Of a DNA stretch of 64,000 nucleotides, positions 1 through 64,000 are shown piece by piece; position 1 is the stretch's first letter, and the number at the start of each line of letters is the position of its first letter. Where the stretch lies: the NCBI RefSeq assembly GCF_003339525.1, contig NZ_CP031124.1, forward strand, positions 372,001 to 436,000, written 5' to 3'. The position numbers and the translations under genes are program-made. A model generated the notes under the pieces. It had not been told where the DNA came from. It was given only the letters and a program-made list of their open reading frames with translations, and did no database searches. Source of the stretch: Ephemeroptericola cinctiostellae. GTDB taxonomy: Bacteria > Pseudomonadota > Gammaproteobacteria > Burkholderiales > Burkholderiaceae.

Positions 1-389
1 ACCAATGAATCAGTAAAGCGCATGTGCTTATTGGTGACAACACCCCATGGAATGGCATGCGCCTCCAACCAAGCAAGCAGCCCTTCAACGCCATCAAAAA
101 GCTTTGAATGAACACAATTGTGTGATGCGTAATAGTCCAAAAATTCGCCCTGCAATCGGCCAAAATCAGGATCATTTGGCACAACACCCAGACCTGCACC
201 CAGCAAGCCTCGCGCGCCCAGCGAGGCATAAGGTCGCAACTGTTCTAAAGGCAAATCTGGCAAGCCTCGCCTGACCCGCAAAGCATTAACAGCAGCAGCC
301 AAATCTGGAGCAGAATCAACAAGTGTGCCATCCAAATCAAACAGCACACCCAAAGGCTTACTTGGAAAATGATAATCCATCGCATACAT
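1..389 (-). CDS. gph: Phosphoglycolate phosphatase (HAD family), 3' part missing
   Basis: The reading frame runs off the left edge of the window, so only about the first 129 residues are visible. Near the N-terminus is the HAD motif I nucleophile block FDLDGTLVDSAPDLA, and further in comes the motif II-like stretch WGVVTNK, which is typical of Gph-type phosphatases that remove 2-phosphoglycolate formed during DNA repair and other glycolate-yielding reactions. The ATG at 389 lies 6 bases after the ubiG stop; a second in-frame ATG at 380 is possible and neither has a strong Shine-Dalgarno sequence. The ubiG-gph pairing is common in Proteobacteria and suggests translational coupling in one minus-strand operon. 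The family call is firm. The exact substrate is inferred from context. Confidence 0.85.
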   Translation of the reverse strand, partial: MYAMDYHFPSKPLGVLFDLDGTLVDSAPDLAAAVNALRVRRGLPDLPLEQLRPYASLGARGLLGAGLGVVPNDPDFGRLQGEFLDYYASHNCVHSKLFDGVEGLLAWLEAHAIPWGVVTNKHMRFTDSL

Positions 390-395
390 CCATAT

Positions 396-1112
396 TTATT
401 GTTGTTTTCGACACACCATCATGTAATTCACATCGGCATCGTCTGATAAAACGAAAGGAGCGGCTTGATCACGCCATGGGTGATAAGCAATGCCTTTCAT
501 CTCCAACACCTCCAAACCAGCAGCACGGGCATACCGAGCCAGCTCACTGGGCTTGATGAATGTTTTATAATCATGGGTGCCCTTAGGGATCCAATTAAGG
601 ACATATTCTGCGGCCACAACCCCCAGAAAAAACGCCTTGGGATGGCGGTTTAAAGTTGAGAAAAACACCAAGCCACCCGATTTAACCAACGCTGCACAGC
701 TGTTGATGACGGACACAGGGTCTGGCACATGCTCAAGCATCTCCATACACGTCACCACATCAAAAGCCCCTGACTTTTGCTGAGCCATCGACTCAGCGGT
801 ATCCACGACATATTCAATATTTAAACCGTGCTCAGCGGCATGTAGGCGCGCCACCTCTATGGAGTCCATCGCCATATCCAGCCCCATCACTTGACCGCCT
901 TGACGAGCCAAGGCTTCGGATAATATCCCACCACCACACCCCACATCAATCACTGTCGCCCCCATCAAGTGTACATGCTGCATCACCCAAGCAAGGCGCA
1001 CTGGGTTCACTTGATGCAAGGTTTTCAATGGCCCTTGCGCATCCCACCACTGCTGCGCGTGCTGGGAAAATTTATCTATTTCAGCGGGTGTCACATTGAT
1101 TGTATTGCTCAT
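396..1112 (-). CDS. ubiG: Ubiquinone biosynthesis O-methyltransferase UbiG
   Basis: This 238-residue class I SAM methyltransferase carries the SAM-binding motif VIDVGCGGG at about residues 54-62 and EMLEHVPDP further on, both characteristic of UbiG. UbiG performs the two O-methylation steps of ubiquinone synthesis (on the 6-hydroxyphenol and 3-demethylubiquinol intermediates) at the inner membrane. The N-terminal sequence with EIDKFSQHAQQWWD matches the conserved UbiG start, and the length is normal for the family. It is followed closely by gph. Its upstream gene on the same strand is an OmpA-like protein with its own terminator, so ubiG-gph is probably a separate unit. Confidence 0.95.
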   Translation of the reverse strand: MSNTINVTPAEIDKFSQHAQQWWDAQGPLKTLHQVNPVRLAWVMQHVHLMGATVIDVGCGGGILSEALARQGGQVMGLDMAMDSIEVARLHAAEHGLNIEYVVDTAESMAQQKSGAFDVVTCMEMLEHVPDPVSVINSCAALVKSGGLVFFSTLNRHPKAFFLGVVAAEYVLNWIPKGTHDYKTFIKPSELARYARAAGLEVLEMKGIAYHPWRDQAAPFVLSDDADVNYMMVCRKQQ

Positions 1113-1241
1113 GTTTATTTAACCTTGAATTAAAAGTGTTTAGGATTTGGACATTATACGGGCTTACAACAAACCTCCTCAAGCACGCCATAGCCTCATC
1201 AGCCTCAAGCCAGCAGATCAATGCATCAAAGCTTAAAAGTC

Positions 1242-1269
1242 AAAAAAGCCCTGCATAAGCAGGGCTTTT
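1242..1269 (-). terminator. Rho-independent terminator after the OmpA-like gene
   Basis: An 11-bp perfect stem (AAAAGCCCTGC pairing with GCAGGGCTTTT) with a 4-base loop is followed on the minus strand by a run of T. It lies about 40 bases past the stop of the OmpA-like gene and separates it from ubiG. Confidence 0.85.
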
Positions 1270-1309
1270 AGTGCATTACAGGACCTGAAATACATCAGTC
1301 CAACATCAA

Positions 1310-1999
1310 TTACTTGATGTTAACGCCTGGAATGCTTTGCAAGAATGTATTCCAACGACCAACTTGGTCAGCAGGAACATTCACACCACGCACATCAACA
1401 GAAACGCGACGGTTTGGTTGCTCAGCAGCGATGCGTGCAGCACGTGTGCCTTTAGTCAAAGGTTGTACCAACAATTGGCGTTTACCCATGCCAGAAGTTG
1501 TGATTGCAGCTGGAGAAATGCCTTGGCTGACCAAGAATGCTTTAACAGCTTCTGCACGACGCAAAGACAAACGGTCATTGTAAGCATCAGAACCGAAAGA
1601 ATCGGTGTGACCCACAACGATGGTTTGGTCAAATTTAACTGATTTCAATGCAGTTGCCAAAGCACCTAAAGCCTGTTGGCCCATCGGGCGCAAAGTGGCT
1701 TTGTCAAAGTCGAACAATGCACTTGCATCGAAGTTCAATTTGCTGCTGTCAATTTTAACATTTTCAACTGGTTTTGCAGCTACCGCATCGCAACCTACAA
1801 CTGCGTTGCCATCAGGGTAGTAGCCAGTCTGCCAGCACAGCTCATCGGTACCGTTTTTCCAGATTTGGTGTTCTGTGTCAGCAACGTGACGGCTGTTAAC
1901 TGCGTCTTCTTTAGGAGAGACTACAGTGTTTGGATTGGTTTGACATGCCGCGAGGGCTAATGTTGCGGCCAAAGAAGCTACTTTTACGAAGTTTTTCAT
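1310..1999 (-). CDS. OmpA-family outer-membrane protein, probable lipoprotein
   Basis: The 229-residue product starts with a signal peptide ending in LALAAC, a lipobox with Cys at about residue 19, so it is probably lipidated. A short region with WKNGTDELCWQTGYYPDG resembles the N-terminal part of Burkholderiales OmpA proteins. Residues about 90-220 form an OmpA/MotB peptidoglycan-binding domain (ALFDFDKATLRP, VVGHTDSFGSD, LSLRRAEAVK, NRRVSVDV). The role is to tether the outer membrane to peptidoglycan. A strong Shine-Dalgarno sequence (GAGGAGAAAC) directly precedes the ATG. The ubiG-ompA-gyrA order is conserved in related bacteria. It has its own promoter and terminator. Confidence 0.9.
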   Translation of the reverse strand: MKNFVKVASLAATLALAACQTNPNTVVSPKEDAVNSRHVADTEHQIWKNGTDELCWQTGYYPDGNAVVGCDAVAAKPVENVKIDSSKLNFDASALFDFDKATLRPMGQQALGALATALKSVKFDQTIVVGHTDSFGSDAYNDRLSLRRAEAVKAFLVSQGISPAAITTSGMGKRQLLVQPLTKGTRAARIAAEQPNRRVSVDVRGVNVPADQVGRWNTFLQSIPGVNIK

Positions 2000-2080
2000 G
2001 TTTCTCCTCTTTTTTGGAAAATACGCAAGTTACCCTGCGGAATACGTTTACCTTGTTCATATAATTCTAAAACAGGGCAA

Positions 2081-2109
2081 ATTATAACGTTCTGGTGCTT
2101 GCCGTGCAA
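2081..2109 (-). promoter_or_regulatory. Probable sigma-70 promoter of the OmpA-like gene
   Basis: On the minus strand TTGCAC (2104-2109) and a perfect TATAAT (2081-2086) are 17 bases apart, placing the transcript start about 75 bases upstream of the OmpA-like ATG. The -35 is only partly consensus; the -10 and spacing make this the best candidate in the interval. Confidence 0.55.
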
Positions 2110-2492
2110 TAAAAATCGCGCACAGCGCATACCATGCACCGTACAGAATCCATTGTGCCACAAATTATCTACACCAGTACAAACAAAAGCCTTTAATTGT
2201 GGAGAGCCTGCAACACTGAACATTAAAACTGTTTCTATTTTGCAACAAGCGTTGTTTTTTATCTTCAAACACTTAGGGCTCAATGCATCCGAAATTTTCA
2301 ACCCAAGCAATGCTCAGTCGAACCGTCCATCACCCTGATATTAAATGCACTTTAGCATGTTGTTTGGACTGACCACGTGGTAAAATAGCGGGTTACTGTG
2401 GGTAAGCTGTATTTGCCGCTTTGAATTGAAGTTACACCGAGGCATTAATTCAACCACCACGCCAAAAATGCTTTTATATAATAGGACATTCG
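2110..2492. other. Divergent intergenic region before gyrA
   Basis: AT-rich DNA between the divergent OmpA-like gene and gyrA. I see no supported gene here. A TAAAAT at 2381-2386 could be a gyrA -10 element but has no good -35. A minus-strand open frame across 1996-2310 has no recognisable domain and covers the ompA promoter and leader, so I do not call it. Confidence 0.5.
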
Positions 2493-5144
2493 ATGCAATC
2501 GTTCGCTAAAGAAATACTGCCGATCTCCCTTGAAGATGAGATGCGCAATTCGTATCTCGATTATGCCATGAGCGTGATCGTAGGGCGCGCACTGCCTGAT
2601 GTGCGCGACGGCCTAAAACCCGTCCACCGCCGCGTGCTGTTCGCCATGCATGAACTGAACAACGACTGGAATCGGGCGTACAAAAAGTCGGCACGTATTG
2701 TTGGTGACGTGATTGGTAAATACCACCCACATGGCGATACTGCGGTTTATGATACGGTCGTTCGCATGGCTCAAGATTTTTCTTTGCGCTACATGCTGGT
2801 CGACGGCCAAGGCAACTTCGGCTCGGTGGATGGCGATTTTGCTGCGGCCATGCGTTATACCGAAATTCGCATGGCGAAAATCGGCCATCAACTGCTTGAA
2901 GATCTGGATAAAGAAACCGTTGACTTTGGCGCCAACTACGATGGCTCTGAACGCGAACCATTGGTTTTACCCGCACGCATTCCAAACTTGCTCATCAATG
3001 GCTCAACGGGTATCGCTGTGGGCATGGCGACCAACATCCCACCACACAATCTATCGGAAGTCATCAAAGGTTGCTTGCACATGCTGCACAACCCGGAAGC
3101 GACCGTCGATGAACTGCTGGAGTTCATCCCCGCCCCCGACTTTCCCACTGCGGGTTTAATTTACGGCATTTCGGGCGTCCGTCAAGGCTACCGCACAGGC
3201 CGCGGCCGCGTGGTCATGCGCGCCAAAGTTCATGTTGAAGACATGGAAAAAGGCAATCGCCAAGCGATCATCGTCGATGAGCTGCCGTATCAGGTCAATA
3301 AACGTCGTTTACTCGAATCCATTGCGGAGCAGGTCAATGACAAGCGCCTTGAAGGCATCTCAGACATTCGCGATGAATCAGATCGCTCTGGCATGCGTGT
3401 GGTCATTGAACTGAAACGCGGTGAAATGGCCGAAGTGGTTCTGAACAACCTATATAAACACACTCAATTACAAGACACTTTTGGCATCAACATGGTGGCC
3501 CTGGTGGACGGTCAACCCAAACTACTCAACTTGCGTGAAATGCTGGTGTACTTCCTTGAGCATCGCCGTGAGGTGGTGACGCGTCGGACGGCCTTTGAGC
3601 TGCGTAAAGCGCGCGCGCGCGGACACATCTTGGAAGGTCTCGCAGTCGCCTTAGCGAACATCGATGAATTCATCGCCATCATCAAGGCTGCTGCGACGCC
3701 ACCACAAGCCAAGATTGATTTGATGGCGAAAATATGGGATTCTGAAATCGTCCGTGAAATGCTGTCACGCACCGAAGGGGGGGGCGCGCTGTATCGCCCC
3801 GATGATTTACTGGCTGAATTTGGCTTACAAAGCAATGGCCTGTACCGTTTATCTGACGTACAAACCCAAGAAATTTTGCAAATGCGTTTACAACGCTTAA
3901 CGGGACTCGAACAAGATAAAATCGTCCAAGAATACAAAGACATCATGGCAAACATTGCTGACTTGCTCGACATTTTAAGTCGACCAGAACGCGTGACCAC
4001 CATCATTGATGCCGAGTTGACCGCAATCAATGAAGAATTTGGTGATGCCCGCCGCTCACAAATTGAACTCAATGCATTTGACATCGACATCGAAGATTTA
4101 ATCACACCGCAAGACATGGTCGTGACCTTGTCGCACACAGGCTATATTAAAGCGCAACCGCTGACCGAATACCGCACACAACGTCGAGGCGGCCGAGGCA
4201 AACAAGCGGCTGCGACCAAAGGTGAAGAGGACTGGATTGAGAACCTGTTCGTCGCCAACACCCACGATACGATTTTAAGCTTCTCAGATCGAGGTCGTGT
4301 CTATTGGACTCGGGTGTATGAAGTCCCACAAGGTTCACGCACATCTCGCGGCACCCCCATCATTCGCATGCTGCCGCTTGAAGAGGGTGAAAAAATCACG
4401 GTCATGCTGCCGATTTCTTCCGCCGACGGCTTCCCCGAAGACAAATACGTGTTCATGGCCACGCGTTTGGGTACGGTCAAAAAAACCCCCTTATCTGATT
4501 TCAAGCGCCCCATGAAACGCGGCATCATTGCCGTGAACTTGGACGAAGGCGATCACCTGATTGGTGCCGCTGTCACCGATGGCCAACACGACATCATGCT
4601 GTTTTCTGACGCAGGTAAAGCGGTGCGCTTTGACGAATCGGATGTTCGCGCAGTCGGTCGCAACACGCGCGGCATGCGTGGCATGCGCCTCGAAGACGAC
4701 CAAACCATCATTGCTTTGCTGGTTGCGGAAAGTGAAACGCAATACATTCTGACGGCCACTGAGAATGGTTATGGCAAACGCACACCGATCACCGAATACA
4801 CCCGACACGGGCGTGGTGGCAAAGGCATGATCGCCATCCAAACCTCAGAACGCAATGGTAAAGTCGTTGCCGCTCAATTGGTTGAAGAAGACGATCAAAT
4901 TATGCTCATCACCACGGGTGGCACATTGGTGCGCACACGCATCTCTGAGATTCGCACCGTCGGTCGTGCCGCCCAAGGCGTGACATTGATCGGCCTGGAC
5001 AATGGTGATGTCCTGTCAGGCGTTCAAAAAATCATTGAAACAGTTGCAGGTGTCGACGACGAGGAAGAAGGAGAGGATGTCGCACTCAACGATGATTCGA
5101 CGACAGGCGAACCAACAGCAACAGATGAAAGCACAGCCGACTGA
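2493..5144 (+). CDS. gyrA: DNA gyrase subunit A
   Basis: This 883-residue protein is the breakage-reunion subunit of the A2B2 gyrase, introducing negative supercoils. Visible features are the N-terminal winged-helix region, the catalytic Tyr122 in AAMRYTEIR, the GyrA-box QRRGGRG at the start of the C-terminal DNA-wrapping beta-pinwheel, repeated pinwheel blades, and an acidic tail rich in Asp and Glu. The quinolone-determining stretch reads GDTAVYD with Thr at the position equivalent to E. coli Ser83 and Asp at 87, a natural variant in many non-enteric Proteobacteria. It is followed by its own terminator. gyrB lies about 37 kb away by the origin. Confidence 0.98.
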
Positions 5145-5180
5145 TAAACAGGGGTGACAACAGGCATTGCCTCAGAACAA

Positions 5181-5209
5181 GCGACGAGACCAACTCGTCG
5201 CTTTTTTTA
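5181..5209 (+). terminator. Rho-independent terminator of gyrA
   Basis: Perfect 8-bp stem GCGACGAG/CTCGTCGC with a 5-base loop followed by seven T. It lies 36 bases after the gyrA stop and within an upstream open extension of the next gene, which argues that the next gene starts later. Confidence 0.9.
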
Positions 5210-5322
5210 TATACAATGGATCGTCCCTGACAAACAATGCGTTGGTGTATGCCCTGCACAGGTCAAAGTGGTTCTGTCTTTATGGGCATTTACCCCTTAG
5301 AGTGGTGCTTGAGGTGAAAATT

Positions 5323-6126
5323 ATGAACAATGACAATCAATACGCAGAGCCAACTGCTCAAACACAAAAAACACAACGTAAGCCCATCGTCCTCGTGCCC
5401 ACAGGCGCAAAAGAACACAGTGGACACTGGTATCAGCTGATGGGTAAAAAGTACTTGGATCCATTGGTTCACATTTCAGGCTGCGTGCCCGTGATGCTGC
5501 CCACCGCTTATGGCGAAGAAGACATTGAGCAATATGTGGACATGGCCGATGCCATCTTCCTGTCTGGTGCATCCACCAACATCGACCCCGCACTATACGG
5601 TCAAGAATGGCAGACCCCCGACCAAGGTCAAGATAAAGGACGCGACCACTTCAACATCGCCTTGATTCGTGCAGGCTTAAAGCGTGGCCTGCCTTTTTTC
5701 GGCATCTGCCGCGGCTTTCAAGAACTCAACATCGCCTTCGGCGGCGACCTGTATCAGCAAGTCCACAACAGCCCAGGCATGATGGATCACCGAGAAAAAG
5801 ACCCCAATGCGCCATTAACCGAACAGTATGGCCCGAATCACTCGGTCCAACTCACGCCCAATTCATGGCTCGGCAACGTACTGGACACCGATCACTTTAT
5901 GGTCAACTCCTTACATGGGCAAGGCATCAAAACCTTGGGTCAAGGCCTGAGCGCACTGGCTCACGCTGAAGATGGGCTTGTTGAAGCGGCATACTGCCCT
6001 GAATTCAAACAATTCACCCTTGGCGTGCAGTGGCATCCCGAATGGTTGGCCCATGAAAACCCATTGTCGATCAAACTGTTTCAAGCCTTTGGCAATGCAG
6101 CACGCGATTTCTCAAAGCAAAAGTAA
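5323..6126 (+). CDS. Class I glutamine amidotransferase, gamma-glutamyl-GABA hydrolase (PuuD) family
   Basis: The 267-residue protein has the class I amidotransferase (peptidase C26) triad: nucleophile Cys129 in FFGICRGFQ and His238/Glu240 in WHPEW. The family hydrolyses gamma-glutamyl-GABA or similar gamma-glutamyl amides in putrescine breakdown. The start was chosen at the ATG preceded by GAGGTGA at 5311; the frame is open further upstream, but that region contains the gyrA terminator. The gene appears monocistronic, with terminators on both sides. Polyamine substrate specificity is inferred from the family only, though the window also encodes a guanidinobutyrase pathway that yields GABA. 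Confidence 0.85.
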   Translation: MNNDNQYAEPTAQTQKTQRKPIVLVPTGAKEHSGHWYQLMGKKYLDPLVHISGCVPVMLPTAYGEEDIEQYVDMADAIFLSGASTNIDPALYGQEWQTPDQGQDKGRDHFNIALIRAGLKRGLPFFGICRGFQELNIAFGGDLYQQVHNSPGMMDHREKDPNAPLTEQYGPNHSVQLTPNSWLGNVLDTDHFMVNSLHGQGIKTLGQGLSALAHAEDGLVEAAYCPEFKQFTLGVQWHPEWLAHENPLSIKLFQAFGNAARDFSKQK

Positions 6127-6144
6127 CACCACCCGCATCGATCG

Positions 6145-6171
6145 AAAACGCCCCTTTCAGGGCGTTTTTTT
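6145..6171 (+). terminator. Rho-independent terminator after the PuuD-like gene
   Basis: GC-rich stem AACGCCC/GGGCGTT around a short loop, followed by a T run, about 20 bases past the stop codon. Confidence 0.85.
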
Positions 6172-6273
6172 ATGGGAAGCTTTCGACATGACGCTGCTTT
6201 TTTTGACTGTTTTTATTTATAAAAACGCTCAAACATTCTACACAATTTACGCTTATATTTTGATAAAGCAAGA

Positions 6274-6300
6274 TTAGCACTCCAACCAAAAGAGTGCTAA
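6274..6300 (+). promoter_or_regulatory. CIRCE operator (HrcA binding site) upstream of rpoH
   Basis: A perfect match to the CIRCE consensus, TTAGCACTC-N9-GAGTGCTAA, with both 9-base arms intact. It ends 60 bases before the rpoH ATG, in the leader or promoter. CIRCE is the operator of the heat-shock repressor HrcA. Its position implies that sigma-32 synthesis is itself repressed by HrcA in this organism. hrcA is not in the window. Confidence 0.95.
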
Positions 6301-6360
6301 AATAAGCTCAATAACACTCAGATTTAACCTTTATTTTTTGTTTTTAGGAGCAAAAACCCG

Positions 6361-7260
6361 ATGAGCGCTTACGCCGTCACGCCTTACAGTAACACATACC
6401 AACAACTGCTCTCCGTCCCGACATTTGGCGATCTGGAAGCTTATGCGCGCGCAGTCAACAGCGTGCCCATGCTCACGCCCGAGCAAGAATACGAATTATC
6501 GATGGCCTACCGCGCCAACCCCAATGATTTACTTGCAGCCCATACGTTGGTCATATCGCATCTGCGCGTGGTGGTTGCACAAGCACGTAAATATGCAGGT
6601 TATGGTTTGCCGCAAGGCGATTTGATCCAAGAAGGCTCGATTGGCTTGATGAAAGCCGTCAAACGCTTTGACCCCACACGTGGTGTGCGTTTGGTCTCGT
6701 TTGCCATGCATTGGATCAAAGCAGAAATGCACGAGTACATCATCAAAAACTGGCGCATGGTCAAAATCGCCACCACCAAAGCGCAACGCAAACTCTTTTT
6801 TAATTTGCGCAGCATGAAAACTGGTGATCACTTGAGTCAAGATGAGATTCACAACATGGCCAAAGTGTTGAATGTGAAGCCAGAAGAAGTGGTGGAGATG
6901 GATCAACGCTTGTCTGGACGTGACATTGCCATTGATGGCGGCATGGACGATGACGATGAAGCCATGCACATGGCGCCCATCGCTTACTTGGCCGATGAAA
7001 CGCAAGAGCCCACCCACGTGTTGGCGCGCCACCAAGAAGACACACGCCAAACCGATGGCTTACAAAATGCTTTGGCGCAATTGGATAAGCGCTCACGTGA
7101 AATTGTACAATCGCGCTGGTTGCAGGATGACGATGACAAAGGCCCCACTTTGCATGATTTGGCTGCTAAATTTGGCATTTCAGCTGAACGCGTTCGTCAA
7201 ATTGAATCAGCGGCCATGAAAAAAATGAAGGCGTTTTTGACGCTGGAGTACGCTCGATAA
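6361..7260 (+). CDS. rpoH: RNA polymerase heat-shock sigma factor RpoH (sigma-32)
   Basis: The 299-residue sigma factor has region 2 (GDLIQEGSIGLMKAVKRFD, SFAMHWIKAEMHEYI), the RpoH-specific box QRKLFFNLR, and a region 4 helix-turn-helix near the C-terminus (LHDLAAKFGISAERVRQIE). The RpoH box and length separate it from RpoD and RpoS. It directs transcription of chaperone and protease genes. A TTAGGAGC-like Shine-Dalgarno sequence precedes the ATG, and a perfect CIRCE sits in the leader, so the sigma-32 and HrcA circuits appear to be linked. It is followed by its own terminator. Confidence 0.97.
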   Translation: MSAYAVTPYSNTYQQLLSVPTFGDLEAYARAVNSVPMLTPEQEYELSMAYRANPNDLLAAHTLVISHLRVVVAQARKYAGYGLPQGDLIQEGSIGLMKAVKRFDPTRGVRLVSFAMHWIKAEMHEYIIKNWRMVKIATTKAQRKLFFNLRSMKTGDHLSQDEIHNMAKVLNVKPEEVVEMDQRLSGRDIAIDGGMDDDDEAMHMAPIAYLADETQEPTHVLARHQEDTRQTDGLQNALAQLDKRSREIVQSRWLQDDDDKGPTLHDLAAKFGISAERVRQIESAAMKKMKAFLTLEYAR

Positions 7261-7283
7261 GCAACATCCACTCAACCACTGAC

Positions 7284-7311
7284 AAAAAAGGCGACCAAGG
7301 TCGCCTTTTTA
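7284..7311 (+). terminator. Rho-independent terminator of rpoH
   Basis: Stem AAAAAGGCGACC/GGTCGCCTTTTT with a 2-3 base loop, about 25 bases after the rpoH stop. Confidence 0.85.
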
Positions 7312-7342
7312 CATGCATTTTCATTAAAATGGAGGCTCTTAC

Positions 7343-7816
7343 ATGATTGAGCCAGCGATGTCTACTTTGATAAAAAACACTGCATTGACCTGCATACTTT
7401 TAAGCACCCAGATCTCTTGGGCACAAACACCTCCCCCCGTTCAACCCATTGACCCGCAGTTGGTGGGTGAATGGGAAGGGGAGTTTAAACCCATTGACGA
7501 ACCCGCATGCACCGCGTATAAATGGCATATGACTCGAAAAAACGATGGCACGTACCAATTCCACGCCTACGATGCCACTCAGACCGTACTCAATGATGAA
7601 GGCCATTGGTGGGTGGATGCAGGGCACAGCCATTATTTTGAAAATGTCAACGGCCAAGTGGAAGAGCCGACCACCTATCGTTACATGCTTTCGCAAAACA
7701 ACTTCAATGGCATAACGGTTGAAACTGAATACACTTTAACGCAACCATTGGCAGCAGGCGAATGTTCGCAAACCGCTCGCTTCAATGAAACCAAACTGAT
7801 GAAGGAAGCCCCATGA
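7343..7816 (+). CDS. Secreted hypothetical protein
   Basis: A 157-residue protein of no family I recognise. The N-terminus has a hydrophobic stretch (TALTCILLSTQISWAQ) that looks like a signal peptide cleaved after WAQ, followed by a Pro-rich linker. The mature part is Trp/Tyr-rich (LVGEWEGEFKP, GHWWVDAGHSHYF) and has two Cys, suggesting a small beta-rich periplasmic domain with a disulfide. The ATG at 7343 is preceded by GGAGG at ideal spacing. Its stop overlaps the ubiK start by 4 bases (ATGA), so the two are co-translated. The N-terminal LVGEWEG pattern resembles lipocalin-like domains, but this is only suggestive. Confidence 0.7.
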   Translation: MIEPAMSTLIKNTALTCILLSTQISWAQTPPPVQPIDPQLVGEWEGEFKPIDEPACTAYKWHMTRKNDGTYQFHAYDATQTVLNDEGHWWVDAGHSHYFENVNGQVEEPTTYRYMLSQNNFNGITVETEYTLTQPLAAGECSQTARFNETKLMKEAP

Positions 7817-8061
7817 ACCCAAATTGGCAAGAGACATGGAAAGAAAATGTCGAAAAAACAGTGGAACAATTGACCAAAAACAGCCCCTTTGCGGACATGG
7901 GTCAAAATGCAAAAACTTTTTTCACCAGCGCCTTACAAAAACTGGACGTGGTCACCCGCGAAGAGTTTGATGTACAAGCCGCCATGCTCGCACGCACACG
8001 TGAAAAACTAGATGCCCTCGAAAAACAAGTGGCAGCATTGGAACAGGCCGCCAACAAATAA
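7813..8061 (+). CDS. ubiK: UbiK family ubiquinone biosynthesis accessory factor (BMFP protein)
   Basis: An 82-residue protein with an N-terminal amphipathic region and a C-terminal coiled coil (REEFDVQAAMLARTREKLDALE) matching the BMFP/YqiC family. UbiK forms trimers and assists assembly of the aerobic ubiquinone-biosynthesis complex with UbiJ. It starts inside the stop of the preceding secreted protein gene. Length and layout agree with the family, and its role fits ubiG elsewhere in the window. Confidence 0.88.
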   Translation: MNPNWQETWKENVEKTVEQLTKNSPFADMGQNAKTFFTSALQKLDVVTREEFDVQAAMLARTREKLDALEKQVAALEQAANK

Positions 8062-8262
8062 AAGATTCAATGTTCACCTCACACGATGGCGATTGCCTTT
8101 ATTCGCCATTTTGGATGTGATCCACAATCAACGGGTGTTTTGATGCCTCATCGAACCCCGTCTTTCGTGCCACTCCGCATGATTCAAGTGGCAGCACATG
8201 GTTTTTGGCGTACACTGCTCGTATTATAAAAAACAACGCAGACTAAATCCACACACGACATC

Positions 8263-9204
8263 ATGCAAAAAAGTCACAGCACAGACCACACCGATTATCG
8301 AAATACGCTTGACCGCATTTTTAACGACATCAGCCACCAACCTTTACAAGGGCATGCTGCAGATTACATCCCCGAGCTTGCCAAAGTCAATCCATCACAA
8401 TTTGGCATCAGCCTGTGCCACTCCTCAGGTGAAGTCTACAATGTGGGGGATGCACAAACCAAGTTTTCGATTCAAAGCATTGTCAAAGTGTTTTCGTTGG
8501 CGTTGGCTTATCGACTCAAAGGCGAAGCCTTGTGGCAACGACTGGGGGTTGAGCCTTCAGGAGGGGCTTTTAATTCGTTGGCTTTGCTGGAGTTTGAACA
8601 GGGCATTCCACGCAATCCTTTCATCAACGCAGGTGCGCTGGTGATTGCCGACATATTGGTCAGCCACTGGGTCAACCCAAAATACACCCTGCTGGCCTTT
8701 GTTCGTCAATTGGCGAACACGCCCAGCATCGACTTCAACCTATCCGTGGCCGCTTCTGAGGCCATGCACGGACACCGCAATGCGGCATTGGTGCAATTGA
8801 TGAAGTCTTTTGGCAACATCCACAACGATCCACGCGATGTGTTGGACATGTATTTTCACATCTGCTCGATTGAAATGACGTGCCAAGAGCTGGCGCAAGC
8901 TTTTTTGGTTTTTGCCCATGGCGGACAGCACCCCATCACGGGCGAAACGATGTTATCACTCAGTCAAACCAAACGCATGAACGCATTGATGCAAACCTGC
9001 GGGTTTTACGATGAATCGGGTGATTACTCATTCCGTGTCGGCCTACCAGGGAAAAGTGGCGTCGGCGGTGGCGTGGCGGCGGTTCACCCTGGGCATTACA
9101 GTGTCGCCGTTTGGAGCCCGCCTCTGAATGCCAAAGGCAACTCCGCGCGCGGCATTGCGGCACTCGAACAATTGACCACGCAAACAGGCGTGTCCATTTT
9201 TTAG
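8263..9204 (+). CDS. glsA: Glutaminase
   Basis: The 313-residue protein belongs to the serine-dependent beta-lactamase-fold glutaminases, which hydrolyse glutamine to glutamate and ammonia. The catalytic Ser72-x-x-Lys75 lies in FSIQSIVKVF, and other family blocks are NPFINAGALV, HRNAALVQLM and the C-terminal GLPGKSGVGGGV. Length is normal. No Shine-Dalgarno sequence is obvious before the ATG, but the alignment-like start with DYRNTLDRIF supports it. The next gene starts 9 bases later. Confidence 0.93.
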   Translation: MQKSHSTDHTDYRNTLDRIFNDISHQPLQGHAADYIPELAKVNPSQFGISLCHSSGEVYNVGDAQTKFSIQSIVKVFSLALAYRLKGEALWQRLGVEPSGGAFNSLALLEFEQGIPRNPFINAGALVIADILVSHWVNPKYTLLAFVRQLANTPSIDFNLSVAASEAMHGHRNAALVQLMKSFGNIHNDPRDVLDMYFHICSIEMTCQELAQAFLVFAHGGQHPITGETMLSLSQTKRMNALMQTCGFYDESGDYSFRVGLPGKSGVGGGVAAVHPGHYSVAVWSPPLNAKGNSARGIAALEQLTTQTGVSIF

Positions 9205-9212
9205 GAAAACCA

Positions 9213-9800
9213 ATGAACAACGACCTCAAACAACTTCTGACAGAACTCGAACATTTCGGCCAACAAAATGACCTCAATGCAGCACACCGCGATGAAAAAA
9301 TGCTCAACATCACACATGACACAGGTGTTTTTTTGGCTCACTTGGTGCATGCCATGGGCGCCACGCGCATTTTAGAAATTGGCACTTCGAATGGCTACTC
9401 AACCCTTTGGCTCGCCCACGCAACCGCCCAATTGAATGGCCACGTCACCACCATTGAACGAGATGCCGCTAAGATTGAACAGGCCAAAATCAACTTTAAC
9501 CGCGCACATTTAGCCGATCACATCATGCAAGTGGAAGCCGATGCAGGTCAACTGTTGCGGGATGTTCAGGCCTCAGCCTTCGACATCATTTTCCTCGATT
9601 CAGATCGCAGCGCCTACCTCGATTGGTGGCCACACCTTCGCCAAGCCATTCGGGTCGGTGGCGCCTTGGTCGTGGACAACGCCACATCCCATGCACCAGA
9701 AATGCAAACGTTCATGGACATGGTCAGCGCCGATGCCCAGTTTTCAAACAAGTTGGTCGACATCGGCAATGGTGAATTCATGGCCATACGCACAGCCTGA
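9213..9800 (+). CDS. SAM-dependent O-methyltransferase (YrrM/COMT-like)
   Basis: A 195-residue Rossmann methyltransferase with the SAM motif RILEIGTSNGYSTLWLA, an acidic second strand (TTIERDAAKIEQA) and the acidic IIFLDSD block typical of the small O-methyltransferase family 3. Start chosen at 9213 because AGGA lies just upstream and a longer frame would overlap glsA. It probably shares a transcript with glsA. Substrate unknown; the family acts on catechol-like or tRNA substrates. Confidence 0.8.
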   Translation: MNNDLKQLLTELEHFGQQNDLNAAHRDEKMLNITHDTGVFLAHLVHAMGATRILEIGTSNGYSTLWLAHATAQLNGHVTTIERDAAKIEQAKINFNRAHLADHIMQVEADAGQLLRDVQASAFDIIFLDSDRSAYLDWWPHLRQAIRVGGALVVDNATSHAPEMQTFMDMVSADAQFSNKLVDIGNGEFMAIRTA

Positions 9801-9867
9801 GCCCACACCGACCAGACCTTAAAAAATTTAAATGTAAGCGATCACTTTCTTTTTACAAACCATATAA

Positions 9868-10080
9868 ATTGACTTCAACACAAGGAAAGTGAGCTTAACT
9901 GTCGCTCAATCGTTCCCGCGTGTCTTTGGCGAGAGTCCAGCAAAACGCAAAACGTTTGTTTCAGCGTTATACAAGTCAAAAACGTAAAATGTGATTCACG
10001 CCCACTGGATTCCCGCCAAACGCACACGAAAATGATGGTGTGAGGTATTTATTGAGCGAGCGGCTTGTGTTGAAATCAAT
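9868..10080. repeat. Imperfect long inverted repeat, MITE-like element
   Basis: The two ends of this gene-free stretch are imperfect reverse complements. Outer arms: 9868-9884 versus 10064-10080 match in 16 of 17 bases. Next block: CGCTCAAT at 9903-9910 versus its complement at 10051-10058. Inner arms: 9911-9940 versus 10004-10032 share TTTGGCG and TCCAG blocks with a small gap. The central part is unpaired and AT-rich. There is no open frame. The arrangement resembles a degraded MITE or a dispersed intergenic palindrome, but I see no clear target-site duplication and no second copy in the window. Confidence 0.6.
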
Positions 10081-10124
10081 GAATTGAAGCCCTTTGATCG
10101 ACATTCAAATAGGCATTTAAAAAT

Positions 10125-10391
10125 TTAAGCATTCAACACCAGCAACGACTCAACCACATCAATGTATTTTTGCATGGCATCTACCGATGCCATGCCCGCC
10201 AGCGCAACCCATGCATCGAACTTTGCACGCGCCACGAAAGCCGTTGCACCTGGTCGCTCACCCGTTGCATCGCCCTCGGTCGCTTGTTTGAATAAGGTGT
10301 ATAAAGTGAGTAAATCGGCATTGCTCGGGCGGTTGCTTAAAGCTTTAACGGCAAGCTGTGCTTGGTTAAACTGTTCATTGAGGGTGCTCAT
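10125..10391 (-). CDS. Acyl-CoA-binding protein
   Basis: An 88-residue protein with the ACBP signature: LYTLFKQATEGD, a short GERPG loop, then ARAKFDAWVALAGMAS, matching the four-helix acyl-CoA binding fold. These proteins buffer and carry long-chain acyl-CoA. The ATG at 10391 has GGAGAC at good spacing; an upstream open extension encodes hydrophobic low-quality sequence and is not needed. It is a single gene, divergent from the glycosyltransferase downstream in the coordinate sense. Confidence 0.9.
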   Translation of the reverse strand: MSTLNEQFNQAQLAVKALSNRPSNADLLTLYTLFKQATEGDATGERPGATAFVARAKFDAWVALAGMASVDAMQKYIDVVESLLVLNA

Positions 10392-10568
10392 AAAGTCTCC
10401 AATCAAATGAAAGCATCGTAACACAATACAAAAGCACATCACAAACAAAATGAACGATCGTTCTTTTTTCATGTATTTCACAATCAAACTTGCTTGCCTC
10501 ATAAAATCGGTATAACCTGAGCATCCACATTCAATCTGAATATTGATGGTCTTTTTGAGGACATAGCC

Positions 10569-11789
10569 ATGCGTTTATTGCTGATACACCAAAATTTCCC
10601 AGGACAATTTCGCCGCATGGCCCCCCTGTGGGCAAAATACCCCAATTGGGATGTCTTGGGATTGGGGCGCAAACGCTCTCAGGGCATGACCGATCTCAAA
10701 TGGGTCGGCTATGACCTCCACAGGGAGCCAGATCCCAGCAAACAGCACCCTTATCTGGTCAGCATGGAAAGTGCCGTGCTGCACGGACAAGCCACCGCAC
10801 GTGCGCTGTTGCAACTCAAACAAAAAGGCTATGCGCCCGATGTGATTTTGGCACATCCAGGTTGGGGGGAAACGTTATACGCCCGAGATGTGTTTCCCAA
10901 TGCACGACTGGTTCACTTGTGCGAATGGTATTACGGCACGGCAAACTCCGACTTTGGCTTCGATCCAGAATTCCCGAGCAACTTTGATGCCCAAGCTCGG
11001 GTCAAAACATGGAATGCATTACACGCGCTGAATTTGGTCAACTGCGATGCGGGCATCAGCGCCACGCAATGGCAACGCTCACGCCACCCCAAAGAGCTGC
11101 AACATAAAATCCAAGTCATTCATGAAGGGGTCGACACCCATTATCTGAAACCCGATGCCCATGCTGAGCTAACTTTGCCCGACGGCACACGTCTGCGTGC
11201 TGGTGATCCAATTGTGACCTACGTCGCACGCAATTTAGAGCCCTATCGCGGCTTTCACATCTTCATGCGCTCACTGGCACAGTTGCAACGCGAACACCCA
11301 ACATGCCACGTTGTCATTGTCGGCGGCGATGAGGTCAGCTATGGCTCGCCACCAAAAGATGCCGCCAATTGGCGGGAAAAAATGTTGGCCGAGGTGAAGT
11401 TGGACATGAGTCGTGTGCACATCCTCGGTAAACTGCCTTACGCAACCTACGCCAAAGTGCTACAAGTGTCTGCCGCCCACGTGTATTTGACCTACCCATT
11501 CGTGCTGTCATGGTCGATGCTCGAGGCCATGGCCAGTGGTTGCGTGATGATCGCCTCACGCACTGCACCCGTTGAAGAAGTCATCACCGATGGACTGCAA
11601 GGTGTTTTAACCGATTTTTTTGATTCAGAGCAACTGGTGAAACACATGATTCATGCGCTCAACCACCCAGAATTCTATCGAGACATGCGTGCCGCCGCAC
11701 GTGCGAAGGTGCAAGCGGATTACACTTTAGATAAAGCGGAGAAAAGCTTTAAAGAATTGATTTTGGGCAACAGCGAGTCTGAGTCTTGA
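10569..11789 (+). CDS. Glycosyltransferase family 4
   Basis: A 406-residue GT-B fold glycosyltransferase. The N-terminal half opens with MRLLLIHQNFPGQFRRM and the C-terminal half has the family 4 nucleotide-sugar block (SWSMLEAMASGCVMIAS) with the Glu of the EX7E pattern and PVEEVITDG. Such enzymes transfer a sugar in surface polysaccharide or glycoconjugate synthesis. No other polysaccharide gene is adjacent, so the acceptor cannot be inferred. Confidence 0.88.
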   Translation: MRLLLIHQNFPGQFRRMAPLWAKYPNWDVLGLGRKRSQGMTDLKWVGYDLHREPDPSKQHPYLVSMESAVLHGQATARALLQLKQKGYAPDVILAHPGWGETLYARDVFPNARLVHLCEWYYGTANSDFGFDPEFPSNFDAQARVKTWNALHALNLVNCDAGISATQWQRSRHPKELQHKIQVIHEGVDTHYLKPDAHAELTLPDGTRLRAGDPIVTYVARNLEPYRGFHIFMRSLAQLQREHPTCHVVIVGGDEVSYGSPPKDAANWREKMLAEVKLDMSRVHILGKLPYATYAKVLQVSAAHVYLTYPFVLSWSMLEAMASGCVMIASRTAPVEEVITDGLQGVLTDFFDSEQLVKHMIHALNHPEFYRDMRAAARAKVQADYTLDKAEKSFKELILGNSESES

Positions 11790-12064
11790 TGGCAGCAAGA
11801 CTGCCCGCAGGTGCGCCACATTTTTTAGAATGATTATGACTGAGATTTAAAAGCAAGCCCGCGCTTTCAGTTGAAGAGGGGTTTCTTGAAGTGCATTGCG
11901 AATGTGTCAATCGCCCGATGTTGTGTTTCTCGATTTTTTAGGGCTCATGGCGGATTTTGCACGGATTCACCACTCAAAACCTTTAAACTCAAACCATCAC
12001 AAAGCGCACCTTACCCTGCGATGAGCGACAAAAGACACCCATCATTTGATGGGCTGGCATGCCA

Positions 12065-12517
12065 TCAATGCCGAGCTTCATCCGAATCATCCATCAAACC
12101 ATGCAACAGCATGTCATCAATTTCTTGATTGTCCGCCCATAAAATGGTCAACAACAAAGCTTTGAACGTATCGGGCTGGCTGATCGGGTGTGGCAACATC
12201 ATGCAACGCTCAATGATGAGCTCGCGCTGAAACTCTGTGATGCTGTTGGCATGCAACAACGAGTCCAACATGAGCAAACCCTCATCACCGATTTGAGAAC
12301 GCTCACTTTGATGGTAAATGCGATGGCTTGGGCTGCGTTTGGCATTGACCTGGACGATTTCAAGCGGTGTGCGCAACTGCTCAACCCACAACACAGCAGA
12401 ACGCACTTCGTGCTCCTCGAAACCCTCATACGACAAACGACGCGCCAAAGTGAGCGCGTCAGGGCATTGTGCAATGCCCACATAGTTTTCAAACAAGTAA
12501 AAGAAAATATCGACCAC
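12065..12517 (-). CDS. smg: Smg family protein (DUF494)
   Basis: A 150-residue protein starting VVDIFFYLFENYVG, the conserved Smg N-terminus, with the alpha-helical body and EIDDMLLHGL near the end. Function is unknown, but the gene is usually linked to dprA. Here the KirBac channel gene sits between them. I chose the GTG at 12517 because the longer open frame to an ATG at 12559 would translate the terminator hairpin of the upstream gene. The resulting length matches the family. Confidence 0.8.
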   Translation of the reverse strand: MVDIFFYLFENYVGIAQCPDALTLARRLSYEGFEEHEVRSAVLWVEQLRTPLEIVQVNAKRSPSHRIYHQSERSQIGDEGLLMLDSLLHANSITEFQRELIIERCMMLPHPISQPDTFKALLLTILWADNQEIDDMLLHGLMDDSDEARH

Positions 12518-12538
12518 GGTTAAAACCACACTTCCATC

Positions 12539-12567
12539 AAAAAACCAGCGGCGCATCAAGCGCCGCT
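12539..12567 (-). terminator. Rho-independent terminator of the KirBac gene
   Basis: Perfect 8-bp GC-rich stem AGCGGCGC/GCGCCGCT, 5-base loop, six T on the minus strand. It ends about 20 bases before the smg start, so smg needs its own promoter or read-through. Confidence 0.85.
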
Positions 12568-12629
12568 TTCATGAACGGTATTTTACTTTAAAATCAAGCA
12601 TCTCGCTCAAAAAATAAAACCCGCACCGC

Positions 12630-13517
12630 TCAACCCAAGGCTTCAGTGTCATGAAACAACGTGTAATCAATGTGCGAGACGCCATCGGCATCAACATAAA
12701 TCGCATCCACATAGCGGTGCTGCCATTTCACATCGGTGTGTTCATAGACTTGACGTGCCTGCATTTGCTGAGTGGTGGACTCATCGGTGCCTTTGACAAT
12801 CAACACAAAACTCATGTCTTTGGCCTTAAAATCCACCGCCGTTAAACCAAATAAAGGGCTGGACTCATCCACCACATGCATGATGGTCCACCCCATAAAA
12901 AACATCGGCTGACTTGTGCGCACCAATTTCAAATCGATCACCCGCCGAAAACGCGCCCCCTCCAATGTTTTTTCCACCCGCAACATAGACAGCTTCGCCG
13001 TAGCATCAACGATGAAATTTTGACGGGCATTGGCAGTGCGAATCATCAGCGTCGGCTGACCATTGACCACCGTCATCACGGGTGAATTGGCAAACAAAAT
13101 GCGGGCGCGGGGTTTAGAAAAACGAGCAAAAATCAAACCCGTCAAAATGGCCGAACCTGACAACCCAATGAACATTTCAGCGGTCGCCACAAAGTGAGTG
13201 AACACGCTGATTGGATGCATGTCACCGTACCCAACGGTCGCCAAGGTTTCCACGCTGAAGAAAAATGCGCCTAAAATATTGTCGGGAAACAGGTTGGCAA
13301 TGCCCTCAGGCTCAATCATGTACAGCAATGCAAACAACACATTCAACATCACAAACGCCAAAGCCACTCCGCTGAAAAACCCCAGCCATGTCATCGACAA
13401 ACAGCTGTGATAAAGGTCATGCCAAATGTGGGTTGGGTTGCCATGAACAATGATGTGTCGTCCGCCAAAGGTGGCTTTTTTGGTGGTTTTTACTTTTGAT
13501 TGGGCATTAAAGGGCAT
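12630..13517 (-). CDS. Inward-rectifier potassium channel, KirBac family
   Basis: The 295-residue protein has the order slide helix (HIWHDLYHSCL), outer helix TM1 (about 45-68), pore helix (FFFSVETLA), the K+ selectivity filter TVGYGD at 94-99, inner helix TM2, then a cytoplasmic immunoglobulin-like domain (ARILFANSP, LMIRTANARQN, DLKLVRTSQPMFFMGW, HVVDESSPLFG, HIDYTLFHDTE). These blocks match the prokaryotic Kir proteins such as KirBac1.1 along the full length. It conducts K+ across the inner membrane. ATG 13517 is chosen because the open extension upstream lacks conserved sequence; no strong Shine-Dalgarno sequence is seen. Confidence 0.93.
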   Translation of the reverse strand: MPFNAQSKVKTTKKATFGGRHIIVHGNPTHIWHDLYHSCLSMTWLGFFSGVALAFVMLNVLFALLYMIEPEGIANLFPDNILGAFFFSVETLATVGYGDMHPISVFTHFVATAEMFIGLSGSAILTGLIFARFSKPRARILFANSPVMTVVNGQPTLMIRTANARQNFIVDATAKLSMLRVEKTLEGARFRRVIDLKLVRTSQPMFFMGWTIMHVVDESSPLFGLTAVDFKAKDMSFVLIVKGTDESTTQQMQARQVYEHTDVKWQHRYVDAIYVDADGVSHIDYTLFHDTEALG

Positions 13518-13628
13518 TGTGGGATACAAGAAAAATGATTGAGAAAGACAAAAAAGCCAATATTCAGATGTCATGTCAACCAAATATTTTGCACAAGGTC
13601 GCCTTCAAATACAAGGTGTTCTTAAAAA

Positions 13629-14819
13629 TTAATGCACCCGTTGGCTGAACACATTTCCAGGTCGTTTCTCCACTCGACCATCCAACTCCAGCATCATCAA
13701 CTCAGCGGACAACACGGCAATCGGTAAAGTCGTGCGTGCAGCAAGCGTGTCCAAATCACAAGGATCAAAACCCAATGCAGTCAAAATGCGCTGCTGCACA
13801 TCGCTCGTTCCAGCAGCATCGGACACCTCAACAGAAGCAGACTCAACAGAGGTACATGAGGTGGCTGAGGATGACTCAGCCGAACATAGAGAGTGCGCAC
13901 TCACACTCAACAAAGGTTTTATTTCTTCTAAAATATCTTTCGCCGACTCAACCAGCTTCGCCCCTTGTCGAATGAGCGAATGGCAGCCACGAGCCAACGG
14001 TGAGTGGATGGAGCCGGGAATTGCAAACACCTCACGATTTTGTTCAGCAGCCTGTCGCGCGGTGATCAAAGAACCCGACTTAAGAGCGGCCTCAACCACC
14101 AAAACACCTTGTGCCAAACCCGAAATGATTCGATTTCGACGCGGAAAATTGGCGGTCATGGCCGGCGTACCCAAATGAAATTCACTGACAATCACACCCT
14201 CTTGAGCGATCTGATGCGCCAACTCACGGTTACGCGCAGGATACACAATGTCACATCCCGTGCCAATGACGGCAATGGTCGAACCACAGACCTGATTTTT
14301 CGCCAAAGCCGCCAAAGCGCCTCGGTGCGCCGCCGCATCAATGCCCAAAGCCAGCCCTGAAACGATGTTCATACCACCCGCAGCCAACTCGTGTGCAAAC
14401 TGTTCCGCATTGCTGATGCCTTGCGCCGTGGCATTGCGGCTGCCAACAATCGCCAAATTTGCCGCCCCATTGAGCAGGTCAATGCGTCCTTTCGCATACA
14501 ACAAGGGAGGAGGGTCGGCCGTGCTCAATAAAAACTGAGGGTAATAAGGTGAATCAAGCGTCAACACATGGTTCTCTGGCGAATTCAACCATGCCAAAGC
14601 CAGATCCATTTGCTTTTGAAAAGCGTCGCCCGGCGGTGCGCGCAAATCGGTGGCGATGCGATCCGAAGTGATGCTTGCCAAAGTGCCATGGCTTTGTTTG
14701 AGAATGTTGTAAGGCAAACCAAAAGCACGCAATAACTTCTGTGCTGTCATGCTGCCCAAGCCATCCACCAATAAAAGTCGCAACCAATCGGCCAAATCAT
14801 CTTCCGCTATTTTCATCAT
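13629..14819 (-). CDS. dprA: DNA-processing protein DprA
   Basis: A 396-residue DprA/Smf protein that loads RecA on incoming single-stranded DNA in natural transformation. Visible are the helix-hairpin-helix-like N-terminal region, YPQFLLSTADPPPLLYAKG, the Rossmann core with IVGSRNATAQG, SGLALGIDAAAHRGAL, IAVIGTGCDIVYP and NRIISGLAQGVLVVEA, and a C-terminal winged-helix (DML1-like) domain after a low-complexity Ser/Thr/Glu linker. The ATG at 14819 overlaps the upstream gene's TGA as ATGA, indicating coupling. Confidence 0.95.
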   Translation of the reverse strand: MMKIAEDDLADWLRLLLVDGLGSMTAQKLLRAFGLPYNILKQSHGTLASITSDRIATDLRAPPGDAFQKQMDLALAWLNSPENHVLTLDSPYYPQFLLSTADPPPLLYAKGRIDLLNGAANLAIVGSRNATAQGISNAEQFAHELAAGGMNIVSGLALGIDAAAHRGALAALAKNQVCGSTIAVIGTGCDIVYPARNRELAHQIAQEGVIVSEFHLGTPAMTANFPRRNRIISGLAQGVLVVEAALKSGSLITARQAAEQNREVFAIPGSIHSPLARGCHSLIRQGAKLVESAKDILEEIKPLLSVSAHSLCSAESSSATSCTSVESASVEVSDAAGTSDVQQRILTALGFDPCDLDTLAARTTLPIAVLSAELMMLELDGRVEKRPGNVFSQRVH

Positions 14820-15712
14820 GGCTGCACCGCCTTCACAACCCCCTTCAGCGTTTCCTCCGCCGACCAAAAACGCAAAGCAGTACCCACCTCAACCTCATGC
14901 ACCGCACGATCAACATACACCACACTCGAATGCTCAAGCACCTGTAACACACGTACGCGACCAAATGCTTTCGCACTGGCGGGTTGATTGGACACCTCAT
15001 CCACCAATTGCCAGACCTGACCAACAGCCAGACCGTGGTCTTGACCTTGATCGATCAAGGCGATGGCATTGCGTTCACCTACATACGCATTGTTCAGAAG
15101 CACCTTAATTTTCGCAGCCTTTGTTGGATCTAAAGGCACAGAAGAGGGTGAGGCTGGAACCGAGCCAACCACCATACAGTCCAAAGGCAACAACCGATCG
15201 CTCAAGTTCACCTCATCGCGCGTGGTGCGAATCACCAAAGGCACAGTGGAAACACCGTTCAACACGGTGGTTTGAGCACCGCTCACCCGAGCCGCACCGA
15301 TCACTTCAATGCGTCGACCGACCGCGCCCCTATAGGGATTAGGCTTAATGACGTGCTCTCGCACAATATAAAAAGCAGCCTCAGGACCAATCAGCGATGT
15401 GGCCGAAGAGGGCTTCATTTGCGTCAAAATTCGCGAATCAACACCCCACAGCACATGCTGATCCGCAGCCAAAATGGGTAAAGTCGCAGAGAAAAAATCA
15501 ATTTTCGAGTCACCCTGCTCATTCGACAAAAACCACCATGGCAACTCACCTGCATCATGCGGGCTTGGCAATGCGTTTAAGCCGTACGGCGCACACGCCC
15601 CTGGTGGAGACAGATATGCCGCTTGTGCCCATGCAGCTGCATGACTCAACAGAAAGGTGGCCGCGCTGATGCGCAGGGCTGTGGTAAAATATCGAATATA
15701 ACGTGTGCTCAT
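14816..15712 (-). CDS. Exported protein of unknown function upstream of dprA
   Basis: A 298-residue protein with a signal peptide (RISAATFLLSHAAAWAQA) and a predominantly beta C-terminal half (RRIEVIGAARVSGAQTT, LLPLDCMV, GLAVGQVWQLVDE, VHEVEVGTALRF). In many Burkholderiales the gene between dprA and def encodes an exported LysM peptidoglycan-binding protein; the position and C-terminal half fit that family, but I do not see a convincing LysM repeat. Two starts are possible (15760 or 15712); the second places the signal peptide near the N-terminus. It overlaps dprA by 4 bases and is divergent from def. Confidence 0.7.
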   Translation of the reverse strand: MSTRYIRYFTTALRISAATFLLSHAAAWAQAAYLSPPGACAPYGLNALPSPHDAGELPWWFLSNEQGDSKIDFFSATLPILAADQHVLWGVDSRILTQMKPSSATSLIGPEAAFYIVREHVIKPNPYRGAVGRRIEVIGAARVSGAQTTVLNGVSTVPLVIRTTRDEVNLSDRLLPLDCMVVGSVPASPSSVPLDPTKAAKIKVLLNNAYVGERNAIALIDQGQDHGLAVGQVWQLVDEVSNQPASAKAFGRVRVLQVLEHSSVVYVDRAVHEVEVGTALRFWSAEETLKGVVKAVQP

Positions 15713-15777
15713 GTCTGCTGTCTGGCTGTGATTTGATATGGCATGATAGTCCAAATGCATAACCCGAGTAAAAAATT

Positions 15778-16281
15778 ATGACGATTTTGTCAATTTTAAA
15801 ATTCCCCGACCCACGCCTGCACACCATTGCAAAACCGGTGACCGCCGTTGATGAGCGCGTTCGCCAAATCGCCGCGAACATGAGCGAAACCATGTACGAA
15901 GCCAACGGCGTTGGCCTTGCAGCCACACAAGTGGACATACATGAACGCATTGTGGTGGTGGACACCAGCGAAACGCGTGATCAGCTGCAAATCTTCATCA
16001 ACCCCGAAATCATCGCACAAAGCCTTGAGAAGAAAGAATGGGAAGAGGGCTGTCTGTCTGTACCTGAAGTTTACGACATTGTGACCCGCCCTGACCGCGT
16101 GCGTGTTCGCGCCTTGGATTTAAATGGCAATGTTTTTGAAATCGACTGCGACGAGCTGCTTGCAGTGTGTTTGCAACATGAAATCGATCACTTGAACGGT
16201 AAGGTGTTTGTGCAACATTTATCCAAACTGAAGCAAAACCGTTTAAAAGCGAAGATCAAAAAGCAGGAACGCGACAACTGA
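15778..16281 (+). CDS. def: Peptide deformylase
   Basis: The 167-residue metallohydrolase removes the N-formyl group from nascent proteins. All three family motifs are intact: GVGLAATQ (44-51), EGCLSVP (90-96, metal Cys) and QHEIDHL (133-139, two metal His and catalytic Glu). It is followed by fmt, which performs the opposite step on initiator tRNA, in the usual def-fmt pair. Confidence 0.97.
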
Positions 16282-16292
16282 TTAAACAATCG

Positions 16293-16317
16293 CCCTACGC
16301 ATGCGTAGGGTTTTACT
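16293..16317 (+). terminator. Palindromic terminator-like hairpin between def and fmt
   Basis: CCCTACGC directly joined to GCGTAGGG around a 2-base centre, followed by TTTTACTTTTTT. The loop is very short, so it may attenuate rather than stop transcription into fmt, whose ATG follows 15 bases later. Confidence 0.55.
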
Positions 16318-16331
16318 TTTTTGGAACCCCC

Positions 16332-17294
16332 ATGAACATCGTTTTCGCAGGTACGCCTGTTTTCGCCGCTCAGGCGTTACAAGCCATTCTTGATGCAGGC
16401 TTCAATGTGCCATTGGTGCTGACCCAACCCGACCGCCCCAGTGGGCGAGGCATGAAGCTCACGCCCAGCCCCGTCAAACAAGTGGCTTTGGCACACCACA
16501 TCACGGTCGCTCAGCCCACGTCGCTCAAACTGGATGGCAAATACCCACTCGAAGCTGAGGCTGCGCGTGAGGCGCTAAAAACGGCCAACGCCGACGTGAT
16601 GGTGGTCGCGGCCTATGGTTTGATTTTACCCACTGACGTGCTTGAAACCCCAGCGCATGGTTGCATCAACATTCATGCCTCTTTGCTACCCCGTTGGCGT
16701 GGTGCGGCACCGATTCACCGTGCAATTGAGGCGGGTGATGCGGCGACAGGAATCACCTTGATGCAGATGGATGTGGGGCTGGACACTGGCGACATGCTGG
16801 CGATCGAGTCGTTGCCCATCACCCCACAACACACCACAGCGGTGTTGCACGATGAATTGGCGGCAATGGGTGCCCGCATGGTGGTTGATTATTTAAAAGC
16901 CTTGCAAAGCGGCACAGCACCGACAGGCACAGTTCAACCGAGCGAGGGCGTGAGTTATGCCAGTAAAATCGACAAAGCCGAATCGCACTTGAATTGGCAT
17001 GACAGCGCCACCACATTAGAACGTAAGATCCGTGCATTTGACCCCGCCCCAGGTTGTGTGGCCAAAGTCGATGACAACACGTCATTCAAAATTTGGGCCG
17101 CGCAAGTCGTGCACAACAATGTGCACTCGCACGCAGCAGGCACCGTGTTGGGGGTTGATAAACACGGCATTGACATCGCCTGTGGTCAAGGCGTACTGCG
17201 CATCACCCAAGCACAAAAGGCGGGGGCAAAGCGTTTGCCCGTCGCACAGTTTATCGACGGCTTTGCATTGTCTGCGGGTGTACCGCTTTTGTGA
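16332..17294 (+). CDS. fmt: Methionyl-tRNA formyltransferase
   Basis: The 320-residue enzyme formylates Met-tRNAi using 10-formyl-tetrahydrofolate. The N-terminal domain contains the catalytic Asn-His-Asp set in INIHASLLPRWRGAAPIHRA and MQMDVGLDTGDML, and the C-terminal OB-fold-like tRNA-binding domain (KIRAFDPAPGCVA) follows. Start and length match the family. Confidence 0.97.
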   Translation: MNIVFAGTPVFAAQALQAILDAGFNVPLVLTQPDRPSGRGMKLTPSPVKQVALAHHITVAQPTSLKLDGKYPLEAEAAREALKTANADVMVVAAYGLILPTDVLETPAHGCINIHASLLPRWRGAAPIHRAIEAGDAATGITLMQMDVGLDTGDMLAIESLPITPQHTTAVLHDELAAMGARMVVDYLKALQSGTAPTGTVQPSEGVSYASKIDKAESHLNWHDSATTLERKIRAFDPAPGCVAKVDDNTSFKIWAAQVVHNNVHSHAAGTVLGVDKHGIDIACGQGVLRITQAQKAGAKRLPVAQFIDGFALSAGVPLL

Positions 17295-17379
17295 TAACCT
17301 TGTTGCTCTGTCGTCAACCAAAAACAGTGCAACACATTAATGTCACGCAACCATTTTTTCACTTAAGAGGAAACACACC

Positions 17380-18246
17380 ATGTGGAACATGACCAAAACC
17401 TTCATGCTGATGGCGGCGATCACCGCCCTGTTTGTTGTGATTGGACAAATGATTGGCGGTCAAACCGGTATGATTTTCGCCGTTGTCATGTCATTGGCAA
17501 TGAACTTTTTTTCGTACTGGTTTTCAGACAAAATGGTTCTGAAGATGTACAACGCGCAGGAAGTCGATGCGCAAACAGCGCCTGAGTTTTACAATATGGT
17601 CAAAGAGTTGTCGGTACGCGCCGACATTCCAATGCCCAAAGTCTACCTCATCAACGAAGATGCGCCCAACGCGTTCGCCACAGGCCGCAGCCCATCGCAC
17701 GCCGCAGTGGCTGCCACCACAGGCATTTTGCGCGCCTTATCGCCTCGTGAGTTACGTGGTGTCATGGCGCATGAGTTGGCCCACGTCAAACACCGTGATA
17801 TTTTGACCTCCACCATTGCGGCCACCATGGCGGGTGCCATTTCGTCTTTAGCGAACATGGCCATGTTTTTCGGCGGGCGCAACAGCGATGACGAAGAGGG
17901 TGGCTCAAACATTTTCGCCACCATGGCCATGATGTTTCTTGCCCCACTGGCCGCAAGCTTGATTCAAATGGCGATTTCACGTGCACGCGAATTTGAAGCA
18001 GACCGTGGCGGCGCAGAAATTGCAGGCGAACCTTTGGCTTTGGCTTCCGCTTTGGATAAAATCCACAAGTATGCAGCGGGCATCCCATTTGCAGCCGCAG
18101 AAAGTCACCCCGCCACAGCACAAATGATGATCATCAACCCATTGTTTGGCGGCGGCATCTCCAAAATGTTCTCCACTCACCCGGCAACCGAAGAGCGCAT
18201 CGCACGCTTGCAAGAAATGGCGCGAACAGGCCAATACCCCGCCTAA
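17380..18246 (+). CDS. htpX: Membrane zinc metalloprotease HtpX
   Basis: A 288-residue M48 protease involved in quality control of inner-membrane proteins under heat or envelope stress. Two N-terminal membrane segments (about 8-20 and 30-47), zinc motif [10 protein letters not shown] (131-140), two further hydrophobic segments, and the third zinc ligand in [11 protein letters not shown] are visible. GAGG lies 9 bases before the ATG. It follows fmt by 85 bases and ends at a strong terminator. Confidence 0.96.
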
Positions 18247-18287
18247 ACCGCTCAAGCTTTGCCATCAATGCAAAAAAAAGCCCACAT

Positions 18288-18318
18288 AAATGCGCGGATA
18301 CTGTCCGCGCATTTTTAT
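18288..18318 (+). terminator. Rho-independent terminator of htpX
   Basis: Stem AAATGCGCGGA/TCCGCGCATTT with a 5-base loop and a following T-rich tail. Confidence 0.85.
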
Positions 18319-18340
18319 TGGATTTAAATCAATATTTTTA

Positions 18341-18667
18341 TTAAGACTTGCTCATCTCCATCGCCTCAGCGATTTCAATGGTGCCACCTGCTTTTAAATG
18401 CGGGCTGCCTTTGGCTTTTTGATGCGCATCCGCCAAGCTCGTGGCTTCAATTAAACTGTAACCACTTGCAGGGTTACTGCCACCGCCCGCACTGAGCGAA
18501 CCATCACTGTTTACAGTAGATGACAAACCGACAGGGTTTCCACCATCAATCACCGCATCGCCCATGCTGGCAAACCATTGGATCCATGCTTGCATGATCG
18601 CCATGCCTTCCTCTGGACTGCTCGGCTGAACGTTGCCGCCGTGGTAAACAAAAACGTATTTGGCCAT
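18341..18667 (-). CDS. YCII-related (DGPF-like) domain protein
   Basis: A 108-residue protein of the dimeric alpha+beta barrel YCII group, beginning MAKYVFVYHGG and containing WIQWFASMGDAVIDGGNP and a C-terminal GGTIEIAEAMEM. Family members are small cytosolic proteins of poorly defined function. It stands alone on the minus strand, facing htpX. Confidence 0.75.
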   Translation of the reverse strand: MAKYVFVYHGGNVQPSSPEEGMAIMQAWIQWFASMGDAVIDGGNPVGLSSTVNSDGSLSAGGGSNPASGYSLIEATSLADAHQKAKGSPHLKAGGTIEIAEAMEMSKS

Positions 18668-18781
18668 GTTGATGCTCCTATGTGAAGAAATCGTTGGGAT
18701 GTTGTTTGAAAAAATGCCTGCGACAGCTCATTTTAACGTTTCCATTATGCTTCAATTCCCACACCCTCATCGCATCGGCCT

Positions 18782-19033
18782 CTATTTTTTACGGTTGATG
18801 TCAGGCGGATTGGTAAAATGATTGTAACGGCGAGCCAAGACCAACCAATCCACTTGTGCGATCACGGCACCCACAAAGGCATACAATGCAATGCCTTCCC
18901 ACGTCAGCACTTGTCCTGCCACGTATTGAATGAAGGCAATCAAAGCGGCCACAAGAAGGGCAGTGCCCAACACGTAGCTTAATCGACCTTTGGCAAGCAG
19001 TTTCTCAAAACGGATGACGTAAGCGGGTTTCAT
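18782..19033 (-). CDS. Small two-helix membrane protein
   Basis: An 83-residue protein, not recognised, with an N-terminal basic segment and two hydrophobic helices (about 20-37 and 43-60) separated by GQVLTWEG, ending in a basic tail. It is probably an inner-membrane protein. ATG 19033 is preferred because the longer frame would translate the terminator hairpin just upstream. The start lies only about 12 bases after that hairpin's T run. Confidence 0.55.
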   Translation of the reverse strand: MKPAYVIRFEKLLAKGRLSYVLGTALLVAALIAFIQYVAGQVLTWEGIALYAFVGAVIAQVDWLVLARRYNHFTNPPDINRKK

Positions 19034-19044
19034 AAAATCTTTCT

Positions 19045-19079
19045 CAATAAAAAAATGCACGGGATTCACCGTGCATTTT
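19045..19079 (-). terminator. Rho-independent terminator on the minus strand, before the small membrane protein
   Basis: An 11-bp perfect stem AAAATGCACGG/CCGTGCATTTT with a 6-base loop followed on the minus strand by seven T. It lies 165 bases past emrB and 12 bases before the next gene's start, so it may end the efflux operon or attenuate the downstream gene. Confidence 0.8.
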
Positions 19080-19244
19080 ATAGTAGATAGCTTAAAAAGT
19101 TTACAAAGGAAAGCGGAATAAACGCCCATTATTCAATGCTTTACTTAAACACAAGAAAAGCCTAAAAAACCATGCCCCATCATTTGATGTTATGGAAAGC
19201 TTCCTGATGCTATTAAACCCCCCCTGCACATCTAAAAGTATAGA

Positions 19245-20837
19245 TCAATGTCCGCCCGAGGCAACAGCCCCTTTCACAGGCTTGGCAAAAAACACACAAA
19301 ACATCATCACCACAAACAAACCAGCAGACAAGTACAAAATATCCAAAGTCGCCATACTTGCGGCCTGTCCAGAGATCATGCCGTTGAGGGTGTTGTAACG
19401 CGCCTCAGCGGTCATGCCCGAGTTGGCCAACTGCCCCATGAACTGATCATACATTGGTTTGCCTGGGTACATGTCCTCAGTCAAACGTGCATGGTGAAAG
19501 GTGGTGCGCCGTGACCACACGGTCACAAACACCGCCGTACCGATCGCGCCACCCAACGTGCGCAAAAAGTTGGAAAACCCTGCTGCTGCCGTGAGCTCCT
19601 CGCCCTCCATCCCTTGCATGACGATGCCAGACAACGGAATGAAAAAGAAAGGAATGCCCAAACCGAACAAGAAACGCCCCCACATGATTTCACCAATTGT
19701 GGATTGAGGACTCAGCAGACTGCTGTACCACGCCCCAAAAGCAAACAAGCCAAACCCTGTCAAGACCAACCAACGCAAATCCACCTTGTGCATGTTCATG
19801 CCAATCACGGGCGAGAAGAAAATCGAAAACATCGCCACAGGTGCCACCGCCAAACCAGAATGAAAAGAATCATAGCCCAACACCGTTTGCAACCACAACG
19901 GCATGACCACCATGTTACCAAAAAAGACGGTAAAGCCAACCGTTTGTAAAATGGTACCCACAGTAAAATTTCGGTTTTTGATCAACCTTAAATCCACCAC
20001 GGGGTGTTTGTCATACCACTCCCAAATCGCCAAAAAGGTCAAACCAACCACCGCCATCACCGTCAATGTCACGACTTCTTTCGATTGAAACCAACCCAAG
20101 TCATTTGCGTGCTCAAGCATGTATTGCAAAGAGCCCACGCCTAAGACCAAAAACACCAAGCCAATCACATCAATCGGATCCGATGAAATCGCGGTATCAC
20201 GCCCCTTAAGCAAAGTACTGATGCTATAAGCACAAAAGACACCGATCGGCACATTGATGTAAAAAATCCAAGGCCATGTAAAGTTTTCCGTGATGTAGCC
20301 CCCCATGACCGGGCCCACCACAGGGGCAATCACCACCGTCATCGCCCAAAAGGCCATTGCCATGCCGCGCTTATGCGGCGGGTAACTGTTCATCATGATG
20401 GATTGTCCAAGCGGCACCATCGGCCCCGATACCAAACCCTGCATCAAACGGAAAAACACCAACATGTTGTAATTGGTGGCAAAGCCACACAACACTGAAA
20501 ACAAGGTGAACAACAACACCGATAAGATCAGTAAACGCACTTCACCCACCCGGCGCGACAGCCAACCAGTGAGAGGCACCGCGATTGCTGCGGCCAGCGA
20601 ATATGAACTGATGATGGATGTGCCTTCATTGGCCGACACACCCATTGAACCTGAAATGGTGGGTACGGCCACGTTGGCGATGGTGGTGTCCAGCACCTCC
20701 ATGAATGTGGCGAGCGCAGTGGCCACCGTGAGCATGGCGAGTGCTGTGCCTTGCAGCGGTGGTAATGTCACAGGCTCTGCGGCGATGGACGCGTTATTGG
20801 GCGCGTCCAATGTGCCTGCGGTTTGCGCAGAGGTCAT
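19245..20837 (-). CDS. emrB: MFS drug efflux permease, DHA2/EmrB family
   Basis: A 530-residue proton-driven exporter with about 14 membrane segments. The DHA2 motif FMEVLDTTIANVAVPTI in TM1, a motif A-like WLSRRVGEVR, and motif C-like PVVGPVMGGYIT are visible. It is the last gene of an operon with the EmrA-type adaptor and an outer-membrane channel, forming a tripartite pump for hydrophobic compounds or fatty acids. ATG 20837 places the start before the cytoplasmic tail; the frame is open to 20888. Confidence 0.92.
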   Translation of the reverse strand: MTSAQTAGTLDAPNNASIAAEPVTLPPLQGTALAMLTVATALATFMEVLDTTIANVAVPTISGSMGVSANEGTSIISSYSLAAAIAVPLTGWLSRRVGEVRLLILSVLLFTLFSVLCGFATNYNMLVFFRLMQGLVSGPMVPLGQSIMMNSYPPHKRGMAMAFWAMTVVIAPVVGPVMGGYITENFTWPWIFYINVPIGVFCAYSISTLLKGRDTAISSDPIDVIGLVFLVLGVGSLQYMLEHANDLGWFQSKEVVTLTVMAVVGLTFLAIWEWYDKHPVVDLRLIKNRNFTVGTILQTVGFTVFFGNMVVMPLWLQTVLGYDSFHSGLAVAPVAMFSIFFSPVIGMNMHKVDLRWLVLTGFGLFAFGAWYSSLLSPQSTIGEIMWGRFLFGLGIPFFFIPLSGIVMQGMEGEELTAAAGFSNFLRTLGGAIGTAVFVTVWSRRTTFHHARLTEDMYPGKPMYDQFMGQLANSGMTAEARYNTLNGMISGQAASMATLDILYLSAGLFVVMMFCVFFAKPVKGAVASGGH

Positions 20838-20921
20838 AAAGGTCTTTCTATGGCGACTCCGAAAAGCAAACCTCTGCTTTTCGGACATTTAAGGATGAAG
20901 CGAATAGGGGTGCAAAAAAGT

Positions 20922-22136
20922 TTAATGCAAATTGCTTTGAACGATTTTTTGCGCTTCAGCATCTGCGTCAGATTCATCTTGCGTGTACACCGTGGTTTGC
21001 AAGTTGACAGGCACTTCACTGCCCGTCACAGAGCCCAACACCACGCCATCACGGCTGTGGGTATTGACTTGAGCGGTCATCGACATGCCCACGCGCAAAG
21101 GTGATTTTTTCAGCTGGTCTTCATTCAAGACAATGCGCACAGGGACGCGTTGAACAATTTTGATCCAGTTGCCCGTGGCATTTTGCGCAGGGATCACAGA
21201 GAAAGCCGAACCTGTACCAATCGCAATGCCTTGGACTTTGCCTTCATATTTCACGCTGCTGCCGTACATATCGGCTTTGAGCTCAACAGGTTGGCCGACG
21301 CGCAAATTGGCCAATTGGGTTTCTTTAAAGTTGGCATCGACCCACACTTGATTGGCGGCAACAATGTTCATCAACGGCACGCCTTGGGTGATGTGCTGAC
21401 CCACTTGGACAAAACGTTTGGCGACAATGCCATCCATGGGGGCAACCACGGCCAAACGTTTGTTGTTGATGTAAGCCGAACGAAACGCTGCTTTTGCGGC
21501 CTCAACAGAGGGGTGATTACTCACATTCGTACCTGCAATTTGAGCCACCGCGCTGTTGCGTTGCGCTTGTGCCACACCCAATGCCGCTTGTGCACGGGCG
21601 AGGGTGTCTTGCGCTTGTGAAAACTCCTCTTTGCTGACCGCACCTGTTTTGACCAATGGTGCACGGCGTGCCACCGCATCTTGTGCGGTTTTCACGGCCA
21701 CGCGGGCTTGGAAAAATTGTGCATCCGATACGTTGGCGCCACTGAAGCTTTGTTGGATTTGACGGACAGCCTGTGCCAATTGTGCACGCGCTTGCGACAA
21801 GGCCACTTGTGCATCCACGGGGTTGAGTTTGACCAACGGTTGACCCGCTTTCACTTCTTGATTCTCTTCAGCCAAAATCGCTTCAACCGTACCTGCTGTT
21901 TGCGCGTTGATGGCCACAATGCTGCCATTCACATACGCATTGTCGGTTTCCTCTTCATAACGCAAAGTGGTCATGTAGTAGGCCGCCCAACCCAAGCCAG
22001 CCAACAGGAAAGCACCGCCAACCAGCAACATTTTACCTTTGCGCTTTTTCTCGTTGCTTGTGTTGTCGGGCTGAGCGGCCGCTGTTGCGACAGCTGGTTT
22101 AACTTCTGCAGGGGCATTGTTGTGTTCAGTAGACAT
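20922..22136 (-). CDS. emrA: Periplasmic adaptor of the MFS efflux pump, EmrA/HlyD family
   Basis: A 404-residue membrane fusion protein with a cytoplasmic N-terminus, one membrane anchor (LLVGGAFLLAGLGWAAYYM), a split biotinyl-lipoyl domain (TDNAYVNGSIVAINAQ and its partner MDGIVAKRFVQVGQ), a long alpha-helical hairpin rich in Gln and Ala, and a beta-barrel region. It bridges EmrB and the outer-membrane channel. Genes before and after it lie within 90 bases. Confidence 0.93.
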   Translation of the reverse strand: MSTEHNNAPAEVKPAVATAAAQPDNTSNEKKRKGKMLLVGGAFLLAGLGWAAYYMTTLRYEEETDNAYVNGSIVAINAQTAGTVEAILAEENQEVKAGQPLVKLNPVDAQVALSQARAQLAQAVRQIQQSFSGANVSDAQFFQARVAVKTAQDAVARRAPLVKTGAVSKEEFSQAQDTLARAQAALGVAQAQRNSAVAQIAGTNVSNHPSVEAAKAAFRSAYINNKRLAVVAPMDGIVAKRFVQVGQHITQGVPLMNIVAANQVWVDANFKETQLANLRVGQPVELKADMYGSSVKYEGKVQGIAIGTGSAFSVIPAQNATGNWIKIVQRVPVRIVLNEDQLKKSPLRVGMSMTAQVNTHSRDGVVLGSVTGSEVPVNLQTTVYTQDESDADAEAQKIVQSNLH

Positions 22137-22226
22137 GATTTTCCTTATAGACTTTGTTTTGACTTTTTAACCCAATGGGTGCATGGTTGATGTGATGACA
22201 GCATGTGGGTTTGATTAATAATTAAT

Positions 22227-23681
22227 TTATTTATTACTTTGCTGTTGCCACACACCATCAAACCCAGTGCCAAGGCTGACCGCAAGTTTTGCTTCCTGTG
22301 CACGACGGACAGCATAATCCGCCACCAGGGCATCTTTTGCACTGAGCAAATTCACTTGGCTGATTAAACTGTCCATTTGTGCAGAAATGCCTTGTGTATA
22401 GCGCGATTGCACCAAACCCGCCAAGCGCTCGGTATTCGCCAACAAACGCTGCTGCTGCGTGATTTGCACAGAGCTGTTGCGGTAATTGGCCAATTGTTGA
22501 CCCGCGTCGGCCACCGCTTGGTAGACGGTTTGATTGTACTGCGCCACAGCTGAATCCAAAGCAGCTTGCTGGCTGCGCAATTTGGCATTCAAGCCCGCGC
22601 CACTGAAAATAGGCAAGGTGATGGCGGGTTCAACGGTTTGAAAGCTGCTGCCTGCTTTAAATAGTTTATCCAAGCCAATCGCTTGAAAGCCGGCCGACAC
22701 ATTCAAATTGATGTTTGGATAAAACTCTGTGCGCACCGCTTTAACATTCTCCGTCGCGGCAACAATGTAATGCTGAGCCGCAGCGATGTCAGGTCGCGCT
22801 CCCAAAATATTGGCGGGCAATTCATTGGGCAAATTCAATGCAGTCCAACGGCTCGGCGCGCTGATGCGTGGCATTTGCGCAGGGGTTTTACCCATCAAAG
22901 CAGCCAGTTGTGCCGTCGAAATGTCACGTTGAGCCATGAAGGTGCCACGCAGTTGTTCCAATTGGGCGATCACACCATCCACTTGAATGCTGGTTTGCAC
23001 AGGCTGTAAGCCAGCACGTTCGCGCTCTGTCCAACGCTGTTTATTGGTATTTTGCAATTTAATTTGTGCATCCAACAAACCCAAACGCACATCCAAAGCG
23101 CTCAACTGTCCATGCAGCCCCACAATGTTTGCTGCAATGGCTTGACGAGCCGCCTCATATTCCAATTCAGCCGCTGCGGCCTGCCCCAAGGCCGCACGGT
23201 ATTGCATGCGATGACGCCCCCACAAATCCAAATCCCAAGAAATGGCGGCACTAACCAAGCCTGAATCTTTCCAGCCATCCCACAATGAGGCGGGATAAAT
23301 GTAGTTTTCTGAATACGTTTGTTCCGTTGGTGCCAAACGAATACCGCCCGAAGGATAGGATAGTTTTTTCACACCATCGGCTGTGACTTTAGCACTTTCA
23401 ACACGGCTTGCAAGCACCTCTAAATTGGGTGAATCTGCAAAAGCTTGTTCAATCAGGGCATTCAACTGTTCATCACGGTATTGGCGCCACCAACCATTTT
23501 TTGGCCAATTGGCACGCGCCTGCGCACTCGCCTCGGGCAACCTCACATCAGATAACGCCACCTGAGCCAAAGGCTCATGATGCCCAGTGACGGAGGCACA
23601 ACCCGCCCCCAAAGCCGCCAATGCCACCATAAACGCGCCCTGACTGACGCGCGTCATCAACCGTACGGATGTTTTTTTCAT
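22227..23681 (-). CDS. Outer-membrane efflux lipoprotein (NodT/OprM family)
   Basis: A 484-residue TolC-fold channel protein with a lipoprotein signal peptide (VALAALGAGC, Cys as lipid site) and the two repeated outer-membrane-factor domains, each with long coiled helices (SPNLEVLASRVESAKV; NLPNELPANILGARPDIAAAQ is typical of the second). It supplies the exit duct for the EmrAB-type pump. Start at ATG 23681, right before the signal peptide; the frame is open a little further. Confidence 0.92.
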   Translation of the reverse strand: MKKTSVRLMTRVSQGAFMVALAALGAGCASVTGHHEPLAQVALSDVRLPEASAQARANWPKNGWWRQYRDEQLNALIEQAFADSPNLEVLASRVESAKVTADGVKKLSYPSGGIRLAPTEQTYSENYIYPASLWDGWKDSGLVSAAISWDLDLWGRHRMQYRAALGQAAAAELEYEAARQAIAANIVGLHGQLSALDVRLGLLDAQIKLQNTNKQRWTERERAGLQPVQTSIQVDGVIAQLEQLRGTFMAQRDISTAQLAALMGKTPAQMPRISAPSRWTALNLPNELPANILGARPDIAAAQHYIVAATENVKAVRTEFYPNINLNVSAGFQAIGLDKLFKAGSSFQTVEPAITLPIFSGAGLNAKLRSQQAALDSAVAQYNQTVYQAVADAGQQLANYRNSSVQITQQQRLLANTERLAGLVQSRYTQGISAQMDSLISQVNLLSAKDALVADYAVRRAQEAKLAVSLGTGFDGVWQQQSNK

Positions 23682-23748
23682 ATCTAACTCAATTAAATTA
23701 TGGGCAAAGCCCGCCATGACGCCTCAACCGACCACCACGCCTATTTTT

Positions 23749-24342
23749 TTATTTTGGTGTCTTTAAACCGACACTTGCTACGACTGCTTTCTTTACTTTT
23801 GCTTTGATGTCTTTAACTTTGGTTTTCACTCCCGTCCAACATTCCTGCGCATCACCACACTTGGGTGCGTTCTTTTTCTCGTTTTGATCATTGAGCACCA
23901 ACAACAACGAACCTCGCAAATCTTCTTTCTGCTTGTCAGACAGCACCCCCAAGTATTCATCTTCAACTTGATAGGCAATCTCTCGCGCTTGTTTAAACAA
24001 CAGCTCACCCTTTTGGGTCAAGATGATGCGATATTGTCGGCGATCCTCGGTGTGACGAACGCGCTCAACCAAGCCACGGGACTCCAGCTCATCGATCAAA
24101 TTGACCATGGTCGTTCGGTCAATGAAGAAAGCCTCGGCAATGTCTTTTTGAGAAAACGAGGTGTTGTTATAAGAAGCCCCTAAAATTAAAAAGCTTTTCG
24201 AGGTCAAATCAATGCGCTCCAAACGCGCATTAAACAACACATGACAATCATGTTCTGCTCGATGAATCAAGGCGATGATCGGCTTCATGTCGTTTGGAAT
24301 ACTCAAAAAAGGGCATTCATGTGAATCGGTTTTGGTGTTCAT
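23749..24342 (-). CDS. MarR-family transcriptional regulator of the efflux operon
   Basis: A 197-residue winged-helix repressor with the MarR core (FSQKDIAEAFFIDRTTMVNLIDELESRGLVER, then DRRQYRIILTQKG for the wing). It is the first gene of the operon with the outer-membrane channel, adaptor and permease, so it most likely represses itself and the pump and is released by a pump substrate. The C-terminal 50 residues are an unusual Lys-rich tail with four Cys/Lys-spaced segments (VKTKVKDIKAKVKK) not part of the usual fold. Confidence 0.88.
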   Translation of the reverse strand: MNTKTDSHECPFLSIPNDMKPIIALIHRAEHDCHVLFNARLERIDLTSKSFLILGASYNNTSFSQKDIAEAFFIDRTTMVNLIDELESRGLVERVRHTEDRRQYRIILTQKGELLFKQAREIAYQVEDEYLGVLSDKQKEDLRGSLLLVLNDQNEKKNAPKCGDAQECWTGVKTKVKDIKAKVKKAVVASVGLKTPK

Positions 24343-24387
24343 TACGGTACTCGAAGTGAAATGATTTTTAATCATTTTTAATAATGA

Positions 24388-24419
24388 TCAGTTTAACTGA
24401 CTAATTTTAAACTCGTCAA
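24388..24419 (-). promoter_or_regulatory. Promoter of the marR-efflux operon with overlapping palindromic operator
   Basis: On the minus strand TTGACG (24414-24419) and TAAACT (24390-24395) are 18 bases apart. The 13-base palindrome TCAGTTTAACTGA (24388-24400) covers the -10, as expected for a MarR operator. Additional AT-rich inverted repeats lie just downstream (ATGATT-N3-AATCAT at 24361-24375 and ATCATT-N6-AATGAT at 24371-24388). Confidence 0.55.
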
Positions 24420-24548
24420 TCTCGTTTGTGTAGCAACATCGTCATTTCATGCAAAATAGCAAAAAAACAACAAAAAATCCGCCCAAAAACCAAGGCGGAT
24501 CTTAACTAATCTTAACTGGGATGTGCACATTGAAAGCAATGGATACAT

Positions 24549-24636
24549 AAAAAAAACCCCAAGTATTGAAACTTGGGGCTTAACGTCATTTCTGACCACC
24601 CCGCTTAGGGAGGAAAAGCGGGGGAGACTTGCGCCT
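24549..24636 (-). ncRNA. Candidate small RNA with an anti-Shine-Dalgarno loop
   Basis: An approximately 88-nt transcript is predicted on the minus strand. From its 5' end: a stem CCCCGCTT/AAGCGGGG (24599-24606 and 24616-24623) closing the 9-base loop UUCCUCCCU, whose CCUCC is complementary to Shine-Dalgarno sequences; a short GTCA-GAAA-TGAC tetraloop hairpin; and a terminator with 8-bp stem CCCCAAGT/ACTTGGGG followed by eight U (24549-24556). A promoter lies immediately upstream. The interval has no open frame. CU-rich loops that mask ribosome-binding sites are known in several bacterial sRNA families; I cannot assign this one to a named family. Confidence 0.65.
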
Positions 24637-24642
24637 AGCCAT

Positions 24643-24671
24643 AATGTAAATCATCACTATAGAAAAAGCAA
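24643..24671 (-). promoter_or_regulatory. Candidate promoter of the small RNA
   Basis: Minus-strand TTGCTT (24666-24671) and TACATT (24643-24648) are separated by 17 bases; the predicted start is at about 24636, directly before the first hairpin. Confidence 0.45.
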
Positions 24672-24790
24672 GTGCTTTATGCGGAAATTACTTACTCAAT
24701 TGGCTTGTTGTTGAAAAAACCACATAACAAAAGTAATAAGTGTTTTTTTGACAGTACGATCTGTTTGGGCTGAATCAGCACCCACCTCAT

Positions 24791-25342
24791 TTATTTTTTA
24801 ACAGCTTCAGCAGTCTTGGCATCGCCCGCTGCAGGATCAACTGGCTCAGGGAAATTACCACCCGACTTACCCGTCATGTAGACGATCGCGCGGCCAATTT
24901 CTAGATCTGACAACTTGGGATTGCCGCCACGAGCAGGCATTTGATTAAAACCTTGTGTGGCATGTTGAAACAAAGTCTCATACCCTTTGCCAATCCGAGG
25001 AGCCCAATCCCCAGAGCCCACCTTGGGTGCGCCATTGGTGCCAGCGGTATGGCAACTGGTGCACAGCCCTTCAAAGACCTGTTGACCCGTTTGAGGGCCT
25101 TTAACGGCGGGGACCAGCTCAAAACCAGCGACAGGACGCAAACGTTCTGCAATCGCGGCGGATGTCATGTTTTCGCCCGTTGTGCTGGTTGATGGGTTAA
25201 TGGCTTGTGCCAGCAAATACAACAACACCAAAGGTGCTGCAGCTAAACCCATGGCCACGCCTGCAATGCCCAATGCGCTTTTTGAATCCAGTTGTTCTGT
25301 CTCGTCATGAATGGTGTGATTGGACGGTGTTGATTGTGTCAT
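24791..25342 (-). CDS. Membrane-anchored cytochrome c5 family protein
   Basis: A 183-residue monoheme cytochrome. An N-terminal membrane anchor (about 24-47) is followed by a linker and the heme site CTSCH (94-98), with a probable distal Met ligand in NQMPARGG. Its features agree with cytochrome c5/c555-type periplasmic electron carriers. It is monocistronic; the sRNA terminator 230 bases downstream could also serve it. The partner oxidase is not in the window. Confidence 0.88.
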   Translation of the reverse strand: MTQSTPSNHTIHDETEQLDSKSALGIAGVAMGLAAAPLVLLYLLAQAINPSTSTTGENMTSAAIAERLRPVAGFELVPAVKGPQTGQQVFEGLCTSCHTAGTNGAPKVGSGDWAPRIGKGYETLFQHATQGFNQMPARGGNPKLSDLEIGRAIVYMTGKSGGNFPEPVDPAAGDAKTAEAVKK

Positions 25343-25652
25343 TTTAAGTTCCTGTGGCTTGTGGCGTGAACGCCGAGCTAATCAATGAATAGTGATATTG
25401 TAATCGTAAAACCATAATAAATAAATGGTTAAGCGACATTCAATTGCAATTTGACACACTTCGCTCACAATTCCAGATGCCACCTATCAATGAAATCAAA
25501 GCTCACCCTCCAAAATCGAAAAAGTCATTTTTAAAACCCGCCTTGTTCACATAAAAAACCAGTGCTATATTGACTCCATTCCACTCACAAGTCATGTATG
25601 TTCGTTATTTTAAGAACACATGGCAACGACCTTCAACCTCCAAGAGAACAGC
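25343..25652. other. Divergent intergenic region, no gene seen
   Basis: AT-rich stretch between the divergent cytochrome and dioxygenase genes. I see no open frame with recognisable content and no convincing promoter pair. An in-frame ATG at 25620 belongs to a longer version of the downstream gene. Confidence 0.5.
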
Positions 25653-26480
25653 ATGACCATCAATCACTTATTTAAACAACTCAGTGGCTTGGCCAACAGC
25701 CCAGTTATGCCGGTGATGTTCATCGGACATGGCACGCCAATGAATGTATTACCCAACAATCCATACCATGACAGCTGGCGAGATTTGGGTGCGTCATTGG
25801 GTAAACCTCAAGCCATTTTGTGTGTTTCTGCACACTGGACAACCCGCGAACAAACCCAGATTGCAAGCACGGAAACGCCCAAAACAATTTATGATTTTTA
25901 CAATTTCCCTGCTGAAATGTATCAAATGGATTACCCCGCCAAAGGCGCCCCTGAAATTGCCCATGCAGCTGCAGATGAATTGATGTCAACCCCTTTTCAT
26001 CTTGAACTGAACAATGCCTATGGCTTGGATCATGGGACATGGTGTGTGATCAAACCCATGTTCCCTGAAGCCGATGTGCCTGTTTTTCAATTGTCCATCG
26101 CCATGAGCAGAGAGCCGATGTACCACTATCAACTTGGTCGGGCCCTCCGGTTTTTGCGTCGCAAAGGGGTCTTGATCGTCAGCAGCGGCAACATCGTACA
26201 CAACTTGCGCACGATTCGTTTTGACGGCAGTCAATACGATTGGGCATTGAAATTTGATGACATTTCAAAAGAAAAAATTGAGTCGCGTGATGATGAAGCT
26301 TTGATTAATTTTGACCAATTCGGCTCAGCGGCACAGCTCTCAATCAACAGCGCAGAGCACTATTACCCTTTGCTGTACACTTTAGGGCTGCGAGAAGACA
26401 AAGATGACACTTTGCAGTTCAACACCGACGTAGAAAGCTCTTTGAGTATGCGCAGCGTCATATTCAGTCAACCAGCTTAA
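25653..26480 (+). CDS. Class III extradiol ring-cleavage dioxygenase, YgiD/DODA type
   Basis: A 275-residue LigB-superfamily enzyme matching the 4,5-DOPA dioxygenase group. Metal-ligand blocks are visible: FIGHGTPMNVL, VSAHWTTRE, YGLDHGTWCVIKPMFPEAD and SSGNIVHNLR. It cleaves catechol-type rings using a zinc or iron centre in the cytosol; the natural substrate in bacteria is often unknown. ATG 25653 is preferred (AAGAGAA upstream, family-like start); 25620 is an alternative. Confidence 0.87.
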   Translation: MTINHLFKQLSGLANSPVMPVMFIGHGTPMNVLPNNPYHDSWRDLGASLGKPQAILCVSAHWTTREQTQIASTETPKTIYDFYNFPAEMYQMDYPAKGAPEIAHAAADELMSTPFHLELNNAYGLDHGTWCVIKPMFPEADVPVFQLSIAMSREPMYHYQLGRALRFLRRKGVLIVSSGNIVHNLRTIRFDGSQYDWALKFDDISKEKIESRDDEALINFDQFGSAAQLSINSAEHYYPLLYTLGLREDKDDTLQFNTDVESSLSMRSVIFSQPA

Positions 26481-26533
26481 ATAAAAAACTTTTTTGCCCC
26501 AAACTTTTCTTTGCATGCAACAAAAAGCACCTC

Positions 26534-26560
26534 AAGAGCGGATTTCCCCGCTCTTTTTTT
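26534..26560 (+). terminator. Rho-independent terminator after the dioxygenase gene
   Basis: AAGAGCGG/CCGCTCTT stem with a short loop and a T run, about 55 bases past the stop. Confidence 0.85.
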
Positions 26561-26645
26561 GCATTGTGACATTCAAACACACCATGCAGCCTCTCAGCTA
26601 CAATAGCGAAATACAAACACAAACCACCACACAATCGTCCATATT

Positions 26646-27671
26646 ATGAAAAAAATACACATTATATTCACTGGCGGCACAATTGCCATGCAAACCAATG
26701 ATCAAGGCTTACTTATCCCAGCCGTCACAGGCGATGAGCTGCTCAAATCCATTCCAGCACTGCAACATGTTGGGGAAATCAGCACCCAGCAATTTTCAAA
26801 CCAGCCATCGGCACAAATGACCCCTGAGTTAATGCAGTCTTTGAGAAAAGAAATCGTCTCAATTTTCTCAAAAAATGAAATTGAGGGGATTGTCGTCGTT
26901 CACGGCACAGACACCATGGAAGAGACTGCATTTTTTCTTGACGCCTCCCTCAGTGAGGCACAACTTAAGAACAACCCAGTCATCCTCACCGGCGCAATGC
27001 GCAGCAATGACCAAGCCTCGGCCGACGGCATGGCCAACCTGCTTGCAGCAACTCAAGTGGCAGCAGATGCCAACTCAAAGGGGCGAGGGGTCATGGTTGT
27101 CATGAACGATGAGATTCACAGCGCACGTTACGTGAAGAAAATGGACACCAGCAGCCTACACACTTTTTGCTCACCACAATACGCCGCACTTGGTCAAATT
27201 TCTCACGCAACATCACATGCCCCCGTTCAATACAAGCACTCCGCCATTCGCTTAACAAAAACCATTGATGTTCCACGTGAAACATTTGAGTTTCCTCGGG
27301 TCGATGTCGTGCAAATGTATGCAGGAGCCGATGCTGCACTCCTGAATGCAAGCATTGAAGCAGGGGCACAAGCCGTGGTCATCCAAGCCGTTGGTGCAAG
27401 CAGCGTCAATCTTGCATTGTACGAAGGCATCAAGCAAGCCATATCAAAAGGAACGGCCATCATCATTTCATCTCGATCACCATTGGGAGAGTGCGCCCCA
27501 GTTTATGGCTACATCGGAGGAGGGCAAACGTTAAAAGCACTAGGGGCAGCTTTTTCAGCAGACTTACCCGCACACAAAGCCCGTTTATATGCTCAATTGC
27601 TATTAAATAACAAAAAAAACACCTCAGAAAGCCACTTAGAGACCATTCAGCATGGATTTTCCACAGTATAA
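26646..27671 (+). CDS. L-asparaginase (type I-like, cytoplasmic)
   Basis: A 341-residue asparaginase with the two catalytic Thr motifs, IIFTGGTIAM near the N-terminus and VVHGTDTMEETAFFL about residue 85, plus the dimer/tetramer C-terminal domain (VVIQAVGASSVN). It converts asparagine to aspartate and ammonia. There is no signal peptide, so it is cytosolic. A parS-like sequence is embedded in its coding region at 27269. The TSUP permease gene follows 15 bases later. Confidence 0.92.
   Translation: MKKIHIIFTGGTIAMQTNDQGLLIPAVTGDELLKSIPALQHVGEISTQQFSNQPSAQMTPELMQSLRKEIVSIFSKNEIEGIVVVHGTDTMEETAFFLDASLSEAQLKNNPVILTGAMRSNDQASADGMANLLAATQVAADANSKGRGVMVVMNDEIHSARYVKKMDTSSLHTFCSPQYAALGQISHATSHAPVQYKHSAIRLTKTIDVPRETFEFPRVDVVQMYAGADAALLNASIEAGAQAVVIQAVGASSVNLALYEGIKQAISKGTAIIISSRSPLGECAPVYGYIGGGQTLKALGAAFSADLPAHKARLYAQLLLNNKKNTSESHLETIQHGFSTV
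27269..27284. promoter_or_regulatory. parS site inside the asparaginase gene
   Basis: TGTTCCACGTGAAACA fits the TGTTNCACGTGAAACA parS consensus, differing from the two intergenic sites only at the tolerated fifth position. Its location 1.2 kb upstream of those sites supports function as part of a parS cluster. Confidence 0.85.
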
Positions 27672-27686
27672 ACAAAGAGAAACCTT

Positions 27687-28472
27687 ATGGATTACATCAC
27701 CCCAGAACTCATGTTGCTTTTACCTCTGGCCTTTTCAGCTGGCCTGATTGACTCAGCCGTTGGTGGGGGCGGGCTCATACAAGTCCCTGGTTTATTCAGC
27801 ATTTTGCCCCAACAAACACCTGCAATGCTGCTAGGAACAAACAAACTATCCAGCATTTGTGGAACAGCCATCGCCACCCATCAATACAGCAAACGGATTC
27901 AATTGAACTGGCGCATGCTGTACGGCGCAATTCTCGCCACATTATTTTTCTCTGTTGCGGGTGCAAGTGCGGTAGCTCTGCTCCCCGTTCAATACCTGCG
28001 CCCGATTATGCTGGTGTTGCTGTTGATAATGGTGATCTATACGCTGCTTAAAAAAAACCTAGGGCAACATCCAGTTGATTTAAAACTTTCAGAAAAGCAG
28101 GAAAAAACACGCGGCTTAGCCCTAGGGGTAGGTATAGGCTTATACGATGGTTTTTTTGGGCCCGGAACAGGATCAATTCTTGCTTTTGCATTCGTCAAAT
28201 TATTCGGTCATGATTTTTTAAAAGCAACGGCACACTCAAAAGTTTTAAATCTGGCTGCCAATGTGGGGGCTTTGGGTTTATTTGGCTTACAGCACAATGT
28301 GCTGTGGGGCACGGGCATTTTAATGGGGCTCAGCAACATTGCGGGTGCACTGTGCGGCACACATGCCGTAGGAAAATATGGTGCACCGTTCATCCGAAAA
28401 GTATTTATATTTATTTTATCAGCAACAATCATAAAATTCACTTTCGACACCGTCAAACTGTTTTTAGCTTAA
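27687..28472 (+). CDS. TSUP family permease (TauE/SafE, YfcA-like)
   Basis: A 261-residue membrane protein with about eight hydrophobic segments and the family repeats GLIDSAVGGGGLIQVPGL and GLYDGFFGPGTGSI at the start of each half. The family exports sulfite, sulfoacetate or related anions; no substrate is evident here. It probably shares a transcript with the asparaginase and ends at a terminator before the parS sites. Confidence 0.88.
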   Translation: MDYITPELMLLLPLAFSAGLIDSAVGGGGLIQVPGLFSILPQQTPAMLLGTNKLSSICGTAIATHQYSKRIQLNWRMLYGAILATLFFSVAGASAVALLPVQYLRPIMLVLLLIMVIYTLLKKNLGQHPVDLKLSEKQEKTRGLALGVGIGLYDGFFGPGTGSILAFAFVKLFGHDFLKATAHSKVLNLAANVGALGLFGLQHNVLWGTGILMGLSNIAGALCGTHAVGKYGAPFIRKVFIFILSATIIKFTFDTVKLFLA

Positions 28473-28499
28473 AAAAGCCCCGAAAGGGGCTTTTGTTTT
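28473..28499 (+). terminator. Rho-independent terminator of the TSUP gene
   Basis: Stem AAAAGCCCC/GGGGCTTTT with GAAA loop, directly after the stop codon. Confidence 0.85.
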
Positions 28500-28507
28500 G
28501 TGACGTA

Positions 28508-28523
28508 TGTTTCACGTGAAACA
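28508..28523. promoter_or_regulatory. parS site 1
   Basis: Exact TGTTTCACGTGAAACA, the canonical chromosomal parS palindrome bound by ParB. The parAB genes lie 3 kb downstream. Confidence 0.97.
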
Positions 28524-28546
28524 TCAAAACACAACAAACATGCAAT

Positions 28547-28562
28547 TGTTTCACGTGAAACA
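28547..28562. promoter_or_regulatory. parS site 2
   Basis: Second exact TGTTTCACGTGAAACA, 39 bases from the first centre to centre. It lies about 35 bases upstream of a TATAAT (28597-28602), so ParB bound here could influence mnmG operon transcription. Confidence 0.97.
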
Positions 28563-28596
28563 ATCAAGTCAATGAATAGACACTGAATAGAGCGTG

Positions 28597-28602
28597 TATA
28601 AT
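28597..28602 (+). promoter_or_regulatory. Candidate -10 element for the mnmG-rsmG-parAB operon
   Basis: Perfect TATAAT preceded by GTG; no good -35 hexamer at 16-18 bases. It precedes the mnmG start by about 130 bases. Confidence 0.4.
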
Positions 28603-28729
28603 TTAAACATTCGGTAAAATTGATGAACGAAGTCAAACCTTCACCATTTACGCGCATCAATCTACCCCCTTGGGACACACGATCCTTCGATCAAAAAACA
28701 ACGACGCAACAGGCGTTTTGAATGAGATT

Positions 28730-30664
28730 ATGATTTACTCTAAACATTATGACGTCATCGTCATTGGCGGTGGCCACGCAGGAACAGAAGCGGCACTGGC
28801 GGCAGCCCGTTCAGGCAGCCAGACTTTATTACTTACACACAATATCGAAACACTCGGGCAAATGAGTTGCAATCCATCCATTGGTGGCATCGGCAAAGGT
28901 CATTTGGTCAAAGAGGTTGATGCCCTTGGTGGTGTCATGGCAAAAGCGGCCGATTTAAGTGGCATACAGTTTCGCATCCTTAACTCCAGCAAAGGCCCTG
29001 CTGTACGGGCAACGCGCGCCCAAGCGGATCGTTTGCTGTACAAACAAGCGGTAAGATACACCTTAGAAAACCAAGTGAATTTGGATTTGTTTCAACAAGC
29101 CGTGGATGATTTGATTGTTGAAGCAGACAAAGTGACCGGTGTTGTCACTGAAATGGGCATTCAGTTTAATTCAACATGTGTTGTACTGACGGCAGGCACA
29201 TTTTTAGGTGGGAAAATTCATGTTGGCCTGAACAACACCATTGGCGGGCGAGCGGGTGATCCCGCCTCATTGCGGCTGTCTGACCGACTGAAAGAGCTGA
29301 ATCTGGGGCAAGGTCGACTGAAAACAGGAACGCCGCCCCGCATTGATGGACGCACCATTGACTACAGCCGTATCACCGAACAACCAGGCGATCTCGATCC
29401 TGTCCCTGTATTTTCATTTATGGGGCGCGCCGAACAACACCCTCGCCAAGTGCCATGCTGGATCACGCACACCAATGCACGAACACACGACATCATCCGC
29501 AACGGGTTGTCGCGTTCGCCAATGTACACGGGCGTCATTGAAGGAATCGGCCCTCGTTATTGTCCATCCATCGAGGACAAGATCCATCGCTTTGCCGATA
29601 AAGACCAGCATCAAATCTTTCTTGAGCCTGAAGGCTTAACAACACACGAGTTTTACCCCAACGGTATTTCCACCAGCCTGCCTTTTGATGTGCAAATCGA
29701 CCTGGTTCGCTCTATGGTTGGGCTCGAAAATGCACACATATTGCGCCCAGGTTATGCCATCGAATACGATTACTTCGATCCACGCGGATTGAAAGCCACT
29801 TTTGAAACCAAGGCCATTGAAAATCTTTATTTTGCAGGGCAAATCAATGGCACCACAGGTTACGAAGAAGCCGCCGCCCAAGGTTTACTGGCAGGGGTAA
29901 ACGCCAGCCGCCGCGCGCACAACAAAGATGAATGGCGCCCAACGCGCCACGACGCCTATCTTGGCGTTTTGGTCGACGATCTGATCACAAAAGGGGTGTC
30001 CGAACCTTACCGCATGTTCACCAGCCGTGCCGAGTACCGACTCAGCTTACGCGAAGACAATGCAGATGCTCGACTCACCCCCATTGGTCGTGAGCTGGGC
30101 TTGGTGGGTGATGCACAATGGGCTTATTTTGAGAAAAAAATAGAAGCCGTTTCCCGCGAGCAAGAACGCTTGAAATCAACATGGGTCAATCCAACCATTT
30201 TCTCAAGCGAATCAGCAACGGCACTGCTCGGCAAAGCCATTGAGCGTGAATACAACCTATCCGACTTGCTTCGCCGCCCCGAAGTCACCTACGATCAACT
30301 GGTTAAAGCCGATGAAGGCCGCTTTGCACCAACCGAAGCACTGAGTGACGACCCCGTAGACAATGCCATTTTTGCGGAGCAAGTGGAAATCAGCATCAAA
30401 TATGCGGGCTATATTGAACGGCAAAAAGAAGAAATCAACAAGCATGCGAACCATGAAACCACACGCATACCGATGGATTTGGATTACATGGACGTCAAAG
30501 GCTTGTCAATCGAGGTTAAACAAAAACTCGCTAAAGCAGCCCCTGAAACTGTGGGTCAGGCAGCACGCATGTCCGGCATCACACCCGCAGCCATTTCCCT
30601 GCTTCTGGTTCACATCAAACGCACCAATCAGGCCACCGCAAAAAAAATGGAGCAGGGCGTATGA
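28730..30664 (+). CDS. mnmG: tRNA uridine-5-carboxymethylaminomethyl modification enzyme MnmG (GidA)
   Basis: A 644-residue FAD protein. Near the N-terminus is the dinucleotide motif [14 protein letters not shown], followed by [17 protein letters not shown] and later the MnmG signatures TGTPPRI and [16 protein letters not shown]. With MnmE it modifies wobble uridine 34 in tRNAs. Start chosen at the ATG giving [14 protein letters not shown], as in homologues; the open frame begins earlier. It overlaps rsmG by 4 bases. Confidence 0.97.
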
Positions 30665-31371
30665 GTCGACTGACTGTTTTTAACCCAAAGGCCGCGCACA
30701 CCAAACTCAATGCAGGTTTGGCCGAGACCTCCATCCGCATTTCAGAAATACAAGGTGAACAACTGATTGCTTATCTGGGTTTGATGGCCAAATGGAACCA
30801 TGTCTACAACCTGTCCGCCATTCGCGACACCGATAAAATGATCAGCCACCACCTATTGGACTCACTGGTCATTCTACCCATTTTAGAACAGTGGTTACAC
30901 GCCTCAAACCCAGATCTAAACAATCCAAGTATACTCGACGTGGGCACGGGTGGCGGTCTACCGGGCGTGGTTCTGGCCATCATGCACCCAGAGTGGAACA
31001 TCACTTTGATTGATCCCGTTCACAAAAAGACAGCCTTTTTACAGCAGATAAAAGGACAGTTAGCGCTCACAAACCTATCTGTCATTACAGGCAAAGTGGA
31101 GGATTTACCCACCGCTCAACGCTACGATGTCGTCACCAGCCGCGCCTTTGCCAGTGTGATTGATTTCGTCACATGGTCAGAGAATGTATTGGCTGATCAC
31201 GGCTTTTTCGCCGCCATGAAAGGCGTCTTTCCCATCGAGGAGATGGACGAACTGAATGCCGCATTCTCAGGAAAATGGCAGACCACATCGGTTGAGCTGC
31301 ACGTCCCACAACTTGATGCTCAACGCCACCTCATCCAACTCAAACGCACCTCATTTCAAAACCAAGGGTAA
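30661..31371 (+). CDS. rsmG: 16S rRNA (guanine-N7) methyltransferase RsmG (GidB)
   Basis: A 236-residue SAM methyltransferase that modifies G527 of 16S r[19 protein letters not shown] and the SAM motif [12 protein letters not shown] are visible, with the later VTSRAFAS block. It starts within the mnmG stop (ATGA) and is followed 3 bases later by parA, so it is cotranscribed in the classical gid-par operon. Confidence 0.96.
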
Positions 31372-31374
31372 GAC

Positions 31375-32139
31375 ATGACCAAATTTTTTTGCATCGCCAA
31401 CCAAAAGGGTGGTGTGGGTAAAACCACCACCACCATCAACCTCGCAGCCGCATTGGCCAAATTGGGTCAACGCGTATTGCTCGTTGACCTCGATCCACAA
31501 GGCAATGCCACGATGGGCAGCGGCGTCGATAAGCACAGCCTGCCATCAACGGTTTACCATGTCCTCCTCGGGCTGAAACCCATCAAAGCCGCCATCATCC
31601 AACCGCCCGAAGTCGGCTATTCTTTGCTCGCCGCCAACCGTGACCTCGCAGGCGCAGAGATTGAAATGGTTGATCTGGAACGACGCGAATACCGTTTAAA
31701 AGATGCATTGAAAGAAATACAGGACAGCTATGACTACATTTTGATCGATTGCCCGCCATCGTTGTCCATGCTCACGCTCAACGGCCTGTGCAGCGCGCAA
31801 GGCGTCATCATTCCCATGCAATGCGAATACTTCGCACTGGAAGGCTTGACGGATTTGGTCAACACCATTCGCAGCCTGCACGCCCATTTGAACCCAGAAC
31901 TGGAAATCATCAGCATATTGCGCGTGATGTTTGACATGCGCATCACATTGCAACAGCAAGTGGCCGAGCAACTCAAAGCACATTTTGGCGACAAGGTATT
32001 CAACAGCGTCATTCCACGCAACGTACGACTCGCAGAAGCCCCCAGTTATGGCCTGCCAGGGGTCGTCTATGACCCATCATCGCGAGGCGCAAAAGCCTAC
32101 CTGGCGTTCGCGCAAGAGCTGCTGTCTAGAAACTTTTAA
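31375..32139 (+). CDS. parA: Chromosome partitioning ATPase ParA (Soj)
   Basis: A 254-residue deviant-Walker ATPase: QKGGVGKTTTTINLA near the N-terminus, VDLDPQGNATMGSG, and LIDCPPSL for Walker B. It moves ParB-parS complexes of the origin region. It has no N-terminal HTH extension, as in chromosomal Soj-type proteins. Directly followed by parB. Confidence 0.97.
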   Translation: MTKFFCIANQKGGVGKTTTTINLAAALAKLGQRVLLVDLDPQGNATMGSGVDKHSLPSTVYHVLLGLKPIKAAIIQPPEVGYSLLAANRDLAGAEIEMVDLERREYRLKDALKEIQDSYDYILIDCPPSLSMLTLNGLCSAQGVIIPMQCEYFALEGLTDLVNTIRSLHAHLNPELEIISILRVMFDMRITLQQQVAEQLKAHFGDKVFNSVIPRNVRLAEAPSYGLPGVVYDPSSRGAKAYLAFAQELLSRNF

Positions 32140-32154
32140 GAAAAAGGGTAACGC

Positions 32155-33048
32155 ATGGCCACCAAACAGAAAAAAGGCTTGGGTCGCGGGCTGGAATCAC
32201 TTCTCGGCTTATCGGACAACATGAACCAGCACGCGCACGATGTCGAAGACAACCCCGCAGGAAAGCTGCAAATGCTGGCGCGCGATGTCATCCAAGCAGG
32301 CAAATACCAGCCACGCACCCACATGGATGAAACCGCGCTCGCAGAGCTCGCCTCCAGCATCGCCACCAATGGCTTGATGCAACCCATCACGGTGCGTCCG
32401 ATTGGGCCCGAGCGTTATGAAATCATCGCTGGCGAACGCCGTTATCGCGCGGCAGGGATCGCGGGCTTGAGTGAAGTCCCCGTACTGATTATTGAGGTTG
32501 ATGACAAGACAGCCCTGTCATTGTCATTGATTGAAAACATTCAACGAGAAGACTTGAACCCCCTCGAAGAAGCACAAGGCCTACAACGCCTCATCAGTGA
32601 ATTTCACTACACCCACGACAGCTGTGCCTCAGCCATCGGCCGATCGCGCAGTGCAGTGTCCAACTTACTGCGCCTGCTGAACCTAGCACCTGCGGTGCAA
32701 ACGATGTTGCTAGCAGGTGACATTGACATGGGGCATGCGCGCGCTTTACTGAGTTTAGACTCCGCTCAACAAGTCATGCTGGCTCAAGAAATCAATGCCC
32801 GTCGCCTGTCTGTGCGCGACACTGAAAAACGCGTACAAGCCATTTTAAAAGGCGAGGAAAACTCACCCAAGGACAAGATGCGCATCGTTTCAGGCGACAT
32901 CATCCGCCTTGAACAACAGCTGTCCGATGCGCTGGGTGCAGCCGTATCACTCAAAATGGGCAAAAAAAATCAAGGCAAAATGGTGATTGAGTTTGGCAAT
33001 TTGGATGTCCTCGAAGGCATCATGTCAAAATTTCAGCCCGCACAATAA
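32155..33048 (+). CDS. parB: Chromosome partitioning protein ParB (Spo0J)
   Basis: A 297-residue CTP-dependent clamp. The N-terminus has KKGLGRGLESLLG, then the CTP-binding ParB/Srx domain with GERRYRAAGIAG and the ENIQREDLNPLEEA block, a central helix-turn-helix (SAIGRSRSAVSNLLRLL) that recognises parS, and a C-terminal dimerisation domain. Three parS sites occur upstream at 27269, 28508 and 28547. Confidence 0.97.
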   Translation: MATKQKKGLGRGLESLLGLSDNMNQHAHDVEDNPAGKLQMLARDVIQAGKYQPRTHMDETALAELASSIATNGLMQPITVRPIGPERYEIIAGERRYRAAGIAGLSEVPVLIIEVDDKTALSLSLIENIQREDLNPLEEAQGLQRLISEFHYTHDSCASAIGRSRSAVSNLLRLLNLAPAVQTMLLAGDIDMGHARALLSLDSAQQVMLAQEINARRLSVRDTEKRVQAILKGEENSPKDKMRIVSGDIIRLEQQLSDALGAAVSLKMGKKNQGKMVIEFGNLDVLEGIMSKFQPAQ

Positions 33049-33063
33049 AACAAGGTTTTTTGG

Positions 33064-33144
33064 ATGAGCCTGTCAAGTAATGACGAAAAACGTCGTAAAA
33101 AACAGACTCAACTTCCGATAAAACAAACCACAATAAGAAAGTAA
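33064..33144 (+). CDS. Possible 26-residue basic peptide after parB
   Basis: A short frame begins ATGAGCCTG and encodes a Lys/Arg/Gln-rich peptide (MSLSSNDEKRRKKQTQL at its start). AAGG lies about 8 bases upstream. In many Betaproteobacteria the next gene after parB is atpI of the ATP synthase operon, so this could be a truncated remnant of a small gene, a genuine short peptide, or chance. Confidence 0.25.
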   Translation: MSLSSNDEKRRKKQTQLPIKQTTIRK

Positions 33145-33196
33145 GTACACACAAACATATCTAGGCTTAAAAAATAAATTGCTTTAAAAGCCCGAA

Positions 33197-33496
33197 TTAA
33201 AACGCTTGAATCTGTGAATGCACGCCATCCATAAACTCAGCCATCGCCACATCCTTGATCGTCAATCCACCCACATCGACCGTGGTTAAAATCACATGCA
33301 CAGTGTTCCATGCATTGCGCCAATCTGGATGATGATTCACCTGCTCGGCATACAATGCAACACGCGTCATGAATCCAAATGCTTGGTTAAAATTTTTAAA
33401 AACAAATGTTTTATGGATCATCGAAAACAACACGTCATGATCCCAACCACTCAAGCACTCAACTGAGTTTTTCAGCTCATCGCTCACATCAACCAT
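33197..33496 (-). CDS. phhB: Pterin-4a-carbinolamine dehydratase
   Basis: A 99-residue protein with the PCD/DCoH fold: FVFKNFNQAFGFM, the active-site NHHPDWRNAWNTV and VGGLTIKDVAMAEFMD. It recycles the pterin cofactor of phenylalanine hydroxylase. The second of two ATGs (33496) is best spaced from AAGGAG. The maiA homologue immediately upstream supports a role in phenylalanine/tyrosine catabolism, although the hydroxylase gene is not in the window. Confidence 0.88.
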   Translation of the reverse strand: MVDVSDELKNSVECLSGWDHDVLFSMIHKTFVFKNFNQAFGFMTRVALYAEQVNHHPDWRNAWNTVHVILTTVDVGGLTIKDVAMAEFMDGVHSQIQAF

Positions 33497-33554
33497 CATC
33501 CACTCCTTCTCTTGGTAAATGTCACACCTGATCCACAAACCATTGGAACGGGAT

Positions 33555-34202
33555 TTACAATCCCTCCCGTAAGTTAAAATTATGCTCTGGTGAGGCATTT
33601 AAAAAAGCATATTGGTTCAAACAATTGTTGGATATTTCCATGATCGTCGGATAACTGGTCATGTCACAGTGAAACCGAAGTGCATTATAAACCTGCGGTA
33701 CAAGACAAACATCAGCCAACGTCACTGCATCACCGTAGCAATATTCGCCACGGGTCTGCTGCAATTGCAGCTCCAAAGCATCAAATCCAGCAATCACCCA
33801 ATGGTGATACCACGTGATTTTTTTGGCTGCGCTTAAGCCAAGGTTTTGCTCCAAATAACGCAATACGCGCAGGTTGTTCAGTGGGTGAATGTCGCATGCA
33901 ATGGTTTGCGCCAAAGCACGTACACGCGCACGACCCACCGCATCCCACGGCAAAATAGATGGCAAAGGATAAGTTTCATCAAGGTACTCACAAATGGCCA
34001 ATGATTGTGTCAACATCACCCCGTCGTCTTCAACCAAAGTGGGCACCAAACCTTGGGCATTGTATCGGGTATAACGTGTCGATTGGTGCACATTGTCCAA
34101 CAAAGACACATTGATGGACTCGTATGACAAGCCTTTCAATTGCAATACAATGCGTACGCGATAGGCTGCAGACGATCTAAAATAATCATAAAGCTGTCTC
34201 AT
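33555..34202 (-). CDS. maiA: Maleylacetoacetate isomerase (zeta-class glutathione S-transferase)
   Basis: A 215-residue GST. The N-terminal thioredoxin-like domain carries the zeta-class active-site motif YFRSSAAYRVRIVLQLKG and GLVPTLVEDDGVMLTQSLAICEYL; the helical C-terminal domain has GDAVTLADVCLVPQVYNA. It isomerises maleylacetoacetate to fumarylacetoacetate in tyrosine breakdown. The next gene on the strand is phhB, 58 bases on. Confidence 0.9.
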   Translation of the reverse strand: MRQLYDYFRSSAAYRVRIVLQLKGLSYESINVSLLDNVHQSTRYTRYNAQGLVPTLVEDDGVMLTQSLAICEYLDETYPLPSILPWDAVGRARVRALAQTIACDIHPLNNLRVLRYLEQNLGLSAAKKITWYHHWVIAGFDALELQLQQTRGEYCYGDAVTLADVCLVPQVYNALRFHCDMTSYPTIMEISNNCLNQYAFLNASPEHNFNLREGL

Positions 34203-34528
34203 GTCAGCACCTCACCATTTTTGGTTATTTTTTAATTATCCTCATTTATTTTACACCCAAAAAACAGCTAACATCATGAATTTATTTGGTTTTTTCAAAA
34301 ACAGCCCTGTACAAATATTTACTTTTCTCATAAAAAACCCATAAAAATTTATAAATTAATCTTCTTCTTGATGATTTTTAACAACTTAAGTGGGTAAAGG
34401 TGAAGAAATATAAATCAAGTAAACGAACCAATGAGGACTTGGAATTCAGGTCAATGCATTAGAATGAAGCCCCGCGAGCCACACACATCGCCCGTAAACA
34501 TAAACCATAAACCGCACTCTCAACACCC
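34203..34528. other. AT-rich divergent intergenic region
   Basis: No gene, repeat or clear promoter seen. It separates the minus-strand maiA from the plus-strand exonuclease gene. Confidence 0.5.
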
Positions 34529-35137
34529 ATGGCAAAATCAGAAATTTACTTCGTCACCGACATTGAAACCGACGGCCCCATACCAGGCCCACACTCCATG
34601 CTGTCTTTCGCCAGTGCTGCGTACACCGCAGAAGGACATCTCGTTGACACGTTCAGCGTCAACCTTGACACACTTGAAGGCGCCAGCGGCCATGCATTTA
34701 CAATGAAGTTTTGGGCAACCGAACCTGAAGCATGGGCTGCATGCCGCAGCGACACCATTGCACCCGAACACGCCATGAAAAATTATGTGAAATGGATTCG
34801 AACCGTATGTAAAAATACCAGCAGTCCTGTGTTTGTTGGCTACCCAGCGGGCTTTGATTTTACTTTTATCTTTTGGTATTTGATGAGGTTCACGGGTGAA
34901 TCACCATTTTCATGGTCGGCATTGGACATGAAAACATTGGCCATGGCCCTCACAGGGCTGGATTATAAACAAGCCATCAAACCCCGCTTGCCCAAAACAT
35001 GGTTGCCCGAAGAACTGCCACACACCCACATTGCCTTGGATGACGCATTGGAACAAGGTCATATTTTTTGTCAAATGTTGAACGCATGGCGAACACTGCA
35101 CAGCGCATCCGAAGACATGCAGCTGCCCATGCGCTGA
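34529..35137 (+). CDS. DEDD-family 3'-5' exonuclease-like protein
   Basis: A 202-residue RNase H-fold protein with the first metal motif VTDIETDG (residues 9-16) and a probable HxAxxD third motif in HTHIALDDALEQG. The middle Asp could be in GYPAGFDFTF. The layout matches DnaQ-like exonucleases and small 3'-5' exoribonucleases acting on DNA or RNA ends; I cannot say which. No neighbour suggests a pathway. Confidence 0.7.
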   Translation: MAKSEIYFVTDIETDGPIPGPHSMLSFASAAYTAEGHLVDTFSVNLDTLEGASGHAFTMKFWATEPEAWAACRSDTIAPEHAMKNYVKWIRTVCKNTSSPVFVGYPAGFDFTFIFWYLMRFTGESPFSWSALDMKTLAMALTGLDYKQAIKPRLPKTWLPEELPHTHIALDDALEQGHIFCQMLNAWRTLHSASEDMQLPMR

Positions 35138-35197
35138 ACACATTAAACATCATCGGCCCTCGCACCAGCCCATCAACGCCTCATACAAGGAGCACCC

Positions 35198-36268
35198 ATG
35201 CGCTTACACAAAAAATTCATGCCTGTCATTGCATGCGCCTTCTGGCTGAACAACGTCAATGCCCAGACGAGCAATGAACACCCCTATCACATACAACGTC
35301 ACACCGATGGCGACAATGTGATGCCCCTCGTATCCTCAAGCAACACTCAAGCAGATAAACGCATCAACGATTACCTGTTCATTGATGCCCTCAGCCAACT
35401 CGCCACTCAACCGCAAGCAAAAAAAACCGTCACCCCCATGCCCGCCAGCACAACCTATGGCTACAACGTGGTGCGCAACGACCGCAAAGTATTGGCACTG
35501 AATCTGCATATGGGATATTGCGGAGCCTACTGCGAAGAAAGCAATGCCAGCTATCATTTTGATGCACAAACGGGACATCACATTGGTTTAACGGATGTAT
35601 TCACAAACCAAGGCATCGCTCAACTGGATGCAAAGATCAACCAATTGAACATCGCTCGCATAGAACGCACCGTGAAACACTTGAAAAGCATCAAACGTGA
35701 TGACACCACAGAAGCGCAATTGGAGTTATACACCGACTGCTTGAACTCAAAAAAAGAACGCGCCAAAGAACCATTTAACACCTTCTACAGCACTTTTCAA
35801 ATAAACAACCGCACAGTGACCTTCACCAGTGATCGATGCAGCAACCACGCCATGCGCGCCCTGGATGACATCGGTGATTTTGACAACAGCCTGTCATTGA
35901 CTCAACTCACCCCTTACCTCACAACGTATGGCAAAGCCTTGTTCAGCCAGACCGCCAGCGATACTTTTCATCCCAGCGCATTCGGTCAAATCCTATACGG
36001 CACGCTCGGCAACGCACGCATCACCATGCTGCTCGAACCACCGCAAAGCCCCAATGATGCCAACGAAAGCAGTGTCTCAGGCCAATACTTTTACAACCAA
36101 TACAAAACCAGCATTGAGTTATATGGCTCACTCAAAGGCAATACGATCACCCTGACCGAAAACGACGAACGCACACCCAAGACCATCACATTAACCATCA
36201 GTGACGCCTCTTTAAATGGATTTTGGCAAGGGGAGGGCAAATCACATCCAATCAGCGTTAAACCATAA
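35198..36268 (+). CDS. Secreted hypothetical protein, possible DUF3298-like
   Basis: A 356-residue protein with a signal peptide (MRLHKKFMPVIACAFWLNNVNA) and AAGGAG at good spacing before the ATG. The central part has LALNLHMGYCGAYCEESNASYHFDAQ followed by HIGLTDVF, resembling the DUF3298/RsiV-like periplasmic fold. There are four Cys, which may form disulfides. The C-terminal 100 residues form a second beta-rich region (GSLKGNTITLTEND, LNGFWQGEGKSHPI). Function unknown. Confidence 0.65.
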   Translation: MRLHKKFMPVIACAFWLNNVNAQTSNEHPYHIQRHTDGDNVMPLVSSSNTQADKRINDYLFIDALSQLATQPQAKKTVTPMPASTTYGYNVVRNDRKVLALNLHMGYCGAYCEESNASYHFDAQTGHHIGLTDVFTNQGIAQLDAKINQLNIARIERTVKHLKSIKRDDTTEAQLELYTDCLNSKKERAKEPFNTFYSTFQINNRTVTFTSDRCSNHAMRALDDIGDFDNSLSLTQLTPYLTTYGKALFSQTASDTFHPSAFGQILYGTLGNARITMLLEPPQSPNDANESSVSGQYFYNQYKTSIELYGSLKGNTITLTENDERTPKTITLTISDASLNGFWQGEGKSHPISVKP

Positions 36269-36412
36269 ACTGCAAATAATCGCAAAGCAAACCCCGCCTT
36301 GCGATTGCTTGAATTGGACGGTTTTGAATGGAAAACTCCCATAAAACCCAAATGGCATATCAGCCAGGATTTGGCGACAAGCACAAACCCAACCCACCAT
36401 ATCCAATGGGCG

Positions 36413-36446
36413 TAAAAAAACGGCGATAAAGCATCGCCGTTTTTTG
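36413..36446. terminator. Bidirectional Rho-independent terminator
   Basis: Stem AAAACGGCGAT/ATCGCCGTTTT with a 5-base loop and A/T runs on both sides. It sits between the convergent secreted protein gene and yidC and can serve both. Confidence 0.85.
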
Positions 36447-36500
36447 ATTCAACATGTGATGATCAAACATCACACCAACCACTGTTTTTTGAATGTTGCA

Positions 36501-38132
36501 TTAAGCTTTCACAGGTTTATTGGTGATGTGCTTATTGATGTACCACTGTTGGCCAATCGAGAAAATGTTGCTCACCACCCAATACAACACCAAGCCCGAA
36601 GGGAAGAAGAAGAAGGTCACGCCAAAAATCAAAGGCATCATCAACATCATGCGTGCTTGCATTGGATCCGCAGGCGTGGGATTCAATTTCGTTTGAATGA
36701 ACATCGTCACCATGTAAATCACTGGCAAAATCCACAAAGGATCTGGTGCAGATAAATCTTTAATCCAACCCATCCACGGCGCACCACGCATTTCAACCGC
36801 CGCTTGCAACACATAGTACAGCGCAATGAAAATCGGCATTTGCACCAACATCGGCAAGCAACCACCCGCTGGATTCACCTTTTCGGATTTGTACAATTCC
36901 ATGGTGGCTTGGTTTAATTTGAGTTTGTCATCGCCATAATCTTCTTGCAAAACTTTCAATTTTGGCGCCAAAGCTTTCATTTTCGCCATTGATTTATAGC
37001 TCGCCGCCGTCAATGGGAAAAAGGCCAATTTCATCAAAATCGTCAAGGCAATGATGGTCCAACCCCAGTTACCGATGAACGAATGCAAAATGCCCATGAA
37101 CCAATGCACCGGTTTAGCAATGATCGTCAACCAACCATAATCCACCGCCAAATCCAAACCAGGCGCAACCGTCGCCAACGTCTTTTGATCCTGAGGCCCA
37201 ACATACAACTGTGCATCAAAACTGCCCTTGGCCGCAGGCGCAATGCTTGGTAAATTGGTGATTTCACCCACGCTGTATGCCGCAAAAGGAGCGGTTTGTT
37301 CGATGCGGGTGTAAAAATCGCGTTCCATGTTTTGAGGAATCACCCATGAAGACACGAAATAATGTTGAACCATACCCACCCAACCATTATTGGCTTTGGG
37401 CGTGTAATTGACTTTGCCTTTGGCAATCTCTTCAAAAGCCACCTTTTTAAACTTGTCCTCATCGTTGTACACCACAGGCCCCGTGTACGTGCTGTAAAAC
37501 TGAGAATCGCCAATTTGTGAAGCATCACGCACGATGTCCAAATACACACGTGGTGCAATCGCAACAGCGCTGTCATTGTCAATCTCATGTTTGACATCCA
37601 CAGAATAACTGCCACGTTTCAATGTGTAAATTTTACGCAATGTCACGCCATTGTTTTGCGCCGTTAACGTCACACTGACCGCATCTTGGCCATCCTTCAT
37701 CACGGTTTCAGGCGCACTCGCCGTGAACATGGTTTTGTGATTCAAATTCAACTCAGGATTCGCCAAACCACTGCGCGTCACATACAAACTGTGTGCATCC
37801 GAATTGAGCAACAACACATTCAAGCTTTTATCCGATGAGTTTTTAAACTTCATCAATTCTGCGAACTGAATCACGCCGCCCTCGGTGTTCAGCTTCAAAC
37901 GCAAAACATCGTTTTCCAAGATCAAAGGCTGCCCCTTGAGCTGAACACTGTCCGCAGCAGGCGCACCTGCCACACTCGTACTGACGGCACCTGTCGCACC
38001 GTTGGCCGCAGCCACTTGAGCCATCGGCGACGTTGGCACAGGTGCATGTTGAAGCTGCCAATTGTTCCATAAAAGCAGCAAAGAACCTGCAAAAACCAAC
38101 CACAACAGGGTACGCGGTGAAAAATTCTTCAT
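36501..38132 (-). CDS. yidC: Membrane protein insertase YidC
   Basis: A 543-residue insertase with the Gram-negative layout: N-terminal membrane anchor (RTLLWLVFAGSLLLLW), large periplasmic beta-supersandwich domain, then the conserved five-helix core (GWTIIALTILMKLAFFPLT, KMKALAPKLKVLQEDYGDDK, GGCLPMLVQMPIFIALYYVL). It inserts inner-membrane proteins with or without SecYEG. It closes the rpmH-rnpA-yidD-yidC operon; mnmE, which often follows, is absent here. Confidence 0.97.
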   Translation of the reverse strand: MKNFSPRTLLWLVFAGSLLLLWNNWQLQHAPVPTSPMAQVAAANGATGAVSTSVAGAPAADSVQLKGQPLILENDVLRLKLNTEGGVIQFAELMKFKNSSDKSLNVLLLNSDAHSLYVTRSGLANPELNLNHKTMFTASAPETVMKDGQDAVSVTLTAQNNGVTLRKIYTLKRGSYSVDVKHEIDNDSAVAIAPRVYLDIVRDASQIGDSQFYSTYTGPVVYNDEDKFKKVAFEEIAKGKVNYTPKANNGWVGMVQHYFVSSWVIPQNMERDFYTRIEQTAPFAAYSVGEITNLPSIAPAAKGSFDAQLYVGPQDQKTLATVAPGLDLAVDYGWLTIIAKPVHWFMGILHSFIGNWGWTIIALTILMKLAFFPLTAASYKSMAKMKALAPKLKVLQEDYGDDKLKLNQATMELYKSEKVNPAGGCLPMLVQMPIFIALYYVLQAAVEMRGAPWMGWIKDLSAPDPLWILPVIYMVTMFIQTKLNPTPADPMQARMMLMMPLIFGVTFFFFPSGLVLYWVVSNIFSIGQQWYINKHITNKPVKA

Positions 38133-38256
38133 TATTTTTTCTCTAAATAATTAAATGGGCATACAAAAAATCACTTGGCTATCACTTAACGGTCACTCGG
38201 TTTTGAGCACACCACAGCACTTTCACATCAAACCACGCAATAAGCTCGCCATTATA

Positions 38257-38511
38257 TCAACTCTTATGACAAGAACAGCCTTGTTTTAGTTCGCCAACCG
38301 TCGGCACCAAATCAACACCGCCCTCACATCCAGGACGACAGCGAGAAATACGCTTCATGGCCAACCACGAGCCGCGCACAACACCATGGCGCTCAATCGC
38401 CACAATGGCATAACGCGAACACGTCGGATAAAAACGGCAATGATTCGCCATTAAAGGACTGATCGCCAACTGATACAGACGCACACAGCCAATGAACAAC
38501 CGCTTCATCAT
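38257..38511 (-). CDS. yidD: Membrane protein insertion efficiency factor YidD
   Basis: An 84-residue protein with the YidD signature YQLAISPLMANHCRFYPTCS followed by GSWLAMKRISRCRP. It is an amphipathic membrane-associated helper of YidC. The ATG overlaps the rnpA stop by 4 bases. Confidence 0.95.
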   Translation of the reverse strand: MMKRLFIGCVRLYQLAISPLMANHCRFYPTCSRYAIVAIERHGVVRGSWLAMKRISRCRPGCEGGVDLVPTVGELKQGCSCHKS

Positions 38512-38963
38512 AAAACGGGCTCATCCACAGATTTAACAGGGATCGATCGGCTTTTAAACTGCTCAGCAAACACGACACCCTGAGCAAACAAATCCACCAA
38601 TTGCAACGACCACTCTCGCTTCAAACCCGCAGTTAAAGGCAACTGATTCACTTTGGCTTTCAAACGAACCACCCACAAACCGTCGGCCAAACCCGCTGAA
38701 TGCAAACGGAAATACTCGCGCGTCAAACGTTTCACCGTATTGCGTCGAATCGCATGCTTGGCCAATTTTTTTGGCACCACCAAACCGATTTTGGGCCACG
38801 GCTCTGTGATGGTTCGAACTTGAACCACATGTGGCCGATGCGCACAAAAATGTAAAGCAAAATGAGCGGTCTGCCCGCATGTGCGCATGCGCAAAGCGGA
38901 TGCATAGGCATCCGCTTTGAGTATTTTACGCGAACGGGGCAACCCAAAAGAGGGGCGCACCAT
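38508..38963 (-). CDS. rnpA: Ribonuclease P protein component
   Basis: A basic protein of 151 residues from ATG 38963 (a TTG at 39002 directly after the rpmH stop would add 13). The RnpA motif KHAIRRNTVKRLTREYFRLH binds the P RNA, with IGLVVPKK just before it. It supplies the protein cofactor for tRNA 5' maturation. The region between residues 30 and 65 diverges from other members but the core is intact. Confidence 0.92.
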   Translation of the reverse strand: MVRPSFGLPRSRKILKADAYASALRMRTCGQTAHFALHFCAHRPHVVQVRTITEPWPKIGLVVPKKLAKHAIRRNTVKRLTREYFRLHSAGLADGLWVVRLKAKVNQLPLTAGLKREWSLQLVDLFAQGVVFAEQFKSRSIPVKSVDEPVL

Positions 38964-39002
38964 GGTATCAGCCGTAAAAGAAGGTGTTACAGGTTGAGCC
39001 AA

Positions 39003-39137
39003 TTAAACAGCCAAACGAGTGCGACCTTTAGCGCGGCGCGCGTTCAATACCGCACGACCACCGCGGGTTTTCATGCGAGCACGGAAACCGTGAGTGCGTT
39101 TACGACGAACCACTGAAGGCTGAAAAGTACGTTTCAT
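39003..39137 (-). CDS. rpmH: Ribosomal protein bL34
   Basis: A 44-residue basic protein, [17 protein letters not shown] at its start and [15 protein letters not shown] near its end, the near-invariant bL34 sequence. It is a component of the 50S subunit and the first gene of the operon running away from dnaA. Confidence 0.98.
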
Positions 39138-39324
39138 AATATGTCTACCCAAACAAAAAACTGCATAGTTGCAAAAAATTCATCCGAAAGCGGTTGTATT
39201 CTATGGACACATTAACGTTTTATCCATCGCGCTTTCACGAATCAAACATTAAACCCGATTTATCCAGTAAATGCAATACTTTAGTCAGCGTTTCTCATGT
39301 TTTTGCGACATTAACATCGAAAAC

Positions 39325-39365
39325 TGTGGATAACTTTGCCTAGGGCAGGGTAAAAAGTGTAAAAT
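39325..39365 (+). promoter_or_regulatory. dnaA promoter with adjacent DnaA box
   Basis: TTGCCT (39336-39341) and TAAAAT (39360-39365) are 18 bases apart on the plus strand. A perfect DnaA box, TGTGGATAA (39325-39333), ends 2 bases before the -35, placed for autoregulation by DnaA. Weaker box-like sequences (TTATCCATC, TTATCCAGT) lie upstream in 39138-39280. Confidence 0.6.
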
Positions 39366-39378
39366 AGACACATCTTTA

Positions 39379-39420
39379 AAAAACACCTCCCCATCGTGAC
39401 AGGGTTGCGGTGTTTTTTAT
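39379..39420 (+). terminator. Terminator-like hairpin in the dnaA leader
   Basis: Stem AAAAACACC/GGTGTTTTT enclosing a 21-base loop that contains CCC and GGG able to pair, followed by TTTATTT. It starts a few bases after the predicted dnaA transcript start and lies about 105 bases before the ATG. The complementary strand also has a T run, so it can act in both directions. Confidence 0.55.
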
Positions 39421-39525
39421 TTCCTATAGTTTTTTATCCCTCTGTTTAACAATTAATCGATGCACACCATTTGAGGTTATGGCCTCAACGGGCATTGTTA
39501 TCCCTTTTGATTACGGTCGTCCTTC

Positions 39526-40977
39526 ATGTTGGTATTTTGGCAATCTTGTTTAAATCAACTCAAAAAAGAGTTAACACCTCAGCAATTTAAAGCGTGGATC
39601 ACACCTTTATCTGCTGTTGAGTATGATGAAAAAAGCATGGTTTTAAAAATTAATGCACCAAGCCGCATTAAGGCAGACGCTTGCGGCAGGCAGTTTGGTG
39701 AGCGCTTACACACACTGGCTCACGAGTATTGGGGGCATCCAGTCCAGGTGGTCTTCGTCGTATCGGCCAAAGGACACCCAAAACCTTCGCCCCTGACAAG
39801 CATCAACACGCCAGCATCAAGCACTGCCAATGCAGCTCAATTTGCTCAACATCTCGCAGCCCCCAGTGCAGCCGCAGCAAGCTCTGCGCCAAGCAGCGCA
39901 TCGATTGAAGCGCAAATTAAGGCCGATGAGGCCAATGCTCTGGCATTTAAACAATCCAACCTCGAAGAAGAACTCAGCTTTAACAGTTTAGTCACCGGCA
40001 AAGCCAATCAACTGGCCAAAATGATTGCCTATGAAGTCGTTGAACAACCAGGTCGAAAATACAACCCTTTTTTCATCTATGGCGGCGTCGGTGTTGGCAA
40101 AACCCATTTGATGCACGCGATTGGCAATGCCGTGTTAGAGCACTCACCATCTAAAAAAGTACGTTACTTATTTGCCAACACCTATGTCAGCGAAATTGTC
40201 AAAGCCTATCAAAATAATAAATTTGATGAATTTAAAACCTATTATCAAAACCTCGACATGTTGCTCATCGATGACATTCAATTTTTTGGTGACGGTAAAA
40301 AAGAGGGCACACAATTTGCCTTCTTTGAATTATTTGAATCCTTAATTCGTGACAACAAGCAAATCATCATCACCAGTGACCGTTATCCGAAAGCTTTAGA
40401 GGGCATTCAAGAACGCTTGCGTTCACGCTTTGAGTCGGGCATCAGCATTGAAATTGAACCCCCCGAACTTGAAATGCGCGTGGGTATTTTGCTCAAAAAA
40501 GCAGATCAAGAAGGCATCGCCTTGTCAGAAAGCGTCGCTTTCTTCATCGCCAAATTGCTGCGTGCCAACGTTCGTGAACTGGAAGGCGCACTAAGGAAAG
40601 TAATTGCTTACTCTCGCTTTCACAAGCAAGAAATAACGGTTGACAGCACGAAAAGCGCATTAAAAGATTTGCTCAACAACAATCAAGATCAAATTTCGAT
40701 TGAGTCCATTCAAAAAGTGGTGGCTGATTATTATAAAATCAGCCTTGTTGACATGTACTCAAAAAAACGACCAAAAAACATCGCCTTTCCTCGACAGATT
40801 GCCATGTATTTGGTGAAAGAATTGACACAAAAAAGCCTGCCTGAAATCGGCGCTTCTTTTGGCGGGCGCGATCACACCACTGTGTTGCACGCCGTTCGAA
40901 AAATCAACGAAGACAAACGGGTTGATACCAAGTTGAACCATGAGTTGCATTTATTGGAACAAATATTGAAAGGTTGA
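39526..40977 (+). CDS. dnaA: Chromosomal replication initiator protein DnaA
   Basis: A 483-residue initiator with domain I (FWQSCLNQLKKELTPQQFKAWI), an Ala/Ser-rich linker (domain II, about 95-135), the AAA+ domain III (Walker A GGVGVGKTHL, Walker B LLIDDIQFF, arginine-finger region GIQERLRSRFESG) and domain IV with the DnaA-box binding signature GGRDHTTVLHAVRKI. No clear Shine-Dalgarno sequence precedes the ATG. dnaN follows after an intergenic region with DnaA boxes. Confidence 0.97.
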   Translation: MLVFWQSCLNQLKKELTPQQFKAWITPLSAVEYDEKSMVLKINAPSRIKADACGRQFGERLHTLAHEYWGHPVQVVFVVSAKGHPKPSPLTSINTPASSTANAAQFAQHLAAPSAAAASSAPSSASIEAQIKADEANALAFKQSNLEEELSFNSLVTGKANQLAKMIAYEVVEQPGRKYNPFFIYGGVGVGKTHLMHAIGNAVLEHSPSKKVRYLFANTYVSEIVKAYQNNKFDEFKTYYQNLDMLLIDDIQFFGDGKKEGTQFAFFELFESLIRDNKQIIITSDRYPKALEGIQERLRSRFESGISIEIEPPELEMRVGILLKKADQEGIALSESVAFFIAKLLRANVRELEGALRKVIAYSRFHKQEITVDSTKSALKDLLNNNQDQISIESIQKVVADYYKISLVDMYSKKRPKNIAFPRQIAMYLVKELTQKSLPEIGASFGGRDHTTVLHAVRKINEDKRVDTKLNHELHLLEQILKG

Positions 40978-41225
40978 TGCTTAAAAAAACGGTTTCACTG
41001 TGTTTTTAAGTAAAACTGAATAAGCTGTGGATAAGTCAGCCATACCAGTGCATAAAATTTGAACAGTTTTTAACAAAACCCATTCAAACCCAAATGCATT
41101 CGTTTTATCAACAACCCATCCACAAGGCAAAAACTGCTGTAAAATGTTGTATTGATTGTTTTTTTAGTGTTATCCACAAAAAATGTGTGAGTAAATAAAT
41201 ATAGTTTAATAAAAGGATTTTTATT
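40978..41225. other. dnaA-dnaN intergenic region with DnaA boxes, candidate oriC
   Basis: A gene-free, AT-rich stretch with two perfect DnaA boxes, TGTGGATAA at 41026-41034 and TTATCCACA at 41170-41178 in opposite orientation, a near-match TTATCAACA at 41105-41113, and an imperfect CCATCCACA just after. The tail near 41195-41222 is almost only A and T and could be a duplex unwinding element. The dnaN Shine-Dalgarno (AAAAGGA) is also here. Confidence 0.65.
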
Positions 41226-42338
41226 ATGGAATTGGTTAAATGCAGCAAGGACACGTTATTAAACCCTTTACAAGTGGTCTGTGGCATTGTTGAACGCCGT
41301 CACACCTTGCCTGTTTTGGCCAACGTGTTGTTCAGAAAAACTGCCGACACTTTGACCTTGACCAGTACGGACATTGAAATCCAGATTAAAACGCAATTGG
41401 CCGTTGCAGACAATGGTGAAGATGTGAGCACCACCGTGAATGCAAAAAAATTACTCGATATTTTGAAGTCTTTACCTGATGCCAAAGACGTGGCTCTGAA
41501 TCTGAAAGACAACAAACTTGCCATCAGCTCAGGTAAAAGTAAATTTAACTTACAAACGTTGCCTGCAAATGATTTTCCTGAAATGGCCAAAACAGGTGAC
41601 TTCAGTCATAAAATTGAACTCAAACAAAAAAGTTTGACGGCTTTGCTCAATAAAGCCGATTACGCCATGGCGGTACAAGACATCCGTTATTATCTGAACG
41701 GGATGTTGATGATTGTTGAAGGCAATCAACTGTCTGTCGTGGCCACCGATGGTCACCGCTTGGCTTATGCCAACACCATCACCGAACAAGATTTAGGCGA
41801 GAAGAAAGAATTCATTTTGCCACGCAAAACGGTCATGGAATTACAACGTTTGCTCAAGGACAATGATGAGGACGTGACAATTGAATTGTCTAACAATCAA
41901 ATCCGCTTCATGTTTCACAACATTGAATTGACCTCCAAGCTTGTTGAAGGCAAATTCCCTGATTACCAAAAAGTCATCCCTAAAGATTACACCAAAGCGG
42001 TGCACATCAACCGTCAAGTGTTGCAACAGGCTTTGCAACGTGTCGCGATTTTAAGCAATGAGAAATTCAAAGGCGTGCGTTGCTTGGTTGAATCAAACAC
42101 CATCAAAGTCAGCTCAACCAACACCGATCAAGAAAATGCTCTTGAAGAACTCGACGTGGATTACGATGGGGATGCACTTGACATTGGTTTTAATGTGCAT
42201 TATTTACTGGATGTATTGGGCAATCAAAAAACTGAAAACATCATTTTGAATTTGGGTAACAGCGCAAATCAAAGTGTGTTGATCACCGTGCAAGACGATG
42301 AAGCCTTCAAATATGTTGTCATGCCCATGCGCATTTAA
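41226..42338 (+). CDS. dnaN: DNA polymerase III sliding clamp (beta subunit)
   Basis: A 370-residue protein with the three-domain clamp fold, starting MELVKCSKDTLLNPLQVVCGIVERRHTLPVLAN and ending in the conserved VVMPMRI. It forms the ring that tethers polymerases to DNA. AAAAGGA lies 6 bases before the ATG. No recF follows, a feature shared with Burkholderiales. Confidence 0.98.
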   Translation: MELVKCSKDTLLNPLQVVCGIVERRHTLPVLANVLFRKTADTLTLTSTDIEIQIKTQLAVADNGEDVSTTVNAKKLLDILKSLPDAKDVALNLKDNKLAISSGKSKFNLQTLPANDFPEMAKTGDFSHKIELKQKSLTALLNKADYAMAVQDIRYYLNGMLMIVEGNQLSVVATDGHRLAYANTITEQDLGEKKEFILPRKTVMELQRLLKDNDEDVTIELSNNQIRFMFHNIELTSKLVEGKFPDYQKVIPKDYTKAVHINRQVLQQALQRVAILSNEKFKGVRCLVESNTIKVSSTNTDQENALEELDVDYDGDALDIGFNVHYLLDVLGNQKTENIILNLGNSANQSVLITVQDDEAFKYVVMPMRI

Positions 42339-42451
42339 GCCTTACAAAACATAAATGCGACTCAACCATTGAACCCAATCCAATGGTTTGATTTAAGTAT
42401 TTGATGTTCACAATTGAAGGTCTTGTGTACTTTTTGCACACGACCTTGTAA

Positions 42452-44962
<2,511 letters not shown>

Positions 44963-44981
44963 ACGACTTAAGCATTGATTT

Positions 44982-45017
44982 AAAAAGCCCCTTGAAACCA
45001 TCAAGGGGCTTTTTTTA
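44982..45017 (+). terminator. Rho-independent terminator of gyrB
   Basis: 14-bp perfect stem AAAAAGCCCCTTGA/TCAAGGGGCTTTTT with loop AACCA and extra T. The same 14-base arms recur at 52452, on the other side of the RTX locus. Confidence 0.92.
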
Positions 45018-45235
45018 TTCGCTCATATGTAGATATGGAATGTCCGTTTGAGTAGCTGATAAATTATACGCAAGCGAATGTATGTATATGTATAATTACA
45101 AAATAAAAAGCAACCAGCTTAAATTGAATAGATAGAATAAATTAAGTGCTTGATACGGGTTCTAATTGAGATTGAATCTAATGACATTAAAGCCAAATAA
45201 CTATTTTGGTAGGTCGAATAATGAACGGAGATAAT

Positions 45236-45988
45236 ATGAATTTAAGTGGTTCACAAATCATGAAGTTGAGGCGATATGGTATTCGCGTGGTTGTCTGGGG
45301 GTTGGTTGCGTTTGTGGGATTTAAAGCCTATCAATCCTTCCAAGAGGCGCGGATGGAGGGGCAGAAAAACAGACAAATGCGTGAAATTGAAGAGCAGAAA
45401 AGCATCGCCACGCCAGCAGAAAACGCCATCATTGCCGCCTTGCCTGAAGAGCGTAAAAAGGGGCGTGCGTTTGTAAAGGCAGATGGGCAGATGTTTTCTG
45501 TGCCGAGACGATATTACTATAGTTTAGGAATGTGGTTGGAGTGGGTTAAAGATGGTGAGTTTTCTGGGCATGTGGAAACTGACCCGACAAAGAAAGGGGA
45601 TGAGGGAATGCGGGTTATGGTTCACCCCCAAGGTGTTATTACAACCACCCGCCAAGATTTCGATGCTTTATTTCAGCAAGGTGTATTAATTAAACAGCCA
45701 TCCCAGCGTAAGGGCGTTGATGTCTATCGAAAACCAGCGGAGAAAGAATGGTATATCAAAGATTATTATGTTTTAAATGACTTTAAAGATATAAATGGTA
45801 AGCCGCCCGTTATTCGATGCGGTCCGTGGAGTGCAAAAAGTGATTTTGGATACTGTCTTGTTGGTGTTCAAGTGCAATCCAATATATTTTTAAGTGTTGG
45901 GGAACTTACCGCCAAGCATGTCAACAACTTACCCGAGATTTACCAAGCAATTATGAGCGTAGCAAACCAAATAGAGGAGATTAAATAA
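45236..45988 (+). CDS. Membrane-anchored protein of the RTX locus, paralogue 1
   Basis: A 250-residue protein, not recognised. One membrane segment (about 14-29, RVVVWGLVAFVGFKAY) follows a short basic N-terminus, so most of the protein should lie in the periplasm. A conserved Cys pair (RCG and GYC near residue 210) may form a disulfide. The first 42 residues and last 20 are nearly identical to the paralogue at 46050, while the middle differs strongly. GGAG at 45227 supports this start over an upstream ATG. Its stop codon overlaps the next ATG as TAATG. A perfect TATAAT at 45091 could be the promoter -10. Confidence 0.75.
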   Translation: MNLSGSQIMKLRRYGIRVVVWGLVAFVGFKAYQSFQEARMEGQKNRQMREIEEQKSIATPAENAIIAALPEERKKGRAFVKADGQMFSVPRRYYYSLGMWLEWVKDGEFSGHVETDPTKKGDEGMRVMVHPQGVITTTRQDFDALFQQGVLIKQPSQRKGVDVYRKPAEKEWYIKDYYVLNDFKDINGKPPVIRCGPWSAKSDFGYCLVGVQVQSNIFLSVGELTAKHVNNLPEIYQAIMSVANQIEEIK

Positions 45989-46053
45989 TGAGCGTTATTA
46001 CATACTTAAACCAAGAAAAATTAGAGCAAATGAATCAATTGGAGGTCGCATGA
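45988..46053 (+). pseudogene. 21-codon remnant of an RTX gene start
   Basis: The frame begins MSVITYL, identical for 7 residues to the large RTX protein, and is likewise joined to the preceding gene by TAATG. After that it diverges and ends at residue 21, overlapping the ATG of the second paralogue (ATGA). I read it as the start of a deleted first RTX copy; an alternative is a functional coupling peptide that lets ribosomes pass from paralogue 1 to paralogue 2. Confidence 0.6.
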
Positions 46054-46793
46054 GTTTAAGTGGTTCACAAATCATGAAATTGAGGCGATATGGTATTCGC
46101 TTGATTATCTGGGGGCTGGTTGCGTTTGTGGGATTTAAAGCTTATCAATCCTTTCAAGAGGCGCGGATAGAGGGGCAAAAGAATAGAGTAATGAAGGCCG
46201 CTTATGAAAAAGAAACAGTTCTGACGGATGAGGAAAGAGCAAAAATCAATGCTTTGCCTGAGGAACGAAAGAAAGGGCGGTCATTTGTTAAAAGTGGGGG
46301 GAGCATTTATTCGTTTCCTGCTGAGTATTATTTTAATCAAAGCATGATGATTCATTGGACTAAAGGCAATAATTATTATGGCGCTAGAGGTAAAGGTCAG
46401 TCTAAAGTGGATGATGAAACTATAAGGATTTATATTTTACCTTCAGGGCGAACTGACAGGCAGGGTTTTGATTCTTTGCTAGAAAGTAACTTTCTGATAA
46501 AAGAAAAGTCTCCACAACTTGATATGGATGTTTATGTTAATAAATCGAATAACAATGATATTGAACGCTACTATGTTTTGAGAGGATTTAAAGATGTCAA
46601 TGGGGGTTTTCCAGTTGCAAGATGCGGCTCTAAAAGCGCAAGAAGTGATGATGGGTTTTGTGTAATAGGAGTACAACTTAAATCAAATATTTATTTAGCA
46701 ATGGGTGACATGACAGCCAAACATGTAGATGATTGGCCAGAGATTTATCAAGCAATTATGAGCGTAGCAAACCAAATAGAGGATATTAAATAA
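46050..46793 (+). CDS. Membrane-anchored protein of the RTX locus, paralogue 2
   Basis: A 247-residue paralogue of the gene at 45236 with the same N-terminal anchor (RLIIWGLVAFVGFKAY), Cys pair (RCG, GFC) and C-terminus (EIYQAIMSVANQIEDIK), but a very different central region. TTGGAGG lies ideally before the ATG. The stop overlaps the RTX ATG as TAATG, so translation of the two is probably coupled. The constant linkage to an RTX start suggests a dedicated partner, such as an immunity, anchoring or processing factor; no homology proves this. Confidence 0.75.
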   Translation: MSLSGSQIMKLRRYGIRLIIWGLVAFVGFKAYQSFQEARIEGQKNRVMKAAYEKETVLTDEERAKINALPEERKKGRSFVKSGGSIYSFPAEYYFNQSMMIHWTKGNNYYGARGKGQSKVDDETIRIYILPSGRTDRQGFDSLLESNFLIKEKSPQLDMDVYVNKSNNNDIERYYVLRGFKDVNGGFPVARCGSKSARSDDGFCVIGVQLKSNIYLAMGDMTAKHVDDWPEIYQAIMSVANQIEDIK

Positions 46794-49700
46794 TGAGCGT
46801 TATTACCTACTTAACCCAAGCAGAATACGATGTATTTGTACAAAAAGCCGATGCAGCAACTACGGGGACATATTGGCAACTTTACACATGGTTGGCTGAT
46901 ACCTTAGAAATTAAAGGAATCAGTTCTATCAATCCAACTGTTTTATGGTTGCGTGGCGCAGCCGAAGCCAATGCAGGGCGCGGTGCAATGTCAGAGTTGA
47001 TACGAACTTATAGTTCAACTGAGTATGATTTACGCTACGGCGGTTCGGTGGGTGCAACTTTGATGCAAAAAGCATCGGATGCGGTGGCACAAAATTTAAT
47101 TGCTGATATAAAAGGTGAGCTAAATGATAACTCCATAAAATTTGGAATTCCTGATATTACTCGAATAGCCGAAGCAGACGCTCGCGCAGTAGGCGAAACG
47201 CTTTTTGGTAAAAAATTAGGCCACGACGAATCCGACACCGCCTTTGCCAACAACTCAGGCTGGTCAGGTGCATTGCTATTTACCCAACTGCAATCCGACC
47301 AAACATGGCGTTTAATGTCACCCGTCACGCCAGCCGATACACACGACACCGAAATCAACACCCTCAACGACTGGCGTGACGTACTGTTTGCGTATGTATC
47401 CTACAGCGCAGGCCTCAAAGCCGCCGCCCTCAAGTTCGTCGCCGAAGGACAGCCCCAACAAAACACCGACCTCGTCATTTTAAGCAAGACATTCAGCAGC
47501 TACATCAAAAGCTACATTACAGGTGGCGGAAACGGCGATTTAGAAGCCGCAGTTGTGGGCGGCACGGACAATCCCGCATTGAAAAGCGCATTTCAATTGA
47601 TAGCTGACGTGGGCGTAAATGTTTTCATGGACATGCTCATGGGTGCAGCACTGGGGCGGTCAGTGATTGGCAGCACCAACGATACCAACTTCACCAGCAA
47701 CGCCCGTGCCTTCTTCAGTGCATTGACCCCCAGCCAATTACAAAACATCAGCGCACACCCCCTATCGGACACCTTGTATGACAATGCGACAGCCGCGCAA
47801 ACGGATGTTCGCATTCGCGCAGCCTTGGCAGGATTGAGCGTGGTGGCACTTGATGTCAGTCCAGCGGTTGAAAGTGCGTTGAGTTTATATGACCCATCAA
47901 CAGGTCAAGGTGTCATCACCACCCAGTGGCTGAGTGACCGCGACGAAATGCTGCATTGGGTGAAGCTTTACGGCGCGAGTGGTGTCGCGTTTAATCAGCG
48001 GTTCTCGGTGTTTTCTGAGTTGGGTGAAACTGCGGTTTTAGATGGCGATTATATTTATAAGGACATGGCTTCAGGTTTGACCTTGGACATTGATGGGTTC
48101 AATCCAACGACGTTGCAAAGCAAAATGATTGTGTTTGGTAGTGGCAGTAGTGAAGTGTTGCAAGGGGGTGGTTTGGACGATCATTTGTATGGTGGTGCAG
48201 GGAACGACATAATTGAATCGAGCGAGGGAAATGACTATGTTGAAGGTGGTGCAGGTTTAGATACATATAAGTTTTCAGGAGCATTTAGTGCCGACACTAT
48301 TATGGATAGCGATCACTTTGGTTCTGTAATGTTGGATGGTATAACTTTGTCGCGCGGGACACTTGATTCTGCAACACATGCGGTAAGTGCAGATGGCTTG
48401 GTGTCGTATACGATTATGACGACTGGCTCAGGTTCGACTGCTGCGAGTAATTTGATGATCACCCGTAAAGGTTCAAGTGCGAATAGTATTTTGGTTGAGA
48501 ATTGGGCTAATGGTGATCTGGGGATTTATTTATCGGCTGCCGTCACATTAAATAATCCCGATCCTAACAATCAATTGGGGACTGCGGGCTCGGATGTTTT
48601 AGAAGGCAATCGTTTTAAAAATTCAATTTCAGGAGCTGGCGGCAATGATCTTTTAAGCGGTAATGGTGGTGATGATGTCTTAAATGGAGGTCTAGGTAAT
48701 GATGCATTGTATGGCGATGGTGACACAGCACCTACTGCAGACGAGATAACAAAAAATACATATATTGCAGATGTTGCAGGTAATGATACTTTAGATGGGG
48801 GTAAAGGAAATGATTGTCTGTATGGTGAAGACGGAGCCGATTTACTCCTTGGTGGTGAAGGTGTTGATACTTTAGATGGGGGGAAAGGCAATGACAAGCT
48901 ATATGCAGATGCTGGTGAGGATATTTTAATAGGAAGAGAAGGTGATGATCGTTTATATGGCGGTATGGATGATGATAATTTAGACGGTGGCGAGGGCAAT
49001 GATGCATTATTTGCTGAAGATGGCAATGACATTCTTGATGGCAGGAATGGAAATGATACTTTGAATGGTGGCTCTGGAAATGATATTTTGATAGGCGGTT
49101 TGGGCGCGGATCAAATGACTGGAGGAGAGGGGATTGATGCTTATTATGTTGATGATGTGGGTGACACGGCTGTGGATGTGGCAAGCGTAGACATTGATAC
49201 TGTTTACAGTAGCGTTTCGTTTGTACTGGGGACAGGTTTAGACAATTTGGAATTAACAGAATCAGCTAATTTGACTGGACGTGGGAATACATTAAATAAT
49301 GTCATTATCGGAAACAGCGGTAACAATACTCTTTTTGGTGAAGCTGGAAATGACACAATCACAGCTGATGGCGGAAATGATACGATTGATGGTGGTTCTG
49401 GTAATGATGTCATTGATGCTGGTTTGGGTAATAATAAAATAGATGCGGGCAATGGATCAAATACAATTGATGCATCTTCTGGTAACGACACCATTACTGC
49501 CATGGAAGGAAGTGATACCATCAATGCCGGTGGTGGTGATAATTTGATTAATGCTGGTAGCGGGTCTAATGTAATTGACGCATCTTCTGGTAACGACACC
49601 ATTACTGCCATGGAAGGAAGTGATACCATCAATGCCGGTGGTGGTGATAATTTGATTAATGCTGGTAGCGGGTCTAATGTAATTGACGCATCTTCTGGTA

Positions 49701-52372
49701 ACGACACCATTACTGCCATGGAAGGAAGTGATACCATCAATGCCGGTAATGGTGATAATTTGATTAATAGTGGCTCTGGAGTTGACAGAATTACAGCTGG
49801 TGATGGAAATAATGTCATTAATGCTGGTTTGGGTAATGATGTTATTGATACTGGTTCGGGTAATAATAAAATAGATGCGGGCAGTGGATCAAATACAATT
49901 GATGCATCTTCTGGTAACGACACCATTACTGCCATGGAAGGAAATGACACCATCAATGCCGGTGATGGTGATAATTTGATTAATAGTGGCTCTGGAGTTA
50001 ACAGAATTACAGCTGGTGATGGAAATAATGTCATTAATGCTGGTTTGGGTAATGATGTTATTGATGCTGGTTTGGGTAATAATAAAATAGATGCGGGCAG
50101 TGGATCAAATACAATTAATTCATCTTCTGGTAACGATACTATTACTACTATGGAAGGAAACGACACTATCTATGCAGGCGATGGTAATAATTTGATTGAT
50201 AGCGGTTTAGGAAAAGACTTAATCTCTGTTTATGGCGGAAGTAGTCAAATATTTGCAGGAGCTGGTGATGATTATATTAGTCGCATTGGAAAAGGGATCC
50301 TTACTGAACATGCACTCATACATGCAGGCACGGGCAATGATCAGATTTTTTGTTATTCAGGCCGAGATGCCATTTTTTCTGAGGATGGCAATGACCTCAT
50401 TTATGCGGATGGTTATGACACGATTGATAGTGGTGCTGGGGACGATGCTATTTGGATAACAGGAGGTGGCAATCTGATTCGCGGTGGATTGGGTGCTGAT
50501 AGTATATTTATTGGTTGGGATGAGGGTTTTCCTGTTCTTTATGCGGCTGATATTGTTTATGGAGGAGATGGGAATGATGAGATCAGTTCGGGGCGTGGAG
50601 ATGACAAAGTTTATGGACAGGCGGGCAATGATAATTTAAATGGTGGTTTTGGAAACGATCAACTTGAGGGCGGAGATGGGGCAGATCGCTTAAAAGGCGA
50701 TGAGGGAAATGACACTTTAGTTGGTGGTGCTGGAAACGATTATTATGATGTTGATAGTTTAAGTGATGTTGTTGTTGAGAGGCTTGGCGAAGGAATTGAC
50801 TTGGTTCAATCAGAAGTTGATGTGAATGCTTTATATGCTGGTGTTGAGAATTTAATATTAGTTGCTGGACGAGTCGCAAATGGTAATGAACTTAATAATG
50901 AAATAACGGGTAATTTTAAAAATAATTATATAGATGGTGGTTTGGGCATTGACACCCTTATGGGGGATTGGGGGGATGATATTTATGTTGTCGATAATGC
51001 TGCTGACGTAGTAACAGAGAACTCCAGTGAGGGGACAGACACCATTCAAAGCAGTGTCAGCATCGGTTCATTAGCCGCCAATGTAGAAAACCTTATTCTA
51101 ACGGGTGCGACTTTAATCAACGGCACGGGTAACAACCTCGCAAATCTCATTACCGGTAATATAGCCAGTAACACATTAACGGGTGGTTTAGGCAATGACA
51201 CCTTGAACGGCGGAGGTACCGCCGATATTGACACACTCGTCGGTGGTGCTGGTAATGACACTTACCTGATTAACAGCACTCTGGATGTGATCACTGAATC
51301 CCTTAACGAAGGGGTGGATAGGCTTAGCAGCAGCGTCACGACTTCCTTAATGTCAAATGTCGAGCAATTGGTATTGACAGGCACAGCTGCAATCAATGGC
51401 ACGGGCAATGAGTTGGCCAATTACATGATGGGCAATAGCGCAAACAATGTGCTCAGCGGTGGTTTGGGTGCCGATGTTATCCGTGGCGGACTAGGCAATG
51501 ACACCCTTGATGGTGGCGATGGCAGCGATTGGGTGGATTATCGTTGTATGACCACCGCTGTGACTGTGAATCTAAAGAACACAAGCACTGCACAAAACAC
51601 AGGTGCAGCTGGTTTGGATCTCCTGACCAATTTTGAAAATATCTTTGGTGGCTCAGGCAATGACACGCTCATTGGCAGCCTCAGTGCAAATATCATTCGT
51701 GCTGGCTTGGGTAATGACAGTTTAGATGGTGGCGCTGGTATTGACTATGTGGATTATCGGGATTTTAGCGCGGCTTTGACTGTCAATTTGGGGCTGACCT
51801 CGGCGCAAAACACGGGTGCTGCGGGTACGGACACACTGATTAACTTTGAAAACCTGTTGGGTGGTACTGGGAATGACACGCTCAGTGGCAATGCATTGGC
51901 CAATCGCATTGAAGGCAATGCGGGCAATGATCTCCTAAGTGGAGCGGCGGGCAACGATGCATTGCTGGGTGGCGCGGGTAATGACACATACCAATTTGCA
52001 CGCACTGAGGGTCAGGATGTGATCACCGATACCGATGCAACTGCAGGCAACAGTGATGTGCTTGCATTCCAAACAGGCATCACCAATGATCAGCTGTGGT
52101 TTAAACACTCTGCGAATGATTTGATTGTGAGTGTGATCGGTACAAGCGATCAAGTGACCATCAAAGATTGGTATGCCAGTGGTGTGAGTACTCTAAATAC
52201 CGCATCTGTTATTGAAAGCATCTCGGCTGGGGGTAAGGTCTTGAGCCACACCAAGGTCGAGGCTTTGGTGGGGGCAATGGCGGCGTTTACGGCTCCTGCG
52301 GCGGGGCAAACTACCTTGCCATCTACGTATCAATCCAGTTTGAATACTGTGGTTGCGGCGAATTGGCAGTAG
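46793..52372 (+). CDS. Large RTX (calcium-binding nonapeptide repeat) protein
   Basis: An 1,859-residue protein with no signal peptide. Residues 1-440 are an alpha-helical N-terminal region I do not recognise. Calcium-binding GGxGxDxLx repeats begin near 450, then again from about 600 to 1,240, and four YxVDxxxDxVxE...NGTGN modules follow to about 1,700. The middle block, near 890-1,120, has unusually regular SGNDTITAMEG-type repeats. The C-terminus (DQLWFKHSANDLIVSVIG, then AAGQTTLP and AANWQ) is typical of type I secretion substrates. No HlyB/HlyD genes are in the window. It could be a toxin, adhesin or S-layer-like protein. Confidence 0.88.
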   Translation: MSVITYLTQAEYDVFVQKADAATTGTYWQLYTWLADTLEIKGISSINPTVLWLRGAAEANAGRGAMSELIRTYSSTEYDLRYGGSVGATLMQKASDAVAQNLIADIKGELNDNSIKFGIPDITRIAEADARAVGETLFGKKLGHDESDTAFANNSGWSGALLFTQLQSDQTWRLMSPVTPADTHDTEINTLNDWRDVLFAYVSYSAGLKAAALKFVAEGQPQQNTDLVILSKTFSSYIKSYITGGGNGDLEAAVVGGTDNPALKSAFQLIADVGVNVFMDMLMGAALGRSVIGSTNDTNFTSNARAFFSALTPSQLQNISAHPLSDTLYDNATAAQTDVRIRAALAGLSVVALDVSPAVESALSLYDPSTGQGVITTQWLSDRDEMLHWVKLYGASGVAFNQRFSVFSELGETAVLDGDYIYKDMASGLTLDIDGFNPTTLQSKMIVFGSGSSEVLQGGGLDDHLYGGAGNDIIESSEGNDYVEGGAGLDTYKFSGAFSADTIMDSDHFGSVMLDGITLSRGTLDSATHAVSADGLVSYTIMTTGSGSTAASNLMITRKGSSANSILVENWANGDLGIYLSAAVTLNNPDPNNQLGTAGSDVLEGNRFKNSISGAGGNDLLSGNGGDDVLNGGLGNDALYGDGDTAPTADEITKNTYIADVAGNDTLDGGKGNDCLYGEDGADLLLGGEGVDTLDGGKGNDKLYADAGEDILIGREGDDRLYGGMDDDNLDGGEGNDALFAEDGNDILDGRNGNDTLNGGSGNDILIGGLGADQMTGGEGIDAYYVDDVGDTAVDVASVDIDTVYSSVSFVLGTGLDNLELTESANLTGRGNTLNNVIIGNSGNNTLFGEAGNDTITADGGNDTIDGGSGNDVIDAGLGNNKIDAGNGSNTIDASSGNDTITAMEGSDTINAGGGDNLINAGSGSNVIDASSGNDTITAMEGSDTINAGGGDNLINAGSGSNVIDASSGNDTITAMEGSDTINAGNGDNLINSGSGVDRITAGDGNNVINAGLGNDVIDTGSGNNKIDAGSGSNTIDASSGNDTITAMEGNDTINAGDGDNLINSGSGVNRITAGDGNNVINAGLGNDVIDAGLGNNKIDAGSGSNTINSSSGNDTITTMEGNDTIYAGDGNNLIDSGLGKDLISVYGGSSQIFAGAGDDYISRIGKGILTEHALIHAGTGNDQIFCYSGRDAIFSEDGNDLIYADGYDTIDSGAGDDAIWITGGGNLIRGGLGADSIFIGWDEGFPVLYAADIVYGGDGNDEISSGRGDDKVYGQAGNDNLNGGFGNDQLEGGDGADRLKGDEGNDTLVGGAGNDYYDVDSLSDVVVERLGEGIDLVQSEVDVNALYAGVENLILVAGRVANGNELNNEITGNFKNNYIDGGLGIDTLMGDWGDDIYVVDNAADVVTENSSEGTDTIQSSVSIGSLAANVENLILTGATLINGTGNNLANLITGNIASNTLTGGLGNDTLNGGGTADIDTLVGGAGNDTYLINSTLDVITESLNEGVDRLSSSVTTSLMSNVEQLVLTGTAAINGTGNELANYMMGNSANNVLSGGLGADVIRGGLGNDTLDGGDGSDWVDYRCMTTAVTVNLKNTSTAQNTGAAGLDLLTNFENIFGGSGNDTLIGSLSANIIRAGLGNDSLDGGAGIDYVDYRDFSAALTVNLGLTSAQNTGAAGTDTLINFENLLGGTGNDTLSGNALANRIEGNAGNDLLSGAAGNDALLGGAGNDTYQFARTEGQDVITDTDATAGNSDVLAFQTGITNDQLWFKHSANDLIVSVIGTSDQVTIKDWYASGVSTLNTASVIESISAGGKVLSHTKVEALVGAMAAFTAPAAGQTTLPSTYQSSLNTVVAANWQ
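49469..50165 (+). repeat. 108-bp tandem repeats within the RTX gene
   Basis: Three consecutive 108-bp units start at 49469, 49577 and 49685 and are almost identical at DNA level; the same unit start recurs at 49901 and 50117, spaced by 216 bp (two units). Each unit encodes 36 residues, i.e. four RTX nonapeptides. The DNA identity implies recent unequal recombination or replication slippage. Confidence 0.9.
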
Positions 52373-52386
52373 TACTCATGGTTTAA

Positions 52387-52425
52387 AAACTCAACAAGAT
52401 GTCTATTAAGCATCTTGTTGAGTTT
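52387..52425 (+). terminator. Terminator of the RTX gene
   Basis: Perfect 15-bp stem AAACTCAACAAGATG/CATCTTGTTGAGTTT with a 9-base loop, 15 bases past the stop codon. The tail is AATACTATT rather than a pure T run. Confidence 0.7.
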
Positions 52426-52451
52426 AATACTATTATTCGTATAAGTTAAAC

Positions 52452-52484
52452 AAAAAGCCCCTTGAGCAATCAAGGGGCTTTTTG
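52452..52484. terminator. Bidirectional terminator with the same stem as the gyrB terminator
   Basis: AAAAAGCCCCTTGA/TCAAGGGGCTTTTT with loop GCAA. The 14-base arms equal those of the gyrB terminator at 44982. It also lies 18 bases beyond the stop of the minus-strand OmpA-like gene. Confidence 0.9.
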
Positions 52485-52501
52485 TTTACAGATTTTACAA
52501 A

Positions 52502-53050
52502 TTACTTGCTTAAAACCACTTCCACTCGGCGTGCTTCAGCAGCAGCACCAGAACCTTGTGAATCAGTTGGTTTAACCAAATCCAATTTGTCTTCGGTTAC
52601 GCCCAAAGCAACTAACGCGTCACGCACAGCGAATGCGCGTTTCTTTGACAATTCAGCATTCAAAGCGGCATTGCCTGTGGTGTCATGGAAACCAGAAATA
52701 GTGGCTTTTTGACCGGCTTTGATGCCTTTAACCACATCGGCTAAGGCTTCATTGGCGCCTTTAGCGACTTCGGCTTTACCCGATGCAAAGTAGAATTTAA
52801 CCACGCCGTTTTCGACCACCACTTGCGATTCATCGTCTTTCAAGTTCAATACAGCAGCGGGTGCGGTTACAGCTGGAACAGCTGCTGTGGCCGCTGGGGC
52901 GGCATGTGCCGCGACAGGTTTAGCTGCGGCTGCAACAGGCTTTTTATTGAAACTGACCAAGCCCAAAACGCCCACAATCACGAACATGGCAACACCGATC
53001 ACCAAAGGCAATACGATGCGTTCTTGGCTGTCATCATCATCTGAATACAT
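52502..53050 (-). CDS. Inner-membrane-anchored OmpA-domain protein
   Basis: A 182-residue protein with an acidic N-terminus (MYSDDDDSQE), one membrane helix (about 12-32), an Ala/Pro/Val-rich linker, and a C-terminal OmpA-like domain (KFYFASGKAEVAKGANEAL, ATISGFHDTTGNAALNAELSKKRAFAVRD, EARRVEVVL). It probably spans the inner membrane and binds peptidoglycan in the periplasm. It is a single gene, upstream of which a terminator ends ridA. Confidence 0.85.
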   Translation of the reverse strand: MYSDDDDSQERIVLPLVIGVAMFVIVGVLGLVSFNKKPVAAAAKPVAAHAAPAATAAVPAVTAPAAVLNLKDDESQVVVENGVVKFYFASGKAEVAKGANEALADVVKGIKAGQKATISGFHDTTGNAALNAELSKKRAFAVRDALVALGVTEDKLDLVKPTDSQGSGAAAEARRVEVVLSK

Positions 53051-53123
53051 ATTTTCTCCACGGGGTTAAAAGTAAACTCGCATAATTATAGGCGATAAGC
53101 GGCGTTTATCCAAGAGCGATGTG

Positions 53124-53151
53124 AAAAAACCAAGCAAAAAGCTTGGTTTTT
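53124..53151 (-). terminator. Rho-independent terminator of the racemase-ridA unit
   Basis: Stem AAAAACCAAGC/GCTTGGTTTTT with 5-base loop and a T run on the minus strand, about 80 bases past the ridA stop. Confidence 0.85.
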
Positions 53152-53233
53152 CAACAATCTACGACATTGTCATGCGGTTGTCATGCAATTGTTGCTTCGT
53201 TCTAAAGGTGCTTAGAGCTGTGCTAGAAGCACA

Positions 53234-53587
53234 TTAGATCGCTGCTGTGACCACGATTTCCACTGTGAACTCTGGGCCCGCCAATTTTGCCTCAACGGTT
53301 GCGCGTGTGGGTAATCCTTGTGGTGAAATCCATGCTTCCCATGCGCCGTTCATCGCGCCAAAATCAGCCATGTCGGCCAAATAAATGGTTGCCGTGAGCA
53401 ATCGCGTTTTGTCCGTGCCTGCTTTTTCGAGGTAGGTGTCAATTTGTTTGAGGATGTTTGCGGTTTGTTCGCCTGCTGGACGACCAACAACGCTGGTTTC
53501 ATCGACTTGACCTGCGAGGTAGGCGATGCTGTTGTGAATGACCAATTGGCTCATGCGTGCGCCAGAATCAATGCGTTGAATGCTCAT
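53234..53587 (-). CDS. RidA family reactive enamine/imine deaminase
   Basis: A 117-residue YjgF/YER057c/UK114 protein with the RidA beta-alpha fold: LVIHNSIAYLAGQVDE, AGEQTANILKQID, and the C-terminal PTRATVEAKLAGPEFTVEIVVTAA including the conserved Arg that contacts carboxylates. RidA proteins hydrolyse 2-iminoacids released by PLP or FAD enzymes to 2-ketoacids. Placed last after the racemase and a D-amino-acid dehydrogenase, it could hydrolyse the iminoarginine formed by the dehydrogenase. The TTTCTCCG Shine-Dalgarno complement (CGGAGAAACAC) precedes the ATG. Confidence 0.85.
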   Translation of the reverse strand: MSIQRIDSGARMSQLVIHNSIAYLAGQVDETSVVGRPAGEQTANILKQIDTYLEKAGTDKTRLLTATIYLADMADFGAMNGAWEAWISPQGLPTRATVEAKLAGPEFTVEIVVTAAI

Positions 53588-53702
53588 GTGTTTCTCCGAA
53601 AAAGAATCAAAAAAAGTATCTGCTTACTTTTTTTGGGTGGGTTGAGAAATTTCACTTGGGAAAACCCAAATAAAAACTTCAATAAAAATAATAAATGTGT
53701 GG

Positions 53703-55553
53703 TCAGTAAATTTTTTTGCCTAATGCCGACAATACAAAATGCAATGTGTGGTGCACGCGCTGATCGGAATCTTCTGCCGCCAATCCCGTGACCGATAGAC
53801 CCAAGACCCGACACGATTGATGTACTGTTTCCATGGTTTGATGGGTTTCGCGGAAGGTGATCCCGCCTGCGCCTTCGCCTGCATCGCCGCGAATGTCTGA
53901 TACATTCGGATTATAATTCACCCACACGCCTTCTGTGCCGCTACTCGCCAATAAAATCGCGCGACGCGTGACCTCATGCATGCCCAATGCGTCAATGTCG
54001 GCAATTGTGAACACATTCACCCGCGAGGCACGCAGCGCATTGGCTTCGTTGGGTGAAGTGCTGCGCAAACCGACCAACACCACATTCTCAGGTGACAATA
54101 CGGGTGTGAGCAAATCTTGCGGCTCACCCTTGAATGAATGGTACAAACTGCTGGCGGGGCCGTAAGTGTGAGTGGGTTCAAAATGCGCTTGTGCATCAAA
54201 AACAATCAAGCCGATCGCATCGTGCAGCTGTGTCGCAGCTTGTAGCGCAATATGTGTTGACATGCTGTCCTGACCGAACACCAAAGGCATGTCTTCATCT
54301 TTTAGTGTGGCTTGAATGTGTTCATCCAAGCTGTTTTCAGCATCCACCACGCGGGTCGGGTGCATGTCGATGTGTAATTCAGCCAAGCGAGCGGGCAAGT
54401 CAATTTCCTTGCTGAAACGTTCAAGCTCAGGGTCGGTGACAATGGTCAATGAGCGGTTGTGCATGGTGTCTTCTTCGTCTTGGCGTTTTGGGGTTTTTTG
54501 GACATATTCAGAAGTCATGGCCGCCAATAAAGCCGAGTAACCCATGTGAAAGTGCACTTTATCGCCCACTTCTGGTGGTGGATCCATGGCTTCAATGTCG
54601 ATGATGAGGTGATCGGACGATGCGCCGAGCAGTTCAACTCGTTGATCAATTGGTGTGAGGCTTTCGGGATTGACATCCTCACGACCGATGTTCAAAATCC
54701 CACGCAAACGTTCACCCCGATCAACAAATGTCGGTACATTGCCAAAAGCATCGACCGATGTTTTACCAATGGGGCGCGACGGTTTGCGCTTGACTTCAAT
54801 CAATTCGCCTTCGAGCAAAAAGGCATCGCGGTTCAATGCACGCCACGGTTCGTCATAAAACGTGTCGCGCCCACCTTGCAAAATGGCCTCGCCAACGCGC
54901 AAATGATTGATGCCTGCAGGCAAGCCTTTTTCCAACAACAGCGGCAATGAACCTGAATTTCCGCCTGAAACATAACGCAGTTTCAGGTCAAACTTTTCTT
55001 CAATTTGCTTGGCATAATGCGCCAATCGACCCAAATTCTCATCCGATGGCATGACCGCAGACAGGCACAGTAAATTTGTGCCCAAACCAATCAAACGCAC
55101 ACCGGGCAAATCCTGCACCCGAGCCACCACATTGTCCAAATCATCAGGCCACACGCCTTCGCGCAAATCACCCAAATCCACCATTAAAATGATGTCATGG
55201 ATCTTGGAGCGACGCACCGCAGCCGCAGACAAAGCCTCGATGATTTCCAACTCAGAATTCAAACTGATGTCCACATCCTTGACCACCTCATCAACCAAAG
55301 ACAAGGGCGGCGAGCGCAGCAATAAAATCGGTGCGGTGATGCCCGAATCACGCAAACGACGGATGTTTTCAAAACGCGATTCGCCAATCCCAGTCACACC
55401 GCCACGCAACATCGCTCGCGCGACTTGCGGCATGCCACATGTGCCTTTGGTCACGCCAAACACCTCAATGCCCGACTCGGCGCATTTTGAGGTGACCGCC
55501 CGCGCATTGGCTTCGATGATGTCTAAATCAACAATGACTTGAGGTCCACTCAT
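53703..55553 (-). CDS. Ornithine/arginine racemase-like PLP domain fused to a degenerate ureohydrolase-like domain
   Basis: A 616-residue two-domain protein. Residues 1-360 match the ornithine-racemase branch of the alanine racemase fold: VFGVTKGTCG with the PLP Lys at 36, SLNSELEIIEALS, LMVDLGDLREG, GLGTNLLC, SGGNSGSLPLL and HLRVGEAI. Residues about 365-616 resemble arginase/agmatinase in layout, with HIDMHPTR, FGQDSM, DAQAHFEP, WVNYNPN and GGITFRE at the positions expected for GGDHS, DxHxD, SxDxDxxDP and GGLTxRE, but the metal-binding His and Asp are lost. It is probably a racemase with a non-catalytic partner domain. It precedes ridA; the start has no strong Shine-Dalgarno sequence. Fusion rather than two genes is certain from the single frame. 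Confidence 0.8.
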   Translation of the reverse strand: MSGPQVIVDLDIIEANARAVTSKCAESGIEVFGVTKGTCGMPQVARAMLRGGVTGIGESRFENIRRLRDSGITAPILLLRSPPLSLVDEVVKDVDISLNSELEIIEALSAAAVRRSKIHDIILMVDLGDLREGVWPDDLDNVVARVQDLPGVRLIGLGTNLLCLSAVMPSDENLGRLAHYAKQIEEKFDLKLRYVSGGNSGSLPLLLEKGLPAGINHLRVGEAILQGGRDTFYDEPWRALNRDAFLLEGELIEVKRKPSRPIGKTSVDAFGNVPTFVDRGERLRGILNIGREDVNPESLTPIDQRVELLGASSDHLIIDIEAMDPPPEVGDKVHFHMGYSALLAAMTSEYVQKTPKRQDEEDTMHNRSLTIVTDPELERFSKEIDLPARLAELHIDMHPTRVVDAENSLDEHIQATLKDEDMPLVFGQDSMSTHIALQAATQLHDAIGLIVFDAQAHFEPTHTYGPASSLYHSFKGEPQDLLTPVLSPENVVLVGLRSTSPNEANALRASRVNVFTIADIDALGMHEVTRRAILLASSGTEGVWVNYNPNVSDIRGDAGEGAGGITFRETHQTMETVHQSCRVLGLSVTGLAAEDSDQRVHHTLHFVLSALGKKIY

Positions 55554-55696
55554 GCTCTGCTTTCAATAAATGCACTGTCGCTATGTTTAATCACAAAGTA
55601 AAACCCTACTTTACACGTGTTAATGTGATGGATGTTGAGCTGCGAATTCGTGCAACACGCGCAACATTTAGAAAAATAAATTCATATCAAATATCA

Positions 55697-55712
55697 CACA
55701 TCAAATGATGTG
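55697..55712. promoter_or_regulatory. Perfect 16-bp palindrome upstream of the racemase gene
   Basis: CACATCA-AA-TGATGTG lies 144 bases upstream of the racemase ATG in a 258-base gap within the cluster. Its symmetry fits an operator for a dimeric regulator. A promoter for racemase-ridA probably lies in this gap, but I could not fix a convincing -35/-10 pair. Confidence 0.5.
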
Positions 55713-55811
55713 CAAATGACACTGTTTTGCAATAAAAAAGGGTTGATTTGAGCGGCATGACTTAGAGAATGCGTGTCATAAAGCTCAGTTAGCCCCCACT
55801 TTTTCAGTGCA

Positions 55812-57065
55812 TTATCCTTTAAAAATTAACCCCGCCGTGTCCATTTCAGGTGTACGACCCAATAACAAGTCGGTCACCACTTTACCGCTGCCACAGCTCA
55901 TGGTCCATCCCACATGGCCGTGACCAGTGTTGAGCAATAAATTTGAATACTTGCGCGTGCGGCCAATCACAGGGACAGACGAAGGGGTCATGGGGCGCAA
56001 ACCCGCCCAACGTTCAGCACCCTCATAATCTGCAGCATTTGGGAATAACTCATTGATGGTTTTCAATACCGTTTTGAAATCCGCAGGCGTGTGTGTTCGA
56101 TCCCAGCCCGCAAATTCAGCGGTGCAGGCCACACGAATGCGATCGCCCAAGCGCGAATACGCAATCAATTTATCATCGTCCACACCCCCCATGATGGGTG
56201 CAGCCGTTTCATCGGTGATCTTTGCGGTGATCGAATACCCTTTGACGGGATACAAAGCCAATTTCACACCAATTTCAGACAGCAGCAAGGGGCTGTCACA
56301 ACCTGTGGCCAAAATATAGGCGTCGGCAGTGAAGCCACCTTTGTCCGTGACGATTTTGGTGACTTTATCGCCCGTGGTTTCAATCGTTTTAATCGACGTG
56401 CCCCAATTGAAACGAACGCCCATGTTTGATTCGCACCATGCAGCCAAATTTCGGCTGAATTTACATGAATCACCCGTTTGATCAACGCCGCACAAAATGC
56501 CGCCGGCCAATTGATTGGCGGAGTGTTTCAAGCCTGAATCATGGCGCACCAAGCCTTCGCGATCCAGCACCTCAATCGGCAAGCCCTTGTCGGCCATGAA
56601 CTGCATGTGCGACACCCCATGATCGAGTGTTTCTTGCGAGCGATAAAAATACAACACGCCTTTTTGCACGCGGTCAAACTGCACACCGGTTTTCTCCGCC
56701 AGTAATGCCATTTGCTCGCGCGCGTACACGGACAATCGCAGCTTTTTCTCAGTGTTTTCAAGGGCTTTTTTTGCGGTGCATTGACCCAAGAATTTCAGTG
56801 TCCATGCGATAAAACGGGGGTCCAAATTTGGTTTAACCTTGATGCCCATATCGGGTTTGACCAAGGATGAAACAAATGTTTTGAGTGCCGCAGGCGAAGC
56901 CCATGCGAAAGAATCGCCTGGCGTGATCAACCCCGCATTGCCGTAACTGGTTTCAGAAGCCGCGGCCGCTTGACGGTCAATGACCGTGACCTCGCAACCC
57001 GCTTGAGCGAGGTGATAGGCCGTGGTCACACCCACCACGCCTGCGCCGAGAACGATGACTTTCAT
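55812..57065 (-). CDS. FAD-dependent D-amino-acid dehydrogenase (DadA family)
   Basis: A 417-residue flavoprotein beginning MKVIVLGAGVVGVTTAYHLA, with the later GLRPMTPSSVPVIGRT and NTGHGHVGWTMSCGSGK of DadA-type enzymes. They oxidise D-amino acids to the 2-imino/2-keto acids and pass electrons to the respiratory chain at the inner membrane. AAAGGA precedes the ATG; the longer open frame upstream is unsupported. Between the aldehyde dehydrogenase and racemase genes, it likely oxidises the D-arginine made by the racemase to 2-ketoarginine. Substrate is an inference; D-Ala or D-Orn are possible. Confidence 0.85.
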   Translation of the reverse strand: MKVIVLGAGVVGVTTAYHLAQAGCEVTVIDRQAAAASETSYGNAGLITPGDSFAWASPAALKTFVSSLVKPDMGIKVKPNLDPRFIAWTLKFLGQCTAKKALENTEKKLRLSVYAREQMALLAEKTGVQFDRVQKGVLYFYRSQETLDHGVSHMQFMADKGLPIEVLDREGLVRHDSGLKHSANQLAGGILCGVDQTGDSCKFSRNLAAWCESNMGVRFNWGTSIKTIETTGDKVTKIVTDKGGFTADAYILATGCDSPLLLSEIGVKLALYPVKGYSITAKITDETAAPIMGGVDDDKLIAYSRLGDRIRVACTAEFAGWDRTHTPADFKTVLKTINELFPNAADYEGAERWAGLRPMTPSSVPVIGRTRKYSNLLLNTGHGHVGWTMSCGSGKVVTDLLLGRTPEMDTAGLIFKG

Positions 57066-57210
57066 AACAATCCTTTGTAAGGGCATGCGAAAAAAGTAAA
57101 ATTCTTTTTTTGCATCCCGTGTTACCAACGCCACACCCGTAGATTGACTCGCAAGGCAAGTGCTGCACAAGTACGGCGCAAATGCCACATGAGGTCACAG
57201 GCGTTGAATT

Positions 57211-58662
57211 TTAACCTTTAAATGTCGACACATGCTTGACGCCAAGGTACGCAGATAAGCCCCAAGGCCCTAATTCTCGGCCAATGCCACTGCCTTTGAA
57301 GCCGCCCCACAGTGTTTGCGGGAAAATCACTTGGGGCGAATTGATCCAAATGTGACCCGACATGATTTGATCGGCGAGGCGTTCAGCGCGTGGCATGTCG
57401 GCCGTGACAATGGTGGCCACCAAACCAAAATCACTGTCATTCGCCAGTTCAATCGCCTGTGCTTCGTCATCAAAATACGTCACCACCAAAATGGGCCCAA
57501 ACAATTCTTCACGCCAGAAGGGGTGATCAAGGGCAATGTCATCGTAAATCGTGGGCGGCACGCACCAACCGTCGCCGTTCGCTGGCAACTCACCACCAAC
57601 CAAACAATTCAGCCCCTCTTTTTTCGCTTGCTCAAACACGCCTGCAATTTTAGTGAATTGCGGTTGATTACTCAAAGGCCCCATTTCCACGCCTTCAGTG
57701 AACGGCGAACCATATTGGAGCTGTTGGCAACGCGCCACCAGCGCAGGCATGAGACGATCGCGCATGCTGCGTTGAACAATCAAACGCGAAGTGGCGGAGC
57801 ACATTTGGCCGCAATTAAAGAAAATACCAGCGACAATTTGCGCCACCGCGCTGTCAATCGGTGCGTCATCAAACACCACAATCGGTGATTTGCCACCCAA
57901 CTCAAGGGACACGGGTTGGCACCGTGCAGAAGCGGCTTGCATAACGCGCGAGCCGATGGCGTTGGAGCCGGTGAACGATAATTTCGCCAGTCGCTTGTCC
58001 GAAGTCAGTGCCATGCCCGTCACCGCCGCACCTGTGAGGATGTTCAGCACGCCTGCGGGCAGGCCAATTTCAGCAGCGATGTCGCCATACACCAGCTCTG
58101 CCAGCGGCGTGTATTCCGATGTTTTGATGACAATGGTGCAACCTGCTGCAAGGGCTGGAGCGATTTTCCACGCGCTGGTGACCAAGGGGAAATTCCACGG
58201 CACAATCATGCCCACCGCGCCCACCGCTTCATGCCGTGTGCGACCACTGTAATGGTCATCGGGCAAATGCACGGGTGTGCTTTGTTTGCGTTCCAAATCT
58301 TCGGCCATCTCAGCGTAATATTCAAAAGTTGCCACCGCATCGCCCACATCAATTTCCGCTTCAAAACGTGGTTTGCCATTGTTGCGCATTTGCACTTCGA
58401 TGAGCTGTTCGCTGCGCGCCTGCACACCCGCCGCCATTTTGCGCAAAAACACAGCACGGCGAATACCGCCTAAATCACGCCACGCAGGAAACGCAGCGAC
58501 GGCATGGGCGACGGCATCACGCGTATCGCCCTCAGAGGCTGTGGCCAATGTGGCCAGTGGTTCACGCGTCGAAGGGTCAAATGCAGTCCACGGCTCGCCA
58601 TGACCATCGGTGAAAGAACCGTTGATGAATAAGCTTTGGCTGCGGGTAAGAAGTGGATTCAT
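57211..58662 (-). CDS. Aldehyde dehydrogenase, probable 4-guanidinobutyraldehyde dehydrogenase
   Basis: A 483-residue NAD(P)-dependent aldehyde dehydrogenase with PWNFPLVTSAWKIAPALAAG, catalytic Glu254 in LELGGKSP and nucleophile Cys288 in FFNCGQMCSA. It resembles betaine- and aminoaldehyde dehydrogenases. Located between the 2-ketoarginine decarboxylase and the dehydrogenase, it would oxidise 4-guanidinobutyraldehyde to 4-guanidinobutyrate. ATG 58662 has a GAGAC Shine-Dalgarno sequence; the frame is open to 58728. Confidence 0.85.
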   Translation of the reverse strand: MNPLLTRSQSLFINGSFTDGHGEPWTAFDPSTREPLATLATASEGDTRDAVAHAVAAFPAWRDLGGIRRAVFLRKMAAGVQARSEQLIEVQMRNNGKPRFEAEIDVGDAVATFEYYAEMAEDLERKQSTPVHLPDDHYSGRTRHEAVGAVGMIVPWNFPLVTSAWKIAPALAAGCTIVIKTSEYTPLAELVYGDIAAEIGLPAGVLNILTGAAVTGMALTSDKRLAKLSFTGSNAIGSRVMQAASARCQPVSLELGGKSPIVVFDDAPIDSAVAQIVAGIFFNCGQMCSATSRLIVQRSMRDRLMPALVARCQQLQYGSPFTEGVEMGPLSNQPQFTKIAGVFEQAKKEGLNCLVGGELPANGDGWCVPPTIYDDIALDHPFWREELFGPILVVTYFDDEAQAIELANDSDFGLVATIVTADMPRAERLADQIMSGHIWINSPQVIFPQTLWGGFKGSGIGRELGPWGLSAYLGVKHVSTFKG

Positions 58663-58821
58663 GGGTGTCTCTTTTTTAGAATGGCTTGTCTCAAGCCATC
58701 GTTCTTCATATTGGATCGGTTGAATCAAAACAATGCGATGCTCTACTCAATGTAAACGGCAGAAAGGCCGCATGAGGACAAAGCACCTGACTTTTCAACC
58801 TCAAAGGGGTGCCCATTGCCT

Positions 58822-60420
58822 TCACCAGCTCAACGCATCGGCCTCATTGATTTCAATGACAGTTGGATTGGTCGTCACATGCGCTTTCGCAACGAGTTCC
58901 TGCAGATGCGCGATGCTGGTGGCACGCTCTGCATGGCAACCATAACCACGGGCGATCATCAATAAATCAGGCGTATAAATGTCCACGCCGATCGTCGTGA
59001 TGTCACGGTCAGTCATGTATTTTTTGATTTCACCATAACATTGGTTGTTCCAAACCACGATGGGCAAGTTCAGGCCAATTTCCACCGCACTGGCAAATTC
59101 AGGCAAAGTGAATTGAAGGCCGCCGTCGCCAATCAGACCAACCACAGGGCGGTCTGGGCACGCGATTTTTGCACCAAACGCGGCGGGCAAAGCATAGCCC
59201 AATGTGCCGTAACCCGTCGATGAGTTGTACCATGCACGTGGGGTGTCGGGTTCAAAAGTCAAATTGCCACTGTACACGGGTTGATTTTGATCGCCGATGA
59301 TGATGGTGTTTGGCGCGACATTGCGAATCGCCTCAATCACGCGCTGGTGCACGTTTTGCGTTGGGTTGATGAGCGCTTGTAATTGGGTTCGCAACTCAGC
59401 CACCTGTGCTGCCACACCTGTCAACGGTACGGCATCTTTCACCACATCGGCCAGTGCAGTGAGTGCGTGCTTGGCATCGGCCACAATCGCCAACGAAGGC
59501 GGCGCATTGCGATAAAGCTGTTCTGGATCAAGGTCAATGCGAATCAATTGACCGTTGATTTCAGGTTTGGCATCGAACAACAAGGTGTCGGTTTCACCCA
59601 ACTCTGTGCCCACCGCAAGTACCACGTCGGCGTTTTTCAATAATTCCAAAACAGGGGGCTGACACAACGTGCTGCCCAAAGACAAGGCATGATCGCGAGG
59701 TAAAATGCCTTTGCCATTGATGGTGGTCACCGCCATTGCACCGAGCGATTCGGTGATGGCCGTTGCCTGAGCTGCGGCATCCGCCGCACCACCGCCGAAG
59801 ATCAACAATGGATTTTTGGCATTTTTCAACAATGTGGCCGCCGCCGCAATCGCATCAGGTGCCGCCGCAGGACGAGAGCTTTTCACCGCAACAGGTACTT
59901 TTAAATGTTCTGCGGATGCGGTGATCACATCCAATGGCAGCTCAATGTGCACAGGGCGTGGGCGAGCGGAGTTAAACACTGCAAAAGCACGTGCCAGCAC
60001 ATCGGGCAATTCATCAGGGCGCATCAAGGTGTGGCTGAATGCGGACACACCCGCGAGCAATTGCTGCTGATTGGGCAGCTCATGCAAACGACCATCGCCA
60101 TGTGCCAATTCATGGCGGCCATTGACCGAAGAAATCACCAACATCGGAATCGAATCGGCATACGCTTGTCCCATCGCTGTCGCGATGTTGGTCATTCCCG
60201 GCCCCGTGATGATGAAGCAGGCGGGGATTTTGCCTGAGGTGCGTGCATAGCCATCGGCCATGAAACCCGCACCTTGTTCGTGACGTGGCGTGATGTGACG
60301 AATTTTGGTTTTTGGCAAACCACGATACAGCTCCACGGTGTGCACACCAGGAATGCCGAACACGGTGTCAACACCATAGGCTTCTAAAACTTGTACTAAA
60401 TACTCACCGCAGGTTTGCAT
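58822..60420 (-). CDS. aruI: 2-ketoarginine (5-guanidino-2-oxopentanoate) decarboxylase, AruI type
   Basis: A 532-residue thiamine-diphosphate enzyme. The N-terminus (TCGEYLVQVLEAYGVDTVFG) and TPRHEQGAGFMADGYAR with the catalytic Glu48, the central domain, and the C-terminal TPP/Mg motif GDGGLQFTLPEFASA plus WNNQCYGEIKKY are intact. These N-terminal blocks match, as I recall them, proteins annotated as 5-guanidino-2-oxopentanoate decarboxylase. It decarboxylates 2-ketoarginine to 4-guanidinobutyraldehyde. Adjacent to gbuA, aldehyde dehydrogenase and D-amino-acid dehydrogenase genes. Acetolactate synthase is the main alternative, disfavoured by context. Confidence 0.82.
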   Translation of the reverse strand: MQTCGEYLVQVLEAYGVDTVFGIPGVHTVELYRGLPKTKIRHITPRHEQGAGFMADGYARTSGKIPACFIITGPGMTNIATAMGQAYADSIPMLVISSVNGRHELAHGDGRLHELPNQQQLLAGVSAFSHTLMRPDELPDVLARAFAVFNSARPRPVHIELPLDVITASAEHLKVPVAVKSSRPAAAPDAIAAAATLLKNAKNPLLIFGGGAADAAAQATAITESLGAMAVTTINGKGILPRDHALSLGSTLCQPPVLELLKNADVVLAVGTELGETDTLLFDAKPEINGQLIRIDLDPEQLYRNAPPSLAIVADAKHALTALADVVKDAVPLTGVAAQVAELRTQLQALINPTQNVHQRVIEAIRNVAPNTIIIGDQNQPVYSGNLTFEPDTPRAWYNSSTGYGTLGYALPAAFGAKIACPDRPVVGLIGDGGLQFTLPEFASAVEIGLNLPIVVWNNQCYGEIKKYMTDRDITTIGVDIYTPDLLMIARGYGCHAERATSIAHLQELVAKAHVTTNPTVIEINEADALSW

Positions 60421-60446
60421 ATTTAATCTCACTCTCATGGTTCAAT

Positions 60447-62387
60447 TTAATTTAAACGTATTTTGTTTTTTTCAAACACATTACTTTTGATTTCCCAATC
60501 CACAATGGGGTGTAAGCTAGCATGGGTTGCTGCGTACATTTGGCGTGCCAACTTAATGCCTGACGGCGTTTTAACCATCTCTTGATACAAGGGTTTGGTT
60601 AACTTCAAACGGCCTTGTTCAGATAAAAAATGTTGCAAGCGTTGCGTGATGGCGGGTTGATATTTGGCTTGCAACGCATAACGCAACCAGTAATATTCAA
60701 GAATTAAATTACTGGATTGACTGAGCTTAAATTGCGCGTCCAAGTCATCCAACTTGCGGACAGCCATGTGGGTCGGTAAATCCTGAATAAAATGTTGCCA
60801 ATGGTTGATTGTCCAGTCTTTGGTGTCGATTTGTGCCGCAGCAATATCGCCTTTGACAAATGATTTTCGCGCGGCATCGACTGCTGCAAAAGCCGTGGTG
60901 CTGGGCACAAAACCATCTTTTGGATAACCCGCTTGGTAAATCCACTCTTTCACTTTCGCATGGCTCATCTTGCCAGGAAATTTGTCAATTAAATGGGTGT
61001 ATAAATAGTTTTCAAAGTCTTCCGTGGTGATGGTTTTCCACGCAAAATCTTTAAAATATTGATTGGTAAACTCATCAAAAGCAGGGCGACCATACACATG
61101 CTCCAATGTGGTCAAAAATAAAGAACCTTTGCCATAAGGCACCTCAGTGAACACATCATCGGGGTGCTTGCCTTTTAAATTGATCGCCAATTTTTGAGCC
61201 GCAGGTTCAAGGTCTTTCATCTCATCCATGGTTTCTTTGAACAACACCGCACGCTCCAGATCTGCACGTTCTGCACCATAGGTTTTTTCAATGATGCGTT
61301 TCTCAACATAGGTGGTGAACCCTTCATTGAGCCACAGGTCACGCCAATAGCGATTGGTCACCAAATTGCCAGACCACGAATGAGCCAACTCGTGAGAAAC
61401 AAGGGAAACAAGGTCTCGATTGCCCGTGATGATGGTGGGCGTGGCGAATGTTAAACGCGCATGCTCCATGCCACCGAATGGAAAACTGGGTGGCATAACC
61501 AAAATATCATAACGATCCCATGCGTACTTGCCATACATCGACTCAACCGCTTGAATCATTTTTTCTGTGTCAGCAAACTCATGGGCCGCCTTATCAACCA
61601 TTGATTTTTCGGCATAAACACCCGAGCGTGGGCTGATCGCAGAAAAACCATAGTCCCCAACCGACAAGGCAATGAGGTATGGCACCATGGGTTGCGGCAT
61701 GTCAAAGTGGTACGTACCCTTGTGCTCAACATCGGGCGCATTGACCGCGCTCATTTTGGCTACCAAATCAGGTGGCGTGGTGATGTCAGCCGCATAGGTC
61801 ACGCGAATCGCGGGTGTGTCTTGCTGAGGAAACCATGTGCGCCCATAAATGGATTGCGACAGGCTGTACATTAAAGGCTTTTTCTTGTCGAAAGTTTGCT
61901 CTGGATTCGCCCAACTCAAACCATCAGAATCTTCCGTGGTCTCATAAGTGATTCTGACTTTACGCGTGTCTGCTGCGATCTGAATGGTCAATGGCGAACC
62001 CAGTATTTTGTCCTTTTTACCTAAAACATAAGGCGCATCCTTGAGCTGATCCCCCTCAAAAACTTGGACAGACTTAATGTTCAAACCTTTGCTGTCCAAT
62101 ACCAATCGGGTGCTGTTGGGTCGAACATGGGCAATGCTTAAATCCACATAACCATCCAACACTTTGCGATCAAAATTCACATTCAAATTAAGGTAAACAT
62201 GGGTCATCTGCACTTCGTCAATGTTGGCGTAACTGTGCATGTCACGGGCAATGGGTTCAGCAGCCAGCAAGGGCGGTAGCACTTCGGTATTGGCATGCGA
62301 CACCTCAGCAAAGCCCATACCCAAAAGCACACTCAATCCAATGAAATACGACATCCGTTTAGCAGGGCAAAAAGATAACCGAGTCAT
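60447..62387 (-). CDS. Secreted M1-family zinc aminopeptidase (LTA4 hydrolase-like)
   Basis: A 646-residue M1 metalloprotease with an N-terminal signal peptide (YFIGLSVLLGMGFAEVSHA), the substrate motif GGMEHARLTF and the zinc motif HELAHSW with the second Glu in NEGFTTYVEKR. The C-terminal armadillo-like domain matches leukotriene A4 hydrolase-type enzymes. It removes N-terminal residues from peptides in the periplasm. GGAG is placed ideally for ATG 62387. It lies between gbuA and aruI, so it may feed arginine released from peptides into the pathway; that is an inference. Confidence 0.88.
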   Translation of the reverse strand: MTRLSFCPAKRMSYFIGLSVLLGMGFAEVSHANTEVLPPLLAAEPIARDMHSYANIDEVQMTHVYLNLNVNFDRKVLDGYVDLSIAHVRPNSTRLVLDSKGLNIKSVQVFEGDQLKDAPYVLGKKDKILGSPLTIQIAADTRKVRITYETTEDSDGLSWANPEQTFDKKKPLMYSLSQSIYGRTWFPQQDTPAIRVTYAADITTPPDLVAKMSAVNAPDVEHKGTYHFDMPQPMVPYLIALSVGDYGFSAISPRSGVYAEKSMVDKAAHEFADTEKMIQAVESMYGKYAWDRYDILVMPPSFPFGGMEHARLTFATPTIITGNRDLVSLVSHELAHSWSGNLVTNRYWRDLWLNEGFTTYVEKRIIEKTYGAERADLERAVLFKETMDEMKDLEPAAQKLAINLKGKHPDDVFTEVPYGKGSLFLTTLEHVYGRPAFDEFTNQYFKDFAWKTITTEDFENYLYTHLIDKFPGKMSHAKVKEWIYQAGYPKDGFVPSTTAFAAVDAARKSFVKGDIAAAQIDTKDWTINHWQHFIQDLPTHMAVRKLDDLDAQFKLSQSSNLILEYYWLRYALQAKYQPAITQRLQHFLSEQGRLKLTKPLYQEMVKTPSGIKLARQMYAATHASLHPIVDWEIKSNVFEKNKIRLN

Positions 62388-62491
62388 GTTTATTCTCTCC
62401 TTCATTTTAATAAATTCAGAAACACCCGGAAAAACATGGGATTGCTTTTCACTTTAAGGACTGAGCTGTGCTCAAAAACACATGGCAAAAC

Positions 62492-63448
62492 TTAAGCGTA
62501 CTTCACACCGGGCAACACACATAACATTTCAAACAACAAATTCGCACCGAGCAAAGACGTGTTGCCCGTTGAGTCATACGGCGGCGACACCTCAACCAAA
62601 TCACCACCAATGATGTTCAAACCTTTGCAACCCCGCACAATTTCCAAACCCTGTTGCACCGTCAAACCACCCACTTCTGGTGTGCCTGTTCCGGGCGCAA
62701 ATGCTGGATCCAAGCCATCGATGTCATACGAAATGTACACAGGGCCATCGCCCATCATGGCACGAACCTCATCCATCAACGGTGCGAGTGACTTGTGCCA
62801 GCATTCTTCAGCTTGCACCACACGAATGCCTTGTGCGCGGCACCAATCAAAATCTTCAGCCGAGTAACCCGTGCCACGCAGGCCAATTTGCACCATGCGA
62901 TGTGGATCAATCAGGTTTTCTTCGAGGGCGCGGCGAAACGGGGTGCCGTGGGCAATTTTTTCACCAAACATTTCATCGTTGACATCCGCATGTGCGTCAA
63001 TGTGGACGACACCAATTGGCTGTGCATGCTTCTTGCGCAAGGCGCGTAAAATCGGCAATACGATGGTGTGATCACCACCCAAAGTCAAAGGCACAACCCC
63101 CGCATCAGCGACTTTGTCATAGTATTCTTCGATGATGCGAATCGAATCAAGCAGATTGAATGTGTTGATCGGGCAATCGCCCAAATCAGCCACTTGCAAC
63201 GACTCAAATGGTGCCGCACGCGTGGCCATATTGTAGGGGCGCAACAGGCTGGATTCGGCGCGAATTTGGCGGGGTCCATAGCGTGCGCCCACGCGATTGG
63301 ATGTGCCAATGTCAAACGGCACACCGATAAAACCAACGTCAATGTTGTCGGACAATGTCGCCATCGGTAAACGCATCATGGTCGCAATGCCACCCGCGCG
63401 TGGCATGTCATTACCACCCAATGGTTGATTGAATTTAGAAGCTTGCAT
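62492..63448 (-). CDS. gbuA: Guanidinobutyrase (ureohydrolase)
   Basis: A 318-residue arginase-fold manganese enzyme with all metal motifs: GGDHT (124-128), DAHADVND (151-158) and SYDIDGLDP (240-248). The N-terminus (QPLGGNDMPRAGGIATM) and QAEECWHKSL block match the guanidinobutyrase GbuA of Pseudomonas as I recall it, rather than agmatinase SpeB. It cleaves 4-guanidinobutyrate to GABA and urea. AAAGGA precedes ATG 63448; a longer open frame to 63541 overlaps the promoter. First gene of the cluster. Confidence 0.85.
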   Translation of the reverse strand: MQASKFNQPLGGNDMPRAGGIATMMRLPMATLSDNIDVGFIGVPFDIGTSNRVGARYGPRQIRAESSLLRPYNMATRAAPFESLQVADLGDCPINTFNLLDSIRIIEEYYDKVADAGVVPLTLGGDHTIVLPILRALRKKHAQPIGVVHIDAHADVNDEMFGEKIAHGTPFRRALEENLIDPHRMVQIGLRGTGYSAEDFDWCRAQGIRVVQAEECWHKSLAPLMDEVRAMMGDGPVYISYDIDGLDPAFAPGTGTPEVGGLTVQQGLEIVRGCKGLNIIGGDLVEVSPPYDSTGNTSLLGANLLFEMLCVLPGVKYA

Positions 63449-63525
63449 AAGAAATTCCTTTAGGCTCAATGAGGCTTTTGTATTGAAAAAAGCACCGTTC
63501 TGTACAAACCAGTCTATTTTGGACA

Positions 63526-63554
63526 ATACTAAGCGAATCATCGGACACTGTCAA
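63526..63554 (-). promoter_or_regulatory. Strong sigma-70-type promoter of the gbuA operon
   Basis: Minus-strand TTGACA (63549-63554, consensus) and TAGTAT (63526-63531) with exactly 17 bases between. It lies about 75 bases upstream of the gbuA ATG and just downstream of the preceding terminator. Confidence 0.75.
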
Positions 63555-63585
63555 GAATATCACATGCCGCAGTGCAGTAGATTTC

Positions 63586-63622
63586 AAAAAAAACCACCCA
63601 AAATCAAGCGACTTGGGCGGTT
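63586..63622 (-). terminator. Rho-independent terminator of the M16 peptidase gene
   Basis: On the minus strand AACCGCCCAA pairs with TTGGGTGGTT (one G-U pair) followed by eight T. It isolates the gbuA operon from the preceding gene. Confidence 0.8.
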
Positions 63623-63755
63623 CATCAGACATCATGGGTTTTCATTACCCCAATCAATTTTTGAAAAATTTTGGGAAGGTTTAGGGAGGTTTGTGGAAGA
63701 CTAACTCAAGAAAAAGACAATCCAGATGTGGATCCTCTTTAAATCGCGTTACCTC

Positions 63756-64000
63756 CTATTCAGGTTTTAATACCGCAATGACCATGTGATCCGTTAAATA
63801 ATTGCGTGCCACTTTTTGCACATCAGCAGCACTTAACGCGTTTAAACGATTTTCATAGCTCAATATGTCCTTCGGGTCACTGCCATTTTTCAACGCACCT
63901 TGCAATTGACTCAACCAAAAAGCATTGGTTTTGACTTCTTCGCGACGACTCACTGTGCGCGCTTGGCGGAACTTATCCATTTCCTGTGAAGTCGGTCCCG
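63756..64000 (-). CDS. M16 family zinc peptidase, C-terminal end only
   Basis: The frame enters from the right edge with GPTSQEMDKFRQARTVSRRE, then FWLSQLQGALKNGSDP and LNALSAADVQKVARNYL, typical of the C-terminal domain of PqqL-like/insulinase M16 peptidases. Only about 81 residues are visible; the catalytic HxxEH motif would be upstream outside the window. Confidence 0.8.
   Translation of the reverse strand, partial: GPTSQEMDKFRQARTVSRREEVKTNAFWLSQLQGALKNGSDPKDILSYENRLNALSAADVQKVARNYLTDHMVIAVLKPE

Follow-up and report, generated by a model that had tools for sequence, protein, structure and literature searches.

A putative arginine racemase carrying an arginase-fold domain that has lost its catalytic set and kept subunit-interface residues

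Among the closest described systems is Oda, the ODC/arginase fusion of Fusobacterium nucleatum, in which, according to excerpts of two reports, two aspartate metal ligands are replaced by serine and asparagine (PMC8503589, PMC12826042). The racemase fusion described here resembles Oda in combining an arginase part with replaced metal ligands and a place in ornithine/arginine metabolism. However, the N-terminal part of Oda is an AAT-fold decarboxylase, whereas that of the present fusion has the alanine-racemase fold (PF01168), and Oda is reported, in the same excerpts, only from Fusobacteriaceae, whereas the racemase fusion occurs in several phyla and its loss of the catalytic site goes deeper. 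A second likeness is found in MetCb, the pseudoenzyme subunit of metformin hydrolase, which has five of six ligands replaced and acts as a metal-free binding partner (excerpt of PMC11271267). In that excerpt MetCb is a separate protein paired with the active MetCa, whereas the GbuA-like protein encoded near the present fusion lacks the arginase interface residues. Canonical RocF of B. caldovelox and B. subtilis differs from the C-terminal domain in the metal ligands, in the equivalents of His141 and Glu277 and in the substrate loop. The arginase-fold protein TbARG of Trypanosoma brucei reportedly also lacks the manganese cluster but is a stand-alone protein of a eukaryote. On the racemase side the comparison is with the ornithine racemase Orr, whose family model NF040742 matches nearly the whole N-terminal domain yet stays under its curated cut-off; the present protein furthermore carries an arginase domain and adjoins arginine rather than ornithine genes. 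No paper on a racemase/arginase fusion was found in a literature search limited to open-licence PMC.

The window, i.e. the whole stretch of 64,000 nucleotides from Ephemeroptericola cinctiostellae that was analysed, encodes the fusion as follows:

53703..55553, minus strand: fusion gene, 616 aa in a single open frame, Orr-type racemase plus dead arginase domain
54492..55553, minus strand: Orr-type fold-III PLP racemase domain, residues 1-354 (NF040742, 405.9 bits, cut-off 480)
53706..54455, minus strand: arginase-fold domain without catalytic site, residues 367-616

In Pfam searches PF01168 matches residues 8-224 (114.2 bits) and PF00491 (Arginase) residues 395-590 (59.5 bits, cut-off 22); this broad arginase model is exceeded, while the narrower arginase family TIGR01229 gives the C-terminal domain 66.4 bits, under its cut-off of 227.6. 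Lys36 in GVTKG, presumably the PLP lysine of the racemase domain, is invariant across the homologue alignment. The arginase fold of the C-terminal domain was confirmed, and the motifs FGQDSM, DAQAHFEP, NYNPN and GGITFRE, from which the sequence-only reading had recognised the domain, are all present. The full-length model reaches a pTM of only 0.67, which leaves the relative placing of the two domains loose. Both Pfam domains occur in 118 of the 120 homologues listed, which, together with the confirmed fold and a dN/dS of 0.017 for the arginase part, speaks against a chance resemblance. An error of gene start or frame was ruled out, as fusions of similar length recur across many records. Searches with residues 363-616 alone gave 64 matches, many of which resemble fragments on short contigs, with arginases of about 300 aa making up the last dozen or so; a few of the matches lie on long contigs (P0230, P0242, P0261). 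One of these, a Mesorhizobium marinum protein of 358 aa on a 121-kb contig (P0242), contains the arginase-like part alone and may stem from a fusion gene that has been split, or may be a form that stands alone.

Alignment to B. caldovelox arginase (1cev), the reference for ligand mapping, places the catalytic positions as follows:

54264..54266, minus strand: S430, replacing metal ligand His99 (B. caldovelox numbering)
54183..54197, minus strand: D453-A-Q455-A-H457 at Asp122/His124/Asp126, Asp122 alone being kept
53904..53912, minus strand: N548-P-N550, replacing metal ligands Asp226/Asp228
53784..53786, minus strand: G590, replacing guanidinium-binding Glu271 (human Glu277); glutamate in 2 of 255 fusions

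Thus His124 has become Q455 and Asp126 H457, with Asp122 unchanged as D453, so that of the manganese ligands, all of which had been read as replaced, five of six are changed and one is left. The loop of His141 (human numbering) is unrecognisable, the alignment placing P466 or a gap there. The invariant RE of RETHQAME was considered as Glu277 and ruled out, as it aligns with Arg249/Glu250 and Glu271 with G590. The survey of ligands covered 255 fusions, near-copies included, made up of 212 of 214 proteins, each at least 560 aa long (P0014 and P0095 were excluded as too short), and 43 locus fusions. Intact ligands number none in 8, one in 51, two in 127, three in 42, four in 8, five in 8 and six in 11 of these. 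The suggestion that ligand loss might be universal therefore fails for the metal ligands, which 11 fusions keep entire, and holds for the complete catalytic set, as six ligands together with His139 and Glu271 are found in 0 of 255. Glu271 is present in two fusions and His139 in one, the His loop being poorly aligned owing to gaps. A live bifunctional arginase-racemase was considered and rejected, since all 11 six-ligand fusions lack the equivalents of both His139 and Glu271, and for the same reason no activity is claimed for these 11. Among the 228 fusions with three ligands or fewer (effective number 108), conservation of the metal columns takes places 79 to 217 out of 250. Different lineages lose different ligands and the catalytic site is eroded to varying degrees, with Asp122 present in 178 and His99 in 123 of the 255.

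The conserved part of the domain lies elsewhere. Human residue numbers are based on the human sequence and on the offset of 589 to 276. Three sites of the window protein correspond to the interface residues Asp204, Glu256 and Glu262 of the human enzyme (D521, E569, E575), and a neighbouring arginine completes a tetrad, Asp199/Arg249/Glu250/Glu256 in B. caldovelox numbering:

53991..53993, minus strand: D521, equivalent to Asp199 in B. caldovelox and to Asp204 in the human enzyme, at the trimer interface; 255 of 255 fusions
53847..53852, minus strand: R568-E569 (Arg249-Glu250, human Arg255-Glu256), Glu256 being oligomer-linked; R in 253 and E in 254 of 255
53829..53831, minus strand: E575 (B. 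caldovelox Glu256, human Glu262), partner of Arg308 according to an excerpt of PMC7925462; 254 of 255

The tetrad is whole in 253 of the 255 fusions, the two exceptions being the incomplete P0120 and L051, which has histidine instead of the arginine. In the 228 fusions that have no more than three ligands, conservation rounds to 1.00 in only six of 250 columns (G448, T516, D521, E569, E575 and G612); unweighted, D521 is found in 228 of 228 and E569 and E575 in 227 each, with one gap. Retention reaches 0.95 or more at five of the 70 charged positions of arginase, namely the tetrad and Glu167, and the four charged residues of the tetrad are retained at 0.987-1.00 across about 76 clusters at 70% identity. 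As a control, 39 canonical ureohydrolases from 41 loci (two were excluded for length) have the six ligands in 39, Glu271 in 39 and His139 in 38 cases, and the tetrad in only five, those closest to arginase; the tetrad is therefore not required by the fold. The tetrad was picked partly after the invariant columns were known, and since the choice was partly guided by the data no p-value is attached to it. Lobos (2020) is said to deal with Glu256 and Asp204 in the arginase oligomer, and the title of another study reportedly ties Glu278 to the arginine-activation site of B. caldovelox arginase.

According to an excerpt of PMC7925462, Arg308 in arginase I forms a bridge with Glu262 of the neighbouring subunit and, in the rat enzyme, also with its Asp204; an Arg308Ala arginase is monomeric and regains its trimer with guanidinium, and B. 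caldovelox arginase, which lacks Arg308, has free L-arginine bound in its stead. The protein of the window likewise ends without Arg308, with I615 there at the end of the alignment. With the partners of Arg308 kept and a C-terminus without Arg308, a retained arginase-type interface is the best reading, and with the catalytic site apparently lost and the subunit-joining residues kept the domain resembles an assembly module that has been preserved, with a possible response to arginine. Glu278, whose mutation breaks the B. caldovelox hexamer (excerpt of PMC11271267), is not conserved in the fusions (rank 246 of 250), so that the dimer-of-trimers contact may be lost, and the tetrad could serve some contact other than the arginase trimer. 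Glu181 is kept in 248 of 255 fusions. We take it to be human Glu186, a substrate contact; its retention would fit a ligand site and counts against a pure interface reading.

The fusion lies outside any ord-ortA-ortB-oraS-oraE cluster, and its neighbours are genes for AruI, an aldehyde dehydrogenase, a DadA-like enzyme, a RidA-family protein and a ureohydrolase:

53234..53587, minus strand: RidA-family imine deaminase (PF01042, 87.1 bits)
55812..57188, minus strand: DadA-like D-amino-acid dehydrogenase (NF001933, 449.7 bits, cut-off 383)
57211..58728, minus strand: aldehyde dehydrogenase, presumably for 4-guanidinobutyraldehyde (PF00171, 501.3 bits)
58822..60438, minus strand: 5-guanidino-2-oxopentanoate decarboxylase, AruI type (NF005712, 768.9 bits, cut-off 500)
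60447..62405, minus strand: leukotriene-A4-hydrolase-like M1 aminopeptidase lying among the guanidino genes of the operon (462.9 bits with TIGR02411, under the cut-off of 761.7)
62492..63541, minus strand: intact ureohydrolase, presumably guanidinobutyrase GbuA (TIGR01230, 206.4 bits, cut-off 174.3; NF002564, 283.1 bits, under the cut-off of 302)

The operon reads as a route from L-arginine via D-arginine, 2-ketoarginine, guanidinobutyraldehyde and guanidinobutyrate to GABA and urea, with presumptive substrates. The fusion enzyme probably converts L-arginine to D-arginine; it would be the arginine racemase opening the route, with the DadA-like enzyme and the Rid protein leading on to 2-ketoarginine, which would then pass through 4-guanidinobutyraldehyde and 4-guanidinobutyrate. 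According to an excerpt of PMC5619798, Rid2 and Rid3, not RidA or Rid1, deaminate the iminoarginine formed by the D-arginine dehydrogenase DauA. The proposal of an arginase-like fold without a catalytic site, joined to a PLP racemase inside a guanidino (2-ketoarginine) pathway, is thus borne out. At lower coordinates of the window, on the plus strand, lies a 1859-aa protein (46793-52372) with, by eye, many Asp/Gly-rich repeats, which we take to resemble the RTX type; the two ORFs before it (260 and 247 aa) had no NCBIfam match at 1e-10.

Across the sample, 2332 of 8000 scored candidates matched at E <= 0.001, a figure that may include unfused racemases, and a contig scan confirmed at least 565 stretches, of which the best 80 loci were analysed (42 fused and 38 unfused by score thresholds, with flanks of at most 10 kb that were often stopped by contig ends). 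Among these best 80 loci, 19 of the 42 fused ones carry Mesorhizobium titles. AruI lies in the flanks of three fused loci (L027, L033, L037), a DadA-like gene in 24 further ones, including L058 where it is on the opposite strand, five lie in ornithine-degradation clusters and ten in neither setting. Ornithine clusters surround 20 of the 38 unfused Orr loci, while 17 stand in neither setting and one with DadA; two 'unfused' rows are doubtful (L049 is cut off by the end of its contig, and in L048 the reading frame closes four bases short of one). These 20 unfused Orr indicate that the arginase domain is dispensable for racemisation as such. For the ornithine genes of L050, L040, L087 and L043, eight of ten proteins, and one tested besides these ten, exceeded the NCBIfam cut-offs for Ord, OrtA, OrtB, OraE or Or-4; of the remaining two, one did likewise and the small OraS (14811-15173 of L050) had no match. 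AruI was over its cut-off in all six alphaproteobacterial genomes with an arginine-type fusion, a sample that includes two Aminobacter and L033, known beforehand to hold AruI, and in none of three others, fusion-free relatives being outside the sample. Near the genome of the window a full-length fusion match is rare (2 of 61 genomes, its own counted). The fusions of L063 (Rhodococcus), L058 and L072 (Pseudogulbenkiania) keep Asp226/Asp228 and stand outside both the ornithine and the AruI setting, forming a third one.

The origin of the domain is suggested by loci in which the two parts are still neighbours. In L087 (Acididesulfobacillus acetoxydans), within a full ornithine cluster, and in L056, with only one ornithine-cluster gene, the gene for an unfused Orr precedes one for a free-standing arginase that has all six ligands and exceeds the TIGR01229 cut-off. 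In L144, of the phylum of L043, a six-ligand fusion closes an ord-ortA-ortB-oraS-oraE-or4 operon; L145 and L147 have the same gene order with fusions of four and five ligands, and the fusions of L040 and L043, both in ornithine clusters, have four and three. In that phylum, matches to a six-ligand fusion with E <= 1e-60 occur in 8 of 297 genomes; in six they span its full length and in two the racemase alone. In a racemase-domain tree of 64 rows (quick method, midpoint root), the window protein and 13 others, including the AruI-linked loci, form one branch (SH-aLRT 100) that stands apart from the ornithine-type racemases. Six changes between fused and unfused are needed on this tree, which is unrooted. 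The unfused Orr of L052 is nested beside the fused L043 (support 87), where the arginase domain was possibly lost secondarily, and the racemase of L076 (Photobacterium halotolerans), also unfused, sits on a very long branch adjoining the clade of the window protein, with no ornithine/arginine genes over thresholds found in its flanks. A true arginase would have been the ancestor of the C-terminal domain: at first the neighbour of an ornithine racemase within ornithine-degradation clusters, it would have fused with this enzyme; the substrate loop and Glu277 would have been lost after the fusion, the metal site next, and the protein would have shifted to arginine.

On balance we consider it slightly favoured that the protein is an arginine racemase whose arginase-descended domain is kept as a subunit-interface module assembling the racemase. 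The observed basis is the fold, the loss of the catalytic set across the sample, the near-invariant tetrad, purifying selection in one pair and the gene context, from which we infer the substrate, the history, the actual oligomer and the effect on racemase activity. The C-terminal domain would no longer hydrolyse arginine, and its trimers probably sit atop the racemase dimer.

The strongest rival, a rather unlikely one, is a guanidino sensor in which the binding of free arginine, or of guanidinobutyrate, between subunits switches the assembly or activity of the racemase. The near-universal Arg308 partners Asp204 and Glu262, the C-terminus without an Arg308 equivalent, the free L-arginine at that place in B. 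caldovelox arginase, the guanidinium rescue of the Arg308Ala trimer and the action of the protein in an arginine pathway all favour it, whereas the loss of the hexamer-linked Glu278 and the five fused loci in ornithine, not arginine, clusters argue against it. A sensor had been proposed from the sequence alone; it is plausible with the subunit interface as candidate site, but not with the old active site, where the substrate residues are mostly gone. A stricter version, which we hold to be unlikely, makes the dead arginase an arginine-gated switch, whose intersubunit guanidinium site, where mammals have Arg308 and B. caldovelox arginase holds free arginine, would have been fixed here while catalysis was given up, so that the racemase would trimerise and work according to the arginine level.

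That the domain is an evolutionary leftover, with a role limited to folding or solubility of the racemase, would suit the uneven erosion of the catalytic site and the different ligands lost by different lineages. We consider it improbable, as the dN/dS against a congeneric copy (one pair) is as low in the arginase part (0.017) as in the racemase part (0.019), and as the four charged residues are so uniformly retained across the clusters. Over longer distances, and as a point against the favoured reading, the C-terminal domain is the less conserved part: in one set of 35 rows its identity to the window protein is 35-69%, compared with 52-81% for the entire sequence.

It is still harder to credit a heteromer of the domain and an active ureohydrolase, either GbuA or the true arginase of the genome, on the pattern of MetCb and MetCa in the excerpt of PMC11271267. 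A GbuA-like gene does lie in the same operon and the canonical arginase of the genome itself (L003) has the tetrad, but the GbuA-like protein (L001), with its six ligands intact, has none of the four tetrad residues. Furthermore, a canonical arginase exceeds the TIGR01229 cut-off in only 5 of the 17 fusion genomes, several of them drafts, among the 19 searched (two with unfused Orr). GbuA-like genes over threshold lie within the flanks of at most 10 kb of only 3 of the 42 fused loci among the best 80, and none in those of the five ornithine-cluster fusions, so that a scaffold for GbuA, as earlier suggested, is disfavoured. A new metal-free or single-metal activity in the old pocket, to which the frequent retention of Asp122, His99 and Glu181 could point, is very improbable given the middling to low rank of the metal columns in fusions with three ligands or fewer and the variation of the retained sets by lineage.

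Read as a retained assembly module, the domain represents a widespread case, apparently undescribed in the literature searched, of a domain that gave up its chemistry and kept its subunit-interface residues. The adjacent intact arginases and the metal-retaining fusions are possible surviving intermediates. For the genome of the window and several Alphaproteobacteria, the prediction is a racemase-dehydrogenase entry to the 2-ketoarginine pathway, and should arginine bind to the retained interface, the corresponding site seen in a bacterial arginase would prove useful in itself and selected without catalysis.
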